38,052 nt of DNA from a virus. The notes below the pieces were generated by a model that searched no databases, was not told the DNA's origin, and saw only the letters and a program-made list of their open reading frames with translations. Positions 1 through 38,052 of the stretch are shown here, piece after piece. The DNA lies in the IMG/VR virus record IMGVR_UViG_3300028393_000159, positions 1 through 38,052 of that record; one strand, written 5' to 3'. The translations under genes and the position numbers were made by a program. Numbering within the stretch: position 1 is the stretch's first letter; every line of letters begins with the position of its first letter.

Positions 1-130
1 TTATAGCCATTTAATCCGGCCGAAATTTTATTTATAGAGACAATTTACATACATAAAGAATACATAGGATTGATTCCTACCACCCTCACATACCCACACA
101 ACTAATTGAATAACAACTAGTTATAGTCAA

Positions 131-195
131 GTTGGTAGATCTTTACGGGACAATAAAAAAAATATATTGCTAGTGTTGGTAGATTGTCTCGGGAC
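131..195. repeat. Pair of imperfect 21-bp direct repeats
   Basis: GTTGGTAGAT-N5-CGGGAC occurs at 131-151 and again at 175-195, a 44-bp period, with identical outer parts and a different five-base core. It lies in the 200-bp stretch downstream of the leftward gene's terminator, where I see no convincing gene. An 8-bp inverted pair (GAGACAAT 37-44, ATTGTCTC 183-190) also brackets it. Function is unknown; protein-binding sites or a fragment of an origin or regulatory array are possible. Confidence 0.6.
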
Positions 196-200
196 TTTTA

Positions 201-237
201 AAAAAACACCTACAATACATGATGTACTGTAGGTGTT
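201..237 (-). terminator. Rho-independent terminator of the leftward gene
   Basis: Arms 205-214 and 228-237 form a perfect 10-bp stem (AACACCTACA/TGTAGGTGTT). The inner bases extend the pairing almost to the loop. Read on the minus strand the stem is followed by a run of seven T. It lies 8 bp past the stop of the leftward gene at 246-545. Confidence 0.85.
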
Positions 238-245
238 GTTGTGCC

Positions 246-545
246 TTACAAGAGGTCGTCTAGGCTTAGACGTTGAGACTCTCCAGCACCACAGAGCTTG
301 GTTCTCTCTTCACCGTTCACGTTGAAGACAGAAGCTACTCTTAAATCCCTAAGGATTGATGGAGTAACTAACATACCTTCAGCAACGTTTGCTGATTGAC
401 TCTTGGAGAAGTAGATGTTTTCAGCTACATTCTTAGAGTCAATAAACGTTATGTAGGGGTAGCCATTATTATTCTCACGAATAGTTTTATGGATCTCTAC
501 AAAGTTACGGCTTTGACAAAAGTCTCTTAAAGTTTGAATGTTCAT
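246..545 (-). CDS. Hypothetical protein, 99 aa, leftward
   Basis: I do not recognise this protein. It is the only leftward gene in the window and is followed at once by its own terminator, so it is a single transcription unit or the end of one whose promoter lies in 546-765. The protein is soluble and polar with no signal peptide or membrane segment. It has a lysine/asparagine-containing first half and an acidic C-terminus (LSLDDLL). The leader before the ATG is A/T-rich without a Shine-Dalgarno sequence, as for the other genes here. Its position and orientation, opposite to the late genes, suggest it belongs to an early or regulatory region continuing to the left. Confidence 0.8.
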   Translation of the reverse strand: MNIQTLRDFCQSRNFVEIHKTIRENNNGYPYITFIDSKNVAENIYFSKSQSANVAEGMLVTPSILRDLRVASVFNVNGEERTKLCGAGESQRLSLDDLL

Positions 546-579
546 CTTATTTATATTTTAAGGTTAATGAATGAAACTT

Positions 580-680
580 TATGGGGGCACACCTGCCCAC
601 CAAAACAGAGTGGGGGTTTCAAGCCAAGAACCATTCCCTCTCTCTATCACAAAACATTTTTTTAGCAAGGGGGGGGTTAT
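580..680. other. GC-rich foldable patch in divergent intergenic region
   Basis: The 220 bp between the leftward gene and the first rightward gene contain two strong hairpins. One is at 582-602: TGG and GGGCA pair with CCA and TGCCC around a CACC loop. The other is at 608-640: GAG..GGG..GGTT pairs with AACC..CCCTC, with one mismatch, one bulge and two wobble pairs. A run of eight G follows at 669-676. This is conspicuous in a genome near 30 percent GC. It could be a structured leader, a small RNA or part of an origin. The open reading frame crossing it from 581 is not convincing. Confidence 0.4.
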
Positions 681-730
681 TAACATCATGTGGAAAATTA
701 TATAAAAAAAATAATTTTACATATATTAAA

Positions 731-760
731 TTTGACAAGTTTAAACATTTAAAGTATATT
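731..760 (+). promoter_or_regulatory. Predicted promoter of the rightward cluster
   Basis: TTTGAC (731-736) is separated by 18 nt from TATATT (755-760). TTGACA (732-737) with a 17-nt spacer is an equally good reading. The same TTTGRN-N18-TATATTA arrangement recurs at 20959-20988 and 29923-29952. Transcription would start close to the ATG at 766, giving a nearly leaderless message. Confidence 0.5.
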
Positions 761-765
761 ATAGT

Positions 766-975
766 ATGGAGCCAACAAAAAATGAAGAAAGACTTTCTCA
801 CTATTTAGAGATAGATGACAAGTATGGTAGAACAATTCAAGTCCCTGTTATTGATGTAAGGGATGGGGTTGTTGAAAGAATGATTGCTAAGCAGATTATT
901 AAAGCTAGTAATAGGAGTAAGTATATCAACTACACTGAATATCAAAGATCTTATAAACCAAAAACCAATATATAA
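766..975 (+). CDS. Hypothetical protein, 69 aa
   Basis: This small charged protein is not recognised. It opens the rightward gene cluster. The ATG at 766 falls about where a transcript from the promoter box at 755-760 would begin, so the message may be leaderless. The only later in-frame ATG would remove more than half of the protein. Its stop is directly followed by the next start at 977. It has no membrane segment and no known motif. The sequence is rich in Lys, Arg and Ile, with the basic stretch in the C-terminal half. Confidence 0.65.
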   Translation: MEPTKNEERLSHYLEIDDKYGRTIQVPVIDVRDGVVERMIAKQIIKASNRSKYINYTEYQRSYKPKTNI

Positions 976-976
976 T

Positions 977-1267
977 ATGTTACATGAATGTAGTCTTAAC
1001 TGTCACAGTATAGAGATCTCTAAAGCAGAGAGTCTTGGTATTAAGGATGAGGGTAAGTGGATGCCTTTTATATTCCATATGGATATGGTGGAGGCTGCCA
1101 AGCTTACATCAGAAGATGAGGATATGAATGTATATGGGTGCACCACTGTCTTTACAAAGACGGGGGATGCTTATATTATAGACACTCCTTATAGAGACTT
1201 CTTCTCTTTGCTTAAGCAGTATTATGAAGAAGAAGCTAGTAGCTCAGAAAATGATCTTGAATTATAA
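977..1267 (+). CDS. Hypothetical acidic protein, 96 aa
   Basis: I start this gene at the ATG at 977, just after the preceding stop, rather than at the ATG at 884 in the same frame. The earlier start would overlap the upstream gene by 92 nt and add a sequence unlike the rest. The product is a soluble protein with an acidic C-terminus (EEEASSSENDLEL) and a central stretch with predicted beta character (YGCTTVFTKTGDAYIIDTPY). It contains two early cysteines and one later. No function is recognised. It belongs to the close-packed rightward cluster. Confidence 0.75.
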   Translation: MLHECSLNCHSIEISKAESLGIKDEGKWMPFIFHMDMVEAAKLTSEDEDMNVYGCTTVFTKTGDAYIIDTPYRDFFSLLKQYYEEEASSSENDLEL

Positions 1268-1285
1268 ACCAATAAAATAAACAAC

Positions 1286-1621
1286 ATGTCAAAAAAACCA
1301 ACGGAAGCTCCTACAGAACAAGCTCCTTCTAAAGAAGAAGTGGTAAGGTTTCTTACAGAACAAATTGAAGTAAAAAAGATTCAATTAGAATTACAAGTAG
1401 TTAATGCTGACTTAGCTGATGCTAGGGCTAGAGAGTTAAAGGCTCTTGGGTTTATTGCTCAAATGACCAACCCCACTCCTCCTGCTGATGCTGTTCCTCA
1501 CAATCTTACACAAGAAGATATGGACCAAAATCCAGAGTTAGAAGAACAAGGCTTTAAAGTGGGTGATGAAGTGTTAGTACCTAAAGATTCAGAACCAGCT
1601 CAACGTAAGTTAAAAAAATAA
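1286..1621 (+). CDS. Hypothetical coiled-coil protein, 111 aa
   Basis: The protein is polar and rich in Glu, Lys, Gln and Pro. Residues 15-50 form a probable amphipathic helix or coiled coil (VVRFLTEQIEVKKIQLEL and following). The second half is proline-rich and acidic with a short basic tail (RKLKK). No catalytic motif is visible. The gene follows an A-rich leader and ends two nucleotides before the next start, so the two are probably translated together. Proteins of this kind are common as small accessory factors in phages, but I assign no function. Confidence 0.8.
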   Translation: MSKKPTEAPTEQAPSKEEVVRFLTEQIEVKKIQLELQVVNADLADARARELKALGFIAQMTNPTPPADAVPHNLTQEDMDQNPELEEQGFKVGDEVLVPKDSEPAQRKLKK

Positions 1622-1623
1622 GA

Positions 1624-1995
1624 ATGGCATTAGTAAACCAAGTAAATAAGAAAGTGAAGATGAGCAAGTGGGATATTGTAAAATATCAACTACTCACTCA
1701 TTGCTATCTTAATAAAATATCTACAAGTGAGGCAGACCTAAACTGCCTCACTTACTTGGCTTTAGAAGGAGATCAAGAGTTGACTAGTTTTTGTACAAAG
1801 GCACACACTAAAGATATATTCTCTAGTACACAGTCTGTACGTAACTGCCTTGCTAAAGCTGAAAAGAAAAACTTAATAATTAAAGAAGGAAAAAATAAGA
1901 AAAAGATATTTATCAATCCAGATATTAAAATATATTCAGAGGGAACTGTTCTTCTTGATTTTAAATTTTTAAGTGTTGAGACCACGGAAAGCTAA
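1624..1995 (+). CDS. Probable winged-helix DNA-binding protein, 123 aa
   Basis: Residues 70-105 look like a recognition helix followed by a wing: a helix SVRNCLAKAEKKNLI, then KEGKNKKKIFINPDI, as in winged-helix replication or transcription proteins. This is my reading of the pattern, not a confirmed family match. The N-terminal half is helical. The gene ends inside the next one (23-nt overlap), which encodes an HU/IHF-like DNA-bending protein. The pair may act together on phage DNA in replication, transcription or packaging. Confidence 0.8.
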   Translation: MALVNQVNKKVKMSKWDIVKYQLLTHCYLNKISTSEADLNCLTYLALEGDQELTSFCTKAHTKDIFSSTQSVRNCLAKAEKKNLIIKEGKNKKKIFINPDIKIYSEGTVLLDFKFLSVETTES

Positions 1996-2410
1996 AGAGT
2001 TTATACCAGCTGTTGCAAAACAAACATGCCTACCTGAATCTCTTGTAGAAGATCTTATAGATTACTACTGGGCTGAGATAAGAAAGTCTTTGTCTAGTTT
2101 AAAACATCAACGTATTCATCTGACTAACCTAGGTGATTTTGTTATTAAGGATTGGAAGATAGATGATAAGATAGATATGTTAGAAAAGTGGGAAGAGAAT
2201 AACAAACAAAAAGGAATGCAACAAATGACAGCTAGGTTTAAAACAGCTGAGACTTTATTTGATCTTAAGGCTATTAAAAAAAATATAGAAGAAGAAGGTC
2301 AAAGAAAAGATTTTATTAAACTTCATAAAAAAGTAGCTAATGTCTCTAAAGGAAAATATAATAAAAATCTGGAAAGCAAAAGGACAAATCATAGAAGGGG
2401 TACGAAATAG
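1973..2410 (+). CDS. HU/IHF-like DNA-bending protein, 145 aa
   Basis: Residues 6-65 follow the HU/IHF pattern: an N-terminal helical hairpin (FIPAVAKQTCLPESLVEDLI), a second long helix (YYWAEIRKSL), then the beta turn with a LTNLGDFVIK segment matching the GFGSF region of HU. The usual arm with its conserved Pro is not evident and is replaced by a long basic, helical C-terminal extension. HU/IHF-like genes near the packaging genes are typical of crAss-like and related Bacteroidota phages. The start is GTG 1973 or TTG 1976. The frame overlaps the upstream gene by 23 nt and the downstream one by 71 nt. It ends with TAG. Confidence 0.8.
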   Translation: MLRPRKAKEFIPAVAKQTCLPESLVEDLIDYYWAEIRKSLSSLKHQRIHLTNLGDFVIKDWKIDDKIDMLEKWEENNKQKGMQQMTARFKTAETLFDLKAIKKNIEEEGQRKDFIKLHKKVANVSKGKYNKNLESKRTNHRRGTK

Positions 2411-2669
2411 CATATTCAAAAGTGCAGATGTGGAAGAAATTGCACAACAGAGAATGCAGATTTGTGAAACATGCCAGTTATACACCACTGATGATAAAGG
2501 TTGTATGGTCGTAGGAAGTACACCATGCTGTGATCAAAGACAAGGAGGATGTGGATGTTCATTAGGGTTTAAAACAAGAAGTCTTTCAAGTGAATGTCCT
2601 TTAGGTAAGTGGATTGCTGAACTTACACAGGAAGAAGAAGACCAACTAAATCAAAAATTAGGAATATGA
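2340..2669 (+). CDS. Cysteine-rich, probable zinc-binding protein, 109 aa
   Basis: Eight cysteines (about residues 42, 45, 55, 63, 64, 71, 73 and 86) are arranged as CETC, C, CC, CGC and a final CPLGKW. The arrangement suggests one or two zinc sites, though an iron-sulfur cluster cannot be excluded. The N-terminal 35 residues are a basic amphipathic helix. Similar short proteins with a GGCGC...CPLGKW signature are, from memory, common in Bacteroidota phages and remain uncharacterised. The ATG lies 71 nt inside the HU-like gene. The helical start keeps its pattern from that ATG, so I keep it. It overlaps the next start by four nucleotides (ATGA). Confidence 0.85.
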   Translation: MSLKENIIKIWKAKGQIIEGVRNSIFKSADVEEIAQQRMQICETCQLYTTDDKGCMVVGSTPCCDQRQGGCGCSLGFKTRSLSSECPLGKWIAELTQEEEDQLNQKLGI

Positions 2670-3493
2670 GTATATTAAAATTTACAGCCCACAATCACAA
2701 ATACACAAGTGCAGAAGATATTAATTGGTTAAGTGTCACTAGTCTTATATCAAACTTTAAACAACCCTTTGATGCAGATAAGATAGCAGGAAGAGTGGCT
2801 AAAAGTAAGAAGAGTAAGTGGTATGGGATGACTCCAACAGAAATTAAAGAAGCTTGGAAAGCTGAAGCATTAAGAGCTACAACATTAGGCACATGGTATC
2901 ACAATCAAAGAGAAGCTGATATATGTGGACTTAATAATATGGAAAGACATGGACTTACAGTTCCTGTATTTAAACCCATTGAAATTGAGGGGGTTAAACA
3001 TTCTTCTCCTCAAAAACTTACTGATGGTGTCTATCCAGAACACATGGTCTATCTTAAGTCTGCTGGTATATGTGGACAGTCTGATCTAGTAGAAGTGGTA
3101 GATGGTAAAGTGCACATCACTGATTATAAAACAAATAAAGAAATTAAAGTTGAAGGATTTACTAATTGGGAAGGCATCTCTCAAAAAATGTCTCCTCCTA
3201 TCAGTCATCTTGATGACTGTCACCTTAACCACTATGCTTTACAGCTTAGTATGTATATGTTTATTATTCTTAAACATAATCCTAAGCTTAGCCCAGGCAT
3301 TCTCACAATTCATCACATCATGTTTGAAGAAGCCGGACGGGATAAATTTGACAATCCTATATCTGCTCTTGATAATGATGGTAATCCTATTGTTAAAGAT
3401 ATAGTGCAGTATGACCTTCCCTATCTTAAACAAGAAGCAATTAATGTTATACACTGGTTAGAAGATAATAGAAACAAACTAAAATCCCATTAA
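2666..3493 (+). CDS. PD-(D/E)XK nuclease, RecB/Cas4-like, 275 aa
   Basis: The catalytic pattern is complete: GTWYH with His79, GQSDLVEV with Asp140, ITDYKT with Asp153 and Lys155, and a following QLSMY segment matching the QxxxY of RecB-type nucleases (Gln193, Tyr197). The fold is that of exonucleases used in DNA recombination and end processing, so a role in phage replication, recombination or genome processing is likely. No helicase domain is fused. Its stop overlaps the start of the PhoH gene (TAATG), so the two are translationally coupled. The family assignment is confident; the exact substrate is not known. Confidence 0.88.
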   Translation: MSILKFTAHNHKYTSAEDINWLSVTSLISNFKQPFDADKIAGRVAKSKKSKWYGMTPTEIKEAWKAEALRATTLGTWYHNQREADICGLNNMERHGLTVPVFKPIEIEGVKHSSPQKLTDGVYPEHMVYLKSAGICGQSDLVEVVDGKVHITDYKTNKEIKVEGFTNWEGISQKMSPPISHLDDCHLNHYALQLSMYMFIILKHNPKLSPGILTIHHIMFEEAGRDKFDNPISALDNDGNPIVKDIVQYDLPYLKQEAINVIHWLEDNRNKLKSH

Positions 3494-4146
3494 TGGAAAA
3501 GCAAAAAAAAGTTTTAAAGAATGACATTAAGTATGCCATCACTCTTAATGATGAACAGAAAGAAACTAAAAGATTAATTAGAGAAAATCAAATAGTTGTT
3601 ATTACAGGTAGGGCTGGCTGTGGTAAAAGTCTTGTCTCTGCTCAAACAGCTCTTGATTTTATATTTAAAAAAGAATATGATAACATCTATGTTACTAGAG
3701 CAGCTGTTGAAGTGGGCCATTCTCTTGGTTTTCTTCCTGGTAGTCTTAATGAAAAGTTTGATCCTTACTTGGAAGCCTTTCAGGAAAACTTGGTTAAATG
3801 CTATGATAAGGTTAAGATTGATGCCCTTATACAAGATGGAAGGGTGGTGGCATTGCCTGTACAATTCATACGTGGTAAAACGGTTGATGATATACTTGTG
3901 GTGGAAGAAGCACAAAACCTTACTAAGGCAGAGATGCTTGCTATTCTTACAAGGCTTGGAAAGAATGGTAGGATTATAATTAATGGTGACAATGAACAGA
4001 AGGATATTAAAGATCCATTTAATGGATTATCTTATGCAATAGAACTTAGTAAAAAAATCCCAGAGATTAAATGGGTTAAACTTAAACATAACCACCGATC
4101 TGACTTAGTCGGTAAAATATTAGACTATGAGTACAACGGAAAATAA
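3493..4146 (+). CDS. phoH: PhoH-like ATPase, 217 aa
   Basis: Walker A GRAGCGKS is at residues 39-46. The PhoH hallmark VTRAAVEVGHSLGFLPG follows at 67-83, with KFDPYLEAF after it. Walker B ILVVEEAQN lies at 134-142 and a GDNEQ sensor at 165-169. This is the compact ATPase core of the PhoH family, frequent in phages and thought to be an RNA/DNA helicase-like or stress-linked ATPase. Its exact phage role is unsettled. It lies between the nuclease and small unknown genes just before the terminase. The start is fixed by the one-base overlap with the upstream stop, and the end overlaps the next ATG by 20 nt. Confidence 0.93.
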   Translation: MEKQKKVLKNDIKYAITLNDEQKETKRLIRENQIVVITGRAGCGKSLVSAQTALDFIFKKEYDNIYVTRAAVEVGHSLGFLPGSLNEKFDPYLEAFQENLVKCYDKVKIDALIQDGRVVALPVQFIRGKTVDDILVVEEAQNLTKAEMLAILTRLGKNGRIIINGDNEQKDIKDPFNGLSYAIELSKKIPEIKWVKLKHNHRSDLVGKILDYEYNGK

Positions 4147-4360
4147 AATACCTACATTAGCAGAGCTGTTAGATGAATATGATAATGGCACACTTGATAC
4201 AAGTGTATTAGCTAGAAGATATTATATGTCTGAAAAAGAAAAACATTATAATAGAATTAGCTGGATACATAATGATGAATTAAAGAATCAAGCTCTTCTT
4301 AGAGGAATGGCTAAGAATGGAGCTAAAGATTTATTAAGACAAACAAAGGAAAAACTATAA
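4127..4360 (+). CDS. Hypothetical protein, 77 aa
   Basis: This small, charged, mostly helical protein is not recognised. It begins 20 nt inside the end of the PhoH gene and ends in a TAATG overlap with the next gene, so its translation is coupled to both. There is no cysteine or membrane segment. The second half (NDELKNQALLRGMAKNGAKDL) is a probable basic helix. Its place between PhoH and the terminase cluster suggests an accessory packaging or replication role, but this is positional only. Confidence 0.8.
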   Translation: MSTTENKIPTLAELLDEYDNGTLDTSVLARRYYMSEKEKHYNRISWIHNDELKNQALLRGMAKNGAKDLLRQTKEKL

Positions 4361-4551
4361 TGTTACAGCTTGATCCAATGATACCTATATATAGACTATC
4401 TGATGGTATGGAAGGATATGCATTTTTAGTAATAGACTATAGTCAAGAACATGATCTGTTATTTACGTGTGCTATGGATAATGGAGAAATTTGGACTTTA
4501 AATAATAAAGAAATAAGATTTTGTAAAAACATTTCAATGGATAGAAAATGA
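4360..4551 (+). CDS. Small hypothetical protein upstream of terminase, 63 aa
   Basis: A short beta-rich protein with the segment GYAFLVIDYSQEHDLLFTCAMDNGEIWTL. I recall similar small proteins next to terminase genes in other tailed phages of Bacteroidota, but their function is unknown. The start overlaps the previous stop by one base (TAATG) and the stop overlaps the next start (ATGA). It is therefore an integral member of this translationally coupled string. No metal-binding or catalytic motif is visible. Confidence 0.82.
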   Translation: MLQLDPMIPIYRLSDGMEGYAFLVIDYSQEHDLLFTCAMDNGEIWTLNNKEIRFCKNISMDRK

Positions 4552-5060
4552 TAAGACTATTAGATATACAGAATGGTAAAGTGATTCCTTCAGAACATTG
4601 TTATACATTAAAATTTCTTAAAGATATAATGGACGAATATCCAGAAGATTATATAAAAATATACAGTTATTTATTTTATATGACTTGTCCTAACCCAGAC
4701 ATGAATCCATTCTTTGATGTACCAGAAGAAGATAAAGAACATCTTATACTAAAAGAAACAGATGCTGACTTTAGTCTTGATGATGATAAAATTGCACATG
4801 CTTTGACTATGTGTAAAAGATTATATGAAACTCCTACATATAGAGCATATCATGGTATCAAAGTGTTTTTAGATAAGATGGGAAAGAGTATGGCCAGTGA
4901 AGAACTTACATTTGGTAGAGATGGATCTAGCCCAGCATTATTAAGAATGGCTGAGAAGTATGATGCTGTACGTCAATCATTTAAGGGTGTATATAAAGAT
5001 CTTATGGAAGAACAACAGTCTTCTGTTAGAGGTGGACAAAATTTAGCTTATGATCAATAA
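4548..5060 (+). CDS. Conserved-type protein before terminase, 170 aa
   Basis: The protein is acidic and helical. It contains a CPNPDMNPFFDVPEEDKE segment (residues 47-64) and a C-terminal half with YRAYHGIKVFLDKMGK and a polar tail. Its size and place just ahead of the large terminase gene make it a candidate small terminase subunit or packaging cofactor. I see no helix-turn-helix that would support this, so the idea rests on position. It overlaps the preceding gene by four bases (ATGA) and the following one by eleven. Confidence 0.85.
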   Translation: MIRLLDIQNGKVIPSEHCYTLKFLKDIMDEYPEDYIKIYSYLFYMTCPNPDMNPFFDVPEEDKEHLILKETDADFSLDDDKIAHALTMCKRLYETPTYRAYHGIKVFLDKMGKSMASEELTFGRDGSSPALLRMAEKYDAVRQSFKGVYKDLMEEQQSSVRGGQNLAYDQ

Positions 5061-5298
5061 AACAAATAAATATATGAATCAAGACATGGCTTATTTAGAA
5101 GATTGGATATTTCATTACAATGCTTATGCAAATCAATGGGCAGCTTTTCCACGTGAAACATATACACAATATTGGAATGATTATGAAGATATTAATGTAT
5201 TAAGAAGTAAAGAACTACCAACTCTATTAGACTTATTACATAGAACAAAAGGTGATAAAATTCTTATAGAAAAACTAACTAGTGGAAAAAACAAGTAA
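5050..5298 (+). CDS. Hypothetical protein, 82 aa
   Basis: A small aromatic-rich protein (many Tyr and Trp between residues 15 and 45) without a recognised domain. The start may be the ATG at 5050, overlapping the upstream gene, or the ATG at 5074 after eight codons. The second has an A-rich leader. The end overlaps the terminase start by 17 nt, so the two are probably translationally coupled. Function unknown. Confidence 0.75.
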   Translation: MINKTNKYMNQDMAYLEDWIFHYNAYANQWAAFPRETYTQYWNDYEDINVLRSKELPTLLDLLHRTKGDKILIEKLTSGKNK

Positions 5299-7495
5299 TT
5301 ATATAGAAGTACCCACTTACACTGATGGTGTTTGGAGTGTAACACCTTTTAGTAAACGTGAAGACTTTCGTGACTTTGTACGTTCTGTATTTAAAGATGC
5401 TGGTCCTGATGAGGGTTATGGTTTCACTGTAAGTATTTCTAAACAGTTTAATCATGAAGCCAGAAGGTTTCAAAGATTGGGATACTACTGTCAAGCTCCA
5501 TTAAAGAGTAAAGACTTTATGGCCTATTGGGATGACCAAAAAGCTAAATGTAGATTCGGTGTAATATATAAAGAAGGTGATCTTACATGGTATCTTACTA
5601 GAGACTATTATATGTGGATTAACTTTCTACCTATATATAATAAAGAGATTAAACAGTTTGGATTTGCTGATGTACGAGATACACAATATCATTTAGCTTT
5701 ATATGAATGGCTTGGGGAACTATCTTACAAACATCTACCCATACTTAAGAAACGTCAGATAGCTAGTTCTTATTTTCATATGGGTAAGCTTATTAATGCT
5801 TATTGGTTTGAAGAAGGTTCTGTTAATAAAATAGGAGCTAGTCTTAAAGATTATATATCTGAGAAAGGTTCTTGGAGGATGCTTAATGAATATAGGAACT
5901 TCCTTAATGAACATACAGCTTGGTATAGACCATCTGAGCCTGATAAGATATTTTCATGGCAGCAGAGAATTAAAGTGAGGGTAAACAACAGGGATACGTA
6001 CAGAGGTAATAAATCAATCATTACAGGCACGTCCTTTGAGAAAGATCCTACAAATGGTGTGGGTGGTCCCGTAACATATTTCTTTCATGAAGAAGCTGGT
6101 ATTGCCCCTAAGATGATGGACACATATGAGTTTATGAGACCTGCTATGCAATCTGGTATGGTGACTACAGGAACATTTATAGCAGCAGGATCAGTGGGTG
6201 ATCTTGAACAATGTCAGCCCCTCAAAGATATGATCTTATATCCTCATAGGTATGGGATGTTTGCTGTTAAGAGTAACCTAATAGATAATAAAGGAACCAT
6301 TGGAGAAACCGGCTTATTTATACCAGAGCAGTGGTCGATGCCTCCGTATATAGATGAAGCTGGTAACTCCTTGGTTAAAGAAGCTTTAGAAGCCATTATA
6401 GAAGAACGTAAGCAGTGGTATAAAGATCTTCCTCCTGATCAATACCAGCTACGTATATCTCAGAAACCCACCACTATAGAAGAAGCTTTTGCTACTAGAA
6501 AAGAATCTGTATTTCCTCCACATCTTGTATCTAAACAACTACAACGTATTCAAGATAAAGAATATTCTGTTGAATATTTAGAACTCTCTAGAGATGCTGA
6601 AGGTAAAATTATAGATAAAGTTTCTAGGAAAGCTCCTATTATGGAATTTCCTTTAAGTAAAAAAGCTGAAGACAAAGAAGGAGTGATATGTATATATGAA
6701 CGTCCATGTAAAGATCCTCAATTTGGAATGTACTATGCTTCTATAGATCCTGTTAGTGAAGGTAAGACTACTACATCAGATTCTCTTTGTTCTATATATG
6801 TATATAAGAATGCTGTAGAAGTTATAAAGAATGATGGAGAAAATTTAACACACACTATAGAAAGAGATGGTATTGTAGCTAGTTGGTGTGGAAGGTTTGA
6901 TGATATTAAAAAAACCCACGAGAGATTAGAAATACTTGTAGAATGGTATAATGCATGGACACTTGTAGAAAATAACGTATCATTGTTTATTCATTATATG
7001 ATGGAGAGAAAAAAGCAACGTTATTTAGTACCTAAGAACATGATGTTATTCTTGAAAGATATAGGAGCTAATTCTAATGTATTCCAAGAATACGGCTGGA
7101 AAAACGTGGGTACACTATTTAAAGGAAATATACTTTCATATGGTATTGAGTTTTTACAAGAGGAGTTAGACCAAGAAGTAGAACCAGATGGAACAATAAC
7201 TAAGACAATATATGGAGTGGAACGTATTCCAGATCCTATGTTACTTAAAGAGATGCAAGCTTATTATGATGGACTAAACGTGGATAGACTTGTAGCATTT
7301 TGTGCACTAGTAGCATTTGCTAAAGTACAACAAGCTAATAGAGGGATATCTAAACGTACAGAGGTTACAAATAAAAACTTGGACGTCTCCCGAAAATTTA
7401 GTAAATTAAATCATAGTCCCTTTAGACATATTGGAGCCAATAAAGGAAGCTCCATGATGAGTCCTAAACGTAATGCATTTAAAAATATAAGATGA
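5282..7495 (+). CDS. terL: Terminase large subunit, 737 aa
   Basis: This is the ATP-driven packaging motor and headful or site nuclease. A Walker A-like segment lies at 156-164 (KKRQIASSY) and lacks the usual GKS/T. Walker B with its catalytic acidic pair is at 265-273 (TYFFHEEAG). A coupling motif, GTFIAAGS, is at 297-304. The RNase H-like nuclease domain starts with ASIDPV (Asp489), with further acidic residues at LVENN (Glu563) and GLNVDRLVAF (Asp668). The length fits crAss-like and related Bacteroidota phage terminases, which carry a long N-terminal part. The start is GTG 5282, overlapping the upstream gene. The stop TGA overlaps a small gene's ATG. Portal and capsid genes follow. Confidence 0.95.
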   Translation: MEKTSNYIEVPTYTDGVWSVTPFSKREDFRDFVRSVFKDAGPDEGYGFTVSISKQFNHEARRFQRLGYYCQAPLKSKDFMAYWDDQKAKCRFGVIYKEGDLTWYLTRDYYMWINFLPIYNKEIKQFGFADVRDTQYHLALYEWLGELSYKHLPILKKRQIASSYFHMGKLINAYWFEEGSVNKIGASLKDYISEKGSWRMLNEYRNFLNEHTAWYRPSEPDKIFSWQQRIKVRVNNRDTYRGNKSIITGTSFEKDPTNGVGGPVTYFFHEEAGIAPKMMDTYEFMRPAMQSGMVTTGTFIAAGSVGDLEQCQPLKDMILYPHRYGMFAVKSNLIDNKGTIGETGLFIPEQWSMPPYIDEAGNSLVKEALEAIIEERKQWYKDLPPDQYQLRISQKPTTIEEAFATRKESVFPPHLVSKQLQRIQDKEYSVEYLELSRDAEGKIIDKVSRKAPIMEFPLSKKAEDKEGVICIYERPCKDPQFGMYYASIDPVSEGKTTTSDSLCSIYVYKNAVEVIKNDGENLTHTIERDGIVASWCGRFDDIKKTHERLEILVEWYNAWTLVENNVSLFIHYMMERKKQRYLVPKNMMLFLKDIGANSNVFQEYGWKNVGTLFKGNILSYGIEFLQEELDQEVEPDGTITKTIYGVERIPDPMLLKEMQAYYDGLNVDRLVAFCALVAFAKVQQANRGISKRTEVTNKNLDVSRKFSKLNHSPFRHIGANKGSSMMSPKRNAFKNIR

Positions 7496-7602
7496 CATAT
7501 ACAACAACTATTTCAGATTTAAATACTGGAAGTTTTACATTTACAAATACTACAGGACCTTCTATTATTACATATATTATAACTGAAGACATAACTAATT
7601 AA
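7492..7602 (+). CDS. Small hypothetical protein, 36 aa
   Basis: An ATG overlaps the terminase stop (ATGA) and reads 36 codons to a TAA five bases before the portal ATG. The peptide is Thr/Ile-rich (MTYTTTISDLNTGSFTFTNT...) and looks beta-stranded. It fills the terminase-portal gap exactly and has the overlap typical of this cluster, so I regard it as a real gene. There is no homology evidence. Confidence 0.5.
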   Translation: MTYTTTISDLNTGSFTFTNTTGPSIITYIITEDITN

Positions 7603-7607
7603 TTACC

Positions 7608-10367
7608 ATGCAAATATATAATGCCTTACAAGTAAAAGCTGGAGCTAAGACAGAGTACAATAAAATGGGTACTCTTATTCAACCATTTCAATTTGTTTCT
7701 GAAAAAGAAAAAGATGATCAATGGAGAGCTTGGAACTTAGATTGGTTAGAGTTTCAGGGAATGAAACAGCTTAGACGTAATGCTAGACGTTTAATGAAAA
7801 ACTACAAGCTTGCTAAAGGTATTATAGATAAGCAAGATTATATTGTAGAGGAAGATAATGAAATGGGTGATCTTATTGATACTTTAACTAAAGAAGATGT
7901 ATCAGCATTTGAACTTAAGTTTTATCCCATTATTCCTAATGTAATTAATGTATTAACTAATGAATTCTCTAAAAGGAGTTCAAGAATTATGTTTAGGGCT
8001 GTGGATGATCAGTCTTATAATGAAATGTTGGAAGCTAAAAGAGGTATGATAGAGGAAACTCTTTTATCTCAAGCTCAACAAAAACAAATGATGAAGATGG
8101 CAGAGATGGGGTTAGATCCTCAGAGTGATGATGCTAAACAACAAATGGATCCTGAAAAAATTAAATCTCTTCCTGAGATTGAATCATTCTTTAAAAAAGA
8201 TTATAGATCTATGATTGAAGAATGGGCATCTCATCAAAAATCTGTAGATGAAGAAAGGTTTAAAATGCAAGAATTAGAAGAAAGAGCTTTCAGAGATAGT
8301 CTTATTACTGATAGAGAGTTTTGGCATTTTGATATGAAAGAAGATGATTATGAGGTGGAGTTATGGAACCCACTACTTACATTTTATCATAAATCTCCTG
8401 ACATTCGTTACATATCTCAAGGTAACTGGGTGGGCAAACTTGATATGATGTCTATATCAGATGTTGTAGATAAATTTGGATGGATGATGACAGAAGAACA
8501 ATTAGCAGCTTTAGAAGCTATCTATCCTGCAAGATCTGCTGGGTATGCTATACAAGGATATCAAAATGATGGTACATATTATGATCCCACAAGATCTCAC
8601 GAATGGAATACACAAATGCCTTCTTTGGCTTATAGACAGTTTACTTCTTTGTATGATGCCGGAAGTCAGTTCGGAGATATTGTACAATGGATCTTATCAG
8701 ACTCTGAAGACTTGCAAGACTTTGGTAAAAGCTACATGCTTAGGGTTTCAACTATCTATTGGAAGAGTCAAAGAAAGGTTGGACACCTCACTAAAATAAC
8801 TACTACAGGAGAATTTATTACTGATATAGTTAGTGAAGAATATAAAGTTACAGACAGACCTGAATATGATACATCAATATATAAACAAAAAAGTAAAGAC
8901 AATTTAATATTTGGTGAACATATAGATTGGATATGGATTAATGAAGTGTGGGGTGGGGTTAAGATTGGACCTAACCGTCCAGCTTTCTGGGGAATGAATA
9001 ATCCAGGTGGTATTAATCCAATATACCTAGGACTTAATGGAGGTAAACCAGGACGTGTTCCTTTTCAATTTAAAGGAGATACTACAGTGTATGGTTGTAA
9101 ACTTCCTGTAGAAGGTGCAGTATTTGGAGATAGAAATACTAGATCTGTAGCATTAGTAGATCTTATGAAACCATTCCAAATTGGTTATAATATTGTAAAC
9201 AACCAGATAGCTGATATCTTAGTGGATGAACTTGGTACTGTTATTATGCTTGATCAAAATGCTCTACCACGTCACTCATTGGGTGAAGACTGGGGAAAGA
9301 ATAATCTATCTAAAGCATATGTAGCAATGAAGAACTTTCAAATGCTTCCTTTAGATACATCTATTACAAACACTGAGAATGCTCTTAACTTTCAACACTA
9401 TCAAGTGCTTAATTTAGAACAAACACAACGTTTGCTTTCTAGGATTAAATTGGCTGATTATTTTAAGAATGAAGCATTTGCTGTAATAGGATTGAATCAA
9501 CAACGTATGGGTATGCAGATAGCTCAAGAGCAAACTGCTACAGCTATAGAACAGGCTACTAATGCTTCCTATGCACAGACAGAACAATACTTTATACAGC
9601 ATAGTGATAACCTTATGCCTAGAGTACATCAGATGAGAACTGACCTTGCTCAATATTATCATTCTAAAAATCCTAGTCTTCGTTTACAATATATTACAGG
9701 AGCTGATGAAAAAGTTAACTTTCAAATGAATGGTACTGATCTTCTTTTAAGAGATCTTAATATATTCTGTACTACTAAAACTAACTCTCGTTCTGTTATG
9801 GAACAGCTTAAACAACTAGCTGTTACTAACAATACAATGGGTGCTTCTATATATGATCTTGGAAATGTTATTAAATCTGAGTCTATAGGAGAACTTACAG
9901 GTGTTCTTAAAGCTGCTGAAGAAAAAGTTAATAGACAAAAACAAGAAGAACAACAGCATCAACAAGAACTTCAACAACAGCAACAACAGTTTGAACAGCA
10001 ACAATTACAAGCTCAACAGAAATTTAAAGCTGAAGAGTCTGAGAAAGATAGACAAGCTAGAATTATTGAAGCTCAGATTAGAGGTGCTGGTATGGGAGCT
10101 GCTGTAGATATTAACAAAAATCAGCAGTCTGACTATCTTGATGCTTTAAAACATATAGAAGATACAAAGAATTTCCAGGAAACTATGAATTTTAAACGTG
10201 AACAGGAAGTTAATAAAACATCTTTAACTAGTCAGAAGCATGAATTAGAAAGAGAAAAATTACAAACTCAAAAAGATGTAGCTAGTAAACAGTTACAAAT
10301 TGCTGAAACTAATAAAAATAAATATGATGTAGCTGCATCTAAAATGAATAATCAGAAAAAGAAATAA
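7608..10367 (+). CDS. Portal protein, 919 aa
   Basis: The dodecameric head vertex through which DNA is packaged. The sequence follows the large portal type of Bacteroidota phages. It has a segment FELKFYPIIPNVINVLTNEF with a conserved acidic/basic helix, a helical region with EWASHQKSVDEERFKMQELE, and then ELWNPLLTFYHKSPDIRYIS near residues 250-270. Residues 770-919 form a long Gln/Glu/Lys-rich coiled coil (many Gln repeats), probably the barrel or crown facing the capsid interior. It lies between the terminase and the scaffold-like gene, the canonical order. The length (919) is at the high end for portals. Confidence 0.9.
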   Translation: MQIYNALQVKAGAKTEYNKMGTLIQPFQFVSEKEKDDQWRAWNLDWLEFQGMKQLRRNARRLMKNYKLAKGIIDKQDYIVEEDNEMGDLIDTLTKEDVSAFELKFYPIIPNVINVLTNEFSKRSSRIMFRAVDDQSYNEMLEAKRGMIEETLLSQAQQKQMMKMAEMGLDPQSDDAKQQMDPEKIKSLPEIESFFKKDYRSMIEEWASHQKSVDEERFKMQELEERAFRDSLITDREFWHFDMKEDDYEVELWNPLLTFYHKSPDIRYISQGNWVGKLDMMSISDVVDKFGWMMTEEQLAALEAIYPARSAGYAIQGYQNDGTYYDPTRSHEWNTQMPSLAYRQFTSLYDAGSQFGDIVQWILSDSEDLQDFGKSYMLRVSTIYWKSQRKVGHLTKITTTGEFITDIVSEEYKVTDRPEYDTSIYKQKSKDNLIFGEHIDWIWINEVWGGVKIGPNRPAFWGMNNPGGINPIYLGLNGGKPGRVPFQFKGDTTVYGCKLPVEGAVFGDRNTRSVALVDLMKPFQIGYNIVNNQIADILVDELGTVIMLDQNALPRHSLGEDWGKNNLSKAYVAMKNFQMLPLDTSITNTENALNFQHYQVLNLEQTQRLLSRIKLADYFKNEAFAVIGLNQQRMGMQIAQEQTATAIEQATNASYAQTEQYFIQHSDNLMPRVHQMRTDLAQYYHSKNPSLRLQYITGADEKVNFQMNGTDLLLRDLNIFCTTKTNSRSVMEQLKQLAVTNNTMGASIYDLGNVIKSESIGELTGVLKAAEEKVNRQKQEEQQHQQELQQQQQQFEQQQLQAQQKFKAEESEKDRQARIIEAQIRGAGMGAAVDINKNQQSDYLDALKHIEDTKNFQETMNFKREQEVNKTSLTSQKHELEREKLQTQKDVASKQLQIAETNKNKYDVAASKMNNQKKK

Positions 10368-10440
10368 AAAATTATAGCCCTATAGTCCACACCTTAGACC
10401 TTATTAGAAAAGATTTTATAAATTTTTAGAGTTTAAGTTG

Positions 10441-10466
10441 TATATTAATAATGTAGACATACACAT
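10441..10466 (+). promoter_or_regulatory. Predicted promoter box and 5' hairpin before scaffold gene
   Basis: TATATT at 10441-10446 is preceded by TTG, as at 20983 and 29947. The upstream box is weak here (T-rich, no clean TTTG at 18 nt). The predicted RNA start is followed by a 4-bp hairpin, TGTA-GACA-TACA (10452-10463). A leader motif and the ATG at 10483 come next. Confidence 0.4.
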
Positions 10467-10482
10467 AAAAAACCAACCAGTT
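10467..10482 (+). promoter_or_regulatory. AAACCAAC leader motif before scaffold gene
   Basis: AAACCAACC ends in ACCAAC at 10472-10477, exactly five bases before the ATG at 10483. The full leader AAAAACCAACCAGTTATG is nearly the same as the one at 30000-30017. It sits where a Shine-Dalgarno sequence would be but is not purine GA-rich. Confidence 0.5.
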
Positions 10483-11757
10483 ATGAATAATGAAACAAAT
10501 GTGCAAACATCTGCACAACAAGTAGATATTGATATTGATAGTTTATTTGATGGAGCTCCAGGAGCAGACAGTATTATTACTTCTTCTTCTAATGATGCAA
10601 CAGAAATTAAACCAAATATTTTCAGTAAGAAACAAACTAATTTAGATTTCTTAGATGAAGATGAAAAAGTTAAAACTAGTGGTACATTTAATTCTACTAC
10701 AAATAATGTAGAAGATAAAACAGAAATTAAAGAAGTACTGAATGAAATCTTAGATGAAGGAGTTGCTCCAGACTTTGAAGATGATACCAAATCTAAAGGT
10801 GGAAGACCAAAAACAGAAAAGTCTGGATTGGTAGAGTTCTTAAAAAAACGGATAGAATCAAATGAAATGTTTGCATTTGATGATTATGATGAAAAGAAAG
10901 AATCTCTTGATGATTATCTAGGAGGACTTGGAGAAAAAGATGTAGAAGAACTTTGGCAAGCTAATATTACTAATCTTAAACAAGAAGTAGCAGCTAATAC
11001 ACCAGCTGAGTTTTTTCAAAGTCTTCCTGAAGAATTACAATATGCTGCTAAATATGTAGCAGATGGAGGTCAAGATCTTAAAGGTTTATTTCAAGCTTTA
11101 TCTCATGTAGAACAAGTAAGAGAAATGGATCCTACAGATGATAACGATCAAGAGATTATTGTAAAATCTTATTTACAAGCTACTAATTTTGGTACTCAAG
11201 AAGAAATTGAAGAAGAACTTACCACATGGAAAGATCTTGGTGTACTAGAGAAAAAAGCTAAACAGTTCAAACCTAAGTTGGATCAAATGCAAGAACAAGT
11301 TGTTCATGCTCAGCTTCAGGAACAAGAATATAGAAAGCAACAACAACAACAAGCTGCTGAAGCATATCAGCAAAATGTATTTGAAGCTTTAAGACCAGCA
11401 GAAATTAATGGTCTTAAATTAGATAAGAAAACACAAGCTCAGTTGTATAGTGGATTGGTTCAACCACAATATCCTTCTATATCAGGCAAACCTACTAATT
11501 TATTAGGACACCTTTTAGAAAGATACCAGTTTGTAGAACCTAATTATGAATTGATTGCAGAAGCTCTTTGGTTACTTTCCAATCCTGATGATTACCGTGG
11601 TAGTCTTATGAAACAAGGTAAAAATCAAGCAGTGGAACAAACAGTTAGACAATTAAAAACAGAACAAAGTAGAAAGAATATTTCTTCTTCATATGAAGAG
11701 GATGAACAACCTAAGTCTAGAAAAATAGCTAAACCTCAAAATATTTTTAAACGATAA
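10483..11757 (+). CDS. Probable scaffolding protein, 424 aa
   Basis: I choose the ATG at 10483, which has the AAACCAAC leader. The TTG at 10438 lies inside the promoter. The product is strongly acidic at the N-terminus and mostly helical. It has a predicted coiled coil around 255-320 that includes a run of Gln, and a basic C-terminal tail (SRKIAKPQNIFKR). Acidic, coiled-coil proteins between portal and major capsid genes are typically scaffolds that organise capsid assembly, and the basic tail could contact the capsid protein. No protease signature is seen here or in neighbouring genes. Whether the scaffold is cleaved cannot be told. Confidence 0.75.
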   Translation: MNNETNVQTSAQQVDIDIDSLFDGAPGADSIITSSSNDATEIKPNIFSKKQTNLDFLDEDEKVKTSGTFNSTTNNVEDKTEIKEVLNEILDEGVAPDFEDDTKSKGGRPKTEKSGLVEFLKKRIESNEMFAFDDYDEKKESLDDYLGGLGEKDVEELWQANITNLKQEVAANTPAEFFQSLPEELQYAAKYVADGGQDLKGLFQALSHVEQVREMDPTDDNDQEIIVKSYLQATNFGTQEEIEEELTTWKDLGVLEKKAKQFKPKLDQMQEQVVHAQLQEQEYRKQQQQQAAEAYQQNVFEALRPAEINGLKLDKKTQAQLYSGLVQPQYPSISGKPTNLLGHLLERYQFVEPNYELIAEALWLLSNPDDYRGSLMKQGKNQAVEQTVRQLKTEQSRKNISSSYEEDEQPKSRKIAKPQNIFKR

Positions 11758-11767
11758 ATTAATTATT

Positions 11768-11788
11768 AACCCTTAAATTAAAAGCCCT
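11768..11788 (+). promoter_or_regulatory. AACCCTTAAATT leader motif before capsid gene
   Basis: AACCCTTAAATT (11768-11779) lies nine bases before the capsid ATG. The identical twelve bases occur at 18807-18818, eight bases before the gene for the 691-residue virion protein. No other start in the window carries it. Confidence 0.5.
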
Positions 11789-13408
11789 ATGGCAACCCCA
11801 GTTTTAAACAATGGTATATTCCTACGTGACAATAACTACACAACTAGTTCTCACGTAGATTCGTACCACCTTTCTAACCTCCTTAAGAGTGCTGAACCTA
11901 CAGATTTAGGTCCAGTTGATCTTTGGGCAATGGCTCAAAAAGTAGAAATGCCTTTGTATCAAATGTCTTCTTTTGGTGGTAAGAACGTTATTATGGTAGA
12001 TAATAACCGTGGTGAGTACAAATGGCAGATTCCTGTTGCTCAGGATCTTCCTTACATTTTAGAAGATATTGAATCAACTAATACCACTAAAGGTATTGAT
12101 GGTCAAACTTTTAAAATCAAAATTAACAAACGTTATTTTGGTCATGGTGATATCATCACTTATGATAAATATAACGGTGTGGAAATGTACATTACTGTAG
12201 ATGATATTATTCCTGCAGGTGATGGTTTTATTTACACAGTACAGTTAGTTAATAATGACAACACTAAATATTTGGATAACAAGTATTTGAAGGTTGGTAC
12301 TAAAGTGTTCCGTAAAGGTTCTGCTCGTGGTGAGTATGGAGAAAGATTCTCTGACATTGGTAATGTATCTGCTGGTTTCCGTGAATTCTACAACTATGTA
12401 GGAGGAGCAGAAGCTCACGTTCACTATTCTATTTCTAGTCGTGCTGACTTGATGATGAAAGGTGGTATGAAAGCTGATGGTACAGTTCCTGTAGTTGAAA
12501 TGTGGAGAAACTTCGATAAGAATGTTGATCCTTCAGTTACCAACTTGGAAACAATGGCTGAGAAAATGGGTAAAGACTATGTAAAGAAAGCTTATGCTAA
12601 TGGTCAATTAACTCGTTCTTTCTTGACTACATTGGAAGCAGCTCATTTGACTAAAATTGCTAATGACATTGAGACTTACTTAATGTGGGGTCAAGGTGGT
12701 AAAGTTAGACAAGATGGTCCAGATGATATTCGTTTGTCAGTGGGTCTTTGGAAACAATTGGATAACTCTTACAAGAGAATCTACAACAAAGCTTCTTTCA
12801 ACTTGGATCTTTTCAAATCTGAAATTTTCAACTTCTTCAATGGTAAAGTTGAATTTAAAGGACCAGATCCTCAACGTGCATTGATTGTACAAACTGGTAT
12901 GGGTGGTATGAAACTTGTAAATGAAGCAATTAAGAAAGAAGCAGTTAACTCTGGTCTTGTATTGAATGCTCATGAGCTTGGTGCTGTTACTGGTTCTGGT
13001 ATGGATTTGAATTTTGGATTTGCATACACTAGCTATATCATTCCATTCTTGGCTAACGTTAAGTTTGTTTTGAATCCAGCTTTTGATAATGTACATACAA
13101 ATGACATTGAAAACCCAATCATTGATGGTTTCCCATTAAGTTCATATAATTTCATTATCTTTGATATTACTGATAACACTAATGACAATATTTACTTGTT
13201 GAAATTGTCTTGGGATAATCAATTAAAATGGTTCTATCAAAATGGTACTATGGATTATATGGGTCGTACTCAAGGTTTCCAATCTTCTGGTAACTTTAAC
13301 GGCTACCGTGTATTCATGACACAAACAATGCCTGCTATTTGGGTTAAAGATCCAACTAAAGTATTGAAGATTGTTATGAGAAACCCTGTAACTGGTGGAT
13401 CATTCTAA
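11789..13408 (+). CDS. Major capsid protein, 539 aa
   Basis: The position (portal, scaffold, then this gene), the length and the isolated transcription unit ending in a strong terminator identify the main head protein, expected to have the HK97 fold. Features include the N-terminal arm (FLRDNNYTTSSHVDSYHLSN), beta-rich segments around 95-190 and long helices in 255-340. Codon use leans to GTT, GGT, AAC and TTG more than the neighbours, fitting high expression. It carries the AACCCTTAAATT leader. I see no signal for proteolytic maturation. The call is by context and sequence character, not by an alignment. Confidence 0.9.
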   Translation: MATPVLNNGIFLRDNNYTTSSHVDSYHLSNLLKSAEPTDLGPVDLWAMAQKVEMPLYQMSSFGGKNVIMVDNNRGEYKWQIPVAQDLPYILEDIESTNTTKGIDGQTFKIKINKRYFGHGDIITYDKYNGVEMYITVDDIIPAGDGFIYTVQLVNNDNTKYLDNKYLKVGTKVFRKGSARGEYGERFSDIGNVSAGFREFYNYVGGAEAHVHYSISSRADLMMKGGMKADGTVPVVEMWRNFDKNVDPSVTNLETMAEKMGKDYVKKAYANGQLTRSFLTTLEAAHLTKIANDIETYLMWGQGGKVRQDGPDDIRLSVGLWKQLDNSYKRIYNKASFNLDLFKSEIFNFFNGKVEFKGPDPQRALIVQTGMGGMKLVNEAIKKEAVNSGLVLNAHELGAVTGSGMDLNFGFAYTSYIIPFLANVKFVLNPAFDNVHTNDIENPIIDGFPLSSYNFIIFDITDNTNDNIYLLKLSWDNQLKWFYQNGTMDYMGRTQGFQSSGNFNGYRVFMTQTMPAIWVKDPTKVLKIVMRNPVTGGSF

Positions 13409-13420
13409 TATTAAAATAGT

Positions 13421-13460
13421 ACTCAGGTGCATACCATAAGAACTGCACCTGAGTCTTTTT
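13421..13460 (+). terminator. Rho-independent terminator after capsid gene
   Basis: Perfect 11-bp stem ACTCAGGTGCA (13421-13431) with TGCACCTGAGT (13444-13454), a 12-nt loop, then CTTTTT. It begins 12 bp after the capsid stop. Confidence 0.93.
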
Positions 13461-13492
13461 ATATTTTTAATCATTAATTAAAATAAATTATT

Positions 13493-13675
13493 ATGGCTGG
13501 TAATCCAAAAACTCCAAAATCTGTAGCTCCAACTAATGGTCGTCCTGCTGCATCTACAAAAGGTGTAATGGTAGGTAAGAATGCTGGTAAAGGTGTTGTT
13601 TCTTCTTCTGCTCCAAAACAATCATACTCACCTAAAATGAAAATGGGTGGTAGCATGAAAGGAAAGAAATGTTAA
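13493..13675 (+). CDS. Small basic Gly/Ser/Lys-rich protein, 60 aa
   Basis: A low-complexity cationic protein ending in KMKMGGSMKGKKC. The same MKKGGS-like signature recurs in the proteins at 15415-15765 and 15918-16220, so it belongs to a set of small basic phage proteins that cluster near the head genes. Such proteins may bind DNA or other virion parts, but function is not established. The gene sits between two terminators, immediately after the capsid unit, with an A/T-rich leader and no clear promoter of its own. Confidence 0.7.
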   Translation: MAGNPKTPKSVAPTNGRPAASTKGVMVGKNAGKGVVSSSAPKQSYSPKMKMGGSMKGKKC

Positions 13676-13680
13676 ATTTT

Positions 13681-13716
13681 AAATAAGAGGAACTGTAGAA
13701 AGAACCTCTTATTTAT
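13681..13716 (+). terminator. Hairpin terminator after the 60-aa gene
   Basis: Perfect stem AAATAAGAGG (13681-13690) with CCTCTTATTT (13705-13714), followed by ATTTAAATAA. The T-tract is weak, so termination efficiency is uncertain. A/T-rich sequence on both sides would extend the stem. Confidence 0.65.
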
Positions 13717-13730
13717 TTAAATAATCCCAC

Positions 13731-13815
13731 TCTAAAGATAGCATCTTTAGATCACCAACCTATTGTATAGTATACCACACTGATCATGTGAAGGGCTCAT
13801 ACCTCTTAATAGGTT
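13731..13815 (+). ncRNA. Candidate structured RNA, hairpin plus cloverleaf-like junction
   Basis: The stretch between 13717 and 13847 has no gene. It contains a perfect 9-bp hairpin (13731-13739 with 13743-13751). This is followed by an 8-bp closing stem, AACCTATT (13757-13764) with AATAGGTT (13808-13815). The closing stem encloses three abutting hairpins: 13765-13775, 13776-13790 (CACA/TGTG with a 7-nt loop) and 13791-13807. The layout resembles a miniature cloverleaf but not a real tRNA: the D-arm and T-arm signatures and CCA are missing. It may be a leader element of the gene at 13848. Chance pairing in AT-rich DNA is possible. Confidence 0.35.
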
Positions 13816-13847
13816 CAATTACATAAAACAATTTAAAATATATAATT

Positions 13848-14318
13848 ATGGCAATCTTTAAAAGATTAATCCAAAATCCAAGTTCTCCTGATAAGGATAT
13901 TAAAGCTGCAGGAGCAGCTAGATATAAACAATCAACATTTGCTAGACTTACTGATACTAATGCTTTGTCTAGAGATGTAAATGATCAAAAAGCTTATACT
14001 CTTGATCTTGCTGCTGCAACATCTGGTAGTATAGCTGTTTCTACTAAGAAAGGTATAATTAAAGTTACTACATCTGCAACAGCTGCTTTATTAACTATTA
14101 GTCTTCTTAACTCTGAATTTGCTTCAGCTGATGCTGAAAAGTATTTTATATTAACTTCTATATCAAGTGCAACTGCTGTATCATATGCTACAAGAGCAAT
14201 TCCAATGACTTCAGGTATTGGAGAAGGAACATTAAATATTGCTATATCACAACCTGGTTCTATAACTTGGGGAGCTCCAGTTTATCTTAGCTACCAAATA
14301 GTTAAAATAGGAGACTAA
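13848..14318 (+). CDS. Probable virion protein, 156 aa
   Basis: The N-terminal 55 residues are polar and helical. Residues 55-150 are beta-rich with many Ser, Thr and Ala, as in small head-decoration or head-fibre proteins. I recognise no defined family. The gene follows the structured intergenic region and precedes a 338-aa gene with the AAACCAAC leader. Placement in the head region and the Ala/Thr/Ser-rich sandwich-like pattern suggest a capsid-associated protein. Confidence 0.75.
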   Translation: MAIFKRLIQNPSSPDKDIKAAGAARYKQSTFARLTDTNALSRDVNDQKAYTLDLAAATSGSIAVSTKKGIIKVTTSATAALLTISLLNSEFASADAEKYFILTSISSATAVSYATRAIPMTSGIGEGTLNIAISQPGSITWGAPVYLSYQIVKIGD

Positions 14319-14364
14319 TACAAAATATACCCATTGGAGTATTTTCCAATATATAATATAAACT

Positions 14365-14381
14365 AAAAAAACCAACCAAAC
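14365..14381 (+). promoter_or_regulatory. AAACCAAC leader motif before the 338-aa gene
   Basis: ACCAAC at 14371-14376 is five bases before the ATG at 14382, preceded by a run of A. The upstream piece TATAATATAAACTAAAAAAA closely resembles the leader at 36184-36200. A 6-bp hairpin (14333-14338 with 14345-14350) lies just upstream. Confidence 0.5.
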
Positions 14382-15398
14382 ATGAGTAGTGTAACTATTG
14401 TGGAGAAATACCCACAGAACAAAAAATCTAGTATTGCAATTCGTCCTTATTTTGACTCTTTAGTAGACAACATGGGACTTCAAAAGTACGGTCTTAGTCT
14501 ATTTGATGGTGCTTTTCATGAAGAAACAATTGCATGTTTAGAAATGAATGGTATTAAAAGATATGTTACTGGTCTTAATGAATATGCTCCTGATGTTAAA
14601 AATCTTCCTTTAGATGAGCAAGAAGCTAAAGTGAAACAAATTAGACAAGTGGTAGCTCAGTTAGAAAAAGAACTTGCTGCCAATGTTATTGATCCCAATG
14701 ATGAAATGTTTTGGAATAAAGTAAAATTACTTAAACAAGACAATAGTGATTTTTGGGATAAGATTAAAATTAGATGTGGTAATGAACCAGTACATTTAGA
14801 ACCTAATAATGATCCCTATGATCTTATTAGATTATATACTATAGAAGCTGGTGGTTTTTCATTAGTAGCTAGATCTTTAGAAGAAGCTCGTAAAATGTCA
14901 GTTCCTCCTAAGTTTTATCTTGATAGACTAGAAGAATCAGCATCTCTTAATACAGAAGTTAAGAAGCTTAAAAATAAAGCTCTTGCAGAACTTCAAAAGT
15001 TATTTGATAAGAATCAGAACAAGTTGTTCTATGTAGCTAAGAACTTAGATATCAATGGAGCTCAATACAAGAAGTCTACTCCTAATGATATTATCTATGA
15101 CAACATGGATAAGTTTATTAATGGTGAATTAGTAGATAAGAATAAAAAACAAACTCCTCAAAGATTTCTTGATGCTGCCAATCTTGATATGGAAACATTA
15201 AAGATTAAAGCAATAGCTAAAGAAAGTAGTTATCATAGATATATTGCTACTAAAGCTGATGGATTTATTTATCATATGTCTTCTACTACTATGATGGGTC
15301 GTAATTTAACAGATGTATTTGAGTATTTAAGAAACCCATTAAATGAAGAAATCTTAGTAGATCTTACTAAGAAAATTGAGAAACATTGGAATCAATAA
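14382..15398 (+). CDS. Conserved-type head-region protein, 338 aa
   Basis: The protein is soluble, charged and mostly helical. Lys/Glu-rich helices span residues 85-110 and 185-220, and the segment IKAIAKESSYHRYIATKADG lies near the C-terminus. I do not recognise a function. Its place in the head operon and its moderate, uniform composition suggest an internal virion or assembly protein. It starts with the AAACCAAC leader, like the scaffold gene, so it may be co-regulated with it. The next gene begins 16 bp after its stop. Confidence 0.85.
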   Translation: MSSVTIVEKYPQNKKSSIAIRPYFDSLVDNMGLQKYGLSLFDGAFHEETIACLEMNGIKRYVTGLNEYAPDVKNLPLDEQEAKVKQIRQVVAQLEKELAANVIDPNDEMFWNKVKLLKQDNSDFWDKIKIRCGNEPVHLEPNNDPYDLIRLYTIEAGGFSLVARSLEEARKMSVPPKFYLDRLEESASLNTEVKKLKNKALAELQKLFDKNQNKLFYVAKNLDINGAQYKKSTPNDIIYDNMDKFINGELVDKNKKQTPQRFLDAANLDMETLKIKAIAKESSYHRYIATKADGFIYHMSSTTMMGRNLTDVFEYLRNPLNEEILVDLTKKIEKHWNQ

Positions 15399-15414
15399 CC
15401 TTAAAAATATATAA

Positions 15415-15765
15415 ATGAAAAAGAAAATTGGAACTTCAAAGTCAGTAAAAAAATATGATATGGGTGGTGAACAAGATCCTAAACCAATGACAATGGTTCA
15501 ATTGAAAAAAAAGTATCCAAATGCTGATACAACAGCAGCAGGAGATACACGTTTTCAAGAATATAATGCATATGCTCCAAAGAAGTTTATAACTCAAATA
15601 AGAGATACAGATGCAGCTTTTGATAAAAAATATGGCAAAGGTAAATTACCAAAAAATAAAGTAGGTGGCACTGTAAAAAAATCTACTCCTAAAGCTACAG
15701 GAATGAATAAAGTTGCTTCTAAAGGAAATATGATGAAAAAAGGTGGATCTATAAAAAAGAAATAA
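15415..15765 (+). CDS. Small basic protein with MKKGGS tail, 116 aa
   Basis: The protein is Lys-rich throughout (MKKKIGTSKSVKKYDMGG at the start) with a C-terminal MMKKGGSIKKK. The 20 bases encoding MKKGGSI/M at 15733-15752 are repeated exactly at 15927-15946 in a neighbouring gene, showing recent duplication or strong constraint. It probably interacts with nucleic acid or acidic virion proteins. No enzymatic motif is seen. It is followed one base after its stop by another small basic gene. Confidence 0.8.
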   Translation: MKKKIGTSKSVKKYDMGGEQDPKPMTMVQLKKKYPNADTTAAGDTRFQEYNAYAPKKFITQIRDTDAAFDKKYGKGKLPKNKVGGTVKKSTPKATGMNKVASKGNMMKKGGSIKKK

Positions 15766-15766
15766 A

Positions 15767-15916
15767 ATGGCTAAAGATAAAAAATGGATACAGAAAGCAG
15801 TTAACCCAGCACATAAGGGTTACTGTACACCTATGACTAAAGCTACTTGTACTCCTAAAAGGAAAGCTTTAGCTATGACATTTAAAGCAATGGCTAAAAA
15901 CAAAAAAAATAAATAA
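15767..15916 (+). CDS. Small conserved-type basic protein, 49 aa
   Basis: This frame runs from ATG 15767 to TAA 15914-15916, filling the gap between two small genes exactly. The product contains WIQKAVNPAHKGYCTPMTKA followed by TCTPKRKALAMTFKAM. I recall this WIQ-A-PxHKGxC-TCTPxRKALAxTFK pattern as a short, widely distributed phage protein of unknown role, which makes a real gene likely. It is very basic, with two cysteines (residues 20 and 28) that could bind a metal or form a disulfide. Confidence 0.85.
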   Translation: MAKDKKWIQKAVNPAHKGYCTPMTKATCTPKRKALAMTFKAMAKNKKNK

Positions 15917-15917
15917 T

Positions 15918-16220
15918 ATGTACAGCATGAAAAAAGGTGGATCTATGGGTCCCAAGAAAAAAGGTGGAATGGCTGCTTATGAAAAATCTTCTTATGATAA
16001 GAAGATGGATGCTAAAGGAGCTCATGACAAAGAAGGTTCTGAAAAAGATATGGCTGCTGATAAAAAAGCTGCTACTAAAATGGGCTATATGAAAAAAGGG
16101 GGAAGTGTTAAAGGTAAAACTCCAATGACTCCAGCTCAAAAAAAGTTTGCTGCATTAGCTGCTCCTAAGAATAAAATTACATTTGCTGATAAAATTGCAG
16201 GTGCTAAAAAGAAAAAATAA
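15918..16220 (+). CDS. Lysine-rich small protein with two MKKGGS motifs, 100 aa
   Basis: The N-terminus is MYSMKKGGSMGPKKKGGM. A middle region rich in Lys, Asp and Ala carries a second MKKGGS at residues 58-63. The C-terminal part, TPAQKKFAALAAPKNKITFA, followed by a Lys-rich tail, looks like the most conserved part. The protein has no hydrophobic core long enough for an enzyme. It lies within a string of five small basic genes in the head region. A DNA-condensing or assembly role is possible but unproven. Confidence 0.85.
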   Translation: MYSMKKGGSMGPKKKGGMAAYEKSSYDKKMDAKGAHDKEGSEKDMAADKKAATKMGYMKKGGSVKGKTPMTPAQKKFAALAAPKNKITFADKIAGAKKKK

Positions 16221-16369
16221 TGGCAAGACAAATGATTAAAAGAGCTGATGGCTCTACTTCTCAAAGAGGACTATGGGATAATATTAGAGCTGCTAAAGGC
16301 TCTGGTAAAAAACCTACACCCGAGATGCTTAAACAAGAACGTAAAATAAAAGCTAAATCTAAAAAGTAA
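16220..16369 (+). CDS. Small basic protein, 49 aa
   Basis: The frame starts at an ATG overlapping the preceding stop (TAATG) and ends in TAATGA overlapping the next start, so it is coupled on both sides. The product has KRADGSTSQRGLWDNIRAAK in its first half and a basic tail, KPTPEMLKQERKIKAKSKK. I recall the ADGSxSQRGLWDNIR pattern from small proteins in other Bacteroidota phages; function unknown. The packing and composition make this a confident gene. Confidence 0.85.
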   Translation: MARQMIKRADGSTSQRGLWDNIRAAKGSGKKPTPEMLKQERKIKAKSKK

Positions 16370-17346
16370 TGAGAAGCTATAACATTAGACCTAAAAAACC
16401 TTTTGTACTTCGTAAACCAGATGGTTCTATTGCTGCTGGTTCTCTAGTTTATGCATATAAGAATCCTAAACCAGGAGAGTGGATTGAAGTAATAAATGAA
16501 AATACAGATTTTAGAAATCCAACTTCATATACCAATACAGTAAGGATTACATATCCTAATGCTGTATCAGCTCAAGCATTTGGAGATTATACTAAATTAT
16601 TTTTAAAGAAGTTAGGGTATGCTGCAAATGACACATTATTATCTTTATCAGTTTGTGCTGATGATATTAATGCTCCTAGTTTTGTAGATGAAATGAATTT
16701 AGGACAACATCCTTTATCATTAAATGAATATTTAGGACCATTTATGTCTGGTGGTCTTGCTGGCTATCCTCATACAGGTGCTACAGGATTAGGTGCTTAT
16801 GCTAGTCATGTTACTAATACAGGAAATTTATTTGTTATGAATATGCCACATATTGGTATATCTAGCAATGGTACAGTAGGATCTATTATTAGAAAAGGAC
16901 AAACAGGACAAAATACTTCTTGTGGTGCTGTATCTGCAGCTGTAAGTTGGGCTATTAATAATGCTGGTACACCTGTACAATCAAATTTTCCTGATGATTA
17001 TCAACAATTCTTTTTAACTAATATAATAGCACAATCAGCTAATAGAACATTATTAGCTCCATTAACTGGATCAGTTACACCTGCTCAAATGGTAATAGCT
17101 ACAGAAATTATAAGAGCTGCTGGTCAAGATTTTTTAACTGTTTCTACTAGAGGTATAAAATCAATAGGTGGAACAAATTTAATTAATGGTAGTACAAGAG
17201 ATATATTTTTTATGAGTGGTACATTTATTAATGTTGATGATGGATATGAAGCATATATAGATGTAGTTAGTTTTCAAAAACTAGCAAAAGGTGCATCATC
17301 TTTTACTGATTTAACAACAACTTTTAAAGCAGGATTACCTAAATAA
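16369..17346 (+). CDS. LCIB-type beta-carbonic-anhydrase-like protein, 325 aa
   Basis: Residues 90-195 match, from memory, the core of the LCIB/C family of beta-carbonic anhydrases. The parts are SVCADDIN with Cys96, GGLAGYPHTGATGLGAYASH at 128-147, MPHIGIS with His161, then GSIIRKGQTG and SCGA with Cys185. Cys-His-Cys is the expected zinc set, and acidic residues at 98-99 could serve the active site. Residues 1-60 are an extra N-terminal part, perhaps for virion attachment. LCIB proteins act in CO2 uptake in algae. Here the gene lies in the head/neck operon, so the product could be carried in the virion or be a repurposed structural fold. Catalysis is unproven. Confidence 0.75.
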   Translation: MRSYNIRPKKPFVLRKPDGSIAAGSLVYAYKNPKPGEWIEVINENTDFRNPTSYTNTVRITYPNAVSAQAFGDYTKLFLKKLGYAANDTLLSLSVCADDINAPSFVDEMNLGQHPLSLNEYLGPFMSGGLAGYPHTGATGLGAYASHVTNTGNLFVMNMPHIGISSNGTVGSIIRKGQTGQNTSCGAVSAAVSWAINNAGTPVQSNFPDDYQQFFLTNIIAQSANRTLLAPLTGSVTPAQMVIATEIIRAAGQDFLTVSTRGIKSIGGTNLINGSTRDIFFMSGTFINVDDGYEAYIDVVSFQKLAKGASSFTDLTTTFKAGLPK

Positions 17347-17347
17347 T

Positions 17348-17593
17348 ATGGCAAAGTCTCCAGCATGGCAAAGAAAAGAAGGTAAGTCTCCTACGGGTGG
17401 ACTTAATGCAAAAGGACGTGCTTCTTTAAAAGCTGCAGGTCATGATATAAAACCTCCTCAACCAGGAGGTGGTCCTAGAAAAAAATCATTTTGTGCTAGG
17501 ATGAAAGGAATGAAAGCTAAACTTACTTCAGCTAAGACAGCTAATGATCCTCAAAGTAGAATTAACAAGTCACTCAGAAAATGGAAATGCTAA
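17348..17593 (+). CDS. Small basic protein, resembles DUF6321, 81 aa
   Basis: The first part, SPAWQRKEGKSPTGGLNAKG, followed by RASLKAAG, is a pattern I associate with the short phage and bacterial family DUF6321. The middle has PRKKSFCARMKGM and the end is SLRKWKC. It is strongly basic. It begins two bases after the previous stop and ends directly before the next gene's ATG, continuing the coupled run of small proteins. Function unknown. The family name is from memory and should be treated as tentative. Confidence 0.85.
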   Translation: MAKSPAWQRKEGKSPTGGLNAKGRASLKAAGHDIKPPQPGGGPRKKSFCARMKGMKAKLTSAKTANDPQSRINKSLRKWKC

Positions 17594-18292
17594 ATGAATA
17601 ATAACCTCTTACAGATTAAAATAAAGCAGAGACTTAATAAACTAGCTTCTTTGGACTATGATAATCTAGAGTGTTGGCAAGTTCAAGAAGCATTTAATAA
17701 AGCTCAGTTAGAGTGGACAAGAAGACAATTATATTCTATTAATGCTCGTAAAGAAGGAGAAGAACAAACTAGTGGTCTTGTAGATGATCTTCAAAGATTA
17801 TTAAAGCATGAGATATTACCATCTGTAAATAAAGAAATATATTATCAGGCAGCTATTCCTTCTGATTATCTTCATTATGTAAGAACAGATGTATTTGCTA
17901 AAACAGAATGTTGTCCTGAACGTAGAATATCAGTATATGAAGTAGAAGAAGCTAATATAAGTATTATTCTCAATGATAAGAATAAACAACCTAACTTTGA
18001 ATGGGCCGAAACAGTTTCTACTAGGATGACTAATAAGCTTAAAGTGTATACAAATAATGAATTTGAAATTACACAGTGTCACTTAACTTATTACAGAAAA
18101 CCCATAGAAGTTCAGTTTAATGGTTGTGTAGATCCTAGTACAGGTACTGTATTTACAGCAGATCAAAACTGTGAGTTTAATGATGATGTAGCTGAAGTTT
18201 TAGTAGATAATGCTGCAATGATTTTAGCAGGTGATATAGAAAGTATAACACAATATCAAAGAGAACAACAAAACGTACAATCAAATAGTTAA
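17594..18292 (+). CDS. Probable neck/connector protein, 232 aa
   Basis: The N-terminal 80 residues are helical (NLECWQVQEAFNKAQLEWTR). The remainder is beta-rich, with IPSDYLHYVRTDVFAKTECC and a later LTYYRKPIEVQF. This layout fits the ring or head-tail adaptor proteins that follow the portal and capsid genes in Bacteroidota podovirus-like phages. The call is by architecture and context. The C-terminal tail is Gln/Asn-rich. The gene abuts the preceding stop and precedes the Dps-like gene. Confidence 0.7.
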   Translation: MNNNLLQIKIKQRLNKLASLDYDNLECWQVQEAFNKAQLEWTRRQLYSINARKEGEEQTSGLVDDLQRLLKHEILPSVNKEIYYQAAIPSDYLHYVRTDVFAKTECCPERRISVYEVEEANISIILNDKNKQPNFEWAETVSTRMTNKLKVYTNNEFEITQCHLTYYRKPIEVQFNGCVDPSTGTVFTADQNCEFNDDVAEVLVDNAAMILAGDIESITQYQREQQNVQSNS

Positions 18293-18297
18293 ATAAT

Positions 18298-18759
18298 ATG
18301 AGATCTTTACAAAAACCTGGAATATTTTCAGTGAGCACTGCTAGTTTATCAGCTATGATGCCTCAAGCAGAAACTTGTGCAGTGTGTATTCAAACAGCAG
18401 CTTTAGCACAAGATTTATTAAATGCTGTAACAAGCATTCACAAAATTCATCTTAAGATAACTGGGCTTGGTTCATTTGCAGCTCATAAAGCTCTTAATGA
18501 ATTTTATGATGAAATTGGGGATCATGCTGATTCAGTAGTAGAACAGTTTCAAGGAGCAGAAGAAAAGCTTTTAGAAATGCCTAATACAGCTCCTACAGAA
18601 TTAAACTCAGTGGAAGAAACTATTGACTATCTTAGAAAGTTAAAAGATAAAACTGCAGCATTACAATCTATTATGCCTCATAGTGAGATTGTTAATCAAT
18701 TAGATGAAGTGAAGAGTCTTATAGATTCTACAAAATATAAATTGTTATTCTTAAAATAA
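18298..18759 (+). CDS. Dps/ferritin-like protein, 153 aa
   Basis: The central region IHKIHLKITGLGSFAAHKAL followed by NEFYDEIGDHADSVVEQF has the Dps/ferritin layout: first-helix His (48 and 51), then His63 and Glu68/Asp71/Glu72 followed by DHAD (75-78). The length matches Dps-like subunits. I recall similar phage proteins as family DUF5856. Dps proteins oxidise and store iron and protect DNA. Here the gene is in the virion operon, so the protein could be packaged or act late in infection. It contains two early cysteines (27 and 30). Family membership is fairly secure; ferroxidase function is inferred. Confidence 0.75.
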   Translation: MRSLQKPGIFSVSTASLSAMMPQAETCAVCIQTAALAQDLLNAVTSIHKIHLKITGLGSFAAHKALNEFYDEIGDHADSVVEQFQGAEEKLLEMPNTAPTELNSVEETIDYLRKLKDKTAALQSIMPHSEIVNQLDEVKSLIDSTKYKLLFLK

Positions 18760-18770
18760 TTCATTATATT
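18741..18770 (+). promoter_or_regulatory. Predicted promoter before the 691-aa virion gene
   Basis: ATTGTT (18741-18746) lies 18 nt before TATATT (18765-18770), the same spacing as the other promoters, with a weaker upstream box. It overlaps the end of the Dps-like gene. No terminator separates the two genes. Confidence 0.35.
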
Positions 18771-18806
18771 ATATTATAAACAAAACAAAAACATTTATTT
18801 ATTTAT

Positions 18807-18826
18807 AACCCTTAAATTTAAAAACT
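18807..18826 (+). promoter_or_regulatory. AACCCTTAAATT leader motif before the 691-aa gene
   Basis: AACCCTTAAATT (18807-18818) is identical to the capsid-gene leader at 11768-11779 and sits eight bases before the ATG. Sharing between two apparently highly expressed virion genes suggests a translation or mRNA-stability element. Confidence 0.5.
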
Positions 18827-20902
18827 ATGTATTTTCCTCATGCCTTTAGGAAGAGCTTTCTTCCTTCCACTGTAGCTGGCACTACACTTACATCATCTTC
18901 TAGTATTATAACTACTACTGGTTATGTAATATCTTTAACTAGTTACACAGGTGTTGCAGCTGGTCAATCAATTTCTGGTGCTGGTATTCAACCTGGTACT
19001 ACTATTGTAAATCTTAATGGAACTACAAGTGTTACATTATCATTACCTATTACAGCTAAATTAGTACTTAGTACAACAGCTTTAACAATTAATGTAAATG
19101 GTGCTACTCCATTAAGTACTACTCCTGCTGCTGATGTATATGCTCCAAACACAATTATTGCTAATGGTACAATTACTGGTGTTTCAGTTGGTCAATCAGT
19201 AAGTGGAACTAACATTCCTGCTGGTACTATTGTAACTGGAGTATCTGGTACAATTTTGACAATTTCTCAAAATGTAACTGGTAATATTGGTACAGGTACT
19301 GCAGGTGCTACAATTACTATTGGTGCTTCTGTTCCTACATTAAGTACTGGTTCAACTGGTTCTTTGACTGCAGGTCAAATTGGTTTCTTCTCTCCAGATG
19401 GTGTTGCTGTTCAAGCAGCAAGTGCTAAACCATTCATCATTGCTCAAGGTTCTTATTTTCTTAATGATAAGATTTCTCCTGCTTTGGGTGGTTACAAAGA
19501 GTCTGTTAAAACTAAGATGATCAATCCTAAATACATTTCACGTGTAATTAAGATTACAGCTAAGTCAGCTCGTCAAATGATTGTACAAGTTCCTGTAGCT
19601 GTTAATACTGGTCTTGCTGCTGATACTACTTACCGTTTACGTGTAGATGCAAAAGGATCTCCTGCTTTACGTTTCTTGTCTCATAACATGTACAGAACAT
19701 TAGATTCTTACACAGGTTGTGCTAATGCTACTGATCCTACATTATTGAAAGATCCTGTAGTTACATTGTTAAACTGGGCTGATCAAATTAACTTGAGTCC
19801 TATTTTTAACACAATGGTTCAAGCTAGAGTGTATAAGATGGCTTACAATGCTACTGGTAGTACAACTTCTGGTAGTATCACAACTACTTCAGCTGTATTA
19901 AGCAATTCTAATTTCACTACTGGTAATGGTGTTGCAATTGGTCAAAAAGTTGTAGGTGTTTCAGGTAGCAATATTCCTGCTAACTCTTTTGTAACTGCAA
20001 TTACTTCTGGTACTTCTGTAACTATTACTTACCCAGCTCAAGCAACTGCTCCTGCAATTGGTACTATTGCAACACTTGGTATTAAATTTTATACTGATCT
20101 TTATTCTGGTGCTTTAAGTACTTATGGATATAATGCATCTGTTGCTGGTGGTGCTGTATCAACTCCTACTTATATTCCTGCAACTAATACTGAAAGTGGT
20201 GTTGGTGGTTCTTTGGTAACTGGTAGTGGTACTGCAACTGGTGCAACTATTGGTGCAATTGGTTCTACTGGTGGTGCTCAATTATACAATATGACTCCAG
20301 CTGATGCTGCTAGTTTTACTGTAGATGCTCATCTTGAATTATATGCTGCTTATATTGAAACTAAGTTTGGTATTTGTACTTTCACTCCAACTGATAAATA
20401 TGACTTGGAGCCATTATTACTTTACACATCAATTGTTGATGAGTCTGGTGATCCATGTGTTAGTGCAGTATTTACTGGTACTAATAATGGTAATGGAATG
20501 AATACATCTGCAAATGATGCTACTGTAGTTCAAACTGCTATTCAAGCTTCTGGTATTGGTGAAACAATTTTACGTGACTTTATTTTGTCTGATCGTTATT
20601 TACAAAATGCTTATCCTGATAGTTCTCGTGTAGAGAGTTTAAGGATGAGAGAGATTGAACAAAATCCTGCTCTTAGTAATATTTCAAGAACTTCTTTGTA
20701 TGATCAAGTAATGATTTTGCATAGTGTTCCACGTTTCAACAACCCAACTGCTACTTTTGACAATGATCAATATTTGTTAGTATTTAATGTTCCTACTGGT
20801 ACTTCAACTACAGCTTTAACTAACTATATTGTTAGTGCTGTAACTGCTGCTGGTAATACAATTCCTACTAACACTGCAGGTGGTACATTTGAACAATTTT
20901 AA
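18827..20902 (+). CDS. Abundant-type virion protein with inserted beta modules, 691 aa
   Basis: It has its own transcription unit, with a promoter-like box, the capsid-type leader and a strong terminator. Codon use is similar to the capsid gene. It is therefore probably a major virion component, such as a tail-tube, sheath or head-associated protein. The N-terminal third and middle contain three copies of a Gly/Thr-rich beta module of the form GQ-VSG-NIPAGT-VT-GT-TLS (about residues 32-78, 115-155 and 365-405). These look like inserted Ig-like decorations. The C-terminal 200 residues are more conserved in character (LRDFILSDRYLQNAYPDSSR). I cannot name the exact structural role. Confidence 0.8.
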   Translation: MYFPHAFRKSFLPSTVAGTTLTSSSSIITTTGYVISLTSYTGVAAGQSISGAGIQPGTTIVNLNGTTSVTLSLPITAKLVLSTTALTINVNGATPLSTTPAADVYAPNTIIANGTITGVSVGQSVSGTNIPAGTIVTGVSGTILTISQNVTGNIGTGTAGATITIGASVPTLSTGSTGSLTAGQIGFFSPDGVAVQAASAKPFIIAQGSYFLNDKISPALGGYKESVKTKMINPKYISRVIKITAKSARQMIVQVPVAVNTGLAADTTYRLRVDAKGSPALRFLSHNMYRTLDSYTGCANATDPTLLKDPVVTLLNWADQINLSPIFNTMVQARVYKMAYNATGSTTSGSITTTSAVLSNSNFTTGNGVAIGQKVVGVSGSNIPANSFVTAITSGTSVTITYPAQATAPAIGTIATLGIKFYTDLYSGALSTYGYNASVAGGAVSTPTYIPATNTESGVGGSLVTGSGTATGATIGAIGSTGGAQLYNMTPADAASFTVDAHLELYAAYIETKFGICTFTPTDKYDLEPLLLYTSIVDESGDPCVSAVFTGTNNGNGMNTSANDATVVQTAIQASGIGETILRDFILSDRYLQNAYPDSSRVESLRMREIEQNPALSNISRTSLYDQVMILHSVPRFNNPTATFDNDQYLLVFNVPTGTSTTALTNYIVSAVTAAGNTIPTNTAGGTFEQF

Positions 20903-20920
20903 TAATTTCCTATAAAAACT

Positions 20921-20957
20921 AAAAGGGAGGATACAAGTAGTATCTTCCCTTTTTTTA
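20921..20957 (+). terminator. Rho-independent terminator after the 691-aa gene
   Basis: Stem of about 14 bp, AAAAGGGAGGATAC (20921-20934) with GTATCTTCCCTTTT (20940-20953), one G-T wobble and a 5-nt loop, followed by a T-tract. Confidence 0.93.
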
Positions 20958-20958
20958 T

Positions 20959-21007
20959 TTTGGAAATACCCTTAAAAAATTGTATATTATTATAAGGAGG
21001 CATCCTT
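20959..21007 (+). promoter_or_regulatory. Predicted promoter with 5' hairpin
   Basis: TTTGGA (20959-20964), 18-nt spacer, TATATT (20983-20988). The expected transcript starts with the hairpin AAGGA-GGCA-TCCTT (20994-21007). It lies right after a terminator and 32 bp before the next gene, an ideal promoter position. Confidence 0.6.
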
Positions 21008-21038
21008 AAATTCTAAATAAATTTATAAAGTTTATATA

Positions 21039-21581
21039 ATGGCCTACAAACACCAATTAAGTTTAGAAGTACCAGATACTAATAATTGTAGTGTCTTTCG
21101 TATATTTGATACAAGTATATATGATACACATGTACCTACTACATGTGGTACTTTAGCAATAACTTCTCCTGGTTATAATCAACCAGTATCTATAGAAGTG
21201 TTACCTCATTTTAATCTTGTATTAAATGGATGTACTCTTGGTATACAAACTTCAGGCTGTGGTACAATGAGTGAAAGACTTCCTGATGGTATATACACTA
21301 TAAGATATTCTGTAAGTCCTAATGACAAAGTATTTGTTCAATATCACTATTTAAGAATTTGTCAAACAAACAATAAATATTTTAATGAACTTTGTAAATT
21401 AGAATTAGCAGCATGTGAACCTCAAGCAGATGTAAAAGAACAATTAAATGAACTAAGACTTATTAAATCTTTTATTGATGCAGCTAAAGCTAAAGTAGAA
21501 CAGTGTGATGACCTTCAACAAGGTATGGATCTTTTTATGTATGCACAGAAAAGATTACAAAAATTCGGATCTTATTGTTAA
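21039..21581 (+). CDS. Probable neck/tail protein, 180 aa
   Basis: Residues 1-108 are beta-rich, with a conserved-looking ERLPDGIYTIRYSVSPND turn. Residues 110-178 are helical with regularly spaced Leu and several Cys (108, 119, 126, 156, 180). The gene is first in the unit driven by the promoter at 20959 and is followed by a zinc-ribbon mini-protein and fibre genes, which points to neck or tail assembly. Similar proteins seem common in Bacteroidota phages, but I cannot give a proven role. Confidence 0.75.
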   Translation: MAYKHQLSLEVPDTNNCSVFRIFDTSIYDTHVPTTCGTLAITSPGYNQPVSIEVLPHFNLVLNGCTLGIQTSGCGTMSERLPDGIYTIRYSVSPNDKVFVQYHYLRICQTNNKYFNELCKLELAACEPQADVKEQLNELRLIKSFIDAAKAKVEQCDDLQQGMDLFMYAQKRLQKFGSYC

Positions 21582-21601
21582 TCACTTTAAAATAAACCAA
21601 T

Positions 21602-21733
21602 ATGAGTTGTCCAAATTGTAATGCACCAATTAGTTGTGGATGTCAAAGACGTGTAGCATCTGATGGTAATCAAGTATGTGCTAGTTGTTTAGCAGCTTAT
21701 GAGCAAAGACTAGCAGCACAAAAAAAGCTTTAA
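21602..21733 (+). CDS. Zinc-ribbon mini-protein, 43 aa
   Basis: This frame runs from ATG 21602 to TAA 21731-21733. The product begins MSCPNCNAPISCGCQRR and contains a second CASC, giving CPNC...CGC...CASC, a typical zinc-ribbon set. It lies between two tail genes with 20-bp and 3-bp gaps. A small structural or assembly zinc protein is likely. The regular cysteine spacing supports a real gene. Confidence 0.8.
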   Translation: MSCPNCNAPISCGCQRRVASDGNQVCASCLAAYEQRLAAQKKL

Positions 21734-21736
21734 TTT

Positions 21737-22360
21737 ATGAGAAACCTACTTCCCCAAAAAGATAAATACCTTATTAATTTTGCTAATTCAGTGTATGCTG
21801 AATTTCGTAGAATGAAATATGGTATTGAGTCTTGTACAAGAACAGGTCAACTTTATGTTGATGAAATGAGAAAGGACATTGTTAATTATCAATCTAATGA
21901 TGATGGGGAAGCATTAAGTCAAGTATCAATTCAACATATGGGATGGCTTCCTGTATACTATCCTAGTAATGATGATAGTTGTGATTATCAAGCACCATGG
22001 AATGATATGAGTCGTTATCAAGTGCAGAGATGTAGTGGTGGTCCTACATCAATAGGAATGTCATATGTAGGACAAGATAGTTCTACTAATCTTATAGAAG
22101 TAAATGCAGGTGGCTGTATTACACGTATTAATATTAATCCAGCTATTACTATTAATAATAATTCAAGTTTTGTATTTACACAAAACTGTGCTAATCCACA
22201 AGCTGTATGGTATATTATACATAATTTAAATCTTGTACCTAATGTATGGTCTGAAGATTGTAGTGGTAATAATATATCAGGAACAATACATGTAGTAAAC
22301 AACAATGAAATTACTTTAACATTTAGTAGTCCCGTAGCTGGTAAAGCATACTTATCTTAA
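21737..22360 (+). CDS. Tail/fibre-associated virion protein, 207 aa
   Basis: Residues 1-100 are helical and polar. Residues 155-207 form a terminal domain with WYIIHNLNLVPNVWSEDCSG, then ITLTFSSPVAGKAYLS. This terminal pattern (H-LN-P-V-D-SG ... FSSP-GKAYL) is recurrent in phage fibre and baseplate proteins as a small beta-sandwich. The stop overlaps the start of the long fibre gene by one base (TAATG). It is probably the adaptor or base of that fibre. Confidence 0.8.
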   Translation: MRNLLPQKDKYLINFANSVYAEFRRMKYGIESCTRTGQLYVDEMRKDIVNYQSNDDGEALSQVSIQHMGWLPVYYPSNDDSCDYQAPWNDMSRYQVQRCSGGPTSIGMSYVGQDSSTNLIEVNAGGCITRININPAITINNNSSFVFTQNCANPQAVWYIIHNLNLVPNVWSEDCSGNNISGTIHVVNNNEITLTFSSPVAGKAYLS

Positions 22361-24273
22361 TGGCAGAAACTAAAAAATACTATCATAATGTTGATGTTGA
22401 TAAAAATAAGATTGTAAATCTTCTTCTTAATCCATTAACTACAACTCAGAGAACAGCTGTTGGAACAACTCTTACTACAGCAGATCAGGGATATGTATGT
22501 TATGATACTACATTAAATAAACCTTATTTTTGGGATGGTACACAGTGGGTAGTAGCAGGTGGTGGAAGTCAAAATTTACAGCAAGTAACAAATATAGGTA
22601 ATACAACTAGTAATTCAATTATTGCTGGTGGTAACAGTACATTTACAGGAGCTAATGTAGGGGAAAATGGAGTATCTGGTTATGGTAGTAATGATGAAGA
22701 TAATCCAGGATATGGAGTTTATGGTCAATCTAGTTGGTCAGCTGGTGTTAAAGGTTTTTCTAATAATCAATCAGGTGTTTTTGGAGAATCTATTGATAAT
22801 ACAGGAGTTTATGCTTTTAGTACTAATGGAACAGCTATAGATGCACATTCTACAAATGGCAATCATGCTGTTTTTGGAAATGGTTATGATGGCCTTACAG
22901 TAACCAATAGTGGTCGTACATTGATAGGTACAAATATAGATGATGGAAGTGGTGCAAAGTTGCAAGTTACAGGAAATATTAGAGCACAAAATACTATACA
23001 TAGTGGTACAGGTTATGCATTTTCAATTGTACAAGATCGAGCAAATAGTCTTGATCTTGGAGACACTTGTATAGCATTAGGGCATAAAATTGATGCAGTT
23101 AGTTTAGGTGATGAATTAGTAATAAGAACATTTGCATTATCAACAGAAAATAATTTAACAGGTGGTGGAGCAGTATCTAACCATAGAGTTTTTAATATAG
23201 CTAGTTTTACTTATGATGGTACCAAAACTACTGATCTAGATCAAATATTTATAGAGAATGGTGGTACAAATGGTACACTTGGTACAGTAACTAATAATAG
23301 AGGTGTTTATGTTAGTAATTTACAAGGAGATTACCAAGCATCTTTTGTAGCTCAATATCTTACAGCAGCTAACAGAACATTAGTTCGACTAGGAGGAGGA
23401 ACATTAGTAGATGGAGCTTGGAGTATATATAGTAGTACAAATGATAGTAGTTATTTTAGAGGAAATTTATTACTAGGAAATGATGCTGATAATGGAATTG
23501 ATAAATTACAAGTTAATGGTTCAGGTTATTTTAAATTACCATCAGGTGCTGGAGAAATTACAATTGCACCAAATTTTTCTGAATTAATAAATGGTAATAT
23601 AAATGATGGAGCTGCATTTGATATTTCTGCTAATGGCAGTACTGCATCTTTAGGTACTTTGAATGCAACAAATGAAGCAGAAGGGTTATCTATAAATGCA
23701 GAGAATGGAGTTACAGCATTAACAGCATCATCTGATTTTGGAACTGGCATATCTGCAAATTCAAATACAGGTACAGCTTTAACTGCTGTTTCAATGGATG
23801 GTAACCATGCTTCTTTTGGCAGTGGAAATAAAGTAGTAATTGATTATTTTGGTAAAATAACAACTGTTGATAATGTACAAGCTAATGCTTTTATTAAAAC
23901 AGGAGGTACTTCTTCTCAATACTTAATGGCTGATGGTTCTATTTCAACAGGTCCATCTCTTGCAGGTTATGTTCCTACAAGTAGAACTCTTACTATTAAT
24001 GGTACTCCATATGATCTTACAGCTGATAGATCTTGGAGTGTAGGTACAGTGACTGGTGTTACAGCAACAAGTCCTATAACTTCTAGTGGTGGAACAGCTC
24101 CTGTAATATCTACATCTATGGCTACAAACAGGCTTATAGGTAGAAGTACAGCAGGTACAGGTGTAATGGAAGAAATAACTGTTGGTTCAGGACTTTCTCT
24201 CTCAGGAGGAACATTAAATGCAACAGCACAAGCTGTAGGATTTGAACAAAACTTTTTATTAATGGGAGCATAA
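22360..24273 (+). CDS. Tail fibre protein, 637 aa
   Basis: The N-terminal part carries a short domain ending in NKPYFWDGTQWVVAGG, a phage-fibre attachment feature. The central part is a long repetitive Gly/Asn/Ser/Thr-rich beta structure. Near the C-terminus is the module TLTINGTPYDLTADRSW (about 538-560), shared with the protein at 26499-26966. The end, GFEQNFLLMGA, is followed by the next gene. It is expected to be a trimeric receptor-binding fibre. The lack of chaperone and enzymatic motifs leaves its receptor unknown. Confidence 0.85.
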   Translation: MAETKKYYHNVDVDKNKIVNLLLNPLTTTQRTAVGTTLTTADQGYVCYDTTLNKPYFWDGTQWVVAGGGSQNLQQVTNIGNTTSNSIIAGGNSTFTGANVGENGVSGYGSNDEDNPGYGVYGQSSWSAGVKGFSNNQSGVFGESIDNTGVYAFSTNGTAIDAHSTNGNHAVFGNGYDGLTVTNSGRTLIGTNIDDGSGAKLQVTGNIRAQNTIHSGTGYAFSIVQDRANSLDLGDTCIALGHKIDAVSLGDELVIRTFALSTENNLTGGGAVSNHRVFNIASFTYDGTKTTDLDQIFIENGGTNGTLGTVTNNRGVYVSNLQGDYQASFVAQYLTAANRTLVRLGGGTLVDGAWSIYSSTNDSSYFRGNLLLGNDADNGIDKLQVNGSGYFKLPSGAGEITIAPNFSELINGNINDGAAFDISANGSTASLGTLNATNEAEGLSINAENGVTALTASSDFGTGISANSNTGTALTAVSMDGNHASFGSGNKVVIDYFGKITTVDNVQANAFIKTGGTSSQYLMADGSISTGPSLAGYVPTSRTLTINGTPYDLTADRSWSVGTVTGVTATSPITSSGGTAPVISTSMATNRLIGRSTAGTGVMEEITVGSGLSLSGGTLNATAQAVGFEQNFLLMGA

Positions 24274-24275
24274 TT

Positions 24276-24605
24276 ATGGCAAACGTATACAAAATATTAG
24301 GACAGAATAGTCCTTCAGCAACAACAGAAACAGTCTTATACACTGTTCCTGCTGCAACATCCACTGTATGTAGTTCTCTTTCTATATGTAATAGAGGAGC
24401 TACACAGACTACATTTAGAATTTCTATATCACAAGCAGGGGCTGCTACAGCAAATAAAGACTATCTTTATTATGATGTAACACTGGCTGGTAATGATACA
24501 TTCATTGCTACAATAGGTGTGACATTAGCAACAACAGATGTAATTAGAGTTTATTCAGGAAATAGTAACCTATCCTTTCAGGTATGGGGTACACAAATAA
24601 CTTAA
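24276..24605 (+). CDS. Small tail/fibre protein, 109 aa
   Basis: Beginning MANVYKILGQNSPSATTETV, it is a compact beta-sandwich protein of a type I recall from the fibre regions of many phages (VLYTVPAATSTVCSSLSICN, then FRISISQAG). It may be a fibre tip or an accessory oligomer. The gaps to its neighbours are two and three bases. No active-site residues are visible. Function is inferred from context. Confidence 0.8.
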   Translation: MANVYKILGQNSPSATTETVLYTVPAATSTVCSSLSICNRGATQTTFRISISQAGAATANKDYLYYDVTLAGNDTFIATIGVTLATTDVIRVYSGNSNLSFQVWGTQIT

Positions 24606-24608
24606 TAT

Positions 24609-25850
24609 ATGGCACAGAATTATTCAGGATATAGTATAATAAGTCCAGCTATCTCATATGCAAACTCTCCAAACATAGATGCATTTGGTAGACTGAGAGT
24701 TAGTACACCATTTACGTTGTTTGACTCTAGTCATAGATTTTCAGATAATGGATTGTGGTCTACAGCCACTGCTACAGGAGGTACTGCTACATTTAATTCT
24801 AGTCAAGGACTAGTTGATTTAGCTGTAACAGCAGCTTCAGGTTCTGAGGTAGTTAGAGAAACTACAAAAGTATTTGCATATCAGCCTGGTAAAAGTCTTC
24901 TTGTACTATCTACATTTGTAATGAGTCCTGCTAAGACTAACCTTAGACAAAGAGTTGGATATTATGGAACTCAAAATGGTTTATATGTTCAACTAAATAA
25001 TTCTACTCTTAGCTTTGTTGAAAGAAGTTTTGTTACTGGAATAGTTACTGAATCTGTAGTAAATCAATCAGCATGGAATGTTGATCCTATGAATGGTAAT
25101 GGCCCTAGTGGTATAGTGTTAGATATTGCAAAAGCTCAAATATTATTTATGGATATTGAGTGGTTAGGTCTTGGAACAGTTAGAATGGGATTTGTTATAG
25201 ATGGTAATTTTTATGTTTGTCATAATTTTCATCATGCTAACTTAATTACATCTACATATATCACTACAGCTTCATTACCATTAAGATATGAAATAACAAA
25301 TACAGGTGCTACAAGTGGGGTAAGTACATTAAAACAAATATGTTCTACTGTATTATCTGAAGGAGGATATGAACTTCGTGGATTACAACAAGCTGTAGGT
25401 ACACCAATAACTTCTCCTAAAACTTTAACAACAGCAGGTACATTTTATCCTATAGTTTCTATAAAACTTAAATCAACAAGATTAGATGCTATAGCTGTAG
25501 CCACTGCTATTTCTGCAATAGGTAATACAGCAGCTAATTATAATTGGCAAGTAGTAGCAGCAGGAACAACAACAGGTGGTTCATGGGTAAGTGCAGGAAC
25601 AAATTCTTCTGTAGAATATAATTTAACAGGAACATCTTTTACAGGAGGTAGAATTTTAGCATCAGGTTATTTTACAGCTACAGCAAGTACAAGTGTATCT
25701 GTTGATATATTAAGAGCAGCACTTTTTAGTAATCAATTAGAAAGAGATGGATTAACAGGAACTCCTTATGAGTTTACAGTAAATTTAGCAGCAGGAACAA
25801 ATAATGAAACTGTATTTGCATCAATGGATTGGGAAGAAGTAAGTAGATAA
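24609..25850 (+). CDS. Probable tail fibre protein, 413 aa
   Basis: The protein has an early FGRLRVSTPFTLFDSSHRF segment, a pattern I recall from a widespread phage fibre or structural family. It is otherwise all-beta, and its C-terminal 140 residues are Thr/Ala/Gly-rich. It lies in the middle of the fibre cluster and is followed after 15 bp by the HNH insertion. The role is most likely structural, in the tail fibre or its attachment to the baseplate. Confidence 0.8.
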   Translation: MAQNYSGYSIISPAISYANSPNIDAFGRLRVSTPFTLFDSSHRFSDNGLWSTATATGGTATFNSSQGLVDLAVTAASGSEVVRETTKVFAYQPGKSLLVLSTFVMSPAKTNLRQRVGYYGTQNGLYVQLNNSTLSFVERSFVTGIVTESVVNQSAWNVDPMNGNGPSGIVLDIAKAQILFMDIEWLGLGTVRMGFVIDGNFYVCHNFHHANLITSTYITTASLPLRYEITNTGATSGVSTLKQICSTVLSEGGYELRGLQQAVGTPITSPKTLTTAGTFYPIVSIKLKSTRLDAIAVATAISAIGNTAANYNWQVVAAGTTTGGSWVSAGTNSSVEYNLTGTSFTGGRILASGYFTATASTSVSVDILRAALFSNQLERDGLTGTPYEFTVNLAAGTNNETVFASMDWEEVSR

Positions 25851-25865
25851 TAATATAATAAAAAC

Positions 25866-26492
25866 ATGGCACAAGGAACAACAGAAGTTAATAAAAAATA
25901 TTATTGGTTAAATGGAAACACTCATACCAAAGGACATAAATTAACTGAAGAGCATAAACAAAAAATAAGTAATTCTAGCAAAAATGTAAAAAATAAAGGA
26001 GCTTATTTTACTAAAGAATATGTTTGTACTTGCTGTGGAAATAATTACACTTCATCGAATAAAAATCCTAAATATTGTTCTAGAAGTTGTACTGCAAAAT
26101 CAAGAAAAGTTAGAAAAGGATTTTCTGTTCCTGACCATATTAAAGAAAAAATATCTAAAACATTAACAGGTAAGTATACAAAAGAAAAAGCACACCAGTG
26201 GGTAAAAGATAGAACAAAACTAAAAGACGATAGTAAAGAACGTGGAGGTCAATTGCATAGAGAATGGAGTGTTTTGGTAAAGAAAAGAGATAATTGGAAA
26301 TGTAAGATTGATAATTTAGATTGTGAAGGAAGATTAGAATCACATCATATACTATCGTGGAAAGATTATCCTGAATTAAGATATGATATAAACAATGGGA
26401 TATGTTTGTGTAAAAAACATCATCCAAGAAAAAGAAATGAAGAAATAAATTTAATATTAACATTTCAGCAAATCATTAACAACTTAAACTAA
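25866..26492 (+). CDS. HNH homing endonuclease inserted in fibre region, 208 aa
   Basis: Two NUMOD3-like helical motifs (HKLTEEHKQKIS and VPDHIKEKISKTLTGK) flank a CTCC...CSRSC zinc finger at 54-76. The HNH core, RLESHHILSW...DINNGICLCKKHH, is at 158-187, with metal and catalytic histidines present. Freestanding homing nucleases of this type spread by cutting alleles lacking them. The first six codons are identical to the start of the downstream fibre gene, and a 17-bp copy remains at 26500-26516. The gene thus appears to have inserted at that start codon. Its composition is Lys-rich and unlike its beta-rich neighbours. Confidence 0.9.
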   Translation: MAQGTTEVNKKYYWLNGNTHTKGHKLTEEHKQKISNSSKNVKNKGAYFTKEYVCTCCGNNYTSSNKNPKYCSRSCTAKSRKVRKGFSVPDHIKEKISKTLTGKYTKEKAHQWVKDRTKLKDDSKERGGQLHREWSVLVKKRDNWKCKIDNLDCEGRLESHHILSWKDYPELRYDINNGICLCKKHHPRKRNEEINLILTFQQIINNLN

Positions 26493-26516
26493 AACAGTTT
26501 GGCACAAGGAACAACA
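25867..26516 (+). mobile_element. HNH insertion flanked by 17-bp direct repeats
   Basis: TGGCACAAGGAACAACA occurs at 25867-25883 and 26500-26516. The first copy lies in the ATG of the HNH gene. The second begins the remaining fibre frame, which now reads TTG GCA CAA. The 633-bp period between the copies equals the inserted unit. No intron or intein features were seen. Confidence 0.75.
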
Positions 26517-26966
26517 AAAGGAGTACCCATAGATATAGATCCTCTGTTAGCAGCAGATAGTGATCTACTTGTCCCTTCACAGAAGGCCATAAAGACATAT
26601 GCTGATACTAAGGTTCCACAAGTAAGAAATCTTACTATCAATGGTACAACTTATAATCTTAGTGCAGATAGAAGTTGGACTATAACAGCTTCTGCAACAT
26701 CTGTAAACGTAGTATCTACTAATACAGCAGCTGGGTCTGCAGCTAGTACAGATTATGTATATCTTGTATCAGGAACTACAACAGTTACACTTCCTGCAGC
26801 AGCAGGAAATACTAATTTATACACTATAAAAAGAATAGGAACTAACATTGTATCTATAGCAACTACAGCTGGAACAATAGATGGTAGTGCTTCACCAATA
26901 ACTATAACTAGACAATATGTATCTCTCACTTTGGTAAGTGATGGTACTAATTGGAATATAATTTAA
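26499..26966 (+). CDS. Fibre protein displaced by HNH insertion, 155 aa
   Basis: The sequence from residue 7 (KGVPIDIDPLLAADSDLLVP followed by SQKAIKTYADT) is a typical phage fibre N-terminal segment. The module NLTINGTTYNLSADRSW follows, shared with the fibre at 22360-24273. The only start left is TTG at 26499, six bases after the HNH stop. The ATG seems to have been taken over by the HNH gene. The protein may be made by reinitiation or TTG initiation, probably less efficiently. The C-terminal half is an all-beta Thr/Gly-rich domain. Confidence 0.75.
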   Translation: MAQGTTKGVPIDIDPLLAADSDLLVPSQKAIKTYADTKVPQVRNLTINGTTYNLSADRSWTITASATSVNVVSTNTAAGSAASTDYVYLVSGTTTVTLPAAAGNTNLYTIKRIGTNIVSIATTAGTIDGSASPITITRQYVSLTLVSDGTNWNII

Positions 26967-26970
26967 TACT

Positions 26971-27825
26971 ATGGCATACAATCCTCAAAATCCAAATGGT
27001 TCAGCAAGTAGTGCTAATTCATCACCAGTTGTAATAGCTAATGATCAGGCAGCAATACCTGTATCAGGTACATTTTATCAAACTACTCAGCCTGTATCAT
27101 TAGCTTCTCTTCCAGCATTGGCAACAGGAAGTAATGTAATAGGATCTATAAGTAATACATCATTTGCTGCTACACAAGCTACAGCAGCTAACTTAAATGC
27201 TACAGTGGTAGGTACAGGAACATTTGCTGTACAAGCTGCTCAATCAGGAACATGGAATATAAATAATGTTTCAGGAACAGTAAGTCTTCCTACAGGTGCA
27301 GCCACATCAGCTAAACAACCTGCATTAGGTACAGCAGGAACAGCTTCAGCAGATGTTCTTACTGTACAAGGTATAGCTAGTATGACAGCTTTAAAAGTTG
27401 ATGGTAGTGCTGTCACTCAACCAGTCAGTGGTACTATTACAGCTAATGCTGGTACAGGTACAATGAATGTAACAGTAGTATCAGGAGCTACAGGTGGAGA
27501 TAGTACATTTCACTTAGTGTCTGCAGCAACCACTAATGCTACAAATATAAAAGCATCAGCAGGTAAAGTAACAGGATGGAATATTTATAATTCTAGTACT
27601 TCTGCTAGAAAAGTAGCATTCCATAATTTAAATACTACTCCAACAGCTGGTGCAAGTATTCATTCAACTGTTATTGTTCCAGGACTTGCAGGAACAAATG
27701 TAAGTTTTCCTGATGGTATAGATTTTAGCACAGGCATAGCAATTACAACTGTTCAAGATCTCACAGATGCTGGTGCTACAGCAGTTGCTCTTAATGATCT
27801 TATTATTAACATTTATTATAAATAA
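26971..27825 (+). CDS. Tail fibre protein, 284 aa
   Basis: The protein is low in charge and rich in Ala, Ser, Thr, Gly and Val. Its beginning, NPQNPNGSASSANSSPVVIA followed by NDQAAIPVSG, is a common start in phage fibre proteins. It is repetitive through residue 175, then forms a compact C-terminal beta domain. It lies in the fibre cluster and ends before a small gene of unknown role. The repeats and composition argue for a trimeric fibre shaft plus head. No enzymatic motif. Confidence 0.85.
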   Translation: MAYNPQNPNGSASSANSSPVVIANDQAAIPVSGTFYQTTQPVSLASLPALATGSNVIGSISNTSFAATQATAANLNATVVGTGTFAVQAAQSGTWNINNVSGTVSLPTGAATSAKQPALGTAGTASADVLTVQGIASMTALKVDGSAVTQPVSGTITANAGTGTMNVTVVSGATGGDSTFHLVSAATTNATNIKASAGKVTGWNIYNSSTSARKVAFHNLNTTPTAGASIHSTVIVPGLAGTNVSFPDGIDFSTGIAITTVQDLTDAGATAVALNDLIINIYYK

Positions 27826-27831
27826 ATAATT

Positions 27832-28080
27832 ATGCAAATTAATCCTACAAGTTATGTTCAACTTCCTTTAACACAAGTGGTTGATCAATTAGAAATAACA
27901 GTTAATCCATTTACATTATTTCCTAAAGAAATAACTATTCTTTGGACAGTGAGTGGTAATGGTATTTCTAAAGATGGTTCTATAATTTTACCTCAATCTA
28001 TTATTGATACTTGGGGAGTAGATGATAATGTGATTAAAAATTACGTATTACAACAACTTAATTTAACAGAAGCTATCTAA
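27832..28080 (+). CDS. Small tail-region protein, 82 aa
   Basis: This small soluble protein with mixed alpha/beta character (PFTLFPKEITILWTVSGNG) and no known motif sits between two fibre genes. Its stop is followed one base later by the next start. It could be a fibre chaperone or connector, but this is position only. Confidence 0.75.
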   Translation: MQINPTSYVQLPLTQVVDQLEITVNPFTLFPKEITILWTVSGNGISKDGSIILPQSIIDTWGVDDNVIKNYVLQQLNLTEAI

Positions 28081-28081
28081 T

Positions 28082-29920
28082 ATGGCTAATAGATTTTGGG
28101 TAGGAGGTACAGGTAGTTGGGATGCTACTACAACACATTGGTCTGCTACATCTGGGGGAGCCTCTGGTGCTACTGTACCTACTGCTATAGATGATGTTTA
28201 TTTTGATGCAAATTCAGGTGGTGGAACTGTTACAGTAAACACTGCTACAAGATTATGTCTAAGTCTTAGTTTTAGAGGAACATCTGGAACATCAGATTTT
28301 ACAGGAACCTTTGCCCAAAGTGGAACAGGATCTATAAATATATCTGGAGGATTAACTCTTAGTGCATCTACTACTTATACATATGGAGGAGCTATATCAT
28401 TTATTGGTATATCAACTTTTAGTTTAACAAGTAATGGTGCAATATGGATAGGCAGTAATATAACTATTAATGGTTTAAATTTACAGATAAACTGTACAGA
28501 TACTTTTACTACAACTGGTACATTAACAATAACTCAAGGTTTATTTGTAAATTTTGCTTCAATATTAAGTATTGGAATTCTTATAGTATCAAGTAATGCA
28601 TTAACTAGAAATATTTCAAGTCCTAATTTATATTTTACAGGTGCAGGTACTCTTGCAACAATAGGAGCTACACAAACAAATTTTTCATGTAGTGTAGGAT
28701 ATTTTTGGATAACAGGATCACAATCATCTGCTAGAACATTAGCAAATAATGGTCCATTTTATCCACTTAATGCTGTTTATATATCAGGAGCAGGATCAGG
28801 AAGTGCTACATATACATCAACTACATCAGTTGGTATTTACACTAGTATTTATATTAACAATACAGGAGGGGCTGCTATAAGTTTTGGATCAGGAATTTAT
28901 CAAGATATAATATTTCAGTCAGGGACAAATGCTGTATGGAGTAATGCAGCATCTCAAACACTTACTGTTCAGGGAAATATTACATTAACTTCTTCACAGG
29001 CAGCTCCAACTCTTACTCCAGCAATAGTATTAACTGGTGGAAGTATAGTTATAACTCCTCAAACAATAACAAGTGCTGGTAAAAGTTTTGTAACAGGAGC
29101 AATGACCATAAATGATTCAGGTAATGGTGTTGCATATACATTTGCTGATGCTTTTTCATCTAATGCTGCATTTACAATTACAAATACAGGTGCAGGAGCA
29201 GTTAATATAAATGCAAACTTTAGTCTTACATTAGTTACTAATACATTAACAATAACAGCAGGCAACTTAAATGTAAATAATGGAGCTAATATAACTTGTG
29301 GATTAGTTAGTTGTCTTAATGCTGGTGTTAGAACTATTAATATGGGAAGTGGTACATGGAATTTAACTGGTGTAGGTATTGTTTGGAATTTTGCTAGTGC
29401 TACTAATACTACAATTAATGCTCAACAGAGTAGAATATTAATTAATGATACTTCAAATAATGCTATCACATTTGCATCTGGAAATAGTAGTAGTTTTACA
29501 TACTACACTGTAGAATTTGCTAGAGGTGCTAGTACAGGTACTATTAGTATTACAAGTGGTGGTAGTGGTGGTATAACTACTACATTTGCAAATTTTATAA
29601 ATAATACTTCTACAGCTGCCCATACTATGTCATTTACTAGTGGAGCCATACTAGCATTTTATAAGTTTAATGTAAAAGGTAGAAGTAGTAGTGCTTTAAT
29701 TTCACTTAATAGAAGTGTTTCATCAGCTACAAATTTTATAAAACTTGGACAAGGTATAGTTTCTAATGCTGATAATTTAACAATAGGTGCTGGACAACAA
29801 ATATGTACACCAGGTCTTACGTGGTATGCAGGTGCAGGTAGCACAGGAGCACCTAATAGTTGGTTATCAGGTAATGCACCTAGTTCACAATCTCTTTTAG
29901 GATCAGGAGGAGTGGGATAA
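28082..29920 (+). CDS. Long beta-helical tail fibre, 612 aa
   Basis: The opening MANRFWVGGTGSWDATTTHW followed by SATSGG is a recognisable start shared by many phage fibre or spike proteins. The body is a Ser/Thr/Ala/Gly/Asn-rich repetitive beta structure, probably a beta-solenoid shaft. The end, SWLSGNAPSSQSLLGSGGVG, is a probable terminal attachment or tip segment. It is the last gene of the unit begun at 21039. A promoter follows at 29923. Confidence 0.85.
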   Translation: MANRFWVGGTGSWDATTTHWSATSGGASGATVPTAIDDVYFDANSGGGTVTVNTATRLCLSLSFRGTSGTSDFTGTFAQSGTGSINISGGLTLSASTTYTYGGAISFIGISTFSLTSNGAIWIGSNITINGLNLQINCTDTFTTTGTLTITQGLFVNFASILSIGILIVSSNALTRNISSPNLYFTGAGTLATIGATQTNFSCSVGYFWITGSQSSARTLANNGPFYPLNAVYISGAGSGSATYTSTTSVGIYTSIYINNTGGAAISFGSGIYQDIIFQSGTNAVWSNAASQTLTVQGNITLTSSQAAPTLTPAIVLTGGSIVITPQTITSAGKSFVTGAMTINDSGNGVAYTFADAFSSNAAFTITNTGAGAVNINANFSLTLVTNTLTITAGNLNVNNGANITCGLVSCLNAGVRTINMGSGTWNLTGVGIVWNFASATNTTINAQQSRILINDTSNNAITFASGNSSSFTYYTVEFARGASTGTISITSGGSGGITTTFANFINNTSTAAHTMSFTSGAILAFYKFNVKGRSSSALISLNRSVSSATNFIKLGQGIVSNADNLTIGAGQQICTPGLTWYAGAGSTGAPNSWLSGNAPSSQSLLGSGGVG

Positions 29921-29922
29921 AA

Positions 29923-29973
29923 TTTGGTTAACTCTCAAAGATTTTGTATATTATATTGTAAGCACATCTTACA
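29923..29973 (+). promoter_or_regulatory. Predicted promoter with 5' hairpin
   Basis: TTTGGT (29923-29928), 18-nt spacer, TATATT (29947-29952), followed by the hairpin TGTAAG-CACAT-CTTACA (29957-29973). It lies in the gap before the mini-gene at 30015 and should drive the adhesin cluster. Confidence 0.6.
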
Positions 29974-29999
29974 TTACAACACTTATATTTTAACAACTT

Positions 30000-30014
30000 A
30001 AAAACCAACTAGTT
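30000..30014 (+). promoter_or_regulatory. AAACCAAC leader motif before the 51-aa gene
   Basis: ACCAAC at 30004-30009 is five bases from the ATG at 30015. The stretch AAAAACCAACTAGTTATG differs from the one at the scaffold gene by one base. Confidence 0.5.
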
Positions 30015-30170
30015 ATGTTAACATTCAACGAACAAGAAGTAAAAGATTTAGATAAGTTTATTCAAGAAATGCCAACTAAATATGGCTTTCCTCTTTTAAA
30101 CTTCATTAATGCAAAAATTCAAGAGCAAGCAAAAGCAGTTGTTCCTGAAGTACAAGTAGAAGAACAATAA
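30015..30170 (+). CDS. Small helical protein, 51 aa
   Basis: A clean frame from ATG 30015 to TAA 30168-30170, preceded by promoter, hairpin and leader motif. The product, MLTFNEQEVKDLDKFIQEMP followed by TKYGFPLLNFINAKI and a Gln/Val/Glu-rich tail, is an acidic amphipathic helix pair. It heads the adhesin operon. A fibre-assembly chaperone or a regulator is conceivable, but nothing specific is recognised. Confidence 0.8.
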   Translation: MLTFNEQEVKDLDKFIQEMPTKYGFPLLNFINAKIQEQAKAVVPEVQVEEQ

Positions 30171-30185
30171 AAATATATACCATCC

Positions 30186-31817
30186 ATGAAACCATTTAGT
30201 TCCAGTTCTGACAAAGAAAACTGTTCTCCTGTATCATCCAACTGTGTTGAATGGCAGGGGCCTTTTATAACATGTATTAATCATTGTAAAGGGGATAGTG
30301 TATCTGATATTGTATATAAACTTTCTGAAAAAGTTTGTGATTTAACAGGCACTGCTGCAGTGGGTAATGTAAATGTTACATGTCTTCTTAATAGTTGTGA
30401 TGTTTTACAAGCACCAGATGGTACACTTGGATCATTATTGCAAACTATAGTAGATGGTATTTGTTGTTCTGTGGGTACGTTAACTAAAAAAACTAATACA
30501 CTTACACAGGATACAGCTAATCTTTATAAGGAACCTATACTAACTCTTCCTACAAATTTTCAATATGTTGATCCTGCTACAGGATTACCTGTCACTCAAT
30601 TACCTCTTAGTGGTTATGCTGCTAATATAGGAACTAATGCATCTGCAATAAAAACTACTGTAGATAGACAAACTTCTCAAATTAGTAATCAAGAAATAAG
30701 AATACAAAATTTAGAAAATAGTCCTGGGTATGTTCCTCCTACAGTAACTCCATTATGTTCTTACACTGGTATTACAAGTGGTGTACCAACACAAATGAAT
30801 TTGTTATTAGCTGCTTTAGAGAATGATCATTGTAATTACAGAACAGCATTAGGAACTATTAGTAATATTTCAAATGCTTCAAGTGCTCAGTGTGCATTTC
30901 TTAGTTCATCAGCTGCATTAGGTCAGGCTGGTACAATGTCTAGTATTTCAGGTTGGAATAATACTGTTAGTAATTTTGCTCAGGCTATGCAAAATCTTTG
31001 GATTACAGTATGTGATATGAGAACTGCTGTTAATACAATTAAGCAAAACATTACACCTGATTGTTCTAAGTTCTTATTAGGATTTACAAATACTACTAAT
31101 ACAGGTAGAACAACAGTAACTCTTATATTTAATTCTCTTACTGTTATTCCAAGTGGATTTACTAACTGTCCTACATTATCTACAGTTAGTATTACAGATG
31201 GTGCTCATACATACACTAATACATTAAATCTTACTACAGTGGGTATAGATCCAGCTGGTATTACTTACACAGTGAGTGGTGCTGGTTTAGATCCTCTTCT
31301 TCCTTATACTATTACTGTTAATGGATGTTTAGTAAGTAATGGAACTACATGTAGTAAAACAGTTAGTAATACAAACACTCCTACTACAACTACTACTACT
31401 TCTACATCTACAACAACCACTTCTACTACTAGCACGACTACAACTACTACAGCTGCTATTCCACACGTTTACTATAACATAGGTGGTGGATTGAGTGGTA
31501 GACTTGATGTTATTAGAACAAGTGATAGTGCAGTTGTGTTATCTCAAGTTAGTTCAAGCACAGTTTTAAATGGACAAATAACTGTTACAAATGCTCAATA
31601 TACAATACGTGGTGTATGGGTATCAGGTAGTGGAAATATAGTAAACTTTAGAGTTTGTGATATGAATACAGGAACTGAATTATTCTATTCAACTACTCCT
31701 GCCACTGCTTCTAATACTACTGTGGATTATACATTTACATTTACAAGTGGTACTCCAAATATAATGGTATTTTTAAGAGCACAAAATGCAAGTGTACCTG
31801 CTTGTGTAGCACCATAA
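30186..31817 (+). CDS. Thr-linker fibre/adhesin-like protein, 543 aa
   Basis: The N-terminal module (18-53) has SNCVEWQGPFITC...GDSVSDIVYKL, shared in form with three following genes and probably the attachment to the virion. The middle is helical and beta-rich. A nearly pure Thr/Ser linker occupies about 399-422. Residues 426-543 form a C-terminal beta domain (with SGSGNIVNFRVCDMNTGTEL) that is paralogous to the end of the next protein. The layout (anchor, stalk, flexible Thr linker, tip domain) fits a host-binding fibre. The Thr-rich linker is a plausible O-glycosylation target given the glycosyltransferase gene downstream. Confidence 0.8.
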   Translation: MKPFSSSSDKENCSPVSSNCVEWQGPFITCINHCKGDSVSDIVYKLSEKVCDLTGTAAVGNVNVTCLLNSCDVLQAPDGTLGSLLQTIVDGICCSVGTLTKKTNTLTQDTANLYKEPILTLPTNFQYVDPATGLPVTQLPLSGYAANIGTNASAIKTTVDRQTSQISNQEIRIQNLENSPGYVPPTVTPLCSYTGITSGVPTQMNLLLAALENDHCNYRTALGTISNISNASSAQCAFLSSSAALGQAGTMSSISGWNNTVSNFAQAMQNLWITVCDMRTAVNTIKQNITPDCSKFLLGFTNTTNTGRTTVTLIFNSLTVIPSGFTNCPTLSTVSITDGAHTYTNTLNLTTVGIDPAGITYTVSGAGLDPLLPYTITVNGCLVSNGTTCSKTVSNTNTPTTTTTTSTSTTTTSTTSTTTTTTAAIPHVYYNIGGGLSGRLDVIRTSDSAVVLSQVSSSTVLNGQITVTNAQYTIRGVWVSGSGNIVNFRVCDMNTGTELFYSTTPATASNTTVDYTFTFTSGTPNIMVFLRAQNASVPACVAP

Positions 31818-31835
31818 ATTAACTTAAACTAAATC

Positions 31836-33071
31836 ATGTCTTGTACCTGTAATCAATCTATAAACTGTGATCCATGTGCTTTTTGTACACCTCCTGGTGT
31901 TACATGTCTAACAACATGTACTCCAGTAGATCCGTGTCCAGAAAAGATAGATCTTAGTTGTGTAGTATATTCAGGAGATAATGTTGGTGGTCAAGCAACA
32001 ACTGGACAATCTATTTCTCCAATTATATTAAATGCTTTAGATGCAATATTTCCATTAAGTGTATGTTGTGCTTTTACAGCAACAGCTACTCTTTTAAATC
32101 CTCCTGCTCAAAAATATACTTTTTGTTATATTGATGACAATGTATATGATGCTGTTTGTGATTGTGATGCTACTACAACTACTGTTACTGTTTACAGTAT
32201 TGATAATCCTTTAGTAGTAGGTTCTAAATTATACAGTAATGTAAACCTTACTATACCTGCTGCTCAAGGATTATATGGAGGAATGGGGCAATACATAGCT
32301 GTTATACCAACAACAGGAGAGATTATATCCATTAGTCAATGTATACCTGCTACGACAACTACTAGTAGTACAACAACTACTACGTCAACTACATCTACAA
32401 CTAGTACTACTACAACCACTACAAGAGCATGTTCTCAATTTGTATTATTTTGCTGTGGAAATTTAACAGGAACAACTAGTATTAAACCATGCTATCCTCA
32501 AACAAATGTACCATTTGTATTAGGTAATATGTATACAGATGCTAATGGATTATATTGGCTTGTTGCATTAGCATCAGGAACACCTACAGATACAACATAT
32601 GTTCCAGGAGCATTTACTTTTATAAGTGCAGGTAATGTTATAGCAGATTGTAGAGAGGCTTCAGGTTATCAACAATGTCCTGGAATACCTACAACAACAA
32701 CTAGAACACCTCTTCCAACTATTAGTTATGAATTTAATGATGTAGGTGCTACAGTAGTAATTACTAATTTAGATACTAGTACTATTGTATTTTCTGAACA
32801 TACACCAGCAGCTCCAGGTACAACTGGATTTATTCAACCTCCTTATGGTAACTATCGTGTAACAGTATCTTACTATAGTGGCAGTGGTAATATAATACAT
32901 TTTAAAGTTTGTAATATTACAACAGGATATACATTATATACTTCTGGAGCTATAACTAGTGGAGGAATATCATCTGATCAATATAATTTTATATTGTCAG
33001 CTCCTCTTAGTGCAAATAATATAAAAATAATTGTGTATACACAAAATGTAACTTTACCAAGTTGTCCATAA
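31836..33071 (+). CDS. Cys-rich Thr-linker fibre/adhesin-like protein, 411 aa
   Basis: The N-terminus is Cys-rich (MSCTCNQSINCDPCAFCTPP), followed by the anchor module LSCVVYSGDNVGG at about 40-52. A Thr/Ser linker lies at about 172-197. A middle domain follows, then a second short linker (IPTTTTRTP, about 285-293). The C-terminal domain is paralogous to that of the preceding protein, with YSGSGNIIHFKVCNITTGYTL and the ending QNVTLPSC. Disulfides or metal binding at the Cys-rich end may hold the fibre together. The mosaic, linker-joined structure suggests domain shuffling. Confidence 0.8.
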   Translation: MSCTCNQSINCDPCAFCTPPGVTCLTTCTPVDPCPEKIDLSCVVYSGDNVGGQATTGQSISPIILNALDAIFPLSVCCAFTATATLLNPPAQKYTFCYIDDNVYDAVCDCDATTTTVTVYSIDNPLVVGSKLYSNVNLTIPAAQGLYGGMGQYIAVIPTTGEIISISQCIPATTTTSSTTTTTSTTSTTSTTTTTTRACSQFVLFCCGNLTGTTSIKPCYPQTNVPFVLGNMYTDANGLYWLVALASGTPTDTTYVPGAFTFISAGNVIADCREASGYQQCPGIPTTTTRTPLPTISYEFNDVGATVVITNLDTSTIVFSEHTPAAPGTTGFIQPPYGNYRVTVSYYSGSGNIIHFKVCNITTGYTLYTSGAITSGGISSDQYNFILSAPLSANNIKIIVYTQNVTLPSCP

Positions 33072-33081
33072 TAGTATTAAT

Positions 33082-33312
33082 ATGTCAAAACCAGTAAATA
33101 TAATAATTAATAGTCATGGTGCAGGTGTTGGACCTTTTAATTTGTATGCACTAAATCATCTTGGTGATATTATTCAAACAATTGAATTAAATGTACCATT
33201 ATCAAAATTAACTGTGGGATATAACATTTTTAATGTATCAGATGCTGCTGAGGCTATTAGAATACAATCTAATAATACTCTGTGTACAACAATAGTTAAT
33301 GCTACCTTTTAA
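33082..33312 (+). CDS. Small adhesin-cluster protein, 76 aa
   Basis: A small beta-rich protein (MSKPVNIIINSHGAGVGPFN at the start) lacking the Cys-rich anchor and Thr linker of its neighbours. It could be a fibre subunit or chaperone. The gene sits between two Thr-linker proteins with 10- and 19-bp gaps. No family is recognised. Confidence 0.75.
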   Translation: MSKPVNIIINSHGAGVGPFNLYALNHLGDIIQTIELNVPLSKLTVGYNIFNVSDAAEAIRIQSNNTLCTTIVNATF

Positions 33313-33331
33313 AAAATAAATAATAAAAAAT

Positions 33332-34270
33332 ATGTATTATTCATGTGGATGTTCTTGTAATTGTGGAGATGATCCTTGTGGTTGTCAAGCAACCCCATGC
33401 TATAGTTGCATGACCACTAGTACAACCACCACTACAACACGTAATCCTAATTGTGAGCCATGTGATGAATTGTATAATTGTGATTGTATTATTTATAATG
33501 GTCCTGATTTAATATGTTATGGTGTACATCATGGAGATAATTTATGTAAGTTATTAGAAATAGCTGCATCTAATCTTCCTAGTTGTACAACAACTACAAC
33601 TGTTGCTGTAACCACTACAACTACATGTCCGTGTTTTAGTTATAATTTAACTAATACAGGTGCTCAAGGATCAACATTTAGTGCAAGCTATGTTCCTTGT
33701 AAAAGTTCAAAAGAAACAATTGAATACCTTCCATACAAAAGTCATAAAACTATTTGTGTAACTCCTCATTCTATTCCTACTACTGTTGCAGGAACAGGAA
33801 CAATATTATTAGATGGATGTTGTATAACTCCACCACCTCCTCCTCCACAAATTAAAAGATGCAGTCTTCCTTATGACTATCCAGCAATAGAAAAGTTTGG
33901 TGATGGCTTTCCACATACATTTACATTAAATAGTATGGTGTTAAATGGTGTAGAATATGTTACATCTACTACACCTGTTCTTCATGTAAATACACCAGCT
34001 GATCTAGTTATTGGAATAGGTTTAAACAATCAAACATATCCTATGAATATAAATGATTGGTTAACTATTATTGCTAAAGGTAGTGGATTTGTATTTTATG
34101 ATAATGTTACTGTAATTGATTCTCCTAGTTCAGATTCAACACTTAATATATCTATTACAAGTAATTGTGATGGTAGTGATCTTCATTATAATATTGATTT
34201 TACAATAGGTGTTAGTCATGATAATGATGGTAGTATTCCTTTTACTTCTTTTCAATGTAACTTAATTTAA
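33332..34270 (+). CDS. Cys-rich Thr-linker protein with FTLNS-type domain, 312 aa
   Basis: Order: Cys cluster MYYSCGCSCNCGDDPCGC; Thr linker at 27-36; anchor module CDCIIYNGPDLICYGVHHGD at 50-69; a second Thr linker at 86-98; a small Cys-containing beta domain at 99-164 (ending in GTILLDGCC); a poly-Pro hinge at 167-172; and a C-terminal domain at about 180-310. The C-terminal domain has FTLNSMVLNGVEY, YPMNINDWL and GFVFYDN. That domain appears twice more in the next protein, with the DNA at 33917-33959 nearly identical to 34598-34640. It is probably a receptor-binding tip. Confidence 0.8.
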   Translation: MYYSCGCSCNCGDDPCGCQATPCYSCMTTSTTTTTTRNPNCEPCDELYNCDCIIYNGPDLICYGVHHGDNLCKLLEIAASNLPSCTTTTTVAVTTTTTCPCFSYNLTNTGAQGSTFSASYVPCKSSKETIEYLPYKSHKTICVTPHSIPTTVAGTGTILLDGCCITPPPPPPQIKRCSLPYDYPAIEKFGDGFPHTFTLNSMVLNGVEYVTSTTPVLHVNTPADLVIGIGLNNQTYPMNINDWLTIIAKGSGFVFYDNVTVIDSPSSDSTLNISITSNCDGSDLHYNIDFTIGVSHDNDGSIPFTSFQCNLI

Positions 34271-34291
34271 TAAATTTTAAATAAATAAATA

Positions 34292-35839
34292 ATGAGTTGT
34301 AATTGTGGTGCTAAACATAATAATAAAGTTCCTTGCTGCTGTAGTCAGGGTACACCTTTAGTATGTACTACCACTACATGTGCATCTGCTCAGGTGTGCA
34401 ATCAAACAGTAGAATCTGATTGTGTAATATATACAGGACCTAATATTTCATGTGCAGGAGTTACTACAGGTATGACAGTGACACAAGTATTAAATAATAT
34501 ACTAAAAAATACATTAATTAAATGTAATGGTGGTGATGGTGAACATGAAGGAACAGGATATTTTAAAATGGAACGATCATGGGAAAGTCCACCATATGTA
34601 TTTACATTAAATAGTATGATATTAAATGGTGTAGAATATGCTAATGGACAAACTCTTGTAGTTACAGGAAAGTGGGATTTAATAATGGGGATATCACTTA
34701 TAGATGGTCTTCCATATATAATGAATGTTAATGATTGGTTGAATAGTATTCCAGGAGTTGCTACATCAGGATTTGTGTTTTATGATGATATGCATGTTAT
34801 ATATAAACCTACTAGATCTTCAACATATGTAATTCAAATTCATGTATCATTTACAAATCCTAATAATAGTAATAATTATTATTATACTAGTCAATATGGA
34901 TTTAGTATAAATACTCCTAGTAATATTGGTGGAACATATAATTGTCAAATAGCATCTTCTCCTATTGTTCCACAAGCAAGATGTACAGCAATTGGAACTG
35001 CTGCTTACTATGAGATGGAAAGAACATGGTATGATTGTATAAGTGGAGGATATACATTTACACTTAATAGTTTAACATTAAATGGTGTAGAATATAGTAT
35101 TGGTCAAACATTAACTGTAGGTAATTTTGAAAATATTATTGTTGGAAAAGGTATTCTTGATGGTCTTCCTTATGTTATGAACATAAATGATTGGTTGAGT
35201 GAAATTGCCGTAGGTACTGGATTTTTATTTTATGATAACATGTCTACAATAGATATTCCACTTAGTAGTTCAACATATGACATACAAATATTAAGAGTAT
35301 CTAATGCTACAGGTAGTCAACTACATTATAGATGGTTTAAATTAAGTGATGGAACTACAGGATTTAATTTCCCAGCAGATAGTGATCCTGATGCTATTCC
35401 TGATGCTATACCATATGGAGGTACTGGATGGATATGTTCATCACCAATTGTAACAACAACTACTACACTTAATCATATAACTACTGGATTTAAAATAATT
35501 AATAATAGTTCTTCTGCTTACGTTACTGATTTAATTGTAAATGGTACAAATAGTGATATATATATATCTTTGCCAGTTAATCCTGGTCAAACTAAATCTT
35601 CTATTCATAATGGTTTTGTTGGAGCTATTTCTTTTACAACTAATAGAGAAACAAAAATTAAAGTTATGGTTGACAGACTAGGAAACGGTAATTTTATAGA
35701 GGATGTTGGTAATAACTTTGAACCAACTACTAGATGTTTTAATTCTCCACATAATTATACTGTTAGTTGGAATACTCAAGCATTATTATCTTATAGTAAC
35801 ATAAACGTAATTATTTATGACGGCCCCCCTTGCAACTAA
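34292..35839 (+). CDS. Cys-rich protein with tandem FTLNS-type domains, 515 aa
   Basis: A Cys-rich start (MSCNCGAKHNNKVPCCC) leads to the anchor module SDCVIYTGPNISCAGVTTG at 42-60. Two tandem copies of a ~140-residue domain follow, at about 90-224 and 239-387. Each contains MER(S/T)W, FTLNS-LNGVEY, NDWL, GF(V/L)FYD and ends near SSPIV. After a short Thr stretch (387-392) a different C-terminal beta domain (398-515) ends in IYDGPPCN. The copies are diverged from one another but share every landmark, indicating internal duplication. The stop overlaps the nucleotidyltransferase start by 23 nt. Confidence 0.85.
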   Translation: MSCNCGAKHNNKVPCCCSQGTPLVCTTTTCASAQVCNQTVESDCVIYTGPNISCAGVTTGMTVTQVLNNILKNTLIKCNGGDGEHEGTGYFKMERSWESPPYVFTLNSMILNGVEYANGQTLVVTGKWDLIMGISLIDGLPYIMNVNDWLNSIPGVATSGFVFYDDMHVIYKPTRSSTYVIQIHVSFTNPNNSNNYYYTSQYGFSINTPSNIGGTYNCQIASSPIVPQARCTAIGTAAYYEMERTWYDCISGGYTFTLNSLTLNGVEYSIGQTLTVGNFENIIVGKGILDGLPYVMNINDWLSEIAVGTGFLFYDNMSTIDIPLSSSTYDIQILRVSNATGSQLHYRWFKLSDGTTGFNFPADSDPDAIPDAIPYGGTGWICSSPIVTTTTTLNHITTGFKIINNSSSAYVTDLIVNGTNSDIYISLPVNPGQTKSSIHNGFVGAISFTTNRETKIKVMVDRLGNGNFIEDVGNNFEPTTRCFNSPHNYTVSWNTQALLSYSNINVIIYDGPPCN

Positions 35840-36188
35840 TAGATATCCATATATAGGAAATCCATTTGGATTTAAACTACCTGAACCAAAACCAATAATA
35901 CATCCTATAGTATATAACTGGGATGATTTTTTGGATAATCAAAAGCAAGAACTGCAAACTATAAAATCAATTATAGTTTCTATTATTGGAGAATGTACAT
36001 TAAGTTTGTTTGGTTCTATGGTGAAGGGCTATTGGGATGATGATAGTGATTATGATTTAGTAATTCATAAAGATATTACTAAAGAACAACTAGGTCAACT
36101 TAAAAGTCAAACCTATCCTAGAAAGGTAGATATAAATTATACAACTAGAGATTTTATTTCTAGTCCAGGTCAGAACATTCTATTATAA
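35817..36188 (+). CDS. Minimal nucleotidyltransferase, 123 aa
   Basis: The Pol-beta-type nucleotidyltransferase signature is complete: LFGSMVKGYWDDDSDYDLVI with Gly66-Ser67 and Asp78/Asp80, plus a third carboxylate in KVDINYT (Asp105). This matches minimal (MNT-like) enzymes that transfer a nucleotide to a protein, RNA or sugar-like acceptor. The partner HEPN-type toxin usually seen with cellular MNT proteins is absent here. The start overlaps the fibre gene by 23 nt and a glycosyltransferase follows 20 bp later, so it likely works with them on virion or host-surface modification. The substrate is unknown. Confidence 0.85.
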   Translation: MTAPLATNRYPYIGNPFGFKLPEPKPIIHPIVYNWDDFLDNQKQELQTIKSIIVSIIGECTLSLFGSMVKGYWDDDSDYDLVIHKDITKEQLGQLKSQTYPRKVDINYTTRDFISSPGQNILL

Positions 36189-36193
36189 TAAAC

Positions 36194-36207
36194 TAAAAAA
36201 CCAACTA
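36194..36207 (+). promoter_or_regulatory. AAACCAAC leader motif before the glycosyltransferase gene
   Basis: AAAAAACCAAC with ACCAAC at 36200-36205, two bases before the ATG at 36208. The preceding TATTATAATAAACT resembles the leader at 14352-14364. Confidence 0.45.
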
Positions 36208-37764
36208 ATGAAATTTGTCTGTGCACAGCCAGCCATACCATATTATACATGGCAGGTGGAAGTTATGATTAATAACTTTATTGAAAATGGTGTAGATCCT
36301 AATGATATACATATTGTATGTTCATATTATGGTAAAGCATCTGAAACATGGTTAAAATTAAAAGAACATTATTCTGATGTAAATTTCTTTTTTTACCCAG
36401 ACACTAGAAAAAATGCAAGTTATATTTCTAGTATTCGTCCTCATATATTATATAAACATTGGATGGCTAATCCTAGTCTAGAAGATGAAATTATATTTTA
36501 TCATGATTGTGATATAGTATTTACAAAACAAGTTGACTTTGGTGAACTACTTAATGATCATATATCTTATGTAAGTGACACTGTAAGTTATATTGGAGCT
36601 TCTTATATAAGATCAAAAGGAGAACACTATCTAGATCTTATGACTAGAATAGTTAATGTAGATAAAGATAAAGTAATAGCTGAAGAAAGAAACAGTGGAG
36701 GTGCTCAGTATATACTTAAAAACATATCTGCAGAATTTTGGAATAAAGTTTACTATGATGCAGAGAATTTATTTAGACTTGTAAATGATCAAATAGTAAA
36801 AGATATAGCTTTAGATAAAGGAAACCATGATATACAAATATGGTGTGCTGATATGTGGGCTGTTCTTTGGAACTTATGGTTCTTTGATAAAGAAGTGAGG
36901 GTAGATCCTAAATTAAATTTTGCTTGGTCTACATCTCCAATTTCAGAATGGGATACTAATTTAATTTATCACAATGCTGGAGTGATTGATGGGAATAGTA
37001 ATTTATTTTTTAAAGGAGCTTATATACATAAACTTCCTTTTGATATTACAATTGATTCTTTTACAGATAGAGTATGTTCTTATAACTATAGCAAAGAAAT
37101 ATTAAAAACAAAAGAAAAGACTTGTTTATTAAAAAAAGATATTAAAAAAGCTGCTATATTTTATACAGATAATAACAATCTTCATATTACTAAACTTGTT
37201 TTAGAAACAATAAATAAAAATATAAAGAATACTAAAGTAGTCACTTGTTCTAATACTCCAATAGAAGATAATCCTTTTGAAAATCTTATTTATAATAATC
37301 CAATAAGATCTCATGAAAATATAATTCAAAAGATTTTAATGTGTTTATATCATCTTAGAGATTTAGGAGAATATGACTATGTTAGTTTTTTAGAACATGA
37401 TGTTTTATATCCAGAAGGTTATTTAGATTATCCTAATTTTAAAACAGCTATTTGCAATATGAATTATATTGGAATATGCAAAGATGGATTTCAAGAAAAA
37501 TTACCAGCTCAGTTACCTCTTCATCAAATGTCAATGACTCTTGATTTTGCAATTAAGAATTTTGAACAAAAGATGTTAATAACTAAACAACAGGGATGGG
37601 CATTTATAGAACCAGATTATGTAGATCAATATGAAACTATTAATCCTGCTGTACACATAAATCATGGTAAACATTTCACCAGTCATTTTGAATGTTATGC
37701 TTCTGCAAATACAACTAAAAATAACTACTGGGGAAATTACAAAAAGATATGGAAAAAAATATAA
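36208..37764 (+). CDS. Two-domain glycosyltransferase-like protein, 518 aa
   Basis: The first domain (1-300) begins MKFVCAQPAIPYYTWQVEVM and has a DxD-type metal motif in FYHDCDIVF (Asp100/Asp102), NSGGAQYIL at 162-170 and a later YHNAG (His255). This is the pattern of GT-A family transferases acting on proteins or glycans. The second domain (about 312-518) has its own YVSFLEHDVLYPEGY (EHD at 396-398) and a final HGKHFTSHFECY, suggesting a second transferase-like unit. It follows directly after Thr-rich fibre genes and a nucleotidyltransferase. Modification of fibres is a reasonable guess; host-glycan modification is the alternative. Confidence 0.75.
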   Translation: MKFVCAQPAIPYYTWQVEVMINNFIENGVDPNDIHIVCSYYGKASETWLKLKEHYSDVNFFFYPDTRKNASYISSIRPHILYKHWMANPSLEDEIIFYHDCDIVFTKQVDFGELLNDHISYVSDTVSYIGASYIRSKGEHYLDLMTRIVNVDKDKVIAEERNSGGAQYILKNISAEFWNKVYYDAENLFRLVNDQIVKDIALDKGNHDIQIWCADMWAVLWNLWFFDKEVRVDPKLNFAWSTSPISEWDTNLIYHNAGVIDGNSNLFFKGAYIHKLPFDITIDSFTDRVCSYNYSKEILKTKEKTCLLKKDIKKAAIFYTDNNNLHITKLVLETINKNIKNTKVVTCSNTPIEDNPFENLIYNNPIRSHENIIQKILMCLYHLRDLGEYDYVSFLEHDVLYPEGYLDYPNFKTAICNMNYIGICKDGFQEKLPAQLPLHQMSMTLDFAIKNFEQKMLITKQQGWAFIEPDYVDQYETINPAVHINHGKHFTSHFECYASANTTKNNYWGNYKKIWKKI

Positions 37765-37770
37765 ATAAAA

Positions 37771-37797
37771 ATCAGGTTTTGTTGGTTTAATCCTGAT
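37771..37797 (+). ncRNA. Hairpin with loop complementary to the AAACCAAC leader
   Basis: Perfect 6-bp stem ATCAGG (37771-37776) with CCTGAT (37792-37797) and a 15-nt loop containing GTTGGTTT (37781-37788), the exact complement of AAACCAAC. It lies between the glycosyltransferase stop and the terminator at 37807. It could be an mRNA 3' element or the body of a short antisense RNA. No dedicated promoter is evident. Confidence 0.35.
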
Positions 37798-37806
37798 AAC
37801 AAAAGA

Positions 37807-37841
37807 AGCTCTGGTGTTTCTACACTGGAGCTCTATTTTTT
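37807..37841 (+). terminator. Rho-independent terminator after glycosyltransferase gene
   Basis: Stem of 11 bp AGCTCTGGTGT (37807-37817) with ACACTGGAGCT (37822-37832), two G-T wobbles and a 4-nt loop, followed by CTA and six T. Confidence 0.9.
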
Positions 37842-37858
37842 AACAATGTTAATAACTT

Positions 37859-37888
37859 TTTGGAAGTTTAAAAATAATAATATAATTT
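37859..37888 (+). promoter_or_regulatory. Predicted promoter of the right-end gene
   Basis: TTTGGA (37859-37864) followed by AGTTTAAA resembles the upstream boxes at 731 and 20959. A -10 region is TATAAT (37881) with a 16-nt spacer or TAATTT (37883) with 18. It follows a terminator, so a new transcription unit is expected. Confidence 0.45.
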
Positions 37889-37900
37889 TACTCCCCGTAC

Positions 37901-37916
37901 ACCAACCTTTAATATT
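37901..37916 (+). promoter_or_regulatory. ACCAACC leader of the right-end gene
   Basis: ACCAACC at 37901-37907 with the ATG at 37917, a wider spacing (ten bases from ACCAAC) than the other copies. It lies downstream of the hairpin whose loop could pair with it. Confidence 0.3.
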
Positions 37917-38052
37917 ATGACACTACTTGAACAAGTAAAACAGTCTCTTAAGTGGAAACAATCTAATTTATTTTGTGCCACAAAGTTAGGAATTTCAGTT
38001 GACAAATACAAAGATTTAAAAAGAGAAATTAGCATGAGTGAGAATATCCCTG
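37917..38052 (+). CDS. Partial gene, HTH-like N-terminus, cut at window end
   Basis: The frame opens at ATG 37917 and runs off the window after 45 codons. The visible start, MTLLEQVKQSLKWKQSNLFC followed by ATKLGISVDKYKDLKREI, is a helical segment typical of a small helix-turn-helix or homeodomain-like fold: a helix, then CATKLGIS, a common turn pattern, then a second helix. I recall similar N-termini in Bacteroidota phages, but the rest of the protein is not available. It begins a new transcription unit, judging from the terminator, promoter box and leader upstream. Confidence 0.7.
   Translation, partial: MTLLEQVKQSLKWKQSNLFCATKLGISVDKYKDLKREISMSENIP

Follow-up and report, generated by a model that had tools for sequence, protein, structure and literature searches.

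Introduction

The LCIB family of carbonic anhydrases is already known, and its described members closest to the protein reported here are PtLCIB4 of Phaeodactylum and the 'CCM related protein' 6KFS of the algal plastid system. LCIB and LCIC of Chlamydomonas belong to the same family and share its fold, but are more distant. As purified recombinant Chlamydomonas LCIB and LCIC were reported inactive in the passage of PMC8825250 that cites Jin et al., 2016, membership in the LCIB/C family alone would not prove activity. Among viruses, a carbonic anhydrase gene of the giant virus of Karenia brevis (vOTU6) was interpreted as auxiliary (PMC13037468). However, vOTU6 is a eukaryotic giant virus, and the parts of that source dealing with its enzyme describe neither a virion tag nor a position in a virion operon. 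In the crAss-like phage phiCrAss001, the small proteins gp21 and gp29 use their N-terminal 38 or 58 residues to anchor a C-terminal domain, described as fibre or Ig-like, on the capsid; the same structure paper left the head-fibre anchors of most crassvirus groups open (PMC10172136).

Here we describe a phage gene that joins an LCIB-type carbonic anhydrase domain to an N-terminal tag. While the enzyme family itself is known, its occurrence with an exchangeable tag in the virion operons of phages is new. No match to the protein, to a distant homologue or to the tag alone was found in INPHARED (50,697 phage records), and the predicted structure had no match in BFVD at E 0.001 or better. PHROGs yielded no LCIB family; phrog_22781 was considered as one, since it matched one homologue (E 9.5e-5), but it was absent in whole-record searches and was rejected. 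A literature search found no publication joining LCIB with phages.

Identification of the phage and its putative host

The window, i.e., the whole stretch of DNA analyzed, is a virus record of 38,052 bases, and all features given below lie on its plus strand. Upstream of the LCIB gene it encodes, in order, the terminase large subunit (5282..7495; phrog_6681, E 7e-62), a P22-like portal protein (7608..10367; P22_portal, E 2e-9; phrog_6547, E 4e-92) and a Crassvirus major capsid protein (11789..13408; Crass_capsid, E 1.4e-33). The best-ranked matches of the terminase were crAss-like phages of gut samples (25–27% identity). Nearest to the capsid protein among phage records were Leptolyngbya phage Lbo-JY46 (29%, 99% coverage), human-gut crAss-like phages and Cellulophaga phages. 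By its capsid and terminase sequences the window is a crAss-like phage (Crassvirales), placed here in the order and in no named family. Contamination with host DNA was ruled out, as the LCIB gene is flanked on both sides by virion genes of the phage and is present in many other phage contigs.

A Shine-Dalgarno-like site preceded only 4 of the 42 genes checked in the window. Together with the relatives named above, this hints at a Bacteroidota host, although it is no proof of one. Because the nearest capsid protein is that of Lbo-JY46, a cyanophage was also considered; psbA (PF00124) was missing from all 25 records searched, although this absence leaves room for hosts that may be cyanobacterial. 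Lbo-JY46 (L186, PP438436.1) was recorded from a cyanobacterium, yet its portal, capsid and neck genes group with these crAss-like phages.

P0001 belongs to the LCIB group

The LCIB gene (16369..17346), identified by its open reading frame, Pfam and PDB matches and predicted fold, encodes a protein of 325 residues, P0001. It starts with ATG, and the overlap with the upstream stop codon claimed in a preliminary description of this DNA is real, amounting to one base (TAATG, with the shared A at 16369). Residues 67–302 aligned to positions 3–219 of the 223 in the PF18599 (LCIB_C_CA) profile with 120.1 bits (E 1.1e-34), the curated cut-off being 25 bits. A search of PDB sequences with P0001 returned LCIB-family proteins only (E 7e-20 to 4e-6).

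An AlphaFold2 model of P0001, built on 32 aligned homologues, reached a mean pLDDT of 83 and a pTM of 0.79. Foldseek matched it to PtLCIB4 (5B5Y; E 1.2e-16, TM 0.86 on target), and the VIA-align Z score was 27.1 to both 6KFS and 5B5Y, 21–22 to LCIB/LCIC and 10.5–12.6 to canonical beta-carbonic anhydrases; the best fold matches in the PDB were all LCIB-family proteins (Z 21–27). With the structural match covering residues 51–320, the carbonic anhydrase domain was placed at residues 51–325 (16519..17346). Identity to PtLCIB4 and 6KFS in the structural alignment was 23–24%. The Cys-x-Asp-x-Arg pattern of canonical beta-carbonic anhydrases does not occur in P0001, which reads C96-A-D-D-I. In its predicted fold P0001 resembles the beta-carbonic anhydrases, yet it belongs to the LCIB group. 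LCIB/C membership had been proposed from the letters of the DNA, and both the profile search and the fold comparison (Z 27) now bear it out. The dN/dS of the gene against its relatives was 0.22–0.44.

The active site is conserved in phage and bacterial homologues

The open reading frame, Cys96, His161, Cys185 and GGLAGYPHTGATGLGAYASH were all found at the residues named in the preliminary description. The SSCGA-like signature listed with them is likewise present as a motif, but its letters read TSCGA. The zinc ligands are Cys96, within the Cys96-Ala97-Asp98 codons (16654..16662), His161 (16849..16851) and Cys185 (16921..16923); further site residues are Asp98, His147 (16807..16809) and Arg175 (16891..16893). 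Counting only homologues whose sequence spans the sites, Cys96, Asp98 and His147 were kept in 77/77 phage and 51/51 bacterial proteins, and His161, Arg175 and Cys185 in 77/77 and 50/50, respectively. All six residues were also invariant in the alignment with the PDB members; PtLCIB4 and 6KFS share with P0001 the fold, the Cys/His/Cys set, Asp98, His147 and Arg175, and likewise have no Arg beside the first Cys. At that position P0001 has Ala and most phages Ser, and each of the 77 phage homologues has one or the other, never Arg. In numbering derived from the alignment, residue 97 corresponds to Ser47 of PtLCIB4 and His147 to His88, the positions mutated in 5B5Z and 5B60.

Since the six site residues are invariant across PDB members, phage and bacterial homologues and the protein adopts the LCIB fold in the model, the catalytic center is intact by sequence and predicted fold, and zinc binding and catalysis are predicted.

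The gene occupies a variable slot in the virion operon

The LCIB gene and five small open reading frames fill a variable slot (15399..17593) between two virion-operon genes. The left border gene (14382..15398) is a homologue of Lbo-JY46 XAI97414 (profile E 5e-16). The right one (17594..18292) is homologous to XAI97413 of the same phage and also to gp062 of Cellulophaga phage phi4:1 (profile E 7e-21), a virion protein according to its MS/MS-based annotation. The positions of the border genes adjoin in phi4:1 and Lbo-JY46 (the left border of phi4:1, gp063, being matched by position only), while 2.2 kb separates them in the window. With TerL, portal and Crassvirus capsid upstream and virion-protein homologues downstream, the virion-operon setting described earlier for the gene was confirmed.

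Upstream of LCIB the slot holds a Lys/Gly-rich ORF of 116 residues (15415..15765), a conserved ORF of 49 residues (15767..15916), a Lys/Gly-rich ORF of 100 residues with MKKGG motifs (15918..16220) and a second conserved ORF of 49 residues, whose stop overlaps the LCIB start (16220..16369). A conserved ORF of 81 residues, matching PHROG families of unknown function, follows LCIB (17348..17593). Arrays of small Lys/Gly-rich proteins with MKKGG or KMKKGG motifs (15415–16369 in the window) fill the slot in many relatives (e.g., L248, L253, L254, and L265).

A capsid-anchored scan detected at least 577 relatives, of which 80 were kept, 51 of these with the whole slot. The slot measured 60 bp or less in 21 of the 51, and LCIB lay within the fetched stretch in only 4 of the 80 kept from the at least 577. 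In several further relatives LCIB occupies the same slot, and in L113 and L116 it lies one gene further right. As the slot is often nearly empty and LCIB is rare among close relatives, LCIB is a patchy accessory gene within the virion operon and not a core structural gene.

Several other features of these records were observed. The genes close to LCIB include one for a ferritin/Dps-like protein (DUF5856, phrog_858), both in the window (18298–18759) and in a distant crAss-like group (L016, 6119–6538; L156, 7135–7548). The LCIB alleles of L005, L006, and L008 look mosaic, two allele types alternating in blocks, which suggests recombination within the gene among close relatives. Elsewhere in the window, an endonuclease-like ORF (25866–26492; HNH-like by eye) starts with MAQGTT; the next gene, at 26499, has the same first residues, as though its start had been duplicated by an insertion. 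Near the right end, several large proteins (30186–34270) contain Thr-rich linkers that resemble those of the relatives' tag proteins, and are probably surface or tail adhesins.

An N-terminal tag is shared with unrelated phage proteins

While cellular LCIB homologues start at the enzyme domain (about 230 residues), the phage proteins bear lineage-specific N-terminal extensions. In P0001 the extension contains a module of residues 1–45 (16369..16503), with strands at 10–15, 27–29, and 37–40, delimited by its recurrence in other proteins and its confident folding. A profile of the crAss-like extension detected 13 non-LCIB proteins of related phages (E 1e-10 to 2e-14), which differ in their C-terminal parts, several of these being long Thr-rich stalks. 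The N-terminal 60 residues had been taken as unique; this no longer holds, as a module of about 45 residues there recurs in these 13 unrelated proteins. In whole records, the module was present in all 14 crAss-like LCIB carriers and in none of the six T4-like ones. Its strands were predicted alike in P0001 and in an unrelated protein of L016, in whose model (mean pLDDT 49) the tag was the sole confident part.

Because the module recurs on unrelated C-terminal parts, including stalks, and is predicted to fold alike in both proteins, it seems to behave as a docking tag that may bind the particle. Within the window the tag occurs on the LCIB protein only, which counts against docking. The working principle of gp21 and gp29 of phiCrAss001 is the one proposed for the LCIB tag, whereas the C-terminal domain carried by the phage protein is that of an enzyme family. 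No sequence relation between the tag and the gp21 and gp29 anchors was detected (hhalign probability 0.5 and 0.2%, respectively, against single sequences).

A second set of phages carries LCIB with other tags

Of 30 LCIB-carrying records tested, 13 encode a Crassvirus capsid protein; among 20 that lie outside the crAss-like set, 12 have a T4-type Gp23 capsid protein. In this second set, LCIB comes immediately after the major capsid protein in L025 and L030 and after the portal in L021 (no Gp23 match), and precedes the tail sheath in L130. The tags of these LCIB proteins differ from the crAss-like tag, yet are common to neighboring proteins. The tag in L015 also occurs on a protein of 480 residues ending in a baseplate wedge tail-fibre connector domain and on one of 550 residues with a Pro/Thr-rich stalk; the tag in L031 recurs on an LRR-containing (adhesin-like) protein, that in L032 on two proteins, and that in L127 is 51% identical to a neighbor of 69 residues. 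That one design recurs with several distinct tags argues most strongly for a putative docking on the virion. Compared with phage records, the N-terminal domains of two LCIB proteins of this set gave weak matches, the best (E 0.05) to the tail spike of a Flavobacterium phage.

Two LCIB genes stand in tandem in six contigs (L012, L013, L017, L023, L026, and L136), three of them from Gp23 records. The second copy has no N-terminal tag, and the catalytic residues are retained in those copies that form part of the 32-sequence alignment; a pairing of tagged and untagged LCIB is possible.

Origin and bacterial relatives

In a phylogenetic tree all phage LCIBs fell on one side of a branch with support 99/99, and the only bacterial row joining them in the larger group was one Chitinophagaceae contig; because the sequences were collected through conserved peptide patterns, bacterial branches absent from the tree could alter this picture. 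The crAss-like and T4-like proteins were not cleanly split, as L127, a Gp23 record, fell inside the crAss-like set with weak support. This intermingling in the tree suggests that unrelated phages have exchanged the enzyme domain.

Bacterial LCIB homologues (from Bacteroidota, Balneolota and others) share the catalytic set with the phage protein but, besides their shorter length, have no tag and often stand directly after a PEP carboxylase gene. This was the case in 27 of 52 bacterial loci, the 27 being among L034–L086, with a gap of −55 to 90 bp in all but one (e.g., L049 3223–6702, L062 3045–6585, and L068 2963–6606), mostly in Prolixibacteraceae and other Bacteroidota. The pair is likely a carbonic anhydrase–carboxylase operon of heterotrophic Bacteroidota, and because of this adjacency the family probably serves bicarbonate supply in these bacteria.

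Discussion

As an intact-looking enzyme bears a tag common to stalk-like proteins and is encoded between virion genes, an enzyme converting CO2 and bicarbonate is probably worn on the particles. On balance, we lean toward P0001 being an active LCIB-type zinc beta-carbonic anhydrase that an exchangeable tag attaches to the virion. The N-terminal beta module of about 45 residues would fix the protein to the particle, and the same phages would use this tag for other displayed domains, while the C-terminal domain would be a functional enzyme, catalyzing the conversion between CO2 and HCO3− plus H+. The accessory gene would move in and out of the variable slot in the late virion operon, and unrelated T4-like phages would have reached the same arrangement with other tags. 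Bound to the particle, the enzyme would most likely alter the local CO2, bicarbonate or pH, either where the phage meets the host surface or where particles assemble. We know of no established phage biology that requires a carbonic anhydrase outside the cell. The preliminary description had already raised a virion-borne enzyme, which gains indirect support from the gene position, the shared tag and the T4-like parallel; all LCIB carriers are metagenomic contigs, and virion placement is deduced from gene position and tags.

Alternatively, the protein could be an auxiliary metabolic enzyme that is soluble, is produced late in infection and acts in the host cytoplasm. There it would provide bicarbonate for carboxylations (PEP carboxylase, acetyl-CoA carboxylase, carbamoyl phosphate) while virions are being made, and the N-terminal module would serve another purpose. 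The intact active site, the PEP carboxylase neighborhood of the bacterial homologues and a patchy distribution typical of auxiliary genes all agree with such an enzyme. Nevertheless, we consider it unlikely: the cellular homologues are untagged while the phage tags are common to stalk, adhesin-like or tail proteins, and the gene is repeatedly found among virion genes in unrelated phages.

The tag could also package the enzyme inside the head or tail as cargo to be ejected into the host early in infection. Both capsid and tail of crassviruses do contain stored cargo proteins (PMC10172136), and the slot is rich in small basic Lys/Gly-rich proteins that could be internal. Yet the crAss-like tag is also found on Thr-rich stalks and the T4-like tags on LRR and tail-connector regions; exterior display fits these partners better, and makes cargo improbable.

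A repurposed, non-catalytic LCIB fold serving as a binding or structural domain, the other option of the preliminary description, would agree with the joining to a presumed structural tag and with the inactivity of purified LCIB and LCIC as given in that passage of PMC8825250, but is very improbable because every active-site residue, including the zinc ligands, Asp98, His147 and Arg175, is kept in all phage homologues counted, the tag-less second copies of the 32-sequence alignment keep the site residues too, and the first Cys is adjoined by Ser or Ala where the S47R variant of PtLCIB4 has Arg.

For the virion-docked enzyme, the broader proposal, which we advance tentatively, is that at least two unrelated phage lineages may wear an active carbonic anhydrase on their outside, on exchangeable tags, and so set the local CO2, bicarbonate or pH at the host. 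The finding would extend the apparent cargo and decoration of phage particles to a metabolic enzyme, and opens to experiment the question of whether particles can influence inorganic carbon chemistry. It also reveals modular tags in crAss-like phages from the environment. At least 159 environmental viral contigs can now be assigned a named enzyme that is missing from the phage collections and libraries searched. In bacteria, the pairing with PEP carboxylase gives the family a likely physiological role.
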